Assembly: GCA_016183435.1 (NCBI GenBank)
Contig: JACPEQ010000042.1
Coordinates: forward strand, 1-42,183
DNA from: Chloroflexota bacterium
GTDB lineage: Bacteria; Chloroflexota; Limnocylindria; P2-11E
Length of the DNA stretch: 42,183 bases
Reading direction: 5' to 3'
The notes under the pieces were generated by a model, which had not been told where the DNA came from, did not search any database, and was given only the letters and a program-made list of their open reading frames with translations. A program made the translations under genes and the position numbers. Shown piece by piece: positions 1 to 42,183 of the stretch (position 1 is the stretch's first letter; each line of letters opens with the position of its first letter).

Positions 1-39
1 GAGCTCAGCCTCGTTGGCCACCGCGGCGTCGTCGACTAG
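1..39 (+). CDS. 3' end of an unidentified upstream CDS (...ELSLVGHRGVVD*), truncated by window edge
   Basis: Frame 1 is open from base 1 to TAG at 37-39; only 12 codons visible, so this is tentative. Confidence 0.3.
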   Translation, partial: ELSLVGHRGVVD

Positions 40-42
40 ACT
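37..42 (+). promoter_or_regulatory. Putative -10 box TAGACT for tRNA-Val
   Basis: TAGACT lies 9 bp before the tRNA 5' end; the same hexamer precedes infC. Confidence 0.4.
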
Positions 43-51
43 GATGTCACC

Positions 52-125
52 GGGCACGTAGCTCAGCTGGTTAGAGCACTTGCTTGACATGCAAGAGGTC
101 CCGCGTTCGAGCCGCGGCGTGCCCA
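52..125 (+). tRNA. tRNA-Val (anticodon GAC)
   Basis: Acceptor GGGCACG/CGTGCCC, D-arm TAGCTCAGCTGGTTAGAGCA, anticodon stem-loop CTTGC-TTGACAT-GCAAG, T-arm with GTTCGAG. Confidence 0.95.
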
Positions 126-141
126 CAGTCGCGCTTGTGGA

Positions 142-226
142 TTGGCAGTTCGCGTCCCGTTTGTTGGCAGTTTGCGTCCCGTCTTGACAGTTCCGGTCCC
201 GTCTTTCCATGACGGTCGCATTCCGT
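142..226. repeat. Four imperfect ~19-bp direct repeats (TTGgCAGTTcGcGTCCCGT), resembling the multiple terminal repeats of IS21-family ends
   Basis: TTGGCAGTTCGCGTCCCGT (142-160), TTGGCAGTTTGCGTCCCGT (164-182), TTGACAGTTCCGGTCCCGT (184-202), degenerate ATGACGGTCGCATTCCGT (209-226). No transposase ORF nearby. Confidence 0.5.
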
Positions 227-317
227 ACGGCTGAGGCCTGGGGACCGGAGGCGCGCCTGCCGCCCGCGCTCGCTTGTCGCCGGAAGCGCAGAGCGCGGCA
301 CGACGAGCAGTGGCCCG

Positions 318-974
318 CTACCGGCCACGCCGTGCTTTCTTCGCCGTGTGCTCGCCTCGTTGGGTCGCGCCCCGCGGCCGTGGGGCGAACCGAGCGAGGC
401 CATCGTTGACCCGCTCGAGGTCGAATCGCTCCGGATCGAAGTCAGGCCCGAGCCATTCGATGGATCCGTCGTGCTCCGGATGCCGCGGGCTCCGGAGCGC
501 CCTGAGGAGGTCGGCATAGCCGTACGCGCCGCCGCAGTCCTCGGGCGGACAGGCCCGCTCGCCTTCGAGGCATCGCGGTACGGGGAAGCTGACCGTCTCG
601 ACCGGCAGCTCGTCCGCGACCGCGATGAGGTGATCCCAGCTATCGCCGAAGTCGTACTCGTAGACGCACGTTGAGCCGCGCCGCGGCGCGATCTGGTTCA
701 GCGTGATGCGCCGGTAGTCGATCGGGCCCGGCTCGTGCTCCTGATGGGGCTCCGCGAAGACGACGTCGCCGACCTTGAACTGATGAAGGTGGGAGTTGGT
801 CCAGCCCATCACGATCTGGAGGATGACGTGAAGCTGGGGCAGCGTCACATCTTGCGGCACCAGCACCCGGCGCCAGATCGGCGGGTTGATGCCCATGAGG
901 CTGACGCGCAGCTGGAAGACATCGTCGGGTTGCGGGGACCGGAGGCTCCGCGCGGGCTGACTCGCCTTCGTCAT
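318..974 (-). CDS. Plasmid pRiA4b ORF-3-like family protein
   Basis: 218 aa with VFQLRVSLMGINPPIWRRVLVP and YEYDFGDSWDHLI motifs typical of this family. Confidence 0.85.
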   Translation of the reverse strand: MTKASQPARSLRSPQPDDVFQLRVSLMGINPPIWRRVLVPQDVTLPQLHVILQIVMGWTNSHLHQFKVGDVVFAEPHQEHEPGPIDYRRITLNQIAPRRGSTCVYEYDFGDSWDHLIAVADELPVETVSFPVPRCLEGERACPPEDCGGAYGYADLLRALRSPRHPEHDGSIEWLGPDFDPERFDLERVNDGLARFAPRPRGATQRGEHTAKKARRGR

Positions 975-1143
975 CCGGCGCGATCCTACCTCGTGCCGGG
1001 AGAATCGAGGCCTCGAAGGGCCTGAGGACTGCGGGCGAGCGGCCGTTGGATCGGACCCGCCGGCGATGAGCGACGCGTGCGCACCACGCAGTCGGTGGTC
1101 ACGCTCGTCGAAGGCAAGGACCGCGGGCCGAGCTGAGTAGAAA

Positions 1144-1162
1144 TGGTATAGTTTCTATACCA
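1144..1162. promoter_or_regulatory. Perfect inverted repeat TGGTATAG-TTT-CTATACCA abutting the brnT start codon; putative operator/promoter
   Basis: 8-bp arms, 3-bp spacer, next base is the A of ATG at 1163; left arm contains a TATAGT -10-like hexamer. Confidence 0.65.
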
Positions 1163-1432
1163 ATGGAGTTTGACTTCGATCCGGCCAAGAGCGACGCGAA
1201 CAAGGCGAAGCGCGGGATCGACTTCAACGAAGCCACGAAGCTGTGGGAGGATGCGAGCCGGATCGAGATCCCAGCCCGGACAACGGGCGAGCCCCGCTTC
1301 ATGGTCATTGGAAAGATCGGCGGTAGACACTGGTCTGGGGTCATTACCTATCGCGGCGAGAAGACACGCATCGTCTCGGTCCGGCGCTCACGAGGGGAGG
1401 AGGTGGAGTTGTATGAGAGTCAAGGCGAGTAA
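1163..1432 (+). CDS. brnT: BrnT family toxin
   Basis: 89 aa: MEFDFDPAKSDANKAKRGIDFNEATKLWEDASRIEI...RFMVIGKIGGRHWSGVITYRGEKTRIVSVRRSR, characteristic BrnT layout. Confidence 0.9.
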   Translation: MEFDFDPAKSDANKAKRGIDFNEATKLWEDASRIEIPARTTGEPRFMVIGKIGGRHWSGVITYRGEKTRIVSVRRSRGEEVELYESQGE

Positions 1433-1655
1433 GTTCGACCAGGAGTTCGACCAGGGAAAGGACGTTGCTCGCTACCTGGATGTCTCGAAAGCGCGTCGGC
1501 CCGGGCTGGAGCAGCGCCGGGTCAATGTGGACATCCCGGTATGGATGATCGAGTCGCTCGATCGAGAGGCGGCACGCGTGGGTGTACCACGGCAGTCGCT
1601 GGTCAAGCTCTGGATCGCGGAGCGACTCGAGCGGCTCCGGACAGGAGCCGCGTAA
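1413..1655 (+). CDS. brnA: BrnA-like antitoxin
   Basis: 80 aa MRVKASKFDQEFDQGKDVARYLDVSKARRPGLEQRRVNVDIPVWMIESLDREAARVGVPRQSLVKLWIAERL; overlaps brnT by 20 nt; contained in ORF 1170..1655. Confidence 0.85.
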   Translation: MRVKASKFDQEFDQGKDVARYLDVSKARRPGLEQRRVNVDIPVWMIESLDREAARVGVPRQSLVKLWIAERLERLRTGAA

Positions 1656-1768
1656 GGAGGCGTCCACGATCCGGACGCCCGCGCGATCCGCGGAGGCGAC
1701 GTCAGAATCTAGGCGAACCTCCGTATTCCTCTTGACGCCCTTTGCGGCCGACCCGAGCGTGACGTCGC

Positions 1769-2782
1769 GTGGATCCGAACGTCGTCCTCCCGCTTCTCTC
1801 GTCTCTGACCAGCTTCGCCTTCTTCGCGCTCGTCGGAGCGCAGTGGCTCGCGCGGCGCCGCAGCTTCCAGCTCGTGTGGGCGATCGGGCTCCTGTGGTAC
1901 GGGATCAGCGCCGGGACGGAGTTCCTCGGCGGGGCGTTCGGGTGGAGCGAGCCGCTCTACCGTGCCTGGTACCTGATCGGCGCGTTCTTCGTGGCCGCGT
2001 ATCTCGGGATGGGCACGGTGTATCTGCTCGAGAAGACCCGATTCGGGTACTTCGTCGCTGCGACCCTGCTGCTGGGAGGCCTCTTCGGGCTGTCGATCAG
2101 GGGGCGGTACCCCGACGCGGGGGCGCTCGCGACGTCGGTGATCCTCTTCTCCGTGGTGGCGGCCGCGCTCGTCGCCGTGACGACGTGGCGGCGCCGCGAG
2201 TGGTCCGGCCACGTGACGATGCTCGTGCTCGCGCTCGGCTCGTTCGGTGTGGCCTGGCTCACGCTCACCGCCGAGGTGGCGGCCCCCGGTTTTGCCCTGG
2301 ACCCGGTCACGCACGTTCCGCTTGGCAGCGCGATCCCCGGCGAGGTCCGGGTCCTCGCCGCCCCGTTCAACATCGCGGGCGCCGCGGCGCTCGTGTTCGG
2401 CGCGCTGTTCTCGGCCTACGTGTTCATGCCGAAGCGCAAGGTGCTGCGCGGCCGGGAGCTGCCGCCCGTGGTCGCGCAGCTGTACGGCCTCGTCGCGGTG
2501 ACGGTGAACTTCCTCGCGTCGCTGCCCCTCGCGTGGAGCGCACTCATGCGCGGCGAGCTGCACTCCCGCGTCCCCTCGACGATGCTCATCGCGCTGGGCG
2601 GGTTCATCCCGGGCATCACGAGCGGTCTGAATCGCTTCGGGATCACCTGGGCCTTCTACCTCGGCGAGCTGCTGGGAGTGCTCCTCATCTTCATCGGCTT
2701 CCTCGTCAGCACCGAGGTCTTCGCGTCGCGGATCGACCTCGGCCGCGTCGTGGTCCTCGACCGCACCTCGCCCGTCGCCTGA
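1769..2782 (+). CDS. Hypothetical multi-pass membrane protein
   Basis: 337 aa, GTG start, many hydrophobic segments; family not recognised. Confidence 0.75.
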   Translation: MDPNVVLPLLSSLTSFAFFALVGAQWLARRRSFQLVWAIGLLWYGISAGTEFLGGAFGWSEPLYRAWYLIGAFFVAAYLGMGTVYLLEKTRFGYFVAATLLLGGLFGLSIRGRYPDAGALATSVILFSVVAAALVAVTTWRRREWSGHVTMLVLALGSFGVAWLTLTAEVAAPGFALDPVTHVPLGSAIPGEVRVLAAPFNIAGAAALVFGALFSAYVFMPKRKVLRGRELPPVVAQLYGLVAVTVNFLASLPLAWSALMRGELHSRVPSTMLIALGGFIPGITSGLNRFGITWAFYLGELLGVLLIFIGFLVSTEVFASRIDLGRVVVLDRTSPVA

Positions 2783-2837
2783 TCGGCGTATCCTTCCGAT
2801 CGCGCGACGACGCGGACCGCACCCTCCATCCGACGCC

Positions 2838-3014
2838 GTACAGAGAGCCTCGACCGATGAGACGAGGCCGGTAGCGACGGAGGGATACCGCCGCTGAGCG
2901 TTGTGGGCCGGCCCCGTACAGCCGACGAGAGCGCTGTCTGGCATTCCGGGCAGAAACTGGGTGGGACCGCGAGCGACCGCCTCGTCCCAGTAGACGAAGC
3001 GGTCGCTGTGTTTT
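2838..3014 (+). promoter_or_regulatory. T-box riboswitch leader of thrS with overlapping terminator hairpin
   Basis: T-box core TGGGTGGGACCGCG at 2958-2971, antiterminator CTGGG (2957-2961)/CCCAG (2986-2990); competing 15-nt stem AGCGACCGCCTCGTC (2972-2986)/GACGAAGCGGTCGCT (2993-3007), one mismatch, then GTGTTTT. 5' boundary approximate. Confidence 0.85.
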
Positions 3015-3026
3015 GGAGGTTCCGCG

Positions 3027-4877
3027 ATGGCGAAGCAGCTCGGACGCAGACCGGACCACGGCGCGGAGGATCCGCTCCACCCGCTGCGGCATTCCGCCGC
3101 GCACGTGATGGCTGGAGCGGTCATGGACCTGTTCCCCGGGACGAAGCTCGGGATCGGTCCCGCGGTGAAGGACGGCTTCTACTACGACCTCGCCCTCCCG
3201 CGCGCGCTCGCGCCCGACGACCTGCCGCGCATCGAGGAGCGCATGCGCGAGGTCGTGAAGGCCAACGTGCCGTTCGAACGCAAGCAGATGTCCCGCGACG
3301 AAGGCATCCGCTTCTTCACGGAGCACGGGCAGGACTTCAAGGTCGACCTCATCCGGAGCTTCGACAGGGCCGAGGGCGCGGAGGACGACTCCGTCGGCAT
3401 CTACCAGCACGGGAGCTTCGTCGATCTCTGCAAGGGGCCGCACGTCCAGCGGACCGGCGACATCACGGCGTTCAAGCTCATGTCCATCGCGGGCGCGTAC
3501 TGGCGCGGCGACGAGACGAAGCCACAGCTGACGCGCATCTACGGCACGGTCTGGTCGTCCCAGAAGGATCTCGACGCCTACCTCGAGAAGCTGAAGGAGA
3601 TCGAGCGGCGCGACCACCGCGCGCTCGGGCGTGATCTCGAGCTGTTCCGCATCGACGACGAGCTCGGGAGCGGGCTCGTGCTGTGGCTACCCAACCTCTC
3701 GGTGGTACGAGAGGAGCTCGAGACGTGGTGGCGCAGGGTCCATCACGAGCGCGGCTACACGCTCGTCTACACGCCGCACATCGCTCACGAGAAGACGTAC
3801 CAGCGGTCGGGCCACCTGGAGAAGTACGGCGAGAACATGTACGGGCCGCTCGCGCTCGACGAGGGCACCCAGAACTTCTGGATCAAGCCCATGAACTGCC
3901 CGGGCCACATCAAGGTCTTCCAGTCGAAGGTCCGGTCCTACCGCGAGCTGCCGCTGCGCATCGGCGAGCTCGGGACGGTCTACCGCTACGAGCGCGGCGG
4001 CACGCTGCACGGCATGCAGCGCGTGCGCGGCTTCACGCAGGACGACAGCCACATCTTCTGCACGTGGCAGCAGGCGCAGGAGGAGATCGGGAAGGTCTTC
4101 GACCTGGCGATGGAGTTCATGCGGCTCTTCGGCTACTCGGACCCCGTCATCTACCTCTCCACGCGGCCCGAGCGGCGCCTCGGGACCGACGAGATGTGGG
4201 ACAGGGCGGAGAACGCGCTGCGCGAGGCCCTCGGCGTCCGCGAGGTGCCGTACAGGATCGACGAAGGCGGCGGCGTCTTCTACGCGCCGAAGATCGACGT
4301 CAAGGTCATGGACGCCATCGGACGCGAGTGGCAGGGCCCGACGATCCAGATCGACCTGAACCTGCCCGAGCGCTTCGACGTGACGTTCGTCAACGACAGG
4401 GGCGAGCGCGAGCGCGCGGTCATGGTCCACCGCGTCCTCTTCGGCAGCCTCGAGCGATCCGTCGCGGGGCTCATCGAGCACTACGCCGGCAACTTCCCGC
4501 TGTGGCTCGCGTGGGAACAGGTCGCGATCGTCCCGGTCCGGGAGGACGGCATGGAGTACGCGCGCCGTGTCGCGGCCGAGCTCCGCGCGCCTGGGATCCG
4601 CGTGCATCTCGATGAACCGCCGCTGGCGGACATGCGCGAGCGCATCCGCGAGGCACAGCACCGCCGCGCGGGCTACATCCTCGTCGTCGGCGCGAAGGAG
4701 GCGGAGGGCGAGACGGTGTCCGTGCGTCCGCGTGGCGCGGCGAAGGGCCAGGAGGAGCGCGGCGTGAAGCTCGCCGACTTCGTCACGCGCGTCGTGCGCG
4801 AGCGCGATGAGCAGGCCCTTCCCGGGGACTTCAAGCCCGGTGACGAGGGGCCGAGCGTGGCGGCGTCCCTGGAGTGA
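3027..4877 (+). CDS. thrS: Threonyl-tRNA synthetase
   Basis: 616 aa with HSAAH and CKGPH editing motifs, MNCPGH, RYERGGTLHGMQRVRGFTQDDSHIFC. Confidence 0.98.
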   Translation: MAKQLGRRPDHGAEDPLHPLRHSAAHVMAGAVMDLFPGTKLGIGPAVKDGFYYDLALPRALAPDDLPRIEERMREVVKANVPFERKQMSRDEGIRFFTEHGQDFKVDLIRSFDRAEGAEDDSVGIYQHGSFVDLCKGPHVQRTGDITAFKLMSIAGAYWRGDETKPQLTRIYGTVWSSQKDLDAYLEKLKEIERRDHRALGRDLELFRIDDELGSGLVLWLPNLSVVREELETWWRRVHHERGYTLVYTPHIAHEKTYQRSGHLEKYGENMYGPLALDEGTQNFWIKPMNCPGHIKVFQSKVRSYRELPLRIGELGTVYRYERGGTLHGMQRVRGFTQDDSHIFCTWQQAQEEIGKVFDLAMEFMRLFGYSDPVIYLSTRPERRLGTDEMWDRAENALREALGVREVPYRIDEGGGVFYAPKIDVKVMDAIGREWQGPTIQIDLNLPERFDVTFVNDRGERERAVMVHRVLFGSLERSVAGLIEHYAGNFPLWLAWEQVAIVPVREDGMEYARRVAAELRAPGIRVHLDEPPLADMRERIREAQHRRAGYILVVGAKEAEGETVSVRPRGAAKGQEERGVKLADFVTRVVRERDEQALPGDFKPGDEGPSVAASLE

Positions 4878-5354
4878 CCGCGGCGGTCGACACGAGTCCG
4901 GTCCTCGTCGGCCAGCGCGTCCAGCTCCGGCCGGCGCGCGACGACGACGCGCCCCACTTCATGCGTTGGGCTGGATCACGCGCCGCGCGAGCGACGGCAC
5001 GGCGCTCGGCACGACCCGACTCGGCGCGATCGACCGAGCGGACCGCTCGGTCGAGATCGGCTGGACGATGCTCGGACCCGAGGGCCGGGGGACCGCGGCG
5101 AACACCGAGGCGAAGTACCTGCAGCTGCGCCACGCCTTCGAGGATCTGGCGCCCTCCGCGTATGGCTGAAGACCGACGCGTTGAACGAACGGTCGCAGCG
5201 GGCGATCGAGCGGATCGGCGCCAGGCTGGAGGGGGTCATCCGCAACGAGCGCATCGTCCGGGACGGGCGCGTGCGCGACGCCCGCTACTACTCCTTCGTC
5301 GACCGCGACTGGCCCGAGGCGAAGCGCCGTCTGGAGCGCCTTCTCGAGCGGTGA
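4874..5354 (+). pseudogene. Disrupted RimJ/RimL-type GNAT acetyltransferase
   Basis: Homologous pieces in three frames: VLVGQRVQLRPARDDDAPHFMRWA (frame of 4874), GTTRLGAIDRADRSVEIGWTMLGPEGRGTAANTEAKYLQLRHAFEDL (frame of 4807 ORF), LRVWLKTDALNERSQRAIERIGARLEGVIRNERIVRDGRVRDARYYSFVDRDWPEAKRRLERLLER* (to 5354). Confidence 0.8.
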
Positions 5355-5390
5355 GGACGTCGCCCATGGCGGGCCCGGCATCTCGGCTGC

Positions 5391-5396
5391 TAGACT
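5391..5396 (+). promoter_or_regulatory. Putative -10 box TAGACT upstream of infC
   Basis: Same hexamer as before tRNA-Val; no convincing -35. Confidence 0.35.
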
Positions 5397-5459
5397 TCTC
5401 GCAGTTGAAGTCCCTCACTGCGGAGCCGCTCTGAGCCGCTACACGAAGGGCGTGGCCTC

Positions 5460-6224
5460 ATAGCCGAGCTCCGGGTCAACGACCAGATCCGCGTCCCCAC
5501 CGTGCGCCTCGTCGGCGTCGACGGTCAGCAGCTTGGCGTCGTCCCGACGCCGCGCGCGCTCGCGCTCGCCCAGAGCGAGGGCTATGACCTGATCGAGGTG
5601 GCCCCCGCGGCCGTCCCGCCCGTCTGCAGGATCGGTGACTTCGGCAAGCTGCGGTATGAGAACCAGCAGCGCGAGCGCGAAGCCAAGAAGAAGCAGAAGA
5701 CGATCACGTGGAAAGAGGTCCGCATCGCTCCGAAGATCGACGAGCACGACCTCGAGACGAAGATCAAGACGGCGGCTCGACTGCTCGGCCACGGCGACAA
5801 GCTGAAGCTCGTCGTCCGCTTCCGCGGGCGAGAGCTCGCGCACCCGGATCGCGGCCGTGTCCTCCTCATGCAGATGGCCGATCGCCTGAAGGACGTGGCT
5901 GCCATCGAGCGGGCGCCGCTCCTCGAAGGCCGCCAGATGATCATGGTCATGAACCCGGTGCGTCCGGGCCAGGCTCAGCCCGCGCCGCTCGTGGGACCCG
6001 CCCGACCGGCGGCCAGCGCACCGCAGCCCGCCACGGCACCGGCGGCCCGCCCCGCCGCACCTCAAGTAGCGCCGCGTCCGGCGACGGCGCCTCCGCCCGC
6101 TCGCCCGGCGGCGTCCGCGCCCACCGCCGCGGCCCCGCGCGTCCCCGCGGCCGCACCGCGGCCGGCAGCACCTCCTCGTCCGGCTGCGCGCCCTGCGGCC
6201 GCTCGTACGCAGCGGCCCGCCTGA
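5460..6224 (+). CDS. infC: Translation initiation factor IF-3 with long Ala/Pro-rich C-terminal extension; start likely non-AUG
   Basis: [27 protein letters not shown]...[22 protein letters not shown]...; the listed ORF starts at GTG 5502 but the conserved N-terminus begins upstream at about ATA 5460. Confidence 0.9.
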
Positions 6225-6234
6225 CCAGTACCGG

Positions 6235-6240
6235 TACACT
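6235..6240 (+). promoter_or_regulatory. Putative -10 box TACACT between infC and rpmI
   Basis: GGTACACT directly after infC stop; the same hexamer precedes rpsO at 35455-35460. Confidence 0.35.
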
Positions 6241-6254
6241 GAGCATCCCCACAG

Positions 6255-6296
6255 CGTCCCCCGGGCGCGCAGACCGCGGCGCCGCAGCGACGAGGT
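6255..6296. repeat. 42-bp dispersed repeat, copy 1 (second copy at 17186-17227)
   Basis: CGTCCCCCGGGCGCGCAGACCGcGGCGCCGCAGCGACGAGGT; 41/42 identical to copy 2. Confidence 0.85.
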
Positions 6297-6328
6297 GGAC
6301 CGCGTGCTTTCGCGCGCGCTGAGCGCCA

Positions 6329-6368
6329 GCGGCCAGAGGCGGCGCCCGGAGGGCGACCGCCGAGAAGA
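6329..6368. repeat. 40-bp hairpin repeat, copy 1 (second copy at 35410-35449)
   Basis: GCGGCCAGAGGCGGCGCC-cggag-GGCGACCGCCgAGAAGA; stem GGCGGCGCC/GGCG(a)CCGCC. Confidence 0.8.
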
Positions 6369-6381
6369 GGAAAGCGAAGAG

Positions 6382-6579
6382 ATGCCGAAGATCAAGTCAC
6401 ACAGCGGCGCGAAGAAGCGGTTCGAGGTGACCGGCACAGGCAAGCTGCGCCGCGCGAAGGCGTACAAAGGCCACCTCAACCAGCACAAGGATCCCGCGCG
6501 CAGGCGTCGTCACCAGGGCAAGGGCCTCGTCGCCAAGGGTGACATCGGTATCGTGCGGAAGCTCCTCCCGCACCTCTAA
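6382..6579 (+). CDS. rpmI: 50S ribosomal protein L35
   Basis: [33 protein letters not shown]..., 65 aa. Confidence 0.96.
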
Positions 6580-6594
6580 GGAGAAGACCGTCAG

Positions 6595-6972
6595 ATGGCA
6601 CGTGTGAAGCGCGGCGTCGCCGCCCACAAGAAGCACAAGAAGCTCCTCGCGGCGGCCGAGGGTCGTCGGGGGGCGAAGCGAAAGCTCGTCCGCCCGGCTC
6701 GCGAGGCCGCGTTCCACGCGCTCGCGTACGCGCTGCGCGACCGCCGCGCGCGGAAGGCGCAGTTCCGCGCCCTCTGGATCGCGCGCATCAACGCGGCTTC
6801 ACGCCAGGCAGGGGTCTCATACAGCCGACTCATGTCGGCGATGCGCGCCGCCGGTGTCCAGCTCGACCGCAAGGTCCTCGCGGACATGGCCGTCCGCGAC
6901 CCCAAGGTCTTCCGGCAGTATGTCGAGCAGCTGAAGGACGGTGCCTTTACCAGACAGGCCGAGCGCTCGTAG
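6595..6972 (+). CDS. rplT: 50S ribosomal protein L20
   Basis: MARVKRGVAAHKKHKKLLAAAEGRRGAKRKLVRPAREA..., 125 aa. Confidence 0.97.
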   Translation: MARVKRGVAAHKKHKKLLAAAEGRRGAKRKLVRPAREAAFHALAYALRDRRARKAQFRALWIARINAASRQAGVSYSRLMSAMRAAGVQLDRKVLADMAVRDPKVFRQYVEQLKDGAFTRQAERS

Positions 6973-6996
6973 AGAGCGCGCATCCCTGGCGATGAC

Positions 6997-7035
6997 GGCC
7001 CGCCTTTCGTAACGAACGGAAGGCGGGCCTTCTCT
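6997..7035 (+). terminator. Hairpin between rplT and pheS, putative terminator/attenuator
   Basis: GGCCCGCCTTTCGT (6997-7010) / ACGGAAGGCGGGCC (7016-7029), followed by TTCTCT. Confidence 0.7.
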
Positions 7036-7051
7036 GTACCGGGAGGACGCG

Positions 7052-8167
7052 ATGCGGGCTGAGGATCTGAGCGAGCTGGCGGGCCGGGCCGAGGCGGAGA
7101 TCGCCGCGGCGCCGGATGAGGCCGCGCTCGACGCGCTGCGCGTCCGCTACGCCGGACGGCGCGAGGGTGAGATCACGAAGGCGATGAAGCGGCTGCCCGC
7201 GTTGCCGGCCGGGGAGCGCCCCGCGTTCGGGGCCGCGGCGAACGCGGCGCGCGAGCGCATCGAGGCGGCGCTCGAGCGCCGCACCGCGGCGTTGCGGGAC
7301 GCCGCCCTGCAGCGCGATCTGGCCGCGGCGGCCGTCGACCTCACGCTGCCGCCGCGCCGCGTCCGCATCGGCCGCTACCACCCGATCACGCGGACGATCC
7401 GCGAGATCTCGCGCATCTTTGCGGGCATGGGCTTCGAGGCCGTCGAGGGGCCCGAGGTGGAGTGGGACTACTACGCCTTCGAGGCGTTGAACATCCCTGC
7501 CGACCACCCCGCGCGCGACAAGTTCAGCACGCTCTGGGTACAAGCGGAGGGATCGATGGAGGTCGCCCTGGCGGCGACGGGCGCCGGTCGCGCCCGGGCC
7601 GCGACCGGGCAGCCCGATCGGATCTTGCTGCGTCCGCATACGTCGCCGATGCAGATCCGCGTCATGGAACAGCGCCGTCCGCCGGTGCGCGTGATCGTGC
7701 CGGGCCGCTGCTTCCGGTTCGAGGCGACGGACCCGACGCACGAGAGCGTCTTCTTCCAGTACGAGGGCCTCGCGATCGACGAGCAGCTGACGATGGCCGA
7801 CCTCAAGGGCGTCCTGTATTCGTTCGCGCGCCAGCTGTTCGGCGGCGAGCGCAAGGTCCGCTTCCGTCCGGACTACTTCCCGTTCACGGAGCCGTCGGCG
7901 GAGATCGCGTTCGACTGCTTCGCCTGTGACGGGACCGGCGTGACGAACGAGGGGAAGTGCCGTACGTGCGCAGGCTCGGCGTGGATCGAGGCGGCCGGCT
8001 GCGGCATGGTCCACCCCGACGCCCTGCGCAGGGTCGGATACGACCCGTCGAAGTACCAGGGGTTCGCATTCGGCGGCGGGGTCGAGCGCCTCGCGATGCT
8101 GCTCACGGGGACGGTGGACATCCGCCTGTTCCACCAGAACGACCTGCGCTACCTGGAGTCGGTGTAA
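7052..8167 (+). CDS. pheS: Phenylalanyl-tRNA synthetase alpha subunit
   Basis: 371 aa; HPITRTIREISRIFAGMGFEAVEGPEVEWDYYAFEALNIPADHPARD, FRFEATDPTHESVFFQYEG, GFAFGGGVERLAML. Confidence 0.97.
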   Translation: MRAEDLSELAGRAEAEIAAAPDEAALDALRVRYAGRREGEITKAMKRLPALPAGERPAFGAAANAARERIEAALERRTAALRDAALQRDLAAAAVDLTLPPRRVRIGRYHPITRTIREISRIFAGMGFEAVEGPEVEWDYYAFEALNIPADHPARDKFSTLWVQAEGSMEVALAATGAGRARAATGQPDRILLRPHTSPMQIRVMEQRRPPVRVIVPGRCFRFEATDPTHESVFFQYEGLAIDEQLTMADLKGVLYSFARQLFGGERKVRFRPDYFPFTEPSAEIAFDCFACDGTGVTNEGKCRTCAGSAWIEAAGCGMVHPDALRRVGYDPSKYQGFAFGGGVERLAMLLTGTVDIRLFHQNDLRYLESV

Positions 8168-10609
8168 GTGCCGTCGCTACGGGTGCCGATCTCCTGGCTG
8201 CGCGAGTACGTCGAGACCGCCGTTCCGCCCGATGAGGTCGCGGAGCGCCTGCACATGGCCGGCACCGAGGTCGATCACATCGAGCGGACCGGGGCGTGGG
8301 GCGACAAGGTCCATGTCGGGCGGATCGAGGCCCTGGAGAAACACCCGAACGCCGACAAGCTGCAGCTCGCGACGGTCGGTTACGGCGACGGGCGCCGCAA
8401 GACGGTCGTCACCGGCGCGTTCAACATCTCGGTCGGCGACGTCGTCCCCTACGCGGAGACAGGCGCGGAGATCGTCGACGGCCACACCGGGGAGCGCACC
8501 GTGCTGCGTCCGCGGCCGATGCGCGGGATCGTGAGCGAGGGGATGGTCCTCTCGGCGAAGGAGCTCGGTCTCGGCGACGACCACGAAGGCATCCTCCTGC
8601 TCGACAAGGCGCTCCGCGTGGGCGCGCCGCTTCGCGACGTGCTCGGCGAGACGATCGTTCAGTTCGAGATCGCGCCGAACCGGCCGGACGCGCTGTCGGT
8701 GCTCGGCATCGCCCGCGAGGCCTCGGCGATCCTCGCGGCGCCGCTGCGGCAGCCGGCGCTCGAGCCGCTGACGTATCGCCTGGATCCAGCGCTGCTCTCG
8801 GTGCGCATCGAAGATCCGGATGCGTGCCCGCGGTTCGCGGCGGCGTACCTCACCGACGTGGCCATCGGCGAGTCGCCGGCGTGGATGCAGCAGCGCCTCC
8901 GCGCCGCGGGCATGCGGCCCATCGACGCGGTCGTCGACATCACCAACTACGTGATGCTCGAGCTCGGCCAGCCGCTCCACGCGTACGACGCCGAGCGTCT
9001 GCGCGGCCGGGCGCTCGTCGCCCGCCTCGCGCGCCACAACGAGACGCTGCGCACGCTGGACGGCGTCGACCGGATCCTGCGCCCGTCCGACCTCCTCATC
9101 GCCGACGAGGAGCGGCCGCTGGGGCTCGCGGGGATCATGGGCGGGGAGGACTCGGAGATCCGCGCCACGACCACGACCGTCGCGCTGGAGTGTGCGTCGT
9201 TCGAGCCGCGCCGGGTGCGGCGTACCACCGAGGCGCACGCCCTGCATGGATCGAGCGGGAGCGCGGCGGCCCGGCGCTTCGGCCTCGATCTCAGTCCCGA
9301 TCTGGTGCCCATCGCGCTGGCCCGCGCCGTCCATCTCCTGCGAGAGCACACCGGTGCGCGCGTCGTGGGCGCGACGGACGTGTACCCGCGTCCCCGTCAG
9401 GTACCGAACGTGCGCCTGCGGTTCAGCGACATCGGGCGCGTCCTGGGGGCGGACGTGGGCCGCGAGGAGGCGGTCGACGCCCTCCGGCGGCTTGGCTTCG
9501 CGCACGCGGAGCTCGGGGACCAGCTCGTCGTCACGCCGCCGGCGATCCGCACCGACATCGCGATCCCCGAGGACATCGTCGAGGAGGTCGCGCGCATCGT
9601 CGGGTACGACCGCATCCCCGTGCGCGTCCCGACCGGCGTCCTGCCGCTGCACGAGCGTCATCCGCTCGAGCAGCTGCGCGAGCGCGCGCGCGACGCGCTC
9701 GTCGGCTTCGGCCTGCAGGAGACGATCTCATACGCCCTCATCGATCCGGCGTGGCTCGAGCGCCTGACCCCCGATGGATCGCCGATCGCGCCCGAGCCGC
9801 TGCCGCTGGCGAACCCGACCAGCGCCGCGCAGTCGATCCTCCGTCCGACGCTGCGCGCGAGCCTGCTCGACACGGCGAGCCGGAACGTGAAGCACCGGAG
9901 GGGCGTCGCGATCTTCGAGATCGATCCGGTGTACCTCGCGCGCCGCGGCGATCTTCCTGAGGAGCGCTGGACCATCGGCATCCTCGTGGCGGGACAGGCC
10001 GAGCCGGTGCGCGAGAACGAGACGTGGCTCACCGCGGAGCGCGACTGGGACTGGCACGACATCCTCGGACTGGCGAGAGGCCTGGCCGACGCGCTCGGCC
10101 TCGGGCAGTTCGATGACCAGACCCGCCGGCCCGCGGCCGGGCTGCACCCGGCGCGGTCGTACGGCATCGAGCACCGCGGGCGCGTCGCGTTCACGATCGG
10201 CCAGCTGGACCCGAGGGTCGCCGCGATGTGGGAGCTCCCCCAGACGACGTACCTCGCCGAGATCGATCTCGCGTCGCTCCTCGACGTTCAGCGCCCGCCT
10301 CAGGCGGTCACGCCGCCGCGGTTCCCGGCGGCCTGGCGCGACCTCGCGTTCGTCGTGGATGAGGCGGTCGCCTGGGCCGGCGTCATGCACGAGATCGAGG
10401 CCGCGGGCCAGAAGGCCGGCCTCGAGCAGGTCGCGCTGCGCGACGTGTACCGCGGGCCCCAGGCGGGGGAGGGGAAGAAGTCGTTCGCCGTCCGCCTGAC
10501 GTTCAGATCCGCGACCGGGACGCTCTCCGACGCCGACGTCGACAAGGCGATCGCTCGGATCGAGGGTCGCTTGCGGCACCGCTTCGGGGCGGCCGTCCGC
10601 GCGCCCTGA
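8168..10609 (+). CDS. pheT: Phenylalanyl-tRNA synthetase beta subunit
   Basis: 813 aa; MPSLRVPISWLREYVE, tRNA-binding domain, IDAVVDITNYVMLELGQPLHAYD, C-terminal anticodon-binding domain. Confidence 0.97.
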   Translation: MPSLRVPISWLREYVETAVPPDEVAERLHMAGTEVDHIERTGAWGDKVHVGRIEALEKHPNADKLQLATVGYGDGRRKTVVTGAFNISVGDVVPYAETGAEIVDGHTGERTVLRPRPMRGIVSEGMVLSAKELGLGDDHEGILLLDKALRVGAPLRDVLGETIVQFEIAPNRPDALSVLGIAREASAILAAPLRQPALEPLTYRLDPALLSVRIEDPDACPRFAAAYLTDVAIGESPAWMQQRLRAAGMRPIDAVVDITNYVMLELGQPLHAYDAERLRGRALVARLARHNETLRTLDGVDRILRPSDLLIADEERPLGLAGIMGGEDSEIRATTTTVALECASFEPRRVRRTTEAHALHGSSGSAAARRFGLDLSPDLVPIALARAVHLLREHTGARVVGATDVYPRPRQVPNVRLRFSDIGRVLGADVGREEAVDALRRLGFAHAELGDQLVVTPPAIRTDIAIPEDIVEEVARIVGYDRIPVRVPTGVLPLHERHPLEQLRERARDALVGFGLQETISYALIDPAWLERLTPDGSPIAPEPLPLANPTSAAQSILRPTLRASLLDTASRNVKHRRGVAIFEIDPVYLARRGDLPEERWTIGILVAGQAEPVRENETWLTAERDWDWHDILGLARGLADALGLGQFDDQTRRPAAGLHPARSYGIEHRGRVAFTIGQLDPRVAAMWELPQTTYLAEIDLASLLDVQRPPQAVTPPRFPAAWRDLAFVVDEAVAWAGVMHEIEAAGQKAGLEQVALRDVYRGPQAGEGKKSFAVRLTFRSATGTLSDADVDKAIARIEGRLRHRFGAAVRAP

Positions 10610-10788
10610 CGGGCCCCGGGCCGTCATCCGTACCGCTACCCCCCGCGCGCGGTTTGGGTTCAGGGCCGTTCGACCCCACGAAATGTTGCGACCGGCACTT
10701 TTCCGGGGTACCTTGCCGCCCACTCGGCTGCCGGGGCACGCCCGCGGCGGCGCGGGCAGTTCTGGCCAACAGCAGCGAAGGAGGAGGC

Positions 10789-12570
10789 ATGGGTACCAAG
10801 ATCTGGTCTCGGGCGTTCGCTGTAGCCGCGGTCGCGGGCCTGACGTTCGCCGCCTGCGGGCAGCAAGCCGCTCCGGCGGCGACGGCAGCACCGACGGCAG
10901 GTGCGGCGACAGCGGCGCCGGCGACGCCGGCCCCGACGGCGGCGGTGCAGCGCGGTGCGGGCGGCAACCTCACGATCCTCTACTGGCAGGCGGTCACGGC
11001 GCTCATCGGTCACCACGCGCAAGGCACGAAGGACTACGACGCGGCGCGTCTCGTCGTAGAGCCGCTGGCCTCGACGGGCCCGGACGGGAAGCCGGTACCG
11101 GCTCTCGCTGCCGAGATCCCGACGAAGGCCAACGGTGGCGTCTCAGCGGATTCGACCAGCATCACGTGGAAGCTCAAGCCGAACGTCAAGTGGTCGGACG
11201 GCACTGACGTCACGTCCGCGGACGTCGTCTTCACGTGGAAGTACGTGACGAACAAGGAGACGGCGGCGACCACGGCGGGCGTGTACGCGACCGTCAAGAA
11301 TGTCGAAGCGGTCGACAAGTCCACCGTGAAGGTCACCTACGCCGCGCCGACCTCGAACCCGTACCTGGCGTTCACGGCCGGCACGGGCCAGATCATCCAG
11401 GAGAAGCAGTACAAGGACTTCATCGGCGCGAAGGCCAAGGACGGCCCGAAGATCCCGGTCGGCACCGGACCGTACAAGGTCGTCCAGTTCAAGCCGAACG
11501 ACGTCGTGACCTACGAGATCAACCCGCAGTACCGCGACGCCAACAAGCCGTTCTTCAAGACCGTCACGTTCAAGGGCGGCGGCGACGCGACGTCGGCCGC
11601 GCGCGCGGTCTGCCAGACCGGCGACGTCGACTACGCGTGGAACCTCCAGGTGGAGGCCGCGGTCCTCAAGCCGATGATCGACGCGTCCGACGGCAAGTGC
11701 AAGATGAACACGGCGCCGAGCCCGAACGTCGAGCGGATCCTCATTAACCGCTCGAACCCGGCCGCGTCGCTCGGCGACAAGCGCGGCGAGCCCGACCAGC
11801 CGCACCCGTTCCTCACCGACCTCAAGGTCCGCCAGGCGCTCGCCATGGCGATCGACCGCGGCCCGATCGCGGCCCTCTACGGTCCGACCGGCAGCGCGAC
11901 CTGCAACATGATCGTCGGCCTCGAGGCCTACACGTCGAAGAACACGGCCAGCATGTCGGTCTGCAAGTACGACCTGGCCGCGGCCAACAAGCTCCTCGAC
12001 GAGGCAGGCGCGGCCAAGGGTGCGGATGGGATCCGCGTCTACAAGGGCACGCGCATGAAGATCCTCTACGCCACGACGGTGAACCCGCTCCGCCAGAAGG
12101 AGCAGGACATCGTCAAGGCCAGCTGGACGCAGCTCGGCATCGACGTCGAGCTGAAGGCGGTCGCGGCCGGTGTCTTCTTCGGCACCGAGGGCAACGACAC
12201 CGCCGCGAAGTTCTTCTTCGACGTCGAGATGTACACCAACGGAGCATCGCAGATCACGCAGGACGACTACGTGACCAACTACATCTGCTCCGAGATCAAG
12301 ACCGCGAAGGACAAGTGGAGCGGCGGCAACTACATGCGCTGGTGCAACAAGGACTTCGACGCTCTCTACACCCAGTACACGAAGGAGCTCGATCTCGCCA
12401 AGCGCTACGAGCTGCTCGCCAAGATGAACGACATGATCGTGCAGGACGTCGCCGAGATCCCGCTGGTGAACCGCACGCAGCCCTCCGACGGGATCAGCAA
12501 GGCGCTCAAGGGCGTCATCCCGACGGCGTGGGACAGCGTCCTGTGGAACATCGCGGACTGGTCCAAGTAG
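10789..12570 (+). CDS. Peptide/nickel-type ABC transporter substrate-binding lipoprotein
   Basis: Signal/lipobox MGTKIWSRAFAVAAVAGLTFAACG; SBP_bac_5 features (TWKLKPNVKWSDGTDVTSADVVFTWKYV). ATG 10789 preceded by GGAGGAGG. Confidence 0.9.
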   Translation: MGTKIWSRAFAVAAVAGLTFAACGQQAAPAATAAPTAGAATAAPATPAPTAAVQRGAGGNLTILYWQAVTALIGHHAQGTKDYDAARLVVEPLASTGPDGKPVPALAAEIPTKANGGVSADSTSITWKLKPNVKWSDGTDVTSADVVFTWKYVTNKETAATTAGVYATVKNVEAVDKSTVKVTYAAPTSNPYLAFTAGTGQIIQEKQYKDFIGAKAKDGPKIPVGTGPYKVVQFKPNDVVTYEINPQYRDANKPFFKTVTFKGGGDATSAARAVCQTGDVDYAWNLQVEAAVLKPMIDASDGKCKMNTAPSPNVERILINRSNPAASLGDKRGEPDQPHPFLTDLKVRQALAMAIDRGPIAALYGPTGSATCNMIVGLEAYTSKNTASMSVCKYDLAAANKLLDEAGAAKGADGIRVYKGTRMKILYATTVNPLRQKEQDIVKASWTQLGIDVELKAVAAGVFFGTEGNDTAAKFFFDVEMYTNGASQITQDDYVTNYICSEIKTAKDKWSGGNYMRWCNKDFDALYTQYTKELDLAKRYELLAKMNDMIVQDVAEIPLVNRTQPSDGISKALKGVIPTAWDSVLWNIADWSK

Positions 12571-12598
12571 GGCGTCATCACGCGGTCAGTGAGCGTTT

Positions 12599-12630
12599 CG
12601 GCGGGGGCGAAAGCCCCCGCCGAGCGTTTT
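12599..12630 (+). terminator. Intrinsic terminator between substrate-binding protein and permease
   Basis: CGGCGGGGGC-GAAA-GCCCCCGCCG then AGCGTTTT. Confidence 0.85.
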
Positions 12631-12657
12631 ACCGGCCTATGATCCACGGCTAACGGG

Positions 12658-13623
12658 ATGGGGAAATACCTTCTGCGGCGGCTCCTGATCGCCATCCCGA
12701 CCCTGCTGCTGATCAGCATGGTCGTCTACGCGATCCTCGCCCTCGCGCCGGGCGATCCGCTCTCGCAGTTCGGGCTCGATCCCCGGGTGCCGCCGGAGGT
12801 GCGCGAGAACATCCGGCGGCAACTCGGCCTCGATCAGCCCTGGCACGTCCGCTACGTGAAGTGGCTGATCGCCGCTCTCCAGGGCGACCTCGGCTACTCG
12901 TTCCAGAGCCGGGTCCCGGTATCCGAGCTCATTGCGCAGAAGCTGCCGAACACGCTCTCGGTGCTCGGCGTCGCGTACGTCCTCGCCGTGCTCCTGGCGA
13001 TCCCCATCGGCGTGGTCTCGGCCGTGAAGCGCTACTCGTTCTTCGACCATGCGGCTACGACGTTCGCGTTCATCGGCTTCTCCGTGCCGACGTTCTTCAC
13101 CGGCATCATCCTCATCCTCATCTTCAGCGTGAAGCTGCACTGGCTCCCATTCATCTACCAGTCGACGCTGAATGTGTCGCTGTTCGACATGGAGTCGATC
13201 CTCGCGCAGCTCAAGCAGTCGATCATGCCGATCACGGTCCTCACGCTGTTCCAGACGGCGACGCTCGTGCGCTTCGTTCGCTCCGAGATGCTGGAGAACA
13301 TGCCCCTCGACTACGTGCGCACCGCGCGCGCGAAGGGCCTGCAAGAGCGCTTCGTCGTCATCCGCCACGTCCTGCGGAACAGCCTCATCCCCGTGGTCAC
13401 GCTGATCGCGCTCGGCGTTCCCGCGATCTTCGGCGGAGCGCTCATCACCGAGCAGATATTCCGCATCCCCGGTATCGGCCTGATGCTCGTCGCGGCGATC
13501 GAGCAGAGCGACACGCCCGTCGTGATGGGCGCGACGCTGATGTTCTCGGTGCTCGTCGTCCTGTTCAACATCGTGGCGGACCTCCTGTACGGGGTCCTTG
13601 ACCCACGGATCAGGTACGACTGA
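12658..13623 (+). CDS. ABC transporter permease, DppB/OppB type
   Basis: MGKYLLRRLLIAIPTLLLISMVVYAILALAPGDPL...; EAA loop VRTARAKGLQERFVVIRHVLRNSLIPVVT. Confidence 0.93.
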   Translation: MGKYLLRRLLIAIPTLLLISMVVYAILALAPGDPLSQFGLDPRVPPEVRENIRRQLGLDQPWHVRYVKWLIAALQGDLGYSFQSRVPVSELIAQKLPNTLSVLGVAYVLAVLLAIPIGVVSAVKRYSFFDHAATTFAFIGFSVPTFFTGIILILIFSVKLHWLPFIYQSTLNVSLFDMESILAQLKQSIMPITVLTLFQTATLVRFVRSEMLENMPLDYVRTARAKGLQERFVVIRHVLRNSLIPVVTLIALGVPAIFGGALITEQIFRIPGIGLMLVAAIEQSDTPVVMGATLMFSVLVVLFNIVADLLYGVLDPRIRYD

Positions 13624-13624
13624 C

Positions 13625-14560
13625 GTGGCGACGACGACGGCGAACGCGCCGCGTCTGGCTGAGGGGGAGTGGCGCCGGCCTGCCCGATCCCTCTGGAGCG
13701 ACGCGTGGCACCACTTCCGGCGGCATCGCCTCGCGATGGCCGGCGTCGTCGTCCTGGGGATCATCGTCGTCGCGACGCTGTTCGGTCCCCTCCTGTGGAC
13801 GGTCCCGTACCAGAAGCTGGACTACTCGGCGGCGCTGGTCGGGCCATCGCCCGCGCATCCGTTCGGCACGACCGACCTCGGGCACGACCTCTTCGCGCGG
13901 ATCCTGTGGGGCGGCCGGATCTCCCTCGCCGTCGGGCTGACCGCGGTGCTCATCGCCATCTCGCTGGGCACCCTCGTCGGCGCGCTCTCGGGGTTCTTCG
14001 GCGGGACGCTCGACGACCTCCTGATGCGGCTCACCGACATGTTCCTGTCGCTGCCGCAGCTGCCGTTGCTGCTCCTGACCATCTACCTGTTCCGTGACAT
14101 GTTGCGGGAGCTGGTCGGACCCGAGCTCGGGATCTTCATCCTGATCGTCACCGTCGTCGGCGCGCTCACGTGGATGCCGACGGCGCGGCTCGTGCGCGCG
14201 TCGTTCCTGTCGATCAAGCGGAAGGAGTTCGTCGAGGCCGCGCGCACCGTCGGCGCCACCGACCGGCGGATCATCGTGCGTCACATCCTCCCGAACGTCA
14301 TGAGCCCGGTCCTCGTGTCCGCGACGATCGGCGTCGGCGCGGCGATCATCACCGAGTCGGCCCTGTCGTTCCTGGGTCTCGGGTTCCCGTCCGACGTCCC
14401 GAGCTGGGGGCGCGTGCTGTACGACGCGCAGAACTTCATGGAGATCGCCCCACACTGGGCGATCTTCCCGGGGATGTTCATCTTCCTCACCGTGCTCTCG
14501 ATCAACTACATGGGGGACGGTCTGCGCGACGCCCTCGACCCGCGCCGCACCCAGCGCTGA
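13625..14560 (+). CDS. ABC transporter permease, DppC/OppC type
   Basis: HPFGTTDLGHDLFARILWGGRISLAVG; RASFLSIKRKEFVEAARTVGATDRRIIVRHILPNVMSPVLV. GTG 13625 chosen; listed ORF starts 13598. Confidence 0.92.
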   Translation: MATTTANAPRLAEGEWRRPARSLWSDAWHHFRRHRLAMAGVVVLGIIVVATLFGPLLWTVPYQKLDYSAALVGPSPAHPFGTTDLGHDLFARILWGGRISLAVGLTAVLIAISLGTLVGALSGFFGGTLDDLLMRLTDMFLSLPQLPLLLLTIYLFRDMLRELVGPELGIFILIVTVVGALTWMPTARLVRASFLSIKRKEFVEAARTVGATDRRIIVRHILPNVMSPVLVSATIGVGAAIITESALSFLGLGFPSDVPSWGRVLYDAQNFMEIAPHWAIFPGMFIFLTVLSINYMGDGLRDALDPRRTQR

Positions 14561-15132
14561 CGCTCGCCAAGCCGCTCCCGCGCTCCTTCTACGCGCGGTC
14601 CACGCTGGTCGTCGCCCGCGCCCTGCTCGGGAAGGTGCTGGTCCACGACGGTATGAGCGACTCTCGTGCCGCGCGCATCGTCGAGGTCGAGGCTTACCTC
14701 GGCGCCGACGACCCGTCGTCGCACGCATACCGAGGCATGACGCCGCGGAACCGCCCGATGTTCGGCGAGCCCGGACACGCCTACGTCTACCTCAGCCACG
14801 GCGTCCACTTCTGCATGAACGTTGTCGCTAAGAGCGCGGGCCGCCCCGCCGGCGCGGTGCTGCTGCGCGGAGCCGAGCCGCTCGACCCCCACGACCGCCC
14901 GCGCGCTCTCGCCGGACCCGGCCTCATCGGCCGTTGGTTCGGCCTGACGACGGCGCACGGCGGCCTGGATCTCGTTCGATCCGCCCTCACGCTCCACGAC
15001 GCGCCGCCGGTCCCCGCGGCGCTCGTCGGGCGCTCGGCGCGGATCGGCCTCTCGACCGGGCACACGCTGACGAAGGCGTGGCGGTTCTACGTTCGTGGAT
15101 CGCCGGGGGTCTCGCGCGCTCCGCGACAGTAG
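14557..15132 (+). CDS. DNA-3-methyladenine glycosylase (Mpg/AAG family)
   Basis: LPRSFYARSTLVVARALLGKVLVHDG, VEVEAYLGADDPSSHAYRGMTPRNRPMFGEPGHAYVYLSHGVHFCMNVV; in frame of ORF 14170..15132. Start appears to be CTG at 14557 overlapping the permease TGA. Confidence 0.9.
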   Translation: MTLAKPLPRSFYARSTLVVARALLGKVLVHDGMSDSRAARIVEVEAYLGADDPSSHAYRGMTPRNRPMFGEPGHAYVYLSHGVHFCMNVVAKSAGRPAGAVLLRGAEPLDPHDRPRALAGPGLIGRWFGLTTAHGGLDLVRSALTLHDAPPVPAALVGRSARIGLSTGHTLTKAWRFYVRGSPGVSRAPRQ

Positions 15133-15142
15133 GCTCTGCGCC

Positions 15143-17518
15143 ATGACCGGCGAACGGACGTTGCGGATCCTCGAGCTCACGGCGGTGCGTGAGCTGCTCG
15201 CGGAGCGCACCTCGTTCACGCCCGGGCGCGAGCTCGCGCTCGGCGTCGCTCCGGCCACCGACGTCGGTGACGCCGAGCGGCTGCAGGACGAGACGCAGGC
15301 CGCGCGAGACCTCGTGCGCGCCACGCCGTCAGCCGGCCTGCGCGGCGCGCGCGACATCCGCGACGCCCTCCAGCGCGCCCGGCTGGGCGGCATGCTCGAC
15401 CCCGAGCAGCTCGTGGCGGTCACCGCGACGGTGCGCGCCGCAGAGGCGTTGTTCGCGCACGTGCGGTCGTATCCACCGCTCGCCACACGCACCCGCTTCG
15501 CGCGTCCGCCGCTGGAGGTCGCGCAGGCCATCGAGCACGCGATCTCCCCCGAGGCCGAGGTGCTCGACCGCGCGAGCGTGGCCCTGGCGAGCGCGCGCGC
15601 CGAGCTGCGGTCCGCGCAGGCGCGGCTGCAGCAGCGGGTGGATGCTCTGCTGCGCTCCCCGGCGCTCGCGAAGCTCCTGCAGGAGCCGATCGTCACGCAG
15701 CGCGGCGGCCGCTACGTCGTGCCGGTGAAGGCCGAGAGCGCGTCGCTCGTGAAGGGCATCGTCCACGATCGCTCCGCGAGCGGCGCGACCGTGTTCATCG
15801 AGCCGCTCGACATCCTCGACGCGAACAACCGCATCCGCGAGGCGGAGCTCGCCGAGCGGACCGAGGTGGAGCGGGTGCTCGACGAGCTGTCGCGCCGCGT
15901 CGAGCGCGCCGCCGACGACGAGGAGGCGATGCTGCGCGCGCTCGCCGAGCTCGACCTCATCCTCGCGCGCGCCCAGCTCGCGGAGGTCTGGGATTGCACG
16001 CGTCCGGCGCTGAACGCGAGCGGGACGATCGACCTCATCCGGGCGCGCCACCCGCTGCTCGTCGAGCAGGTCGGGGACGCCATCGTGCCGATCGACGTCC
16101 GCCTCGGCGCTGACGTGACGGCGCTCGTCATCACCGGGCCGAACACCGGCGGCAAGACGGTCACCCTCCGCACGATCGGGTTGCTGACGCTCATGGCCGC
16201 GTGCGGCCTGCAGGTCCCTGCGCAGCGCGGGAGCGCGCTGCCGGTCGTGCGGCGCGTCTTCGCCGACATCGGGGACGAGCAGTCCATCCAGCAGTCGCTC
16301 TCGACGTTCTCGTCACACCTGCGCAACGTCGTGGCCACCCTCGACGAGGCGGAGCGGGGCGACCTGGCGCTCCTCGACGAGATCGGCGCGGGCACGGATC
16401 CGGACGAGGGGGCGGCGCTGGCGATGGCGGTGCTCGAGACCCTGCTCGAGCGCGGGGTCCTCGTCGCGGCGACGACGCACTACCCCGAGCTGAAGGCGTT
16501 CGCCCTGAACACGCCCGGGGTGATGAACGCCAGCGTCGAGTTCGACCCGGTGACGCTCCGGCCGACGTACCGCGTCCACCTCGGGCTGCCGGGCGCGTCG
16601 AACGCGTTCGCCATCGCGTCGCGCCTCGGCCTCTCCGCGTCGATCCTCGAGCGGGCGCAGACGCACCTGTCGGAGCTGCATCGCTCGCTCGAGCGGACGC
16701 TGCGCGAGGCCGAGCGAGCGCGGACGGATCTCGCGCAGCAGCTCGAGTCCGCGCGCATCACCACCGCCGACGCGCAGCGCGCGCTCGACGACGCGCGGCG
16801 CGAGGCCGACCGCATCGCCGAGGAAGCGCGCGCGCAGCTGCGGCGCGCCCGCGCCGAGGCCGATGACGTCCTGCTGCAGGCGCGCCGTGCTATCCGCCAG
16901 GCCGAGGAGGCCCGGGACCGCTCGTCGCGCCGTGACCTCGTCGAGGACGCCCGAGCGGCCCTCGCGGAGGCGGAGGCCGCGCGTGAAGCCCTCTCCTCGC
17001 AGGGGGCTCCGCCCCCCGCACCCCCGGGGCTGCTCCCGACCATCGGCTCAGCGGTCTTCGTCGAAGGGTTCAGCGATCCAGGGACCCTGATGGCGGTGGA
17101 CGAGAAGGGGATGGCGGAGGTCGCCGCCGGCGCGCTGCGGCTGCGCGTGTCGGCATCCGAGCTGCGCCTCGCTCCGGCCAGCGACCGTCCCCCGGGCGCG
17201 CAGACCGAGGCGCCGCAGCGACGAGGTCGAGCACCCGGACCGAGCGAGGGGCTTCGCCCCGAGCGAGGTCGGAATGAGGTGCCGCTCCAGCTCGACCTCC
17301 GCGGCGCCCGGGCGGAGGAGGCGCTGGCGGTCCTCGACCGCTATCTCAACGACGCGGCGGTCGCCGGCTACGAGCACGTTCGCATCGTCCACGGGAAGGG
17401 GACCGGGGCGCTGCGCGCGGCCGTCCGCGAAGCGCTCGGCCAGCACCCCCTCGTGCGCGAGGTCGCCACGGCCGGCCGCTCCGAAGGCGGCGACGGCGCG
17501 ACCATCGTCACGCTCTGA
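15143..17518 (+). CDS. mutS2: MutS2 family protein with C-terminal Smr domain
   Basis: VITGPNTGGKTVTLRTIGLLTLMA Walker A, LLDEIGAGTDPDEGAALA, C-terminal LDLRGARAEEALAVLDRYLNDA...HGKGTGALRAAV. Confidence 0.95.
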   Translation: MTGERTLRILELTAVRELLAERTSFTPGRELALGVAPATDVGDAERLQDETQAARDLVRATPSAGLRGARDIRDALQRARLGGMLDPEQLVAVTATVRAAEALFAHVRSYPPLATRTRFARPPLEVAQAIEHAISPEAEVLDRASVALASARAELRSAQARLQQRVDALLRSPALAKLLQEPIVTQRGGRYVVPVKAESASLVKGIVHDRSASGATVFIEPLDILDANNRIREAELAERTEVERVLDELSRRVERAADDEEAMLRALAELDLILARAQLAEVWDCTRPALNASGTIDLIRARHPLLVEQVGDAIVPIDVRLGADVTALVITGPNTGGKTVTLRTIGLLTLMAACGLQVPAQRGSALPVVRRVFADIGDEQSIQQSLSTFSSHLRNVVATLDEAERGDLALLDEIGAGTDPDEGAALAMAVLETLLERGVLVAATTHYPELKAFALNTPGVMNASVEFDPVTLRPTYRVHLGLPGASNAFAIASRLGLSASILERAQTHLSELHRSLERTLREAERARTDLAQQLESARITTADAQRALDDARREADRIAEEARAQLRRARAEADDVLLQARRAIRQAEEARDRSSRRDLVEDARAALAEAEAAREALSSQGAPPPAPPGLLPTIGSAVFVEGFSDPGTLMAVDEKGMAEVAAGALRLRVSASELRLAPASDRPPGAQTEAPQRRGRAPGPSEGLRPERGRNEVPLQLDLRGARAEEALAVLDRYLNDAAVAGYEHVRIVHGKGTGALRAAVREALGQHPLVREVATAGRSEGGDGATIVTL
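16991..17020. repeat. GC-rich hairpin repeat, inverted orientation, inside mutS2
   Basis: Reverse complement reads GCGGGGGGC-GGA-GCCCCCTGCGAGGAGAG, matching the arm and tail of the copy at 38917-38945. Confidence 0.65.
17186..17227. repeat. 42-bp dispersed repeat, copy 2, in-frame inside mutS2 linker
   Basis: CGTCCCCCGGGCGCGCAGACCGaGGCGCCGCAGCGACGAGGT. Confidence 0.85.
17241..17270. repeat. GC hairpin CGAGCGAGGGGC-TTC-GCCCCGAGCGAGGTC inside mutS2 linker
   Basis: GGGGC/GCCCC arms flanked by direct GAGCGAGG. Confidence 0.6.
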
Positions 17519-17559
17519 CCGCGCTATCCTCCGCCCGGCACGATGGTCCGCTGACGCAG

Positions 17560-18063
17560 GTGGGGAGGACGGGTCCCGCAGCAGCGGATCGAGAGTCTTC
17601 ACAGGGCCCGCGGCGAAGCGCGATCCTCGTGACGCGCGATGGCCGCGGCCGTGTCTTGCTCGTCCGGCAGCGGGGCGGGCCGTTCAGGGGGACGTGGCTC
17701 CTGCCGGGCGGAGGCCTCGAGGCAGGGGAGTCCTTCGAGGACGCGCTGCGCCGCGAGGTGCGCGAGGAGACCGGCCTCGAGTGCGGGCGCGTCCGCGAGG
17801 TCGCCCGCTACGACGTCCGCGCGGGCGCGTTCCACGGTGACGTCCTCCTCTACGCGGGCGAGGCGCACGGCTCCCCGCGCATCGGAGACGACGGCGAGCC
17901 TGTCCAGTGGGCCGACGTGGACCGGGAGGAGGCGCACCCCGTCCTCTTGCGCGAGCTCGTCGATGCGGGTGTCCTTGACGTGGACGCCTCCGTCATCGAT
18001 GGTCGCGCCGCAGCGCTCGGGATCCGCATCCGGCGGATCCCTCCGGAGGAGGTCCGGACCTAG
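17560..18063 (+). CDS. NUDIX hydrolase
   Basis: NUDIX box GGGLEAGESFEDALRREVREETGLE; start uncertain. Confidence 0.93.
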   Translation: MGRTGPAAADRESSQGPRRSAILVTRDGRGRVLLVRQRGGPFRGTWLLPGGGLEAGESFEDALRREVREETGLECGRVREVARYDVRAGAFHGDVLLYAGEAHGSPRIGDDGEPVQWADVDREEAHPVLLRELVDAGVLDVDASVIDGRAAALGIRIRRIPPEEVRT

Positions 18064-20582
18064 CGATCCGGCCCCTTCGGCGGGGGTGTCGCCGTGGGGG
18101 CGGGCGTTGGGGAGGCCGTGAGGCCGGGTGGCAGCGTCACCCCGGGCGGCAGCGGGAAGGGCACGAACGTGAAGGTCGGCCGCGGCGAGGCGCTCGTTCG
18201 CGGGCCGCTCGGCGACGGCGACGGCGTCGGCGACGCGCTCGGGCTCGGACACGGCGCTTCGGTGACCAGCGACCAGGTGTACCGGTTGTACGAGTGCGCC
18301 CCCTTCTGCGCGTCCGCGATCCACCGCTGCGTGTACGGCGCCCAGGTCCCCGGTCCGATCTCGCGGATACGCATGCCGACCGTCGCGCTGCCGTCCGGCT
18401 TCGGGCAGCCCTGCACGTACCAGTTGTCCGTCGTGCGCGGCTCGGTGCCTTTGAGGAAGAGCTCGGGCGAGGCGAAGGGGGAGAGCTTGGAGGGCAGCAT
18501 GCCCGACCCGTATCCGCCGTACGCGCCCGGGGCGGCCACGACGTTCGCGCTCACCACGTTGGCGGGACGCTCCCAGTCCTTCACCTCGACGCCGGCGAGC
18601 ACTTCCTTCATGTACTCGCGCCACAGCTGGCCGGGACCCATCGCGCTGAAGAAGTCCCGGCTGCTCATCTTGTCGCCGTTGCTGTTGCCCATCCAGACGC
18701 CGGTGACGAGCTGCGGGACGTAGCCGACCGAATACACGTCCTTCAGGTCGTCGGTCGTCCCCGTCTTCAGCGCGGCGGGCCGCCCGATGTTCGTCCACTG
18801 CCCGAAGACGTAGCTGCGGTCGGGCCGGGTCGTCTCCTTGAGGATGTCGTTCATGATGTAGGCGAGGCCCGGGTCGAGCACGCGCTTCTGCTCGTAGTCC
18901 TTGTGCTCCCACACGACCTTCCCGTGCGGATCCTCGACCTTCAGGATGTAGGTCGGCGAGACGCGGAGACCCATGTTCGCGAGCACACCGAACGCGCTCG
19001 TCATGTCCGCGAGCTTCACCTCGCGCGCGCCGAGCGTGAGCGAGAGGCCGACGCGTGCCGGATCGATCGGCGTCGTGATCCCCATCTCTTTGGCCGTCTG
19101 GATCGTGTCCTCGATCCCGGAGTACTGGTGCAGGAACTTCACGGCGGGCACGTTGCGCGACTCACGGATCGCCTGTCGCATCGTCAGCGGGCCGTGGTAC
19201 TGGAGGTCGGCGTTCTCCGGGCAGTAGCCGCATTCGGTCTTCGGGTCGAACCTCGGCGCGGAGAACTTCGCGGGATCCGCCTTGCCGGTGAAGTCCGTGC
19301 GCACGTCGACGACGACCGTCGCCGCCGTGGCGCCCTTCTTGAGCGCCGTCAGGTAGTTGAAGACCTTGAAGGCGGATCCCGGCTGGCGCAGGGCGATGCC
19401 GGCGACGTCGTACTGGCCCTGGACCTTCAGGTCCTCCCTGTTGTAGTAGTCGACGGACCCGACGTACGAGAGCACCTCGCCCGTCTTGGGATCGATGGAG
19501 ACGAGGCCGGCGTTCCACACGTTCCGCTCGTGCAGGGTCTCGACCCAGAGCTTCACCTGCTTCTCGGCGGCGGCCTGCTTCTGCATGTCGAGCGTGGTCG
19601 TGACCCTGAAGCCGCCGCGCGTGACGGCGCTCTCGTCGCCGCCGAGGATGCGGGTGAGCTGGTCGCGCACCTGGAAAACGAAGTGCGGCGCGGCGATGGT
19701 CGTGATCTGCTTCCCGGCGACCTTGATCGGCTCCTTGTCGGCGGCCTCGCCCGCCGCGGTCGTGATCGCGCTGATGTCCTCCATCTGCCGCAGGACGTAG
19801 GACCGCCGCTCCTCCGCGCGCTCGACGTTCTCGGGCTGTGCGGGATCGAGCACCGACGGTGCCTGCGGCAGCCCGGCCAGGAGCGCGGCCTCCGCGAGGG
19901 TCAGCTGCGAGAGCTCCTTGCCAAAGTACGTCTGCGCCGCGGCCTTCACGCCGTAGGCCTGGTTCCCGTAGTAGATCTGGTTGAAGTAGAGCTCGAGGAT
20001 CTCGCGCTTCGAGTAGGTCTGCGTGACCTGGACGGCGAGGATCTGCTCGCGGATCTTGCGGTTGAAGGTGACCTCGCCGCCCACGATGCGCTGCTTCACG
20101 AGCTGCTGGGTGATGGTCGAAGCGCCGCCCTGCCCCGTCGAGCGCCCAAGCGCGTACGAGTACGCCGCGCGGGCGATGCCGAGCACGTCGACGCCGGGGT
20201 TCGTCCAGAACGTCTTGTCCTCGGCGGCGACGGTCGCGTCGATGAGCACCTGCGGGACGTCGTCGAGCTTCACGGCCTCCCGGCGCTCGACCTCGAACTG
20301 GTACAGCAGCTCGGTGCCGGACCGGTCGTAGACCTTCGTCGAGAGCGCGAGCGGGTCCTTTGCGAGGTCCTGCGGCGAGGGCAGGTCCCGCGTGACGTCG
20401 GCCAGCCACATCGCGCCCGCCACGACGGGCACGGCGGCGAGCGCCAGGAGGAGCGCGACCACCAATGGCGGGAGGACCACGAGGCCGCGGCGGACCGGGC
20501 CGGCCTGGCCCTTGCGCCGCAGCGTCCGGTACGGTCCGCGCCGCAGCGCGTGATCGCGAGACCTGTCCCTTCCGATGCTCAT
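18060..20582 (-). CDS. Class A penicillin-binding protein (transglycosylase/transpeptidase, PBP1A type)
   Basis: 840 aa; VAAEDKTFWTNPGVDVLGIARA, GGASTITQQLVKQ, RQPGSAFKVFNY, KTGTTDDLKDVYSVGYVPQLVTGVW; Pro/Ser/Thr-rich C-terminus. Confidence 0.95.
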   Translation of the reverse strand: MSIGRDRSRDHALRRGPYRTLRRKGQAGPVRRGLVVLPPLVVALLLALAAVPVVAGAMWLADVTRDLPSPQDLAKDPLALSTKVYDRSGTELLYQFEVERREAVKLDDVPQVLIDATVAAEDKTFWTNPGVDVLGIARAAYSYALGRSTGQGGASTITQQLVKQRIVGGEVTFNRKIREQILAVQVTQTYSKREILELYFNQIYYGNQAYGVKAAAQTYFGKELSQLTLAEAALLAGLPQAPSVLDPAQPENVERAEERRSYVLRQMEDISAITTAAGEAADKEPIKVAGKQITTIAAPHFVFQVRDQLTRILGGDESAVTRGGFRVTTTLDMQKQAAAEKQVKLWVETLHERNVWNAGLVSIDPKTGEVLSYVGSVDYYNREDLKVQGQYDVAGIALRQPGSAFKVFNYLTALKKGATAATVVVDVRTDFTGKADPAKFSAPRFDPKTECGYCPENADLQYHGPLTMRQAIRESRNVPAVKFLHQYSGIEDTIQTAKEMGITTPIDPARVGLSLTLGAREVKLADMTSAFGVLANMGLRVSPTYILKVEDPHGKVVWEHKDYEQKRVLDPGLAYIMNDILKETTRPDRSYVFGQWTNIGRPAALKTGTTDDLKDVYSVGYVPQLVTGVWMGNSNGDKMSSRDFFSAMGPGQLWREYMKEVLAGVEVKDWERPANVVSANVVAAPGAYGGYGSGMLPSKLSPFASPELFLKGTEPRTTDNWYVQGCPKPDGSATVGMRIREIGPGTWAPYTQRWIADAQKGAHSYNRYTWSLVTEAPCPSPSASPTPSPSPSGPRTSASPRPTFTFVPFPLPPGVTLPPGLTASPTPAPTATPPPKGPDR

Positions 20583-20588
20583 AGTCTA
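20582..20588. promoter_or_regulatory. Putative shared symmetric -10 (ATAGTCTAT at 20581-20589) between PBP1A and tyrS
   Basis: TAGTCT on + (20582-20587) and TAGACT on - (20588-20583). Confidence 0.4.
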
Positions 20589-20595
20589 TTCGTCC

Positions 20596-21834
20596 ATGCC
20601 TTCAACACTCCCGGTGGGACCCGTCCTCCGGCCTAACGAAGAGCAGCTCCAGGAGTTCCTCACGCGTGCCGTTTCCCAGGTGGTCGTGCGCGAAGAGCTC
20701 GAGCGCTGCCTGCGGACAGGCGAGCGACAGCTTCGTGTCAAGCAGGGATTCGATCCGACGACGAAGAACCTCCACATCGGCCACGCTGTGGGCCTCCGCA
20801 AGCTGAAGAAGCTCGCACAGTGGGGACACGAGATCGTCCTGATCGTCGGCGACTGGACCACGCAGATCGGGGATCCGACCGACCGGGACATCACGCGGCC
20901 GACCAAGTCTCGCGACGAGGTGATGGAGAACGCGAGGACGTACCTCGACCAGTTCCATCTGATCGTGCCGCGTGAGGGGACGCGCACCGTTCTCCAGGAC
21001 GAGTGGTTCGGCACGTTCGGATTGCGCGACGTGATCGACCTGACCGCGCGGTTCACCGTGCAGCAGATGCTCGCTCGGGAGGAGTTCCGCAAGCGACAGG
21101 CGGCCGGGACCCCGATCCCGATCAAGGATCTCCTCTACCCGCTGCTCCAGGCATACGACTCTGTCGCCATCGAGGCGGACGTCGAGCTCGGAGGTACGGA
21201 TCAGCTGTTCAACATCCTCGCGGGGCGAGAGCTGCAGGAGATGCTCGGCCAGCGCCCGCAGTGGGTGTTCATCGTGGAGCTGCTCGAAGGCCTCGACGGC
21301 GAGAAGATGAGCAAGTCCAAGCCGGCGACCGGCGTCTGGATCGCCGATCCGCCGAACGAGATGTTCGGCAAGACGATGTCGATCGCCGATGCGCTCATGC
21401 CGCACTGGTTCGAGTGGGGGACAGAGATGCCGATGGCCGAGGTACGCGCGACGCTCGATGCGCTCGGCCGCAAGGAGGTCCATCCGCGCGAGGCGAAGGA
21501 ACGTCTGGCCCGTCGGATCGTCACGGAGTTCCACTCGGCCGCGGCGGCGGAAGACGCGGCACGCGCCTTCGCGCGGCAGTTCCGCGAGCGTCAGGCGCCG
21601 GATGAGATCCCGATCAAGGCCGTCTCGCGCGACGGCGAGAACAGCATTCCCATCGTCGACCTGCTCGTGCGTGCAGAGCTGCAGCCGAGCCGCGGCGCGG
21701 CGAAGCGTCTCGTCGAGCAGCGCGGCGTCCGCGTCGATGAGGTACCCGCTGACCTGACGACGACGGTGCCCACGACCGGAGAGCCGGTCGTCCGGTATGG
21801 CCCCCGCAGCTTCGCCCGCATCCGCTGGACCTAG
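20596..21834 (+). CDS. tyrS: Tyrosyl-tRNA synthetase
   Basis: GFDPTTKNLHIGHAVGLRKLKKLAQWGHEIVLIVGDWTTQIGDPT, KMSKSKP, C-terminal S4-like domain. ATG 20596 preferred over 20575. Confidence 0.95.
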   Translation: MPSTLPVGPVLRPNEEQLQEFLTRAVSQVVVREELERCLRTGERQLRVKQGFDPTTKNLHIGHAVGLRKLKKLAQWGHEIVLIVGDWTTQIGDPTDRDITRPTKSRDEVMENARTYLDQFHLIVPREGTRTVLQDEWFGTFGLRDVIDLTARFTVQQMLAREEFRKRQAAGTPIPIKDLLYPLLQAYDSVAIEADVELGGTDQLFNILAGRELQEMLGQRPQWVFIVELLEGLDGEKMSKSKPATGVWIADPPNEMFGKTMSIADALMPHWFEWGTEMPMAEVRATLDALGRKEVHPREAKERLARRIVTEFHSAAAAEDAARAFARQFRERQAPDEIPIKAVSRDGENSIPIVDLLVRAELQPSRGAAKRLVEQRGVRVDEVPADLTTTVPTTGEPVVRYGPRSFARIRWT

Positions 21835-21838
21835 ACGG

Positions 21839-23149
21839 ATGGAAGGGGGCTCGCCCCCCGCGAAGAGCACCATCGTCGCCGTGGTGCCCTTCGGCGCCGT
21901 CGTCGAGGGCGGGGCCGACGAGGACACGGAGCGTCCCGGCCGCTGGGCGCGTCAGATCGCGCGGCGGCTGGTGGATCGGTTCGCCGGCGAAGAGACGCTC
22001 GAGGTCCGGCCCGTGATCCTCGTGGCGATGCCCGAGACCTCCTCGCAGGCGGGGTACCTCGTCTTCGGGTCGACGCCTGACGCGTCGCTCGCCGCGCGGT
22101 ACGCGCGCTCGCTCGGCGCCACCCATGCGTTGACCGGGACGTATCGCGAGAGCCCGACCGCGGGGAAGCTCGAGGCCGCGCTCGTTGACGCTGGCGGGCA
22201 CGTGGTCGCGACGTTCGCGCGCGACATCGCGGAGGGCGGGCTGCACCTGGTCGAGCCGGCGCTCGCGACGTGGCTGGCGTCGGCGCTCGGCGTGACGGCG
22301 GAGCATGACCTGGCCGCTCCCGTCACCGTCAACTCACAGGCCTACGAGACGCTGCTGGTCGGCATGGACGCCGAGGTCGACGCGACCCTGCTGCGCGAGA
22401 GCGATCCCAAGGGTGCCAGCGCGGCGATCGCGCGAGCGGCGGCCGCATACACGCTGGCAGCGCACGCCGACCCGGCGGCCGCCGTCGTCGAGGAGCGCAT
22501 CCTGCTGATGGCCGCCTCGGCGATCGAGAACGATCAGCAGGCGCTCGTGCTCGAGCCGCTCGAGACGCTGGCCGAGACGCGGCCGGCGTCGTGGCGCCTG
22601 CAATACATGCTCGGCGAGGTCCGCCGCACGAGCGGGGACCTGAACGGCGCGATCGTGGCCTTCGAGCATGCGGACGCGCTCCAGCCGCTGCGTCCCGGGG
22701 ACTCCCTCACGCTCGCTCAGCTCCAGATCGCGGCCGGAGCGCCCGCGGTCGCCGCGGCACGCCTGCGCCGGATCGTCCGCGGGGGCGCCGAGGCGCCGGT
22801 CGCCGCCACGGCCCGACGGCTGCTGCTCGGCGTGCGGCATCCCGAGCTCGAGAAGGACCTCGAGACCGCCGGCAAGATCGCCGTGGACGGCCAGCTCGCG
22901 CGTGCCGCCGAGGCCGAGGCGGCGTTCGACCGCGTGCTCGCTGCCGAGCCCGATCTCTGGGAGGCGCACTTCGGCCGCGGTCTGCTGGCGCGGCAGCGCG
23001 GCGACGCCGACGCCGCGCAGGCGTCGTTCCAGCGCGCGATCGATCTCAACCCCGCGGCGGCGGAGCTCGTCAAAGACCTGGGCACGGTCGGCGAGCGGGC
23101 AGGTCGAGCCCGGGGGCGGAAGGGGGCGAAGCCCCCCGCGAAGAACTAG
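21839..23149 (+). CDS. TPR-repeat protein, hypothetical
   Basis: ATG 21839 in ORF 21797..23149; TPR-like helices (AEAEAAFDRVLAAEPDLWEAHFGRGLLARQRGDADAAQASFQRAIDLNPAAAEL). Confidence 0.75.
   Translation: MEGGSPPAKSTIVAVVPFGAVVEGGADEDTERPGRWARQIARRLVDRFAGEETLEVRPVILVAMPETSSQAGYLVFGSTPDASLAARYARSLGATHALTGTYRESPTAGKLEAALVDAGGHVVATFARDIAEGGLHLVEPALATWLASALGVTAEHDLAAPVTVNSQAYETLLVGMDAEVDATLLRESDPKGASAAIARAAAAYTLAAHADPAAAVVEERILLMAASAIENDQQALVLEPLETLAETRPASWRLQYMLGEVRRTSGDLNGAIVAFEHADALQPLRPGDSLTLAQLQIAAGAPAVAAARLRRIVRGGAEAPVAATARRLLLGVRHPELEKDLETAGKIAVDGQLARAAEAEAAFDRVLAAEPDLWEAHFGRGLLARQRGDADAAQASFQRAIDLNPAAAELVKDLGTVGERAGRARGRKGAKPPAKN
21841..21866. repeat. GC hairpin repeat at 5' end of the TPR ORF
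   Basis: GGAAGGGGGC-TC-GCCCCCCGCGAAGA. Confidence 0.8.
23118..23144. repeat. GC hairpin repeat at 3' end of the TPR ORF (direct copy)
   Basis: GGAAGGGGGC-GAA-GCCCCCCGCGAAGA; arms identical to 21841-21866, loop differs. Confidence 0.8.
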
Positions 23150-25233
23150 TGCGCCGCGGCGGTCTCCTCGCCCTTGGCCGCTTCGTGCTCCGCGATCACC
23201 TTCTGGGCGATGTGCGACGGGCACTCCTCGTAGCCGAGCACCGTCGACGTGAACGTCCCGCGGCCGCCGGTCATGGAGCGCAGGTCGGTCGCGTAGCGGA
23301 AGGTCTCGGCCATCGGGACGTGCGCCTTGATGCTGCGGATGCCCGCGCCGGCGTCGTCCATGCCGAGCACGCGTCCGCGGCGTGAGTTGAGGTCGGACAG
23401 CACGTCGCCCATGTGGTCCTCGGGGACGAAGACCTCGAGCTCCATGATCGGCTCCAGCAGGAACGGCTGGGCTTCCTTCACGCAGCTCTGGAGCGCCAGG
23501 GAGCCGGCGATCTTGAAGCTCATCTCGCTCGAGTCGACCGAGTGGAAGGAGCCGTCGTAGAGCGTCGCGCGGAAGTCCGAGAGCGGGTAGCCCGCGATGA
23601 CCCCGCGCTCGGCGGCCTCGCGGATGCCCTTCTCGACGGCCGGCCAGAAGTTGCGGGGCACGGAGCCGCCGACGATCCGGGTCGCGAACTCGACGCCGGA
23701 GCCTGGCTGGAGCGGCTCGATCTCGACCCAGGTGTCGCCGAACTGGCCGTGGCCGCCGGTCTGCCGCTTGTAGCGGCCCTGCGCGGACGCCTTCGTGCGG
23801 ATCGACTCGCGGTACGGCACGCGCGGCGTCTTCGTGAGGACGCTCACGCCGAACTTGTCCTTCAGCTTGTGGACCGCCACGTCGATGCTGGACTCGCCGA
23901 TGCCCGAGAGGATCGTCTCGTGCGTCGCGTCATCCCGCCTCACCTGCAGCGTGGGATCCTCCTCGGTGAGGCGGTGCAGGGCCGTGGAGAGCCTGTCGAG
24001 GTCCTGCTTGCTGGACGGCTCGATCGCGACGCTGAACGCCGCCGGCGGGAACGTGACCGGGTCGTACAGGATGGGGGCGTCCTTGTCGGACAGGGTCGAT
24101 CCCGTCCTCGACGCGGTCAGCTTCGGGATGGCGCAGATGTCGCCGGCGCCGGCGCTCTCCGTCACCTCCTGCTCCTTGCCGCGGACGAAGAAGATCTGGC
24201 CGACGCGCTCCTGCTCGCCGGCGGTCGCGTCGAAGACGGGAGCGTTGCCGCGCAGCACTCCCGAGTACACGCGCACGAACGACAGCTTGCCGACGAACGG
24301 GTCGGCGACCGTCTTGAACACGAGCGCCGAGAGCTTCTCGTCGTGCGACGGCTTGCGCGCGAGCTCCTGGCCGGACGTGCTCTTGCCGATGGCCGCCCCG
24401 CCCTCCGCCGGGGAGGGGAGCATGTCGACGACCGTCTCGAGCAAGCCGGCGAACCCCACGCGCTTGCTCGAGCTCGTGGCGATCACCGGGATGACCTGGC
24501 CATCGCGGACGGCGGAGTGCAGCGCGTCGCGGAGCTCCTCGTAGGACATCTCCTTGCCCTCGAGGTAGCGCGTGAGCAGGTCCTCGTTCGTCTCGACGAT
24601 CGCCTCCACGAGCTGGCGCCGGTACTCGCCGACGCGCGCCTTCTCGCTCTCGGGCATCTCGGCGATCGGATCCTTCGGCCCTCTCAGTACCTGGCCGTGG
24701 AGGAGGTCGATCGTCGCTTCCAACCCCTGGTGCGTGCCGATCGGGACGTGCAGCGCGACGACGCGGATCCCGTAGGCGTCACGCAGCTGCGCGAGGACCG
24801 CGTTGAAGTCCGCGTTCTCGCGGTCGAGCCGCGCGACGACCGCGACACGAGGCTTCTTCGTGCGCTCGAGCTCGTTCCACACGAGCTGCGTGCCGACCTG
24901 GATGCCCGCCGAGGCGTCGAGCACGACGAGCGCGCTGTCGGCGACACGAAGGCCGGCCTTCTGGTCGCCGGCGAAGTCGGCGAACCCCGGCGTATCGATG
25001 AAGTTCACCTTCGTGCCGTCGTGCGTGAGCGCGGCGACCTTCACGTTGATGCTGATGTGCCTCTTCTGCTCCTCGGGGTCGGTGTCCAGGATGCTCGTGC
25101 CGTCATCGACCTTCCCCAGCCGGGTAGTGACGCCGGCCACGTGCAGGAGGGTCTCGATGAGCGTCGTCTTGCCGGATCCACCATGGCCGACGACCGCGAC
25201 GTTACGGATCTTCTCGGGAGCGGTGAGGGCCAT
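23146..25233 (-). CDS. Elongation factor G-like GTPase (EF-G2 type)
   Basis: 695 aa; G1 GHGGSGKTTLIETLL, IDTPGFADF, EF-G domains III-V; G1 differs from canonical GHIDAGKT. Confidence 0.9.
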   Translation of the reverse strand: MALTAPEKIRNVAVVGHGGSGKTTLIETLLHVAGVTTRLGKVDDGTSILDTDPEEQKRHISINVKVAALTHDGTKVNFIDTPGFADFAGDQKAGLRVADSALVVLDASAGIQVGTQLVWNELERTKKPRVAVVARLDRENADFNAVLAQLRDAYGIRVVALHVPIGTHQGLEATIDLLHGQVLRGPKDPIAEMPESEKARVGEYRRQLVEAIVETNEDLLTRYLEGKEMSYEELRDALHSAVRDGQVIPVIATSSSKRVGFAGLLETVVDMLPSPAEGGAAIGKSTSGQELARKPSHDEKLSALVFKTVADPFVGKLSFVRVYSGVLRGNAPVFDATAGEQERVGQIFFVRGKEQEVTESAGAGDICAIPKLTASRTGSTLSDKDAPILYDPVTFPPAAFSVAIEPSSKQDLDRLSTALHRLTEEDPTLQVRRDDATHETILSGIGESSIDVAVHKLKDKFGVSVLTKTPRVPYRESIRTKASAQGRYKRQTGGHGQFGDTWVEIEPLQPGSGVEFATRIVGGSVPRNFWPAVEKGIREAAERGVIAGYPLSDFRATLYDGSFHSVDSSEMSFKIAGSLALQSCVKEAQPFLLEPIMELEVFVPEDHMGDVLSDLNSRRGRVLGMDDAGAGIRSIKAHVPMAETFRYATDLRSMTGGRGTFTSTVLGYEECPSHIAQKVIAEHEAAKGEETAAAH

Positions 25234-25312
25234 CGCACACCTTTCTAGCAGAGCAGCAGCGGATCTGAGTCCTCGGCCCGGTAGCTAGTATTCCGCACGT
25301 GAGACTTCCGAA

Positions 25313-26062
25313 ATGAGTGGCCATTCGAAGTGGTCCCAGATCAAGCGCCAAAAGGGCGCGGCGGACGTCAAGCGGGGCAACCTGTTCACCAAGATGGCGC
25401 GCGAGATCATGATCGCGGCCAAGGAAGGCGGCGGCGACCCCGACGCGAACTTCCGGCTCCGGCTGGCGGTCGACCGGGCCCGTGGCGTGAACATGCCGAA
25501 GGACAGCATCCAGCGCGCGATCGACCGCGGCACCGGCGGCGGGGAGGGCGCGCAGCTCGAAAGCATCGTCTACGAGGGCTACGCGCCCGGTGGTGTGTCG
25601 GTGATGGTCGAGGCGGCCACCGACAACAGGAATCGGACCGCCGGCGAGGTCCGATCCACCTTCAGCCGGCACAACGGGAAGCTGGGCGAGGCCGGCTCGG
25701 TGCAGTGGCTCTTCGAGCAGAAGGGCGTCATCGAGATCGACGCGACCGACACGACGGCGGACGACATCGAGCTCGCCGCGATCGATGCCGGCGCCGAGGA
25801 CGTGTGGCGCGACAAGGGCCTGGTCGTCGTGTACACCGCGCCGCGCGACTTCGAGAAGGTGAAGCGCGCGCTCGAGGCCGCGGGCATCAAGCCATCATCC
25901 GCCGAGCTGTCGATGCGCGCGTCGTCCACCGTCCGGGTCGATGCGGACGCGGCCCAGAAGGTGATCAGGCTCGTCGAGGCGCTCGAGGAGCTCGACGACG
26001 TGCAGCAGGTGCACGCGAACTTCGACATCCCAGAGGAAGTCCTCCAGACGGTCACGGCGTGA
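25313..26062 (+). CDS. YebC/PmpR family protein
   Basis: MSGHSKWSQIKRQKGAADVKRGNLFTKMAREI...PKDSIQRAIDRGTGGGE. Confidence 0.96.
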   Translation: MSGHSKWSQIKRQKGAADVKRGNLFTKMAREIMIAAKEGGGDPDANFRLRLAVDRARGVNMPKDSIQRAIDRGTGGGEGAQLESIVYEGYAPGGVSVMVEAATDNRNRTAGEVRSTFSRHNGKLGEAGSVQWLFEQKGVIEIDATDTTADDIELAAIDAGAEDVWRDKGLVVVYTAPRDFEKVKRALEAAGIKPSSAELSMRASSTVRVDADAAQKVIRLVEALEELDDVQQVHANFDIPEEVLQTVTA

Positions 26063-26574
26063 CCGCGGGGGTCATCCTCGGGATCGACCCCGGCACGACG
26101 GGGATGGGCTACGCGATCCTCGACGCCCGCCGCGAGCCGCCCCAGGTCGCCGTCTGCGACCTCATCGTCACGCCGCAGCGCGGTTCGGCGGCCGAGCGCC
26201 TCGTGTCGATCGCGGAGGCCATCGACCGCGTCATCCGGGCACACGACCCCGCGACGCTCGCGCTCGAGCGCCTGTACTTCAACAAGAACGCGCGGACGGC
26301 GATGGTCGTGGCCGAGGCGCGCGGCATCGCGCTGCTCTGCGGTGCGCGCGCGGGCCTCGAGATCGTCGAGTACGCCCCGTCGGAGGTGAAGCTCGCGGTC
26401 ACCGGGAACGGCTCGGCCGACAAGAAGCAGGTGATGCGCATGCTTTCGATGGTGCTGCGCCTCGAGCGCCCGCTCTCGCAGGACAACGTCGCCGACGCGG
26501 TCGCGATCGCGCTGACGCACGCGCAGCGCTCGCGCTTCGCGAGCGCGGTCGCCGAAGCGGAGGGACGCACCTGA
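26059..26574 (+). CDS. ruvC: Crossover junction endodeoxyribonuclease RuvC
   Basis: GVILGIDPGTTGMGYAILD, ALERLYFNKNARTAMVVAEARGIALL; GTG start overlaps yebC stop (GTGA). Confidence 0.95.
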   Translation: MTAGVILGIDPGTTGMGYAILDARREPPQVAVCDLIVTPQRGSAAERLVSIAEAIDRVIRAHDPATLALERLYFNKNARTAMVVAEARGIALLCGARAGLEIVEYAPSEVKLAVTGNGSADKKQVMRMLSMVLRLERPLSQDNVADAVAIALTHAQRSRFASAVAEAEGRT

Positions 26575-27134
26575 TCGCGACCGTCCGCGGCCGCATCGTC
26601 GGCCGCGGCACCGATCACCTCGTCGTGGAGACGGCGGGCGTCGGGTACAAGGTCTTCGTCCCGCGCCAGCCGGAGAGCGACGACGTCGTGCTGTTCACGC
26701 ACCACGTCGTCCGCGAGGACGGCCAGTTCCTCTTCGGCTTCGGGACGCGCGAGGAGCTCGCGCTGTTCGAGATGCTGATCTCGGTGAACGGCGTCGGCCC
26801 GAAGGCCGCGCTCGCGATCCTCTCGGTGTCGCGGGCGGTGGACGTCGCCGCGGCGATCGCCGCGGGTGACGCCGCCGCGCTCGCGCGCGCGCCCGGGGTG
26901 GGGAAGAAGACGGCCGAGCGCCTCATCGTCGATCTGCGCGGGAAGGTCGCGAAGGTGAGCGACAGCGGCCTGCCCACCGCGGCGCCGGTCGAGGACGAGG
27001 CGGCCGCTGCGCTCCAGGCGCTCGGCTACACCCCCGCGGAGGCCGCCGCCGCGCTGCGCGGCGTCCCATCCGCGGGCATGGCGAGCACGGAGGAACGGGT
27101 CACGTTCGCGCTGCGGAAGGCCGTCAGGGTCTAG
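26571..27134 (+). CDS. ruvA: Holliday junction branch migration protein RuvA
   Basis: LIATVRGRIVGRGTDHLVVETAGVGYKVFVP..., HhH NGVGPKAALAILS and APGVGKKTAERLIVDL; apparent start CTG 26571 overlapping ruvC TGA. Confidence 0.94.
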   Translation: MIATVRGRIVGRGTDHLVVETAGVGYKVFVPRQPESDDVVLFTHHVVREDGQFLFGFGTREELALFEMLISVNGVGPKAALAILSVSRAVDVAAAIAAGDAAALARAPGVGKKTAERLIVDLRGKVAKVSDSGLPTAAPVEDEAAAALQALGYTPAEAAAALRGVPSAGMASTEERVTFALRKAVRV

Positions 27135-27167
27135 TCGCCGGCTTGGTCTTGGCGCTGCCTCGATCTC

Positions 27168-27560
27168 CTACCAGATCGTCACGGGGCGCGGCGCGCGATG
27201 GGCCCGGAGGCGTTCGTCCCTCGTCACCAGAAGGCGGCCGGTCTCCAGGGCCGTCGCGTAGATCAATCGGTCGGCAGGATCACCGGGGAACGCGGCAGGC
27301 AGCGCCGCGGCGCTCAGAGCGATCGCGGGAGTGACTGGGACCGTGCGGACCTGCGCCGCGAGTTGAGCCAGCCACGAGGCGATGGGGACGGCCACCGAGA
27401 TGCGCTCGTGGGTCGCGAGCCACGCCAGCTCCCACCAGGTGATGTCCGAGACGAGCAGCTCATCGGCGCCCGTGATGGCCTCGGTCGCGGCCGGGCTGAC
27501 GCGCCGGGAGTCGACCGACCACCAGTGGAGGACGTGGCTATCGAGGACGACGGCGCTCAA
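27168..27560 (-). CDS. PIN-domain toxin (VapC-like)
   Basis: 130 aa MSAVVLDSHVLHWWSVDSRRVSPAA...VSDITWWELAWL...PGDPADRLIYATALETGRLLVTRDERLR. Confidence 0.9.
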   Translation of the reverse strand: MSAVVLDSHVLHWWSVDSRRVSPAATEAITGADELLVSDITWWELAWLATHERISVAVPIASWLAQLAAQVRTVPVTPAIALSAAALPAAFPGDPADRLIYATALETGRLLVTRDERLRAHRAPRPVTIW

Positions 27561-27780
27561 CGTTCCACTTCACTCCGGTGCTGTAGAGATCCTCCTCCTT
27601 CGCGGCGGTCATGGCGATGCCCTTGAGCGAGTCCCTGAGGGCGTGCGACCCCGTCGCCGGCACGAGACGCGCGACGATGCGCCCGTGCTTCGTGATCTCG
27701 ACCTCCTGGCCGGCCGATACGTCGTCGAGCAGCGACAGGATCTTCGCCTTCGCTTCCGTGGCGGTCACCTTAATGGTCAT
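27538..27780 (-). CDS. Phd/YefM-type antitoxin
   Basis: MTIKVTATEAKAKILSLLDDVSAGQEVEITKHGRIVARLVP; overlaps toxin start. Confidence 0.9.
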   Translation of the reverse strand: MTIKVTATEAKAKILSLLDDVSAGQEVEITKHGRIVARLVPATGSHALRDSLKGIAMTAAKEEDLYSTGVKWNVERRRPR

Positions 27781-27786
27781 ACGGTC

Positions 27787-27792
27787 AGTATA
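27787..27792 (-). promoter_or_regulatory. Putative -10 TATACT of the toxin-antitoxin operon (leaderless layout)
   Basis: Minus strand TATACT-GACCGT-ATG; 6 nt between box and start codon. Confidence 0.5.
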
Positions 27793-28044
27793 GCGGTCCT
27801 ACCGGCCGCCTCGGAACTCTGCTACGCCGATCCTGGCTCGGGTTCAGCATGGTCGAGCCTCATGACTTTCACCGCTCGCGCAGCCTCCGAGAGCTCGATC
27901 GTGCGCAGCCGACCCGCTGCACCGAAGATGCGGCACGCAACACTGATCCTCCACCACAGCAGTCAACGTGGTCTTGCGCCGGGGGTCGCCGCTGTAGTGC
28001 GCCCGTGACCGTGCTCAGGATCGCGGTCGGGAGACGGCGCGCTC

Positions 28045-28190
28045 GCGGACGAGGCCGCCGCGGCGCTCCAGGCGCTCGGCTACACGCCGTCAGAGGCCGC
28101 GACCGCGCTCCGCGGCGTGCCTCCGGCGAGCGGTGCAGCACCGAGGAACGGGTCCGGTCGGCCCTTCGGAAGGCCGTTCGAGTGCTATAG
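28045..28190 (+). pseudogene. Frameshifted second copy of the ruvA 3' end
   Basis: ADEAAAALQALGYTPSEAATALRGVPPAS then, in another frame, STEERVRSALRKAVRVL*; parallels RuvA EDEAAAALQALGYTPAEAAAALRGVPSA...STEERVTFALRKAVRV*. Confidence 0.85.
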
Positions 28191-28191
28191 T
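28186..28191 (+). promoter_or_regulatory. Putative nusA -10 box TATAGT
   Basis: GTGCTATAGTTGTCG about 107 nt upstream of nusA ATG. Confidence 0.45.
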
Positions 28192-28233
28192 TGTCGTTAC
28201 CCGCGGGGCTCGCCCGCGGTCTTCGGGCGCCTG

Positions 28234-28259
28234 AAAGTGGGTCGACCCCCACTTTTTTT
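28234..28259 (+). terminator. Intrinsic terminator in the nusA leader
   Basis: AAAGTGGG-TCGACC-CCCACTTTTTTT. Confidence 0.85.
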
Positions 28260-28297
28260 GTCGCCTGAGCAGAAATGAAGGAAGGGGAGCGTGCGAC

Positions 28298-29515
28298 ATG
28301 AACCGTGAGCTCGTGACCGGTCTCGCACAGCTCTCCGCGGAGAAGGGCCTCCCCAAGGAGGTCGTCAGCGACATCATCGCCCGCGCGATCAAGCGCGCCT
28401 ACGGCGACGAGGAGCACCTCGACGTCAAGGTCGACGTCCAGACCGGCGCGTTCAAGATCTTCCTGCTCAAGACCGTCGTCGAGAAGGTCGAGGACCCGAA
28501 GTCCCAGATCCAGGTCGACACGGCGAAGAAGCTGAAGGCCGACGCGCAGCTCGGCGACATCATCCCGTTCGAGGAGTCGGCTGCGGCGCTCGGCCGCATC
28601 GGCGCGCAGACCGCGAAGCAGATGATCCAGCAGTTCCTGCGCGAGGCGGAGCGCGAGCAGGTGTTCGCCGAGTACGCCGACCGCGAGGGCGACATCATCA
28701 ACGGCGTCATCGACCGGTTCGACGCCGGCGCCGCGATCATGGACCTCGGGAAGGCGAAGGCCATCCTGCCGCGGTCCGAGCAGGCCCCGCACGAGCGGTA
28801 CTTCGTCGGACAGCATCGCAAGGTGCTCATCGTCGAGGTCCGGCGCTCGATCCACGGCCCGCAGATCATGGTCAGCCGCGCGCACAAGGGGCTGGTGAAG
28901 CGTCTGTTCGAGCTCGAGGTGCCCGAGATATATCACGGACAGGTCGAGATCATGGGCATCGCCCGTGAGCCGGGCGCGCGCACGAAGATCGCGGTCCGCT
29001 CGCGCCAGGCGGGACTCGACCCTGTGGGCGCGTGCGTGGGCCAGCGCGGCCTGCGCGTGCAGGCGATCTCGAACGAGCTCGGTGGCGAGCGCATCGAGGT
29101 CGTGCAGCACGACGACGACTCGCAGAGGTACGTCGGCAACGCGCTCTCACCGGCGCCGGTGGTGCGCGTGGACTGCGTGGCGGAGGAGAAGACGGCGTAT
29201 GTCGTCGTCCCGGACCGCTACCTCTCACTGGCGATCGGCAAGGAGGGCATCAACGCGAAGCTCGCCGCGAAGCTGACCGGCTGGCGGATCGACATCCGCA
29301 GCGAGTCGGAGGTCGCGGCCGAGATGGAGACCCCGCCCGAGCCCGAGGCGGAGCCGGTCGAGGCCGAGGCCCCCGTGGTCGAGGTCGACGAGGACGGCAT
29401 CCGCCAGGACCTCGTCGTCGAGGCCGAGGCGGAGTCCGCGCTCGCCGACGAGTCCGCGCTCGAGGACGAGGACCGCGCGCTCCTCGGCGGGAAGAAGAGG
29501 CGCGATCGCCGGTAG
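28298..29515 (+). CDS. nusA: Transcription termination/antitermination factor NusA
   Basis: KAILPRSEQAPHERYFVGQHRKVLIVEV, SRAHKGLVKRLFELEVPEI, KH domains GACVGQRGLRVQAISNELGGERIEVV and SLAIGKEGINAKLAAKLTGWRIDI. Confidence 0.96.
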   Translation: MNRELVTGLAQLSAEKGLPKEVVSDIIARAIKRAYGDEEHLDVKVDVQTGAFKIFLLKTVVEKVEDPKSQIQVDTAKKLKADAQLGDIIPFEESAAALGRIGAQTAKQMIQQFLREAEREQVFAEYADREGDIINGVIDRFDAGAAIMDLGKAKAILPRSEQAPHERYFVGQHRKVLIVEVRRSIHGPQIMVSRAHKGLVKRLFELEVPEIYHGQVEIMGIAREPGARTKIAVRSRQAGLDPVGACVGQRGLRVQAISNELGGERIEVVQHDDDSQRYVGNALSPAPVVRVDCVAEEKTAYVVVPDRYLSLAIGKEGINAKLAAKLTGWRIDIRSESEVAAEMETPPEPEAEPVEAEAPVVEVDEDGIRQDLVVEAEAESALADESALEDEDRALLGGKKRRDRR

Positions 29516-29528
29516 CCGGGCGCGCCCG

Positions 29529-29837
29529 CTGCCGCAGCGGACGTGCGTGGCCTGCCGGACCGAGCGTGCCAAGCGCGAGCTCGTGCGGGTCGTGCGTGCC
29601 GCGGGCTCGGGTGAGCTGTCGGTGGACCTTCGCGGGAAGGCATCGGGCCGGGGGGCGTACCTTTGTTCCGACACGGCGTGCCTCGAGCGCGGCCTTGCGG
29701 AGGGGTCGCTGGCCCGGTCCCTCGCGACGACGATCGATCCAGCCACGCGAGAGCGGCTCCGCGGCGAGCTCGAGACAGCGATGAAGGAACGTAGCAAGCG
29801 GGGGTCGCGGGTGACGCCCCCGCGAGGAGCAGGCTAG
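29529..29837 (+). CDS. YlxR/RnpM family protein (DUF448)
   Basis: LPQRTCVACRTERAKRELVRVVRAAGSGELSVDLRGKASGRGAYLCSDTACLERG; only start that includes the Cys motif is CTG 29529. Confidence 0.85.
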   Translation: MPQRTCVACRTERAKRELVRVVRAAGSGELSVDLRGKASGRGAYLCSDTACLERGLAEGSLARSLATTIDPATRERLRGELETAMKERSKRGSRVTPPRGAG

Positions 29838-31748
29838 ATGCCGAAAGCACGACCGCGACGATTCCCGCCGCCGCGCGGCCCGCGCCCCAGGCGCAGGTCG
29901 GACCGCGGCGCCCCGCCGCCGCCGCCCCCACAGGCCGCGCCCGTCGTGGCGCTGGCGCCGGAGGGGGCCGCGCCGGTCGTGCTGCCGCGCCAGATCCGCG
30001 TCGAGGATCTGGCCAAGGCGTTCGACGTGTCCGTCGTCGACGTCATCCGGGCGCTCGTGAACATGGGCCTGATGGCCACGAAGAACGAGACGATCGACTA
30101 CGACACCGCCGTGCTCGTCGCGACGGAGCTCGGCTTCGAGGTCGTGCCCGAGCAGGTGGCGGCCGAGGAGACCGGACCGGAGATCGCCGAGGAGCCCGCT
30201 CCCGCCGCGCAGAAGATCCTCTGGACCGACGACGACCCCGCGCGCCTGCGCGAGCGCGCGCCGGTCGTCACCGTGCTCGGCCACGTCGACCACGGCAAGA
30301 CGAGCCTGCTCGACGCCGTGCGGCAGACGAACATCACCGCGCGCGAGTCGGGCGGGATCACGCAGCACATCGGCGCGTACCAGATCGAGCACAAGGGCCG
30401 CAAGGTCACGTGGATCGACACGCCCGGGCATCAGGCGTTCACGGCGATGCGCGCACGCGGCGCGTCCATCACCGACATCGCTGTCCTCGTCGTGGCGGCG
30501 GACGACGGCGTGCAGCCGCAGACGATCGAGGCGATCTCGCACGCGAAGGCTGCCGAGGTCCCGATCGTCGTCGCGCTGAACAAGATCGACAAGAGCGACG
30601 CCGACCCCGAGCGCGTCAAGGGCCAGCTCGCGGAGCAGGGCGTGACGATCGAGGAGTACGGCGGCGACGTACCGCTCGTGCCGGTGTCCGCGCGGACGAA
30701 GCAGGGCCTCGAGGACCTCCTCGACGTGATCGTGCTCGTCGCGGACGTCCGAGACCTGAAGGCCGACCCCGAGCGCGCCGCCATCGGGAACGTCGTCGAG
30801 GCGCACCTGGAAAGCGGCCGCGGTCCGGTCGCGACGATCCTCGTGCGCACCGGCACGCTCGAGCGCGGCGATCAGGTCGTCGTGGGGACGACCTACGGAC
30901 GCGTCCGCGCGATGGTCGATGACCGAGGCAAGACCATCAACCGCGCCGAGCCCTCACGGCCCGTGGAGATCCTCGGCCTCCCGAGGGTCCCCGAGGCCGG
31001 TGACGTGCTGCGCGTGGCCCCGGACGAGAAGACGGCGAAGGCAGCGGCCGAGGAGGAGCAGCGCCGCCGCGCCGAGGGCGCCGCGGGTGAGCGGCCCGCC
31101 ACGCTCGACGAGATGTTCGCGCAGGCCAAGGAAGGCAAGACGAAGGAGCTGAAGATCGTCCTCAAGGCCGACGTGCAGGGGTCGCTGGAGGCGATCCGTG
31201 GATCGCTCGCGAAGCTGCCGCAGGACGAGGTCGGCCTGAACGTGATCCACAGCGGCGTCGGCGACGTCACCGAGTCGGACGTGACCCTGGCGGCCGCGTC
31301 CAACGCGGTGATCGTCGGGTTCAACAACAAGCTCGATGCGCCGGCGAAGCGCGTGGCCGACTCCACGGGCGTGGAGGTGCGGTCGTACAAGGTCATCTAC
31401 GAGCTGCTCGATGACGTGCAGAAGGCGCTCCTCGGGATGCTCGAGCCGGAGATGGTCGAGCAGGTCATCGGACACGCCGAGGTGCGGCAGACGTTCACCG
31501 CGGGCAAGACGACGATCGCCGGCTGCATGGTGGTCGACGGCGTGATCCGCCGGGCGGCGCAGGCCCGCCTCATCCGGGGCGGTGTGCCGGTCTTCGACGG
31601 GCGTCTCGGCTCCCTCAAGCGCTTCAAGGACGACGCGCGCGAGGTGAACGCCGGCCTCGAGTGCGGCATCGTGCTCGACGGCACCAACGACGTCGCGGTG
31701 GGCGACATCATCGAGGCGTACGTCATCCAGGCGAAGCCGCGGGGATGA
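29838..31748 (+). CDS. infB: Translation initiation factor IF-2
   Basis: [45 protein letters not shown]. Confidence 0.97.
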
Positions 31749-31767
31749 TCAGAGGTGTTGGATCGCG

Positions 31768-31837
31768 CGACGAGCGGCTTTGCCGCGAGGAGCGAGTCGA
31801 CCAGCCCTGAGCGTGTCCCGGGCCGCAGGCCACGGGA
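31768..31837 (+). promoter_or_regulatory. Two consecutive hairpins between infB and rbfA
   Basis: GCGGC-TTT-GCCGC within GACGAGCGGCTTTGCCGCGAGGAGCGAG; then TCCCGGGCC-GCA-GGCC(a)CGGGA at 31816-31837. Confidence 0.5.
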
Positions 31838-31846
31838 TCGAGCTTG

Positions 31847-32230
31847 ATGCCGTACAAGCGCACCGACCGCGTCAACGCGCTGCTCCAGCGCGAGCTCGGG
31901 CAGGTCATCAGCGAGGAGCTGAACGACCCGCGGATCTCGTTCGCGACCGTCACCGCCGTCGAGACCACGCCGGATCTGCGCACCGCGCGCGTGCACGTGA
32001 GCATCCTCGGGGACGAGGCAGAGGGTCGCGAGGCGATGGCGGCGCTCGAGCGCGCGAGGCGCCACCTCCGCAAGGTCATCGGCGAGCGGACGGAGCTGCG
32101 CTACGTCCCCGACCTCGTGTTCGTCGAGGACCGCTCCGCCGAACGGGCCGCGCGGATCGCGACCCTCCTGCGCGAAGCGCGCGAGCGCGGGGTCCCCCCG
32201 GCGGGATCAGAGGAGCACCCCGACGGCTGA
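31847..32230 (+). CDS. rbfA: Ribosome-binding factor A
   Basis: MPYKRTDRVNALLQRELGQVISEELNDPRISFATVTAVETTPDLRTARVHVSIL. Confidence 0.95.
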   Translation: MPYKRTDRVNALLQRELGQVISEELNDPRISFATVTAVETTPDLRTARVHVSILGDEAEGREAMAALERARRHLRKVIGERTELRYVPDLVFVEDRSAERAARIATLLREARERGVPPAGSEEHPDG

Positions 32231-32243
32231 GGCCGTCGCGGGG

Positions 32244-32990
32244 GTGCTCGCCGTCGACAAGCCGAGCGGGTGGACCTCGCATGACGTCGTGGCGGTGATG
32301 CGGCGGATCCTCGGGACGAAGCGCGTCGGCCACGGTGGCACGCTGGATCCGCTCGCGACCGGTGTCCTGCCGATCCTCGTCGGTCCCGCGACCAAGTACG
32401 TGGACCGGCTGCACTCGGCACCGAAGGTGTACGCCGCGGCTGTGCGCTTCGGCATGGAGACCACGACCGATGACCGGGAGGGTCCCGCGCGGCGCGAGGC
32501 CGCCGTCCCGTCGCTCGGCGTGGGAGATCTCGACGCCGCGCTGCGGCCGTTCCGCGGCGAGATCTCGCAGGTGCCGCCTGACCGCTCGGCCGTGAAGGTC
32601 GAGGGGCGCCGGGCGTACGCCATCGCGCGCTCCGGCACGGAGGTGCGCCTGGAGCCGCGCACCGTACGCGTGGAGCGGCTGGCGATCGCGTCGTGGGCGC
32701 CGCCGCAGCTGCGGCTCCTCATCGTCTGCGGCTCGGGCACCTACGTCCGCTCGCTCGCGCGCGACATCGGGCGCAGCCTGGGCTCCGCCGCGCACCTCGG
32801 CGCGCTCCGGCGGCTCGCGGTCGGCGCGCTCACCGTCGATCGGGCGGCGGACGTCGGCAGGCTCCGTGCGGCGAACGCGGATGAGGCGACGGCCCTGCTC
32901 CGTCCCGCGGACGATCGCCTCCTCGATCTCGACCAACGCTTCCGCAGCGCCCCCGCGGGCGAGCTGCTCGGGGCATGGGAGGCCGCGTGA
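32244..32990 (+). CDS. truB: tRNA pseudouridine synthase B
   Basis: VDKPSGWTSHDVVAVMRRILGTKRVGHGGTLDPLATGVLPI. Confidence 0.95.
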   Translation: MLAVDKPSGWTSHDVVAVMRRILGTKRVGHGGTLDPLATGVLPILVGPATKYVDRLHSAPKVYAAAVRFGMETTTDDREGPARREAAVPSLGVGDLDAALRPFRGEISQVPPDRSAVKVEGRRAYAIARSGTEVRLEPRTVRVERLAIASWAPPQLRLLIVCGSGTYVRSLARDIGRSLGSAAHLGALRRLAVGALTVDRAADVGRLRAANADEATALLRPADDRLLDLDQRFRSAPAGELLGAWEAA

Positions 32991-34462
32991 AAGGGTTGAG
33001 CGCTCTGTCGCTCGACGCGAAGGTCGTCGGCGCGGTCGCCCTCCTTGACTGGGTACTGCTCTTCGGCAACCACACGATCGTGCAGGCGTCGCGCGACGCG
33101 CCGCTGTGGCAGCTCTTCCCGGGCCTCTGGGGCCCGGCGTGGCTGCTCGTCTGCGGCCTGCTCGCGGCGACGTACCCGCTCCGCGATCACCGGCTCGGGG
33201 TGCGCTTCAGTTCGCGCGGCCGGATCGTCCACTTCGCCGCGATCGTCACGTTCTTCGTGGTGATCCCGACCGTCGCCGCGGTCGTCCTCCGCGAGACGGG
33301 GAAGCCGTACACGTACGTGCACGACGGGGCGATCATGATCGAGGAGGCGGCGCGCAAGCTCGTTGCCGGCCAGAACCCGTACGTCGCGGACTACCTGGAC
33401 ACGCCGCTGTTCTACTGGCTCGTTGCCGGCCAGAACCCGTACGTCGCGGACTACCTGGACACGCCGCTGTTCTACTGGCCGATGATCAACAACCCCGCGC
33501 TCTACCACCTGACGTACTTCCCAGCGATGTTCCTGATCACGGTGCCGTTCGTCGTCGCCTTCGATCGCCTCGGCCTCGTGTTCGACCAGCGCTACCTCTA
33601 CCTGCCGGCGTTCCTGGCGACGGTCGCGATCGTCCCGCTGGTGATCCCGGCGAGCGCGGACCGCGTCCGGACGCTGGCGTACCGCCTCTCACTCGCGGCC
33701 GTCGTCGTCCTGCATCCGCAGCTCTTCCCGTTCGTCGCCGAGGGCCGCAACGACTTCTTCGTCCTGCTCTTCATCTTCATTGGGGTCGCGCTGCTCGTGC
33801 GCGAGCGACGCACGCTCGCATTCCTCGCGATCGCGGTCGCCGCCGCGTCGAAGCTGCACGCGGCTCCGCTGCTGCTCTTCGTGATCGCATACCTCTTCTG
33901 GTCGGACGGCTCGCCGCCGCTCGGCGCGCGCCTCGCGCGGCTCGCGCGGGCGACCTGGGCGGGTGCCTTCGTGCTCGCGGTGACCTTCACGCCGTTCCTG
34001 CTGAACGACTTCGGCGCCCTCTGGGACGACGTCGTCGCGTACAACGCGGGGGGCGCCGCATGGTCGTACCCCGTGTCCGGCATGGGTTTCTCGGCGATCC
34101 TGCGCGGGCTCGGCGTGATCTCGTATCCGCAGCAGGACTTCCCGTTCGCCGCGTTCCAGCTCGCGGCAGGGCTTCCGCTCATCGTGTGGTCGCTGCGGCG
34201 GCTGCGGCGCGACCCGCACATCGCGACGATGCTCCTCGGCTACGCGGTCACGCTCATGGCGTTCGTGTTCTTCGGTCGCTATCTCCACGGAAACCATCTC
34301 GGCTTCATCATCGCCGTCGCATCGCCGATCCCGTTCCTGCGGCCGCACCTCCTGCCGCGGCTCCTCGAGCGGATCCCGCTGCGCCGCCCCGCGGCACCCG
34401 TTCCGGCGGTCGCGGCCATGGCACCCGTCACCATCAACGACCCCGAGCCGCCCACCGCGTAG
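32987..34462 (+). CDS. Multi-pass membrane protein, possibly a GT87/DUF2029-like glycosyltransferase
   Basis: GTG 32987 overlaps truB stop; polytopic, with EEAARKLVAGQNPYVADY and VVVLHPQLFPFVAEGRNDFFVLLFIF. Confidence 0.75.
   Translation: MKGLSALSLDAKVVGAVALLDWVLLFGNHTIVQASRDAPLWQLFPGLWGPAWLLVCGLLAATYPLRDHRLGVRFSSRGRIVHFAAIVTFFVVIPTVAAVVLRETGKPYTYVHDGAIMIEEAARKLVAGQNPYVADYLDTPLFYWLVAGQNPYVADYLDTPLFYWPMINNPALYHLTYFPAMFLITVPFVVAFDRLGLVFDQRYLYLPAFLATVAIVPLVIPASADRVRTLAYRLSLAAVVVLHPQLFPFVAEGRNDFFVLLFIFIGVALLVRERRTLAFLAIAVAAASKLHAAPLLLFVIAYLFWSDGSPPLGARLARLARATWAGAFVLAVTFTPFLLNDFGALWDDVVAYNAGGAAWSYPVSGMGFSAILRGLGVISYPQQDFPFAAFQLAAGLPLIVWSLRRLRRDPHIATMLLGYAVTLMAFVFFGRYLHGNHLGFIIAVASPIPFLRPHLLPRLLERIPLRRPAAPVPAVAAMAPVTINDPEPPTA
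33358..33479 (+). repeat. Perfect 60-bp-period tandem duplication within the membrane protein
   Basis: 62 consecutive bases (33358-33419) match exactly at +60; encodes LVAGQNPYVADYLDTPLFYW twice. Confidence 0.98.
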
Positions 34463-34494
34463 CACACCCCAGCGCAGCACGTAGGCTCTCCGGG

Positions 34495-35430
34495 ATGCGC
34501 GTCCTCCATGGGTTCGATGCGTGGCCGGCCGGCCCGCTGCACCTCGCCATCGGCGTCTTCGACGGCGTGCACCGCGGCCATCAGCAGCTCATCGTGGTGC
34601 TGCGCACCGCCGCAGAGCGCGACGGCGCGCTGCCCATCGCGGCGACGTTCGACCCGCTGCCGATCCAGGTGCTCGCCCCCGGCGCGCCTCCCTCGGCGCT
34701 CACCGATGCGGCGGAGCGCGCGGAGCTGCTGGCACGCGCGGGAGCGGAGGCGGTCGTGCTCTTCCCGTCGAGCGCGTCGTTCCTGGGGATACCGGCGCGC
34801 GAGTTCGTCTCGCGGCTCGCCGCGGCGGGGGACGTACGCCGGATCGTGGTCGGCCCGGATTTCCATTTCGGTCATCAGCGCGAGGGGGACGTCGCGCTGC
34901 TGCGGCACCTCGGCGGCGAACGAGGCTGGACGGTCGAGGTGATCGCCCCGGTCATGGCGGACGGTACGGTCATCAGCTCGACGCGGATCCGCAACCTGCT
35001 CGTCGCCGGTGACGTGAAGGGTGCGGCGGAGCTGCTCGGCCGGCCATACGCCGTTCGCGGGCGGATCGCGCACGGCGACAAGCGCGGGCGAGCACTGGGC
35101 TATCCGACGATCAACGTGGCGACGCCCCCGGAGCGCCTGCTGCCGCGCGACGGCATCTACGCGACGTGGGTCGTAGTGGGCTCGGAACGCCGCCCGGCAG
35201 CCACGAGCCTGGGCGTGCGGCCGACGTTCGGGGCAGGCGAGCGGGTGCTCGAGTCGTTCATCCTCGATCTCTCGGCCGACCTCTACGGCGAGGACGTGGA
35301 GATGACCTTCGTGGAGCGCCTCCGCGACGAGCTGCGGTTCGAGACCCCCGAAGCGCTCGTCGAGCAGATCGCCCGGGACGTGGAGGCGACGAGGCAGGCG
35401 CTGGCGCCCGCGGCCAGAGGCGGCGCCTGA
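34495..35430 (+). CDS. ribF: Bifunctional riboflavin kinase/FAD synthetase
   Basis: [54 protein letters not shown] 34495. Confidence 0.95.
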
Positions 35431-35449
35431 AAGGCGACCGCCGGGAAGA
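35410..35449. repeat. 40-bp hairpin repeat, copy 2
   Basis: GCGGCCAGAGGCGGCGCC-tgaaa-GGCGACCGCCgGGAAGA; overlaps ribF stop and lies upstream of rpsO. Confidence 0.8.
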
Positions 35450-35454
35450 TCAAG

Positions 35455-35460
35455 TACACT
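35455..35460 (+). promoter_or_regulatory. Putative -10 TACACT upstream of rpsO
   Basis: AAGTACACTTCTGCC; same hexamer as upstream of rpmI. Confidence 0.35.
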
Positions 35461-35506
35461 TCTGCCTGAGAAACGACATCTAGGAATAGAGAGAAAGGAA
35501 CGACGG

Positions 35507-35770
35507 GTGCCGCTCCGACCCAAGAGCGACGTGATCCAGGGATTCCGGCAGCACGACAAGGACACAGGCTCGCCGGAGGTCCAGATCGCCGTCCTCACCG
35601 AACGCATCAAGCACCTCACCGAGCACCTGCGGCAGGCGAAGCACGACTCCGCCGGACGCCGCGGGCTGCTTCAGATGGTCGGCCAGCGTCGGCGCCTGCT
35701 CGCTTACCTTCACAGGAAGAGCCCGGAGCGATACCAGGACGTCATCGCGCGGCTCGAACTGCGTCGGTGA
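35507..35770 (+). CDS. rpsO: 30S ribosomal protein S15
   Basis: [55 protein letters not shown] start. Confidence 0.97.
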
Positions 35771-35803
35771 ACCAGTAGGGGGCGACACCCGCCCAGGTAG
35801 CTC

Positions 35804-38077
35804 ATGCCCATCACCAAGACGCAGACCACCATCAACGGGAAGCTCTTTGTGCTCGAGACCGGGAAGTACGCAGAGCAGGCCGGCGGTGCGGTCACCATCC
35901 AGTACGGCGACACGGTCGTCTTCGCCGCGGCCTCGGTCTCCGCCACCGTCCGCCCCGGTATCGACTTCTTCCCGCTCACCGTCGACTTCGAGGAGCGCCT
36001 CTATGCGGCCGGCAAGATCCCCGGATCCTTCCCGCGGCGCGAGGGCCGTCCCTCCGAGGAGGCGGTCCTCACCGCCCGGCTCGCCGACCGCCCGATCCGC
36101 CCGCTCTTCCCGAAGGGCTTCCGCAACGACACCCAGATCGTCATCTACGCGCTCTCCGCGGATCAGGAGCACGACCCCGACGTCCTCGCGGTGAACGCCG
36201 CGTCCGCCGCGCTGGCGATCTCGCCGGCGCCGTTCGGCGGGCCGATCGGGTGCGTTCGCGTGGGCACGGTCAACGGCAAGCTCACGCTGAACCCGACCAT
36301 CCCGCAGATGGAGCAGAGCGAGATGGACCTCGTCGTCGCGGGGACGCGCGACCGGGTGATGATGCTCGAGGCCGGCGCGAACGAAGTGCCCGAGGATCGC
36401 ATGATCGAGGCCATCGAGCTGGCACAGGCGGGCATCGCCGCCACGATCGACGTGCAGGAAGAGCTCGTGCGCCTGGTCGGCAAGCCGAAGATCCAGTGGA
36501 TCCCCGAGAAGGTCGAGGCCGGGAAGGACTCGCGCATCACTCGATACCTCGCGGACCGCATCCGCGCGAAGGTCCGCCATCCCGACAAGGCACAGCGCGA
36601 GGCGGGGCTCGACGAGGTCCGTCGAGAGGCCGTCGCCGCGCTCGCGACCGCCGACGGCGACATCAGCGAGGCCGACGTGGCGCTCACGTTCGACGCCCTT
36701 CTGAAGAACGAGGTCCGGCGCGCGATCCTCGAGGAGGGCATCCGTCCGGACGGGCGCGGCCTCACGGACATCCGGCAGCTCGACATCGAGGTCGGTCTCC
36801 TGCCGCGCACGCACGGCTCCGCGCTCTTCAAGCGCGGGCAGACGCAGATCCTGTCGGTGACGACGCTGGGCCCGACCGCGGACGAGCAGATCATCGACAC
36901 GCTCTCCCCGGTCGACTCCAAGCGATACATGCACCACTACAACTTCCCGCCGTTCTCCGTCGGCGAGGTCCGGCCGCTCCGTGGTGCGGGCCGCCGCGAG
37001 ATCGGACACGGCGCGCTCGCGGAGCGCGCCCTCGTGCCGGTGATCCCGACCAAGGAGGAGTTCCCCTACACGATCCGTGTCGTGAGCGAGACCTTCTCCT
37101 CGAACGGCTCGACGTCGATGGCGTCCACGTGCGGCTCGACGCTGTCGCTCATGGACGCCGGCGTGCCGATCAAGGCCATGATCGCAGGCATCTCCATCGG
37201 CCTGGTGACCGCCGATCCTCCCGGGGGGGCCCGGGAGGGCGATGACTTCCGCCTGCTCACCGACATCCAGGGCATGGAGGACAACTACGGCGACATGGAC
37301 TTCAAGGTGGCCGGCTCCGAGAAGGGCATCACCGGCATCCAGCTCGACATCAAGATCCATGGGCTCACGAAGGAGGTCGTCCGCGGCGCGATCAGGCAGG
37401 CACGCGAGGCGCGCATGACGATCCTCGAGACCATGCGGCGCGTCATCGACCGGCCGCGCGCGGAGCTCAGCCACTGGGCCCCGCGCATCGAGACCATCAA
37501 GATCCACCCGGACAAGATCCGCGAGGTCATCGGCCCCGGCGGCAAGATGATCCGGGCCATCCAGTCCGAGAGCGACTCCAACATCGAGGTCGAGGACGAC
37601 GGCACCGTCCGCATCACCGGCGCGAAGGCGGAAGGTCGCGAGAGGGCGAAGCAGATGATCCTCGGGCTCACGAAGGAGCCGGAGGTCGGCGAGGTCTACG
37701 ACGGCAAGGTGACGCGGATCATGTCGATCGGCGCGTTCGTGGAGTACCTCCCGGGCAAGGAGGGCCTCGTCCGCGTCTCCGAGCTCCCGGGGGAGCGTGT
37801 GAACCGCGTCGAGGACGTGGTCAAGGTCGGGGATGCGGTGAAGGTCAAGGTCGCCGAGGTCGACCGCCAGGGACGCGTGAACCTCTCGATGCGCAGCGTC
37901 GGCGAAGAGGGCACGCGGGCCTACGAGGAGCGTCAGCGCGCCGAGCGCGATCGCTACCGCACACGCGAGGGCGGGGACGGCGGCGAGCGCCGAGGGCCAC
38001 CCGGCGGGTTCCGCCGCGGCCCGGGTGGTCCCGGCGGCTTCGGCGGCCCGCGCCGCAGCGGGCCGCCCCGCGACTAG
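35804..38077 (+). CDS. pnp: Polyribonucleotide nucleotidyltransferase
   Basis: 757 aa; both PH-like domains, [26 protein letters not shown]1 domain. Confidence 0.97.
37217..37238. repeat. Perfect 9-bp inverted repeat inside pnp
   Basis: CCTCCCGGG-GGGG-CCCGGGAGG. Confidence 0.8.
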
Positions 38078-38086
38078 GGCGCGGGC

Positions 38087-38908
38087 CTGGGAGGGCGCAA
38101 GCCCCGGACCGGCCTCGTCGTCACCGCTGACGACCTCGGGTACAGCCGGGGCGTCGACCGGGCGATCCTCGCCGCATACCGCGACGGGGTCGTGCGGTCG
38201 ACGTCGCTCCTCGTGACCTTCCCGCGCGCGCCCGAGGCGGCCGAGCTCGCACGCGCCGAGCGCGGCCTCGAGGTCGGGCTGCACCTGGACCTCGTCGAGG
38301 GAACGCCGGTCTCGGACCCCTCCGACGTGCCGACGCTCGTCGACGACGACGGGGCCTTCCTCGGACTGGCCCGGCTCTTCGCGCGCGTCGCCACCGGGCG
38401 CGTCCGCGTCGCCGAGATCGCGACCGAGGTCCGTGCGCAGGCGTCCCGCGCCCGCGACCTCGGGACGCCGGCACTGGCCTGGGACTCCCACCAGCACACC
38501 CACCTCTTCCCGCTCGTCGCGCGCGTCGTGGGTGGGATCGCGCGCGAGCAGAGGGTGCGGTGGCTGCGCCGCGCGTGGCCGCTCGGCGGGCCGCGTGGAT
38601 GGAAGGGCACCGCGCTCGGCCTCGCGACCGCGGCGAGCTTCTCCTTCCTCCGCACGGTGCCGGGCAACGACCGGCTCGTCGATCTCACGTTCCGCCGTCC
38701 GCCGGCCGATCCCGCGTGGGTCGGGCTCCTCGCCACACTGGAGGGCGTGGTGGAGGTCGTGACGCACCCGGGCCCGGCCGAGGGGGATCCGAACGACCGG
38801 ATCGCCACGCTCCGCGCGCGCGACCTCGCGCTGCTCACCGACCCGCTCCTGCGTCAGGCGCTCGGCGACGACATCGTGCGCTGGCGGCTACCGGTGAGAC
38901 CGGCGTGA
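38087..38908 (+). CDS. YdjC/ChbG-HpnK-like carbohydrate deacetylase
   Basis: GLVVTADDLGYSRGVDRAILAAYRDGVVRSTSLL, GLHLDLVEG, WDSHQHTHLFP; listed ORF (38192) omits the core, only upstream candidate start is CTG 38087. Confidence 0.85.
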   Translation: MGGRKPRTGLVVTADDLGYSRGVDRAILAAYRDGVVRSTSLLVTFPRAPEAAELARAERGLEVGLHLDLVEGTPVSDPSDVPTLVDDDGAFLGLARLFARVATGRVRVAEIATEVRAQASRARDLGTPALAWDSHQHTHLFPLVARVVGGIAREQRVRWLRRAWPLGGPRGWKGTALGLATAASFSFLRTVPGNDRLVDLTFRRPPADPAWVGLLATLEGVVEVVTHPGPAEGDPNDRIATLRARDLALLTDPLLRQALGDDIVRWRLPVRPA

Positions 38909-38916
38909 TGGGGGGT

Positions 38917-38946
38917 GGAAGGGGGGCGCAGCCCCCCTGCGAGGGA
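38917..38946. repeat. GC hairpin repeat between deacetylase and methyltransferase
   Basis: GGAAGGGGGGC-GCA-GCCCCCCTGCGAGGGA. Confidence 0.75.
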
Positions 38947-38948
38947 TA

Positions 38949-39620
38949 GTGCCGGGCTCCACGACCACGGCGGCGCTCGAGCGAGCCGTGCACCGATACC
39001 GCGGCGCGCCCTTCTTCGCGCGGATGTTCGTGCACGGGCGCGCGTTCCTCGCCGACATGGCGCGCGTCGAGGAGTACGTGCCGCGTCACGGCTTCATCGT
39101 CGACCTGGGGTGCGGCCACGGGCTGTTCGCGAACCTGCTCGTGGAGTCGAGTCCCATGCGGCGGGTGCTCGGGCTGGATCACGACGACCGCAAGATCGGG
39201 GTCGCTCGCGGCACGGTCGCTGGCCGGGAGAACCTGCGGTTCGAGGTCGCCGACATCGTCTCGGTGCCGCCGCCGCGGTGCGACGCGATCACGATCGTCG
39301 ATGTCCTCTACCTGATGACCCCAGAGGACCAGGAGCGCGTCCTGAAGGGCGCGGCCGCCGCGCTGAACGAAGGCGCGCCGCTGATCGTCTGGACGCAGGA
39401 GGCGCGGATCGATCCGCGCTACGCGCTCACTTACCTGCAGGAGACCATCTCGGTCAGCCTCGGCTTCACGCGCGGGCGGCACCGGCGGTTCCACTTCCCG
39501 TCGCGGGAGACCGCGCTCGCGATGCTCGAGCGCGCGGGGTTCAGGGCGGAGGTGATCGAGATGCGCCGCCGGCCGTACACCGACGTGCTGTACCTGGCGC
39601 GCAGGGCACCGGCGGCCTAA
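38949..39620 (+). CDS. Class I SAM-dependent methyltransferase
   Basis: FIVDLGCGHGLFANLL, VLGLDHDDRKIGVAR, AITIVDVLYLM. Confidence 0.9.
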   Translation: MPGSTTTAALERAVHRYRGAPFFARMFVHGRAFLADMARVEEYVPRHGFIVDLGCGHGLFANLLVESSPMRRVLGLDHDDRKIGVARGTVAGRENLRFEVADIVSVPPPRCDAITIVDVLYLMTPEDQERVLKGAAAALNEGAPLIVWTQEARIDPRYALTYLQETISVSLGFTRGRHRRFHFPSRETALAMLERAGFRAEVIEMRRRPYTDVLYLARRAPAA

Positions 39621-39639
39621 CGCGGATAATGGCCAGCGC

Positions 39640-40248
39640 ATGAGCGAAGCGCTCGCCGCCATCGCCACCGAGGTGCGCGAGTGCCGGGCCTGTCCTCTCT
39701 GGAGGACCGCCAAGCAGGGCGTCCCGGGCGAGGGGAGCGCCGAGAGCGGGATCCTCTTCCTGGGCGAGGCGCCGGGCTTCAACGAGGACCAGCAGGGACG
39801 CCCGTTCGTCGGCGCCGCGGGGCAGCTCCTCGACGAGCTCCTCGCCGGGATCGGCCTCGACCGCACGAAGGTCTTCATCACCAATGTCGTCCGGCACCGG
39901 CCGCCCGAGAACCGCGACCCGCTCCCCGCGGAGATCGCGGCCTGCGAGGTGTGGACCGCGAAGCAGCTCGCCGCGCTACGCCCGCGGGTGGTCGTCACGC
40001 TCGGCCGCTTCGCGATGGGGAAGTGGCTGCCCGGTGAGTCCATCTCGCGCATCCACGGCAAGCCGCGCGTCGTGGACGGCGTGACCGTCTTCCCGATGTT
40101 CCATCCGGCGGCGGCCCTGCGGTCGCCGTCGCTCCGTCCCGCGATGGTGGCCGACTTCGCCGCTCTCGCGATCTTCATCGCGACCGGTCCCGCCGTGGCG
40201 CCCGAAGCGCCCAAGCCGGCGGCCCAGATGACGCTGTTCGGTGGCTAG
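39640..40248 (+). CDS. Family 4 uracil-DNA glycosylase
   Basis: ECRACPLWRTAKQGVPGEG, LFLGEAPGFNEDQQGRPFVGAAGQLLDELL, ITNVVRHRPPENRDP, FHPAAAL. Confidence 0.93.
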   Translation: MSEALAAIATEVRECRACPLWRTAKQGVPGEGSAESGILFLGEAPGFNEDQQGRPFVGAAGQLLDELLAGIGLDRTKVFITNVVRHRPPENRDPLPAEIAACEVWTAKQLAALRPRVVVTLGRFAMGKWLPGESISRIHGKPRVVDGVTVFPMFHPAAALRSPSLRPAMVADFAALAIFIATGPAVAPEAPKPAAQMTLFGG

Positions 40249-41912
40249 TGGCTAGTCCTATCCGCATCGTCCCGCTCGGCGGCGTCGGCGAGATCGGGAA
40301 GAACATGCTCGCGCTTGAGCTCGGCGACGACATCCTCGTCGTCGACAGCGGCCTCATGTTCCCCGACGAGGAGATGCTCGGGATCGACCTCGTCATCCCC
40401 GACTTCCGTTACCTGCGCGAGCGAAGGTCGCGCGTCCGTGGCGTCCTGCTGACCCATGGGCACGAGGACCACGTGGGGGGACTCCCCTATCTCATGCGCG
40501 ACCTGCCCGATCTGCCGATCTACGGCACGAAGCTCACGCTCGGCCTGCTGCGCAGCAAGCTGAAGGAGCACCGCCTCGCGGAGCGAGCCGACCTGCGGGA
40601 GATCGCGCCGGGCACACCGTTCCAGGTAGGCAACGCGGCCTGCGACAGCTACACCGTCTGCCACAGCATCCCGGACGCGGTGGGGTTCACCATCGAGAGC
40701 GCCTTCGGGACGATCGTCCACTCCGGTGACTGGAAGTTCGACCACACGCCGGTCGACGGGAAGCAGACGGACTTCGCGCGCCTGGCCGCGATCGCCGCGA
40801 AAGGCGTGCTGCTGCTGCTCTCCGACTCGACGCGCGCCGAGAACGCCGGCTACACGCCCTCCGAGCGGCACGTCGGCGAGATCCTCGAGGGGATCATGTC
40901 CCGCGCGCCGGGCCGCGTCATCACGACGACGTTCGCGTCGAACATCTCGCGCATCAAGCAGATCGTCGACATCGCCGCGGCCTGGGGCCGCAAGACGGCG
41001 ATCATCGGCCGCTCGATGGAGAACTACACGCGGACCGCGCGCGAGCTCGGCTACCTCGACGTCCCCGCGGGTGCGCTGGTGCACCCGAATGAGATCGCGA
41101 AGGTCCCCGACAACGAGATCTCGATCATCACGACGGGCAGTCAGGGCGAGCCGACCAGCGCGCTCTCGCGCATGGCCCTCGGCGACCACCGGCACGTCGT
41201 CGTGAAGGACGGCGACACGGTCGTCATGTCCTCGAGCCCCATCCCCGGCAACGAAGAGCTCGTCAGCCGCACCGTGGACAACCTCTTCAAGCTCGGCGCG
41301 GAGGTCATCTACGAGGCCAATACGCGCCCGCACGTGTCCGGGCACGCGAGCCAGGAAGAGCTCAAGCTCATGCTGAACATCCTGCGGCCCGTCCACTTCA
41401 TCCCGATCCACGGCGAGTACCGGATGCTCGTGCGCCACGCGCGCATCGCGCTGGACCTCGGCGTCGCGCCGGAGAAGGCGTTCGTGATCACGAACGGCGA
41501 CGTCGTCGAGATCGGCGAGCGCGGCGCGCGCGTCGCCGACAAGGTCCCCGTCGGCCAGGTCTACGTGGACGGGCTCGGGGTGGGGGACGTCAGCCAGTCG
41601 GTGATGCGCGACCGCTGGTCGATCGGCAGCGACGGGATCTTCATGATCGTGGCGTCCATCGACCGCAACACCGGCCGCGTCGTGGCCGGCCCGGACATCG
41701 TCACGAAAGGCTTCGTCCCCGAGGAGGACTCCGCCGAGCTCATCGAGGGCGCGAAGCAGCGGATCCTCGAGGGGCTCGCCGAGGCGCAGACGGGCGACCA
41801 CCTCGCCGAGGTGGCCGCGCTGCGCGACGAGATCCACGGGACGGTGAGCAGGTACCTGTACGAGCGCACGAAGCGCCGCCCGATGGTGGTCCCCGTCCTC
41901 ATGCAGCTCTGA
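40248..41912 (+). CDS. Ribonuclease J
   Basis: IVPLGGVGEIGKNMLALE, LLTHGHEDHVGGLPYL, TTGSQGEP, FIPIHGEYRMLVRHA. Confidence 0.96.
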   Translation: MASPIRIVPLGGVGEIGKNMLALELGDDILVVDSGLMFPDEEMLGIDLVIPDFRYLRERRSRVRGVLLTHGHEDHVGGLPYLMRDLPDLPIYGTKLTLGLLRSKLKEHRLAERADLREIAPGTPFQVGNAACDSYTVCHSIPDAVGFTIESAFGTIVHSGDWKFDHTPVDGKQTDFARLAAIAAKGVLLLLSDSTRAENAGYTPSERHVGEILEGIMSRAPGRVITTTFASNISRIKQIVDIAAAWGRKTAIIGRSMENYTRTARELGYLDVPAGALVHPNEIAKVPDNEISIITTGSQGEPTSALSRMALGDHRHVVVKDGDTVVMSSSPIPGNEELVSRTVDNLFKLGAEVIYEANTRPHVSGHASQEELKLMLNILRPVHFIPIHGEYRMLVRHARIALDLGVAPEKAFVITNGDVVEIGERGARVADKVPVGQVYVDGLGVGDVSQSVMRDRWSIGSDGIFMIVASIDRNTGRVVAGPDIVTKGFVPEEDSAELIEGAKQRILEGLAEAQTGDHLAEVAALRDEIHGTVSRYLYERTKRRPMVVPVLMQL

Positions 41913-42183
41913 GCGGAGCAGCGGTCGCGCCGCCGCGGCGCTTCAGGTGCTTCAGCTGGGTGTGCCCCTCGCGCTCCTGCTCGCGCAGCACGGCGGCGAT
42001 GCGCCGGACCTCGCGATCGAGCGCGGGGATGACCGCGTAGCGCAGCGCGTTCACTCGGCGCGCGGTGCGCTGGATCTCGCCACCGACCCGGCGGATGCGC
42101 ACGTCGGCCTCCGCGTAGCGCACCAGCGCGAGCAGCTCCTCCTCGAACGACTCCGCGACCCGGTCCACCGACGCCGAGCTGAA
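41899..42183 (-). CDS. V-type ATP synthase subunit D, C-terminal part (N-terminus beyond window)
   Basis: VGGEIQRTARRVNALRYAVIPALDREVRRIAAVLREQEREGHTQLKHLKRR; frame open through 42183. Confidence 0.85.
   Translation of the reverse strand, partial: FSSASVDRVAESFEEELLALVRYAEADVRIRRVGGEIQRTARRVNALRYAVIPALDREVRRIAAVLREQEREGHTQLKHLKRRGGATAAPLRAA

Follow-up and report, generated by a model that had tools for sequence, protein, structure and literature searches.

RAYT transposases are the usual explanation for REPs, and the REPs that these enzymes drive usually form inverted pairs (REPIN/BIME). The GTAG superfamily includes REPs with degenerate GTRG or GTGG tags; its GTAG-1 and GTAG-2 families have an unpaired spacer and a short tail, short and long loops coexist, and copies lie between tandem or convergent genes and also within repair genes (Di Nocera et al., PMC3733652). 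CGTC REPs have no dedicated transposase (PMC3733652). Substrates that carry a GTGG tag remain cleavable by TnpA(REP), the cuts falling at shifted dinucleotides (PMC8266576).

The window analysed here is a whole 42,183-nt stretch of DNA from a Chloroflexota genome. A first-pass annotation had placed a GC hairpin repeat at 38917-38946, before a methyltransferase start, and the sequence GGAAGGGGGGCGCAGCCCCCCTGCGAGGGA was found exactly there. We conclude that the site probably belongs to a family of mobile, non-autonomous hairpins that resemble REPs; these have the architecture of the GTAG superfamily with GTGG as the tag, would have multiplied recently in this species and would have been moved by a single-strand (HUH-type) nuclease. 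We call the unit R1.

The target copy is a short-form R1 unit of the 6-G variant (G6-TGGAA-GGGGGGC-GCA-GCCCCCC-TGCGA) at 38910..38942 on the plus strand (covariance model E 8.4e-6). Only 40 nt separate a YdjC-like gene from the methyltransferase gene, and the unit takes up most of them; congeners lack this intergenic gap. Column statistics and a DNA fold delimit an unpaired tag, GTGG (38915..38918, +), which is a degenerate GTAG/GTRG as defined in PMC3733652. Just 3′ of it the fold gives the hairpin A-GGGGGGC / GCA / GCCCCCC-T (38920..38938, +; 8 bp counting the A-T pair; -9.7 kcal/mol). The tail (38939..38949, +) consists of GCGA and then a degenerate purine-rich stretch, according to column statistics, and runs up to a GTG start predicted by the gene finder at 38949.

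Since the genome is 70% GC, R1 hairpins might be chance GC-rich palindromes, and the bare hairpin with up to three mismatches is indeed near chance in the window (18 found, 13.2 expected; enrichment not significant). The core with its flank (GG..G4-6 N2-5 C4-6 YGCGA) occurs four times, versus a mean of 0.011 and a maximum of 1 in 1000 dinucleotide shuffles, so the signal is carried by the flanks. These cores, at 16997 (minus strand), 21841, 23118 and 38917, bear out the four-member family that had been proposed (16991 in reverse, 21841, 23118 and the target); the corresponding units are at 16997, 21836, 23112 and 38910. In the whole genome (2.22 Mb in 198 contigs, an assembly 90% complete) the pattern AGGGGGCNNNGCCCCC has 59 matches, counting both strands, versus 0 for the reversed-pattern control. 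A genome-wide profile search, which the first-pass annotation had called for, was run with a covariance model that spans the full unit and was built from 18 copies; it returned 67 copies at E<0.1. A short palindromic unit of about 31 nt with 67 dispersed model matches is what REPs in general look like (20-40 nt, many copies). Against these genome and shuffle counts, and a common 31-nt unit with sharp limits, the chance explanation is refuted and its probability is negligible.

Outside its own genome one exact R1 copy was found, in the Chloroflexi MAG contig VBGU01000090.1, the only such match in GTDB contigs; that contig is not close to loci from the window's family. Viral contigs gave no exact match, and an Rfam search gave no match at the R1 element. 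Elsewhere in the window, Rfam gave a sub-threshold T-box leader match (2798-2992; 51.8 bits against a gathering score of 93; E 2e-8), which stops just 5′ of a 616-aa ORF at 3027.

The unit, of about 31 nt, reads GGGGGTGGAA-[GGGGGC-GNA-GCCCCC]-TGCGA and is followed by a degenerate purine tail. Its limits are sharp in the column statistics of 46 parsed short copies: GGGGGTGGAA (columns -9 to -1) is conserved at 91-100% and TGCGA at 93-98%. Beyond TGCGA, purines prevail in a degenerate stretch as far as about +12, after which the columns are at background. Flanks outside the unit look random, while the unit itself is common to about 67 copies. The consensus first drawn up, with arms and tail described as kept, had its 5′ end cut off, the unit beginning 7 nt upstream of the start then given. 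Nor is the loop free, as had been supposed: it is GGA in 22 of the 46 copies, GAA in 6 and GCA in 5 (33 for these three), with AGA in 4 more. The G-run and the C-run, mostly of 4, 5 or 6 bases, covary in length (r=0.70), being equal in 36 of 46 copies versus a mean of 23.7 and a maximum of 34 under permutation. The DNA fold pairs A-GGGGGC with GCCCCC-T and leaves GTGG unpaired. This tag, conserved at 93-100% per column, gives R1 the unpaired tag of the GTAG superfamily in its degenerate GTRG form, not the canonical GTAG. All six frames of the consensus unit are free of stop codons.

Like GTAG-3 and GTAG-14, which have long self-complementary loops (PMC3733652), R1 comes in short- and long-loop forms within one genome. 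The long form (about 14 copies) holds a second conserved hairpin in its loop, GCCGGGnn-GCGGGGCC-GAnnA-GGCCCCGC-rnnrAAG; unlike the loops of GTAG-3 and GTAG-14, this inner hairpin is conserved, and it was seen in this species only and in none of the 24 relatives searched. We considered it as an independent repeat and rejected this, as it never stands alone and occurs only within the long form.

In roughly ten copies (e.g. L045, L049, L052) the R1 tail is followed, 6-8 nt further 3′, by a GGCGGC-TnT-GCCGCC-like hairpin, which may be a companion unit that forms a mosaic with R1. A hairpin akin to it, GCGGC-TTT-GCCGC, lies at about 31774-31786 of the window. This is what had been listed at 31768 as a looser relative of the family; it has neither tag nor tail, and the R1 model did not report it.

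R1 shares with GTAG-1 and GTAG-2 (Pseudomonas and others; PMC3733652) a GTRG-type tag, an unpaired spacer, a short GC-rich stem with a 2-3 nt loop and a short conserved 3′ tail, as well as a position between tandem or convergent genes with some copies in repair genes. It differs from them in its tag (GTGG, not GTAG), in its few copies (about 67), nearly all of which stand singly, head-head and tail-tail dimers being absent, and in that no RAYT was found in the genome or the family.

Gene context was taken from a purpose-written codon-usage gene finder, with orientation classes tallied by hand. Most copies mark junctions between genes, and many are within 0-5 nt of a stop codon. Tandem genes flank 29 copies in sense and 18 in antisense orientation, 10 copies lie between convergent and 2 between divergent genes, and 8 are deep inside genes. 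This is the placement of REPs (extragenic, tandem or convergent, seldom divergent), with both orientations present. In the window, one plus-strand copy (23112..23141) is at the 3′ end of a TPR gene, whose ORF (21839-23149) reads through it, and another (21836..21863) is 3′ of a tRNA-synthetase gene; both calls rest on the covariance model, the gene finder and congener comparison. In the latter copy the tag region is GATGG, and its ATG (21839) is the gene-finder start of the downstream TPR gene (MEGGSPPAK...), so that this copy was possibly recruited as a start site.

The same placement raises the question whether R1 hairpins are cis-acting RNA elements, either terminators without a T-run or 3′-end stabilisers, selected at gene ends. 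The GC hairpin is strong, most copies are directly 3′ of a stop codon, and convergent gaps (10) are used more than divergent ones (2), all of which such a role would explain. However, the tail TGCGARGA is purine-rich and has no T-run, unlike an intrinsic terminator, as the first-pass annotation had observed in separating the family from terminators. The non-palindromic flanks are as well conserved in antisense as in sense copies (18 and 29 in tandem pairs), eight copies are deep in genes, and orthologous junctions in congeners do without R1. We regard the RNA-element explanation as improbable.

Evidence for mobility comes from such empty sites. The orthologous sites of the 38910, 23112 and 21836 copies lack the R1 unit in congeners, as do those of seven further copies on two other contigs. 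Congeners are about 70-87% identical around the compared sites, and most insertion boundaries are blurred; the cleanest empty site is in an Fpg-like gene, with an exact 36-nt in-frame difference versus two congeners. With one model and threshold, R1 has 61 matches in its own genome and 0-2 per genome in congeners, which makes the expansion recent. Other genera of the family have 0-13 copies per genome, mostly with 4-base G-runs (shorter stems), and none was found in the other sampled families of the class. R1 thus looks like a recent expansion upon an older family background.

Target-site duplication left no signal: the two flanks of a copy resemble each other no more than do flanks taken from different copies (permutation, p=0.22). 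A candidate duplication, CGAGGAA at both sides of the Fpg copy, is accounted for by the tail consensus. A MITE moved by a DDE enzyme was also rejected, given this negative test and ends (GGGGG.. and ..TGCGA) that are not inverted repeats. R1 is well supported as a REP-like mobile hairpin; copy number, fixed flanks, empty congener sites, junction placement, in-frame copies and the lack of T-runs all agree with the dispersed REP/RPE-like family that had been proposed.

The hosts of the deep copies are MutS2, an Fpg-like glycosylase, a radical SAM protein, TsaD, MoeA, a HisA/F-like protein, an Fe-S CCG protein and a TPR protein. Copies in-frame within protein genes, as in RPEs, are those of the Fpg-like, MutS2, TsaD, MoeA and HisA/F genes. 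The Fpg-like glycosylase gene has one in-frame copy inside and another at its 3′ end (L065:9652-9701 and L065:8927-8976). The MutS2 copy (16997..17025, minus strand; residues about 619-629, frame open; covariance model, core pattern and MutS2 comparison) falls in a P/A-rich linker between the MutS_V and MSSS domains. In relatives this linker is 3-4 residues shorter, so the MutS2 copy is not a simple insertion; the comparison suggests that it replaced or enlarged a pre-existing linker.

Like Rickettsia palindromic elements (RPE) and CGTC REPs (PMC3733652), R1 thus occurs in-frame in housekeeping genes and has no known dedicated transposase. It differs from them in tag and stem, and in that most of its copies are extragenic. 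The resemblance to RPEs is one of behaviour and not a demonstrated relation of sequence, and R1 is not classed as an RPE.

MutS2 also contains a second, separate repeat, R2, at 17185..17276 (plus strand; residues about 681-712, before the Smr domain), identified from profile matches, compensatory changes and MutS2 comparison. To this family belongs the sequence at 17241, earlier listed as a looser relative of the hairpin repeat. R2 is a CGTC-headed two-hairpin repeat of about 90 nt, CGTCCCCCGGGCGCGCAGACCGAGGCG...GAGGTCGAGCACCCGGG plus the second hairpin, with compensatory changes in 6 of 21 consensus pairs. Starting with CGTCCCC, it is nearer than R1 to the RPE/CGTC group, but longer. In its own genome it has 40 matches, probably an undercount since 36 candidates were scored, and four congeners have 9-24 each. 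The MutS2 copy is in-frame and adds about 13 residues; a partial copy is found at 6255-6299 of the window.

A RAYT had been suggested as the mobiliser. The search for a mobiliser covered Y1_Tnp (PF01797), the RAYT fold family. The domain was detected in E. coli and other controls, and no match was found in the own genome (90% complete as assembled), even at E<=1, nor was a RAYT or Y1_Tnp found in the other 27 of the 28 family genomes searched or in those sampled from its order and class. The copy list has no inverted pairs within 600 nt, as REPINs or BIMEs would give; the only close pair is head-to-tail, 88 nt apart. With REPtrons and REPINs (a REP with its TnpA-REP/RAYT; PMC8266576, PMC3116915) R1 shares a hairpin with a 5′ tetranucleotide as the likely recognition signal, and dispersed non-autonomous units. 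Unlike in them, no inverted REP pairs and no RAYT/Y1 gene flanked by the repeats were found. R1 fits the GTAG superfamily by anatomy and placement, with no demonstrable REPtron, REPIN or BIME. Against our main reading stand the missing RAYT/Y1, the missing inverted pairs and a MutS2 copy that is not clean; movement was not seen directly.

An alternative is spread by a route other than an HUH transposase, for instance through reverse transcription, through template switching where forks have stalled, or by an unrecognised enzyme responsible for R2 as well. Such a route would accommodate the failure to find Y1/RAYT in the family genomes searched, the abundance in one genome of two unrelated hairpin families, both within MutS2, and arm lengths that remain symmetrical. 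No positive evidence for such machinery came from a search that covered Y1_Tnp, and TnpA(REP) enzymes do make use of a GTGG tag together with a hairpin. We hold it to be unlikely. Also unlikely is a broader proposition, namely that REP-like units can be spread by machinery not yet known, or simply by replication errors that hairpins provoke. It would draw on the multiplication of R1 and R2 in a lineage with no detectable Y1/RAYT.

For R1 itself we infer, from its anatomy and the absence of target-site duplications, a single-strand HUH mechanism. The unit, single-stranded at a replication fork or as an excised intermediate, would fold to form the GC hairpin. This hairpin, with its unpaired GTGG tag, would be recognised by a single-strand (HUH-type) nuclease, and the unit would be pasted into new sites with the target not duplicated. 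Insertions would survive where they do little harm, namely in co-directional or convergent gaps, at gene ends, and in-frame in tolerant parts of proteins, where they may be tolerated because the consensus is free of stop codons. The putative nuclease, for which the Y1_Tnp search found no candidate gene, may be encoded in the missing 10% or so of the assembly, may have been lost, or may belong to a type that is not recognised. If R1 affects the regulation of neighbouring genes, that effect would be secondary.

A species-specific, recent burst of GTGG-tagged singletons, with no RAYT detectable in the family, offers a test of whether REPs need a RAYT in order to spread. R1 also extends the REP map to a little-studied lineage, and its copies in MutS2 and Fpg exemplify hairpin elements that lie in-frame in repair genes.
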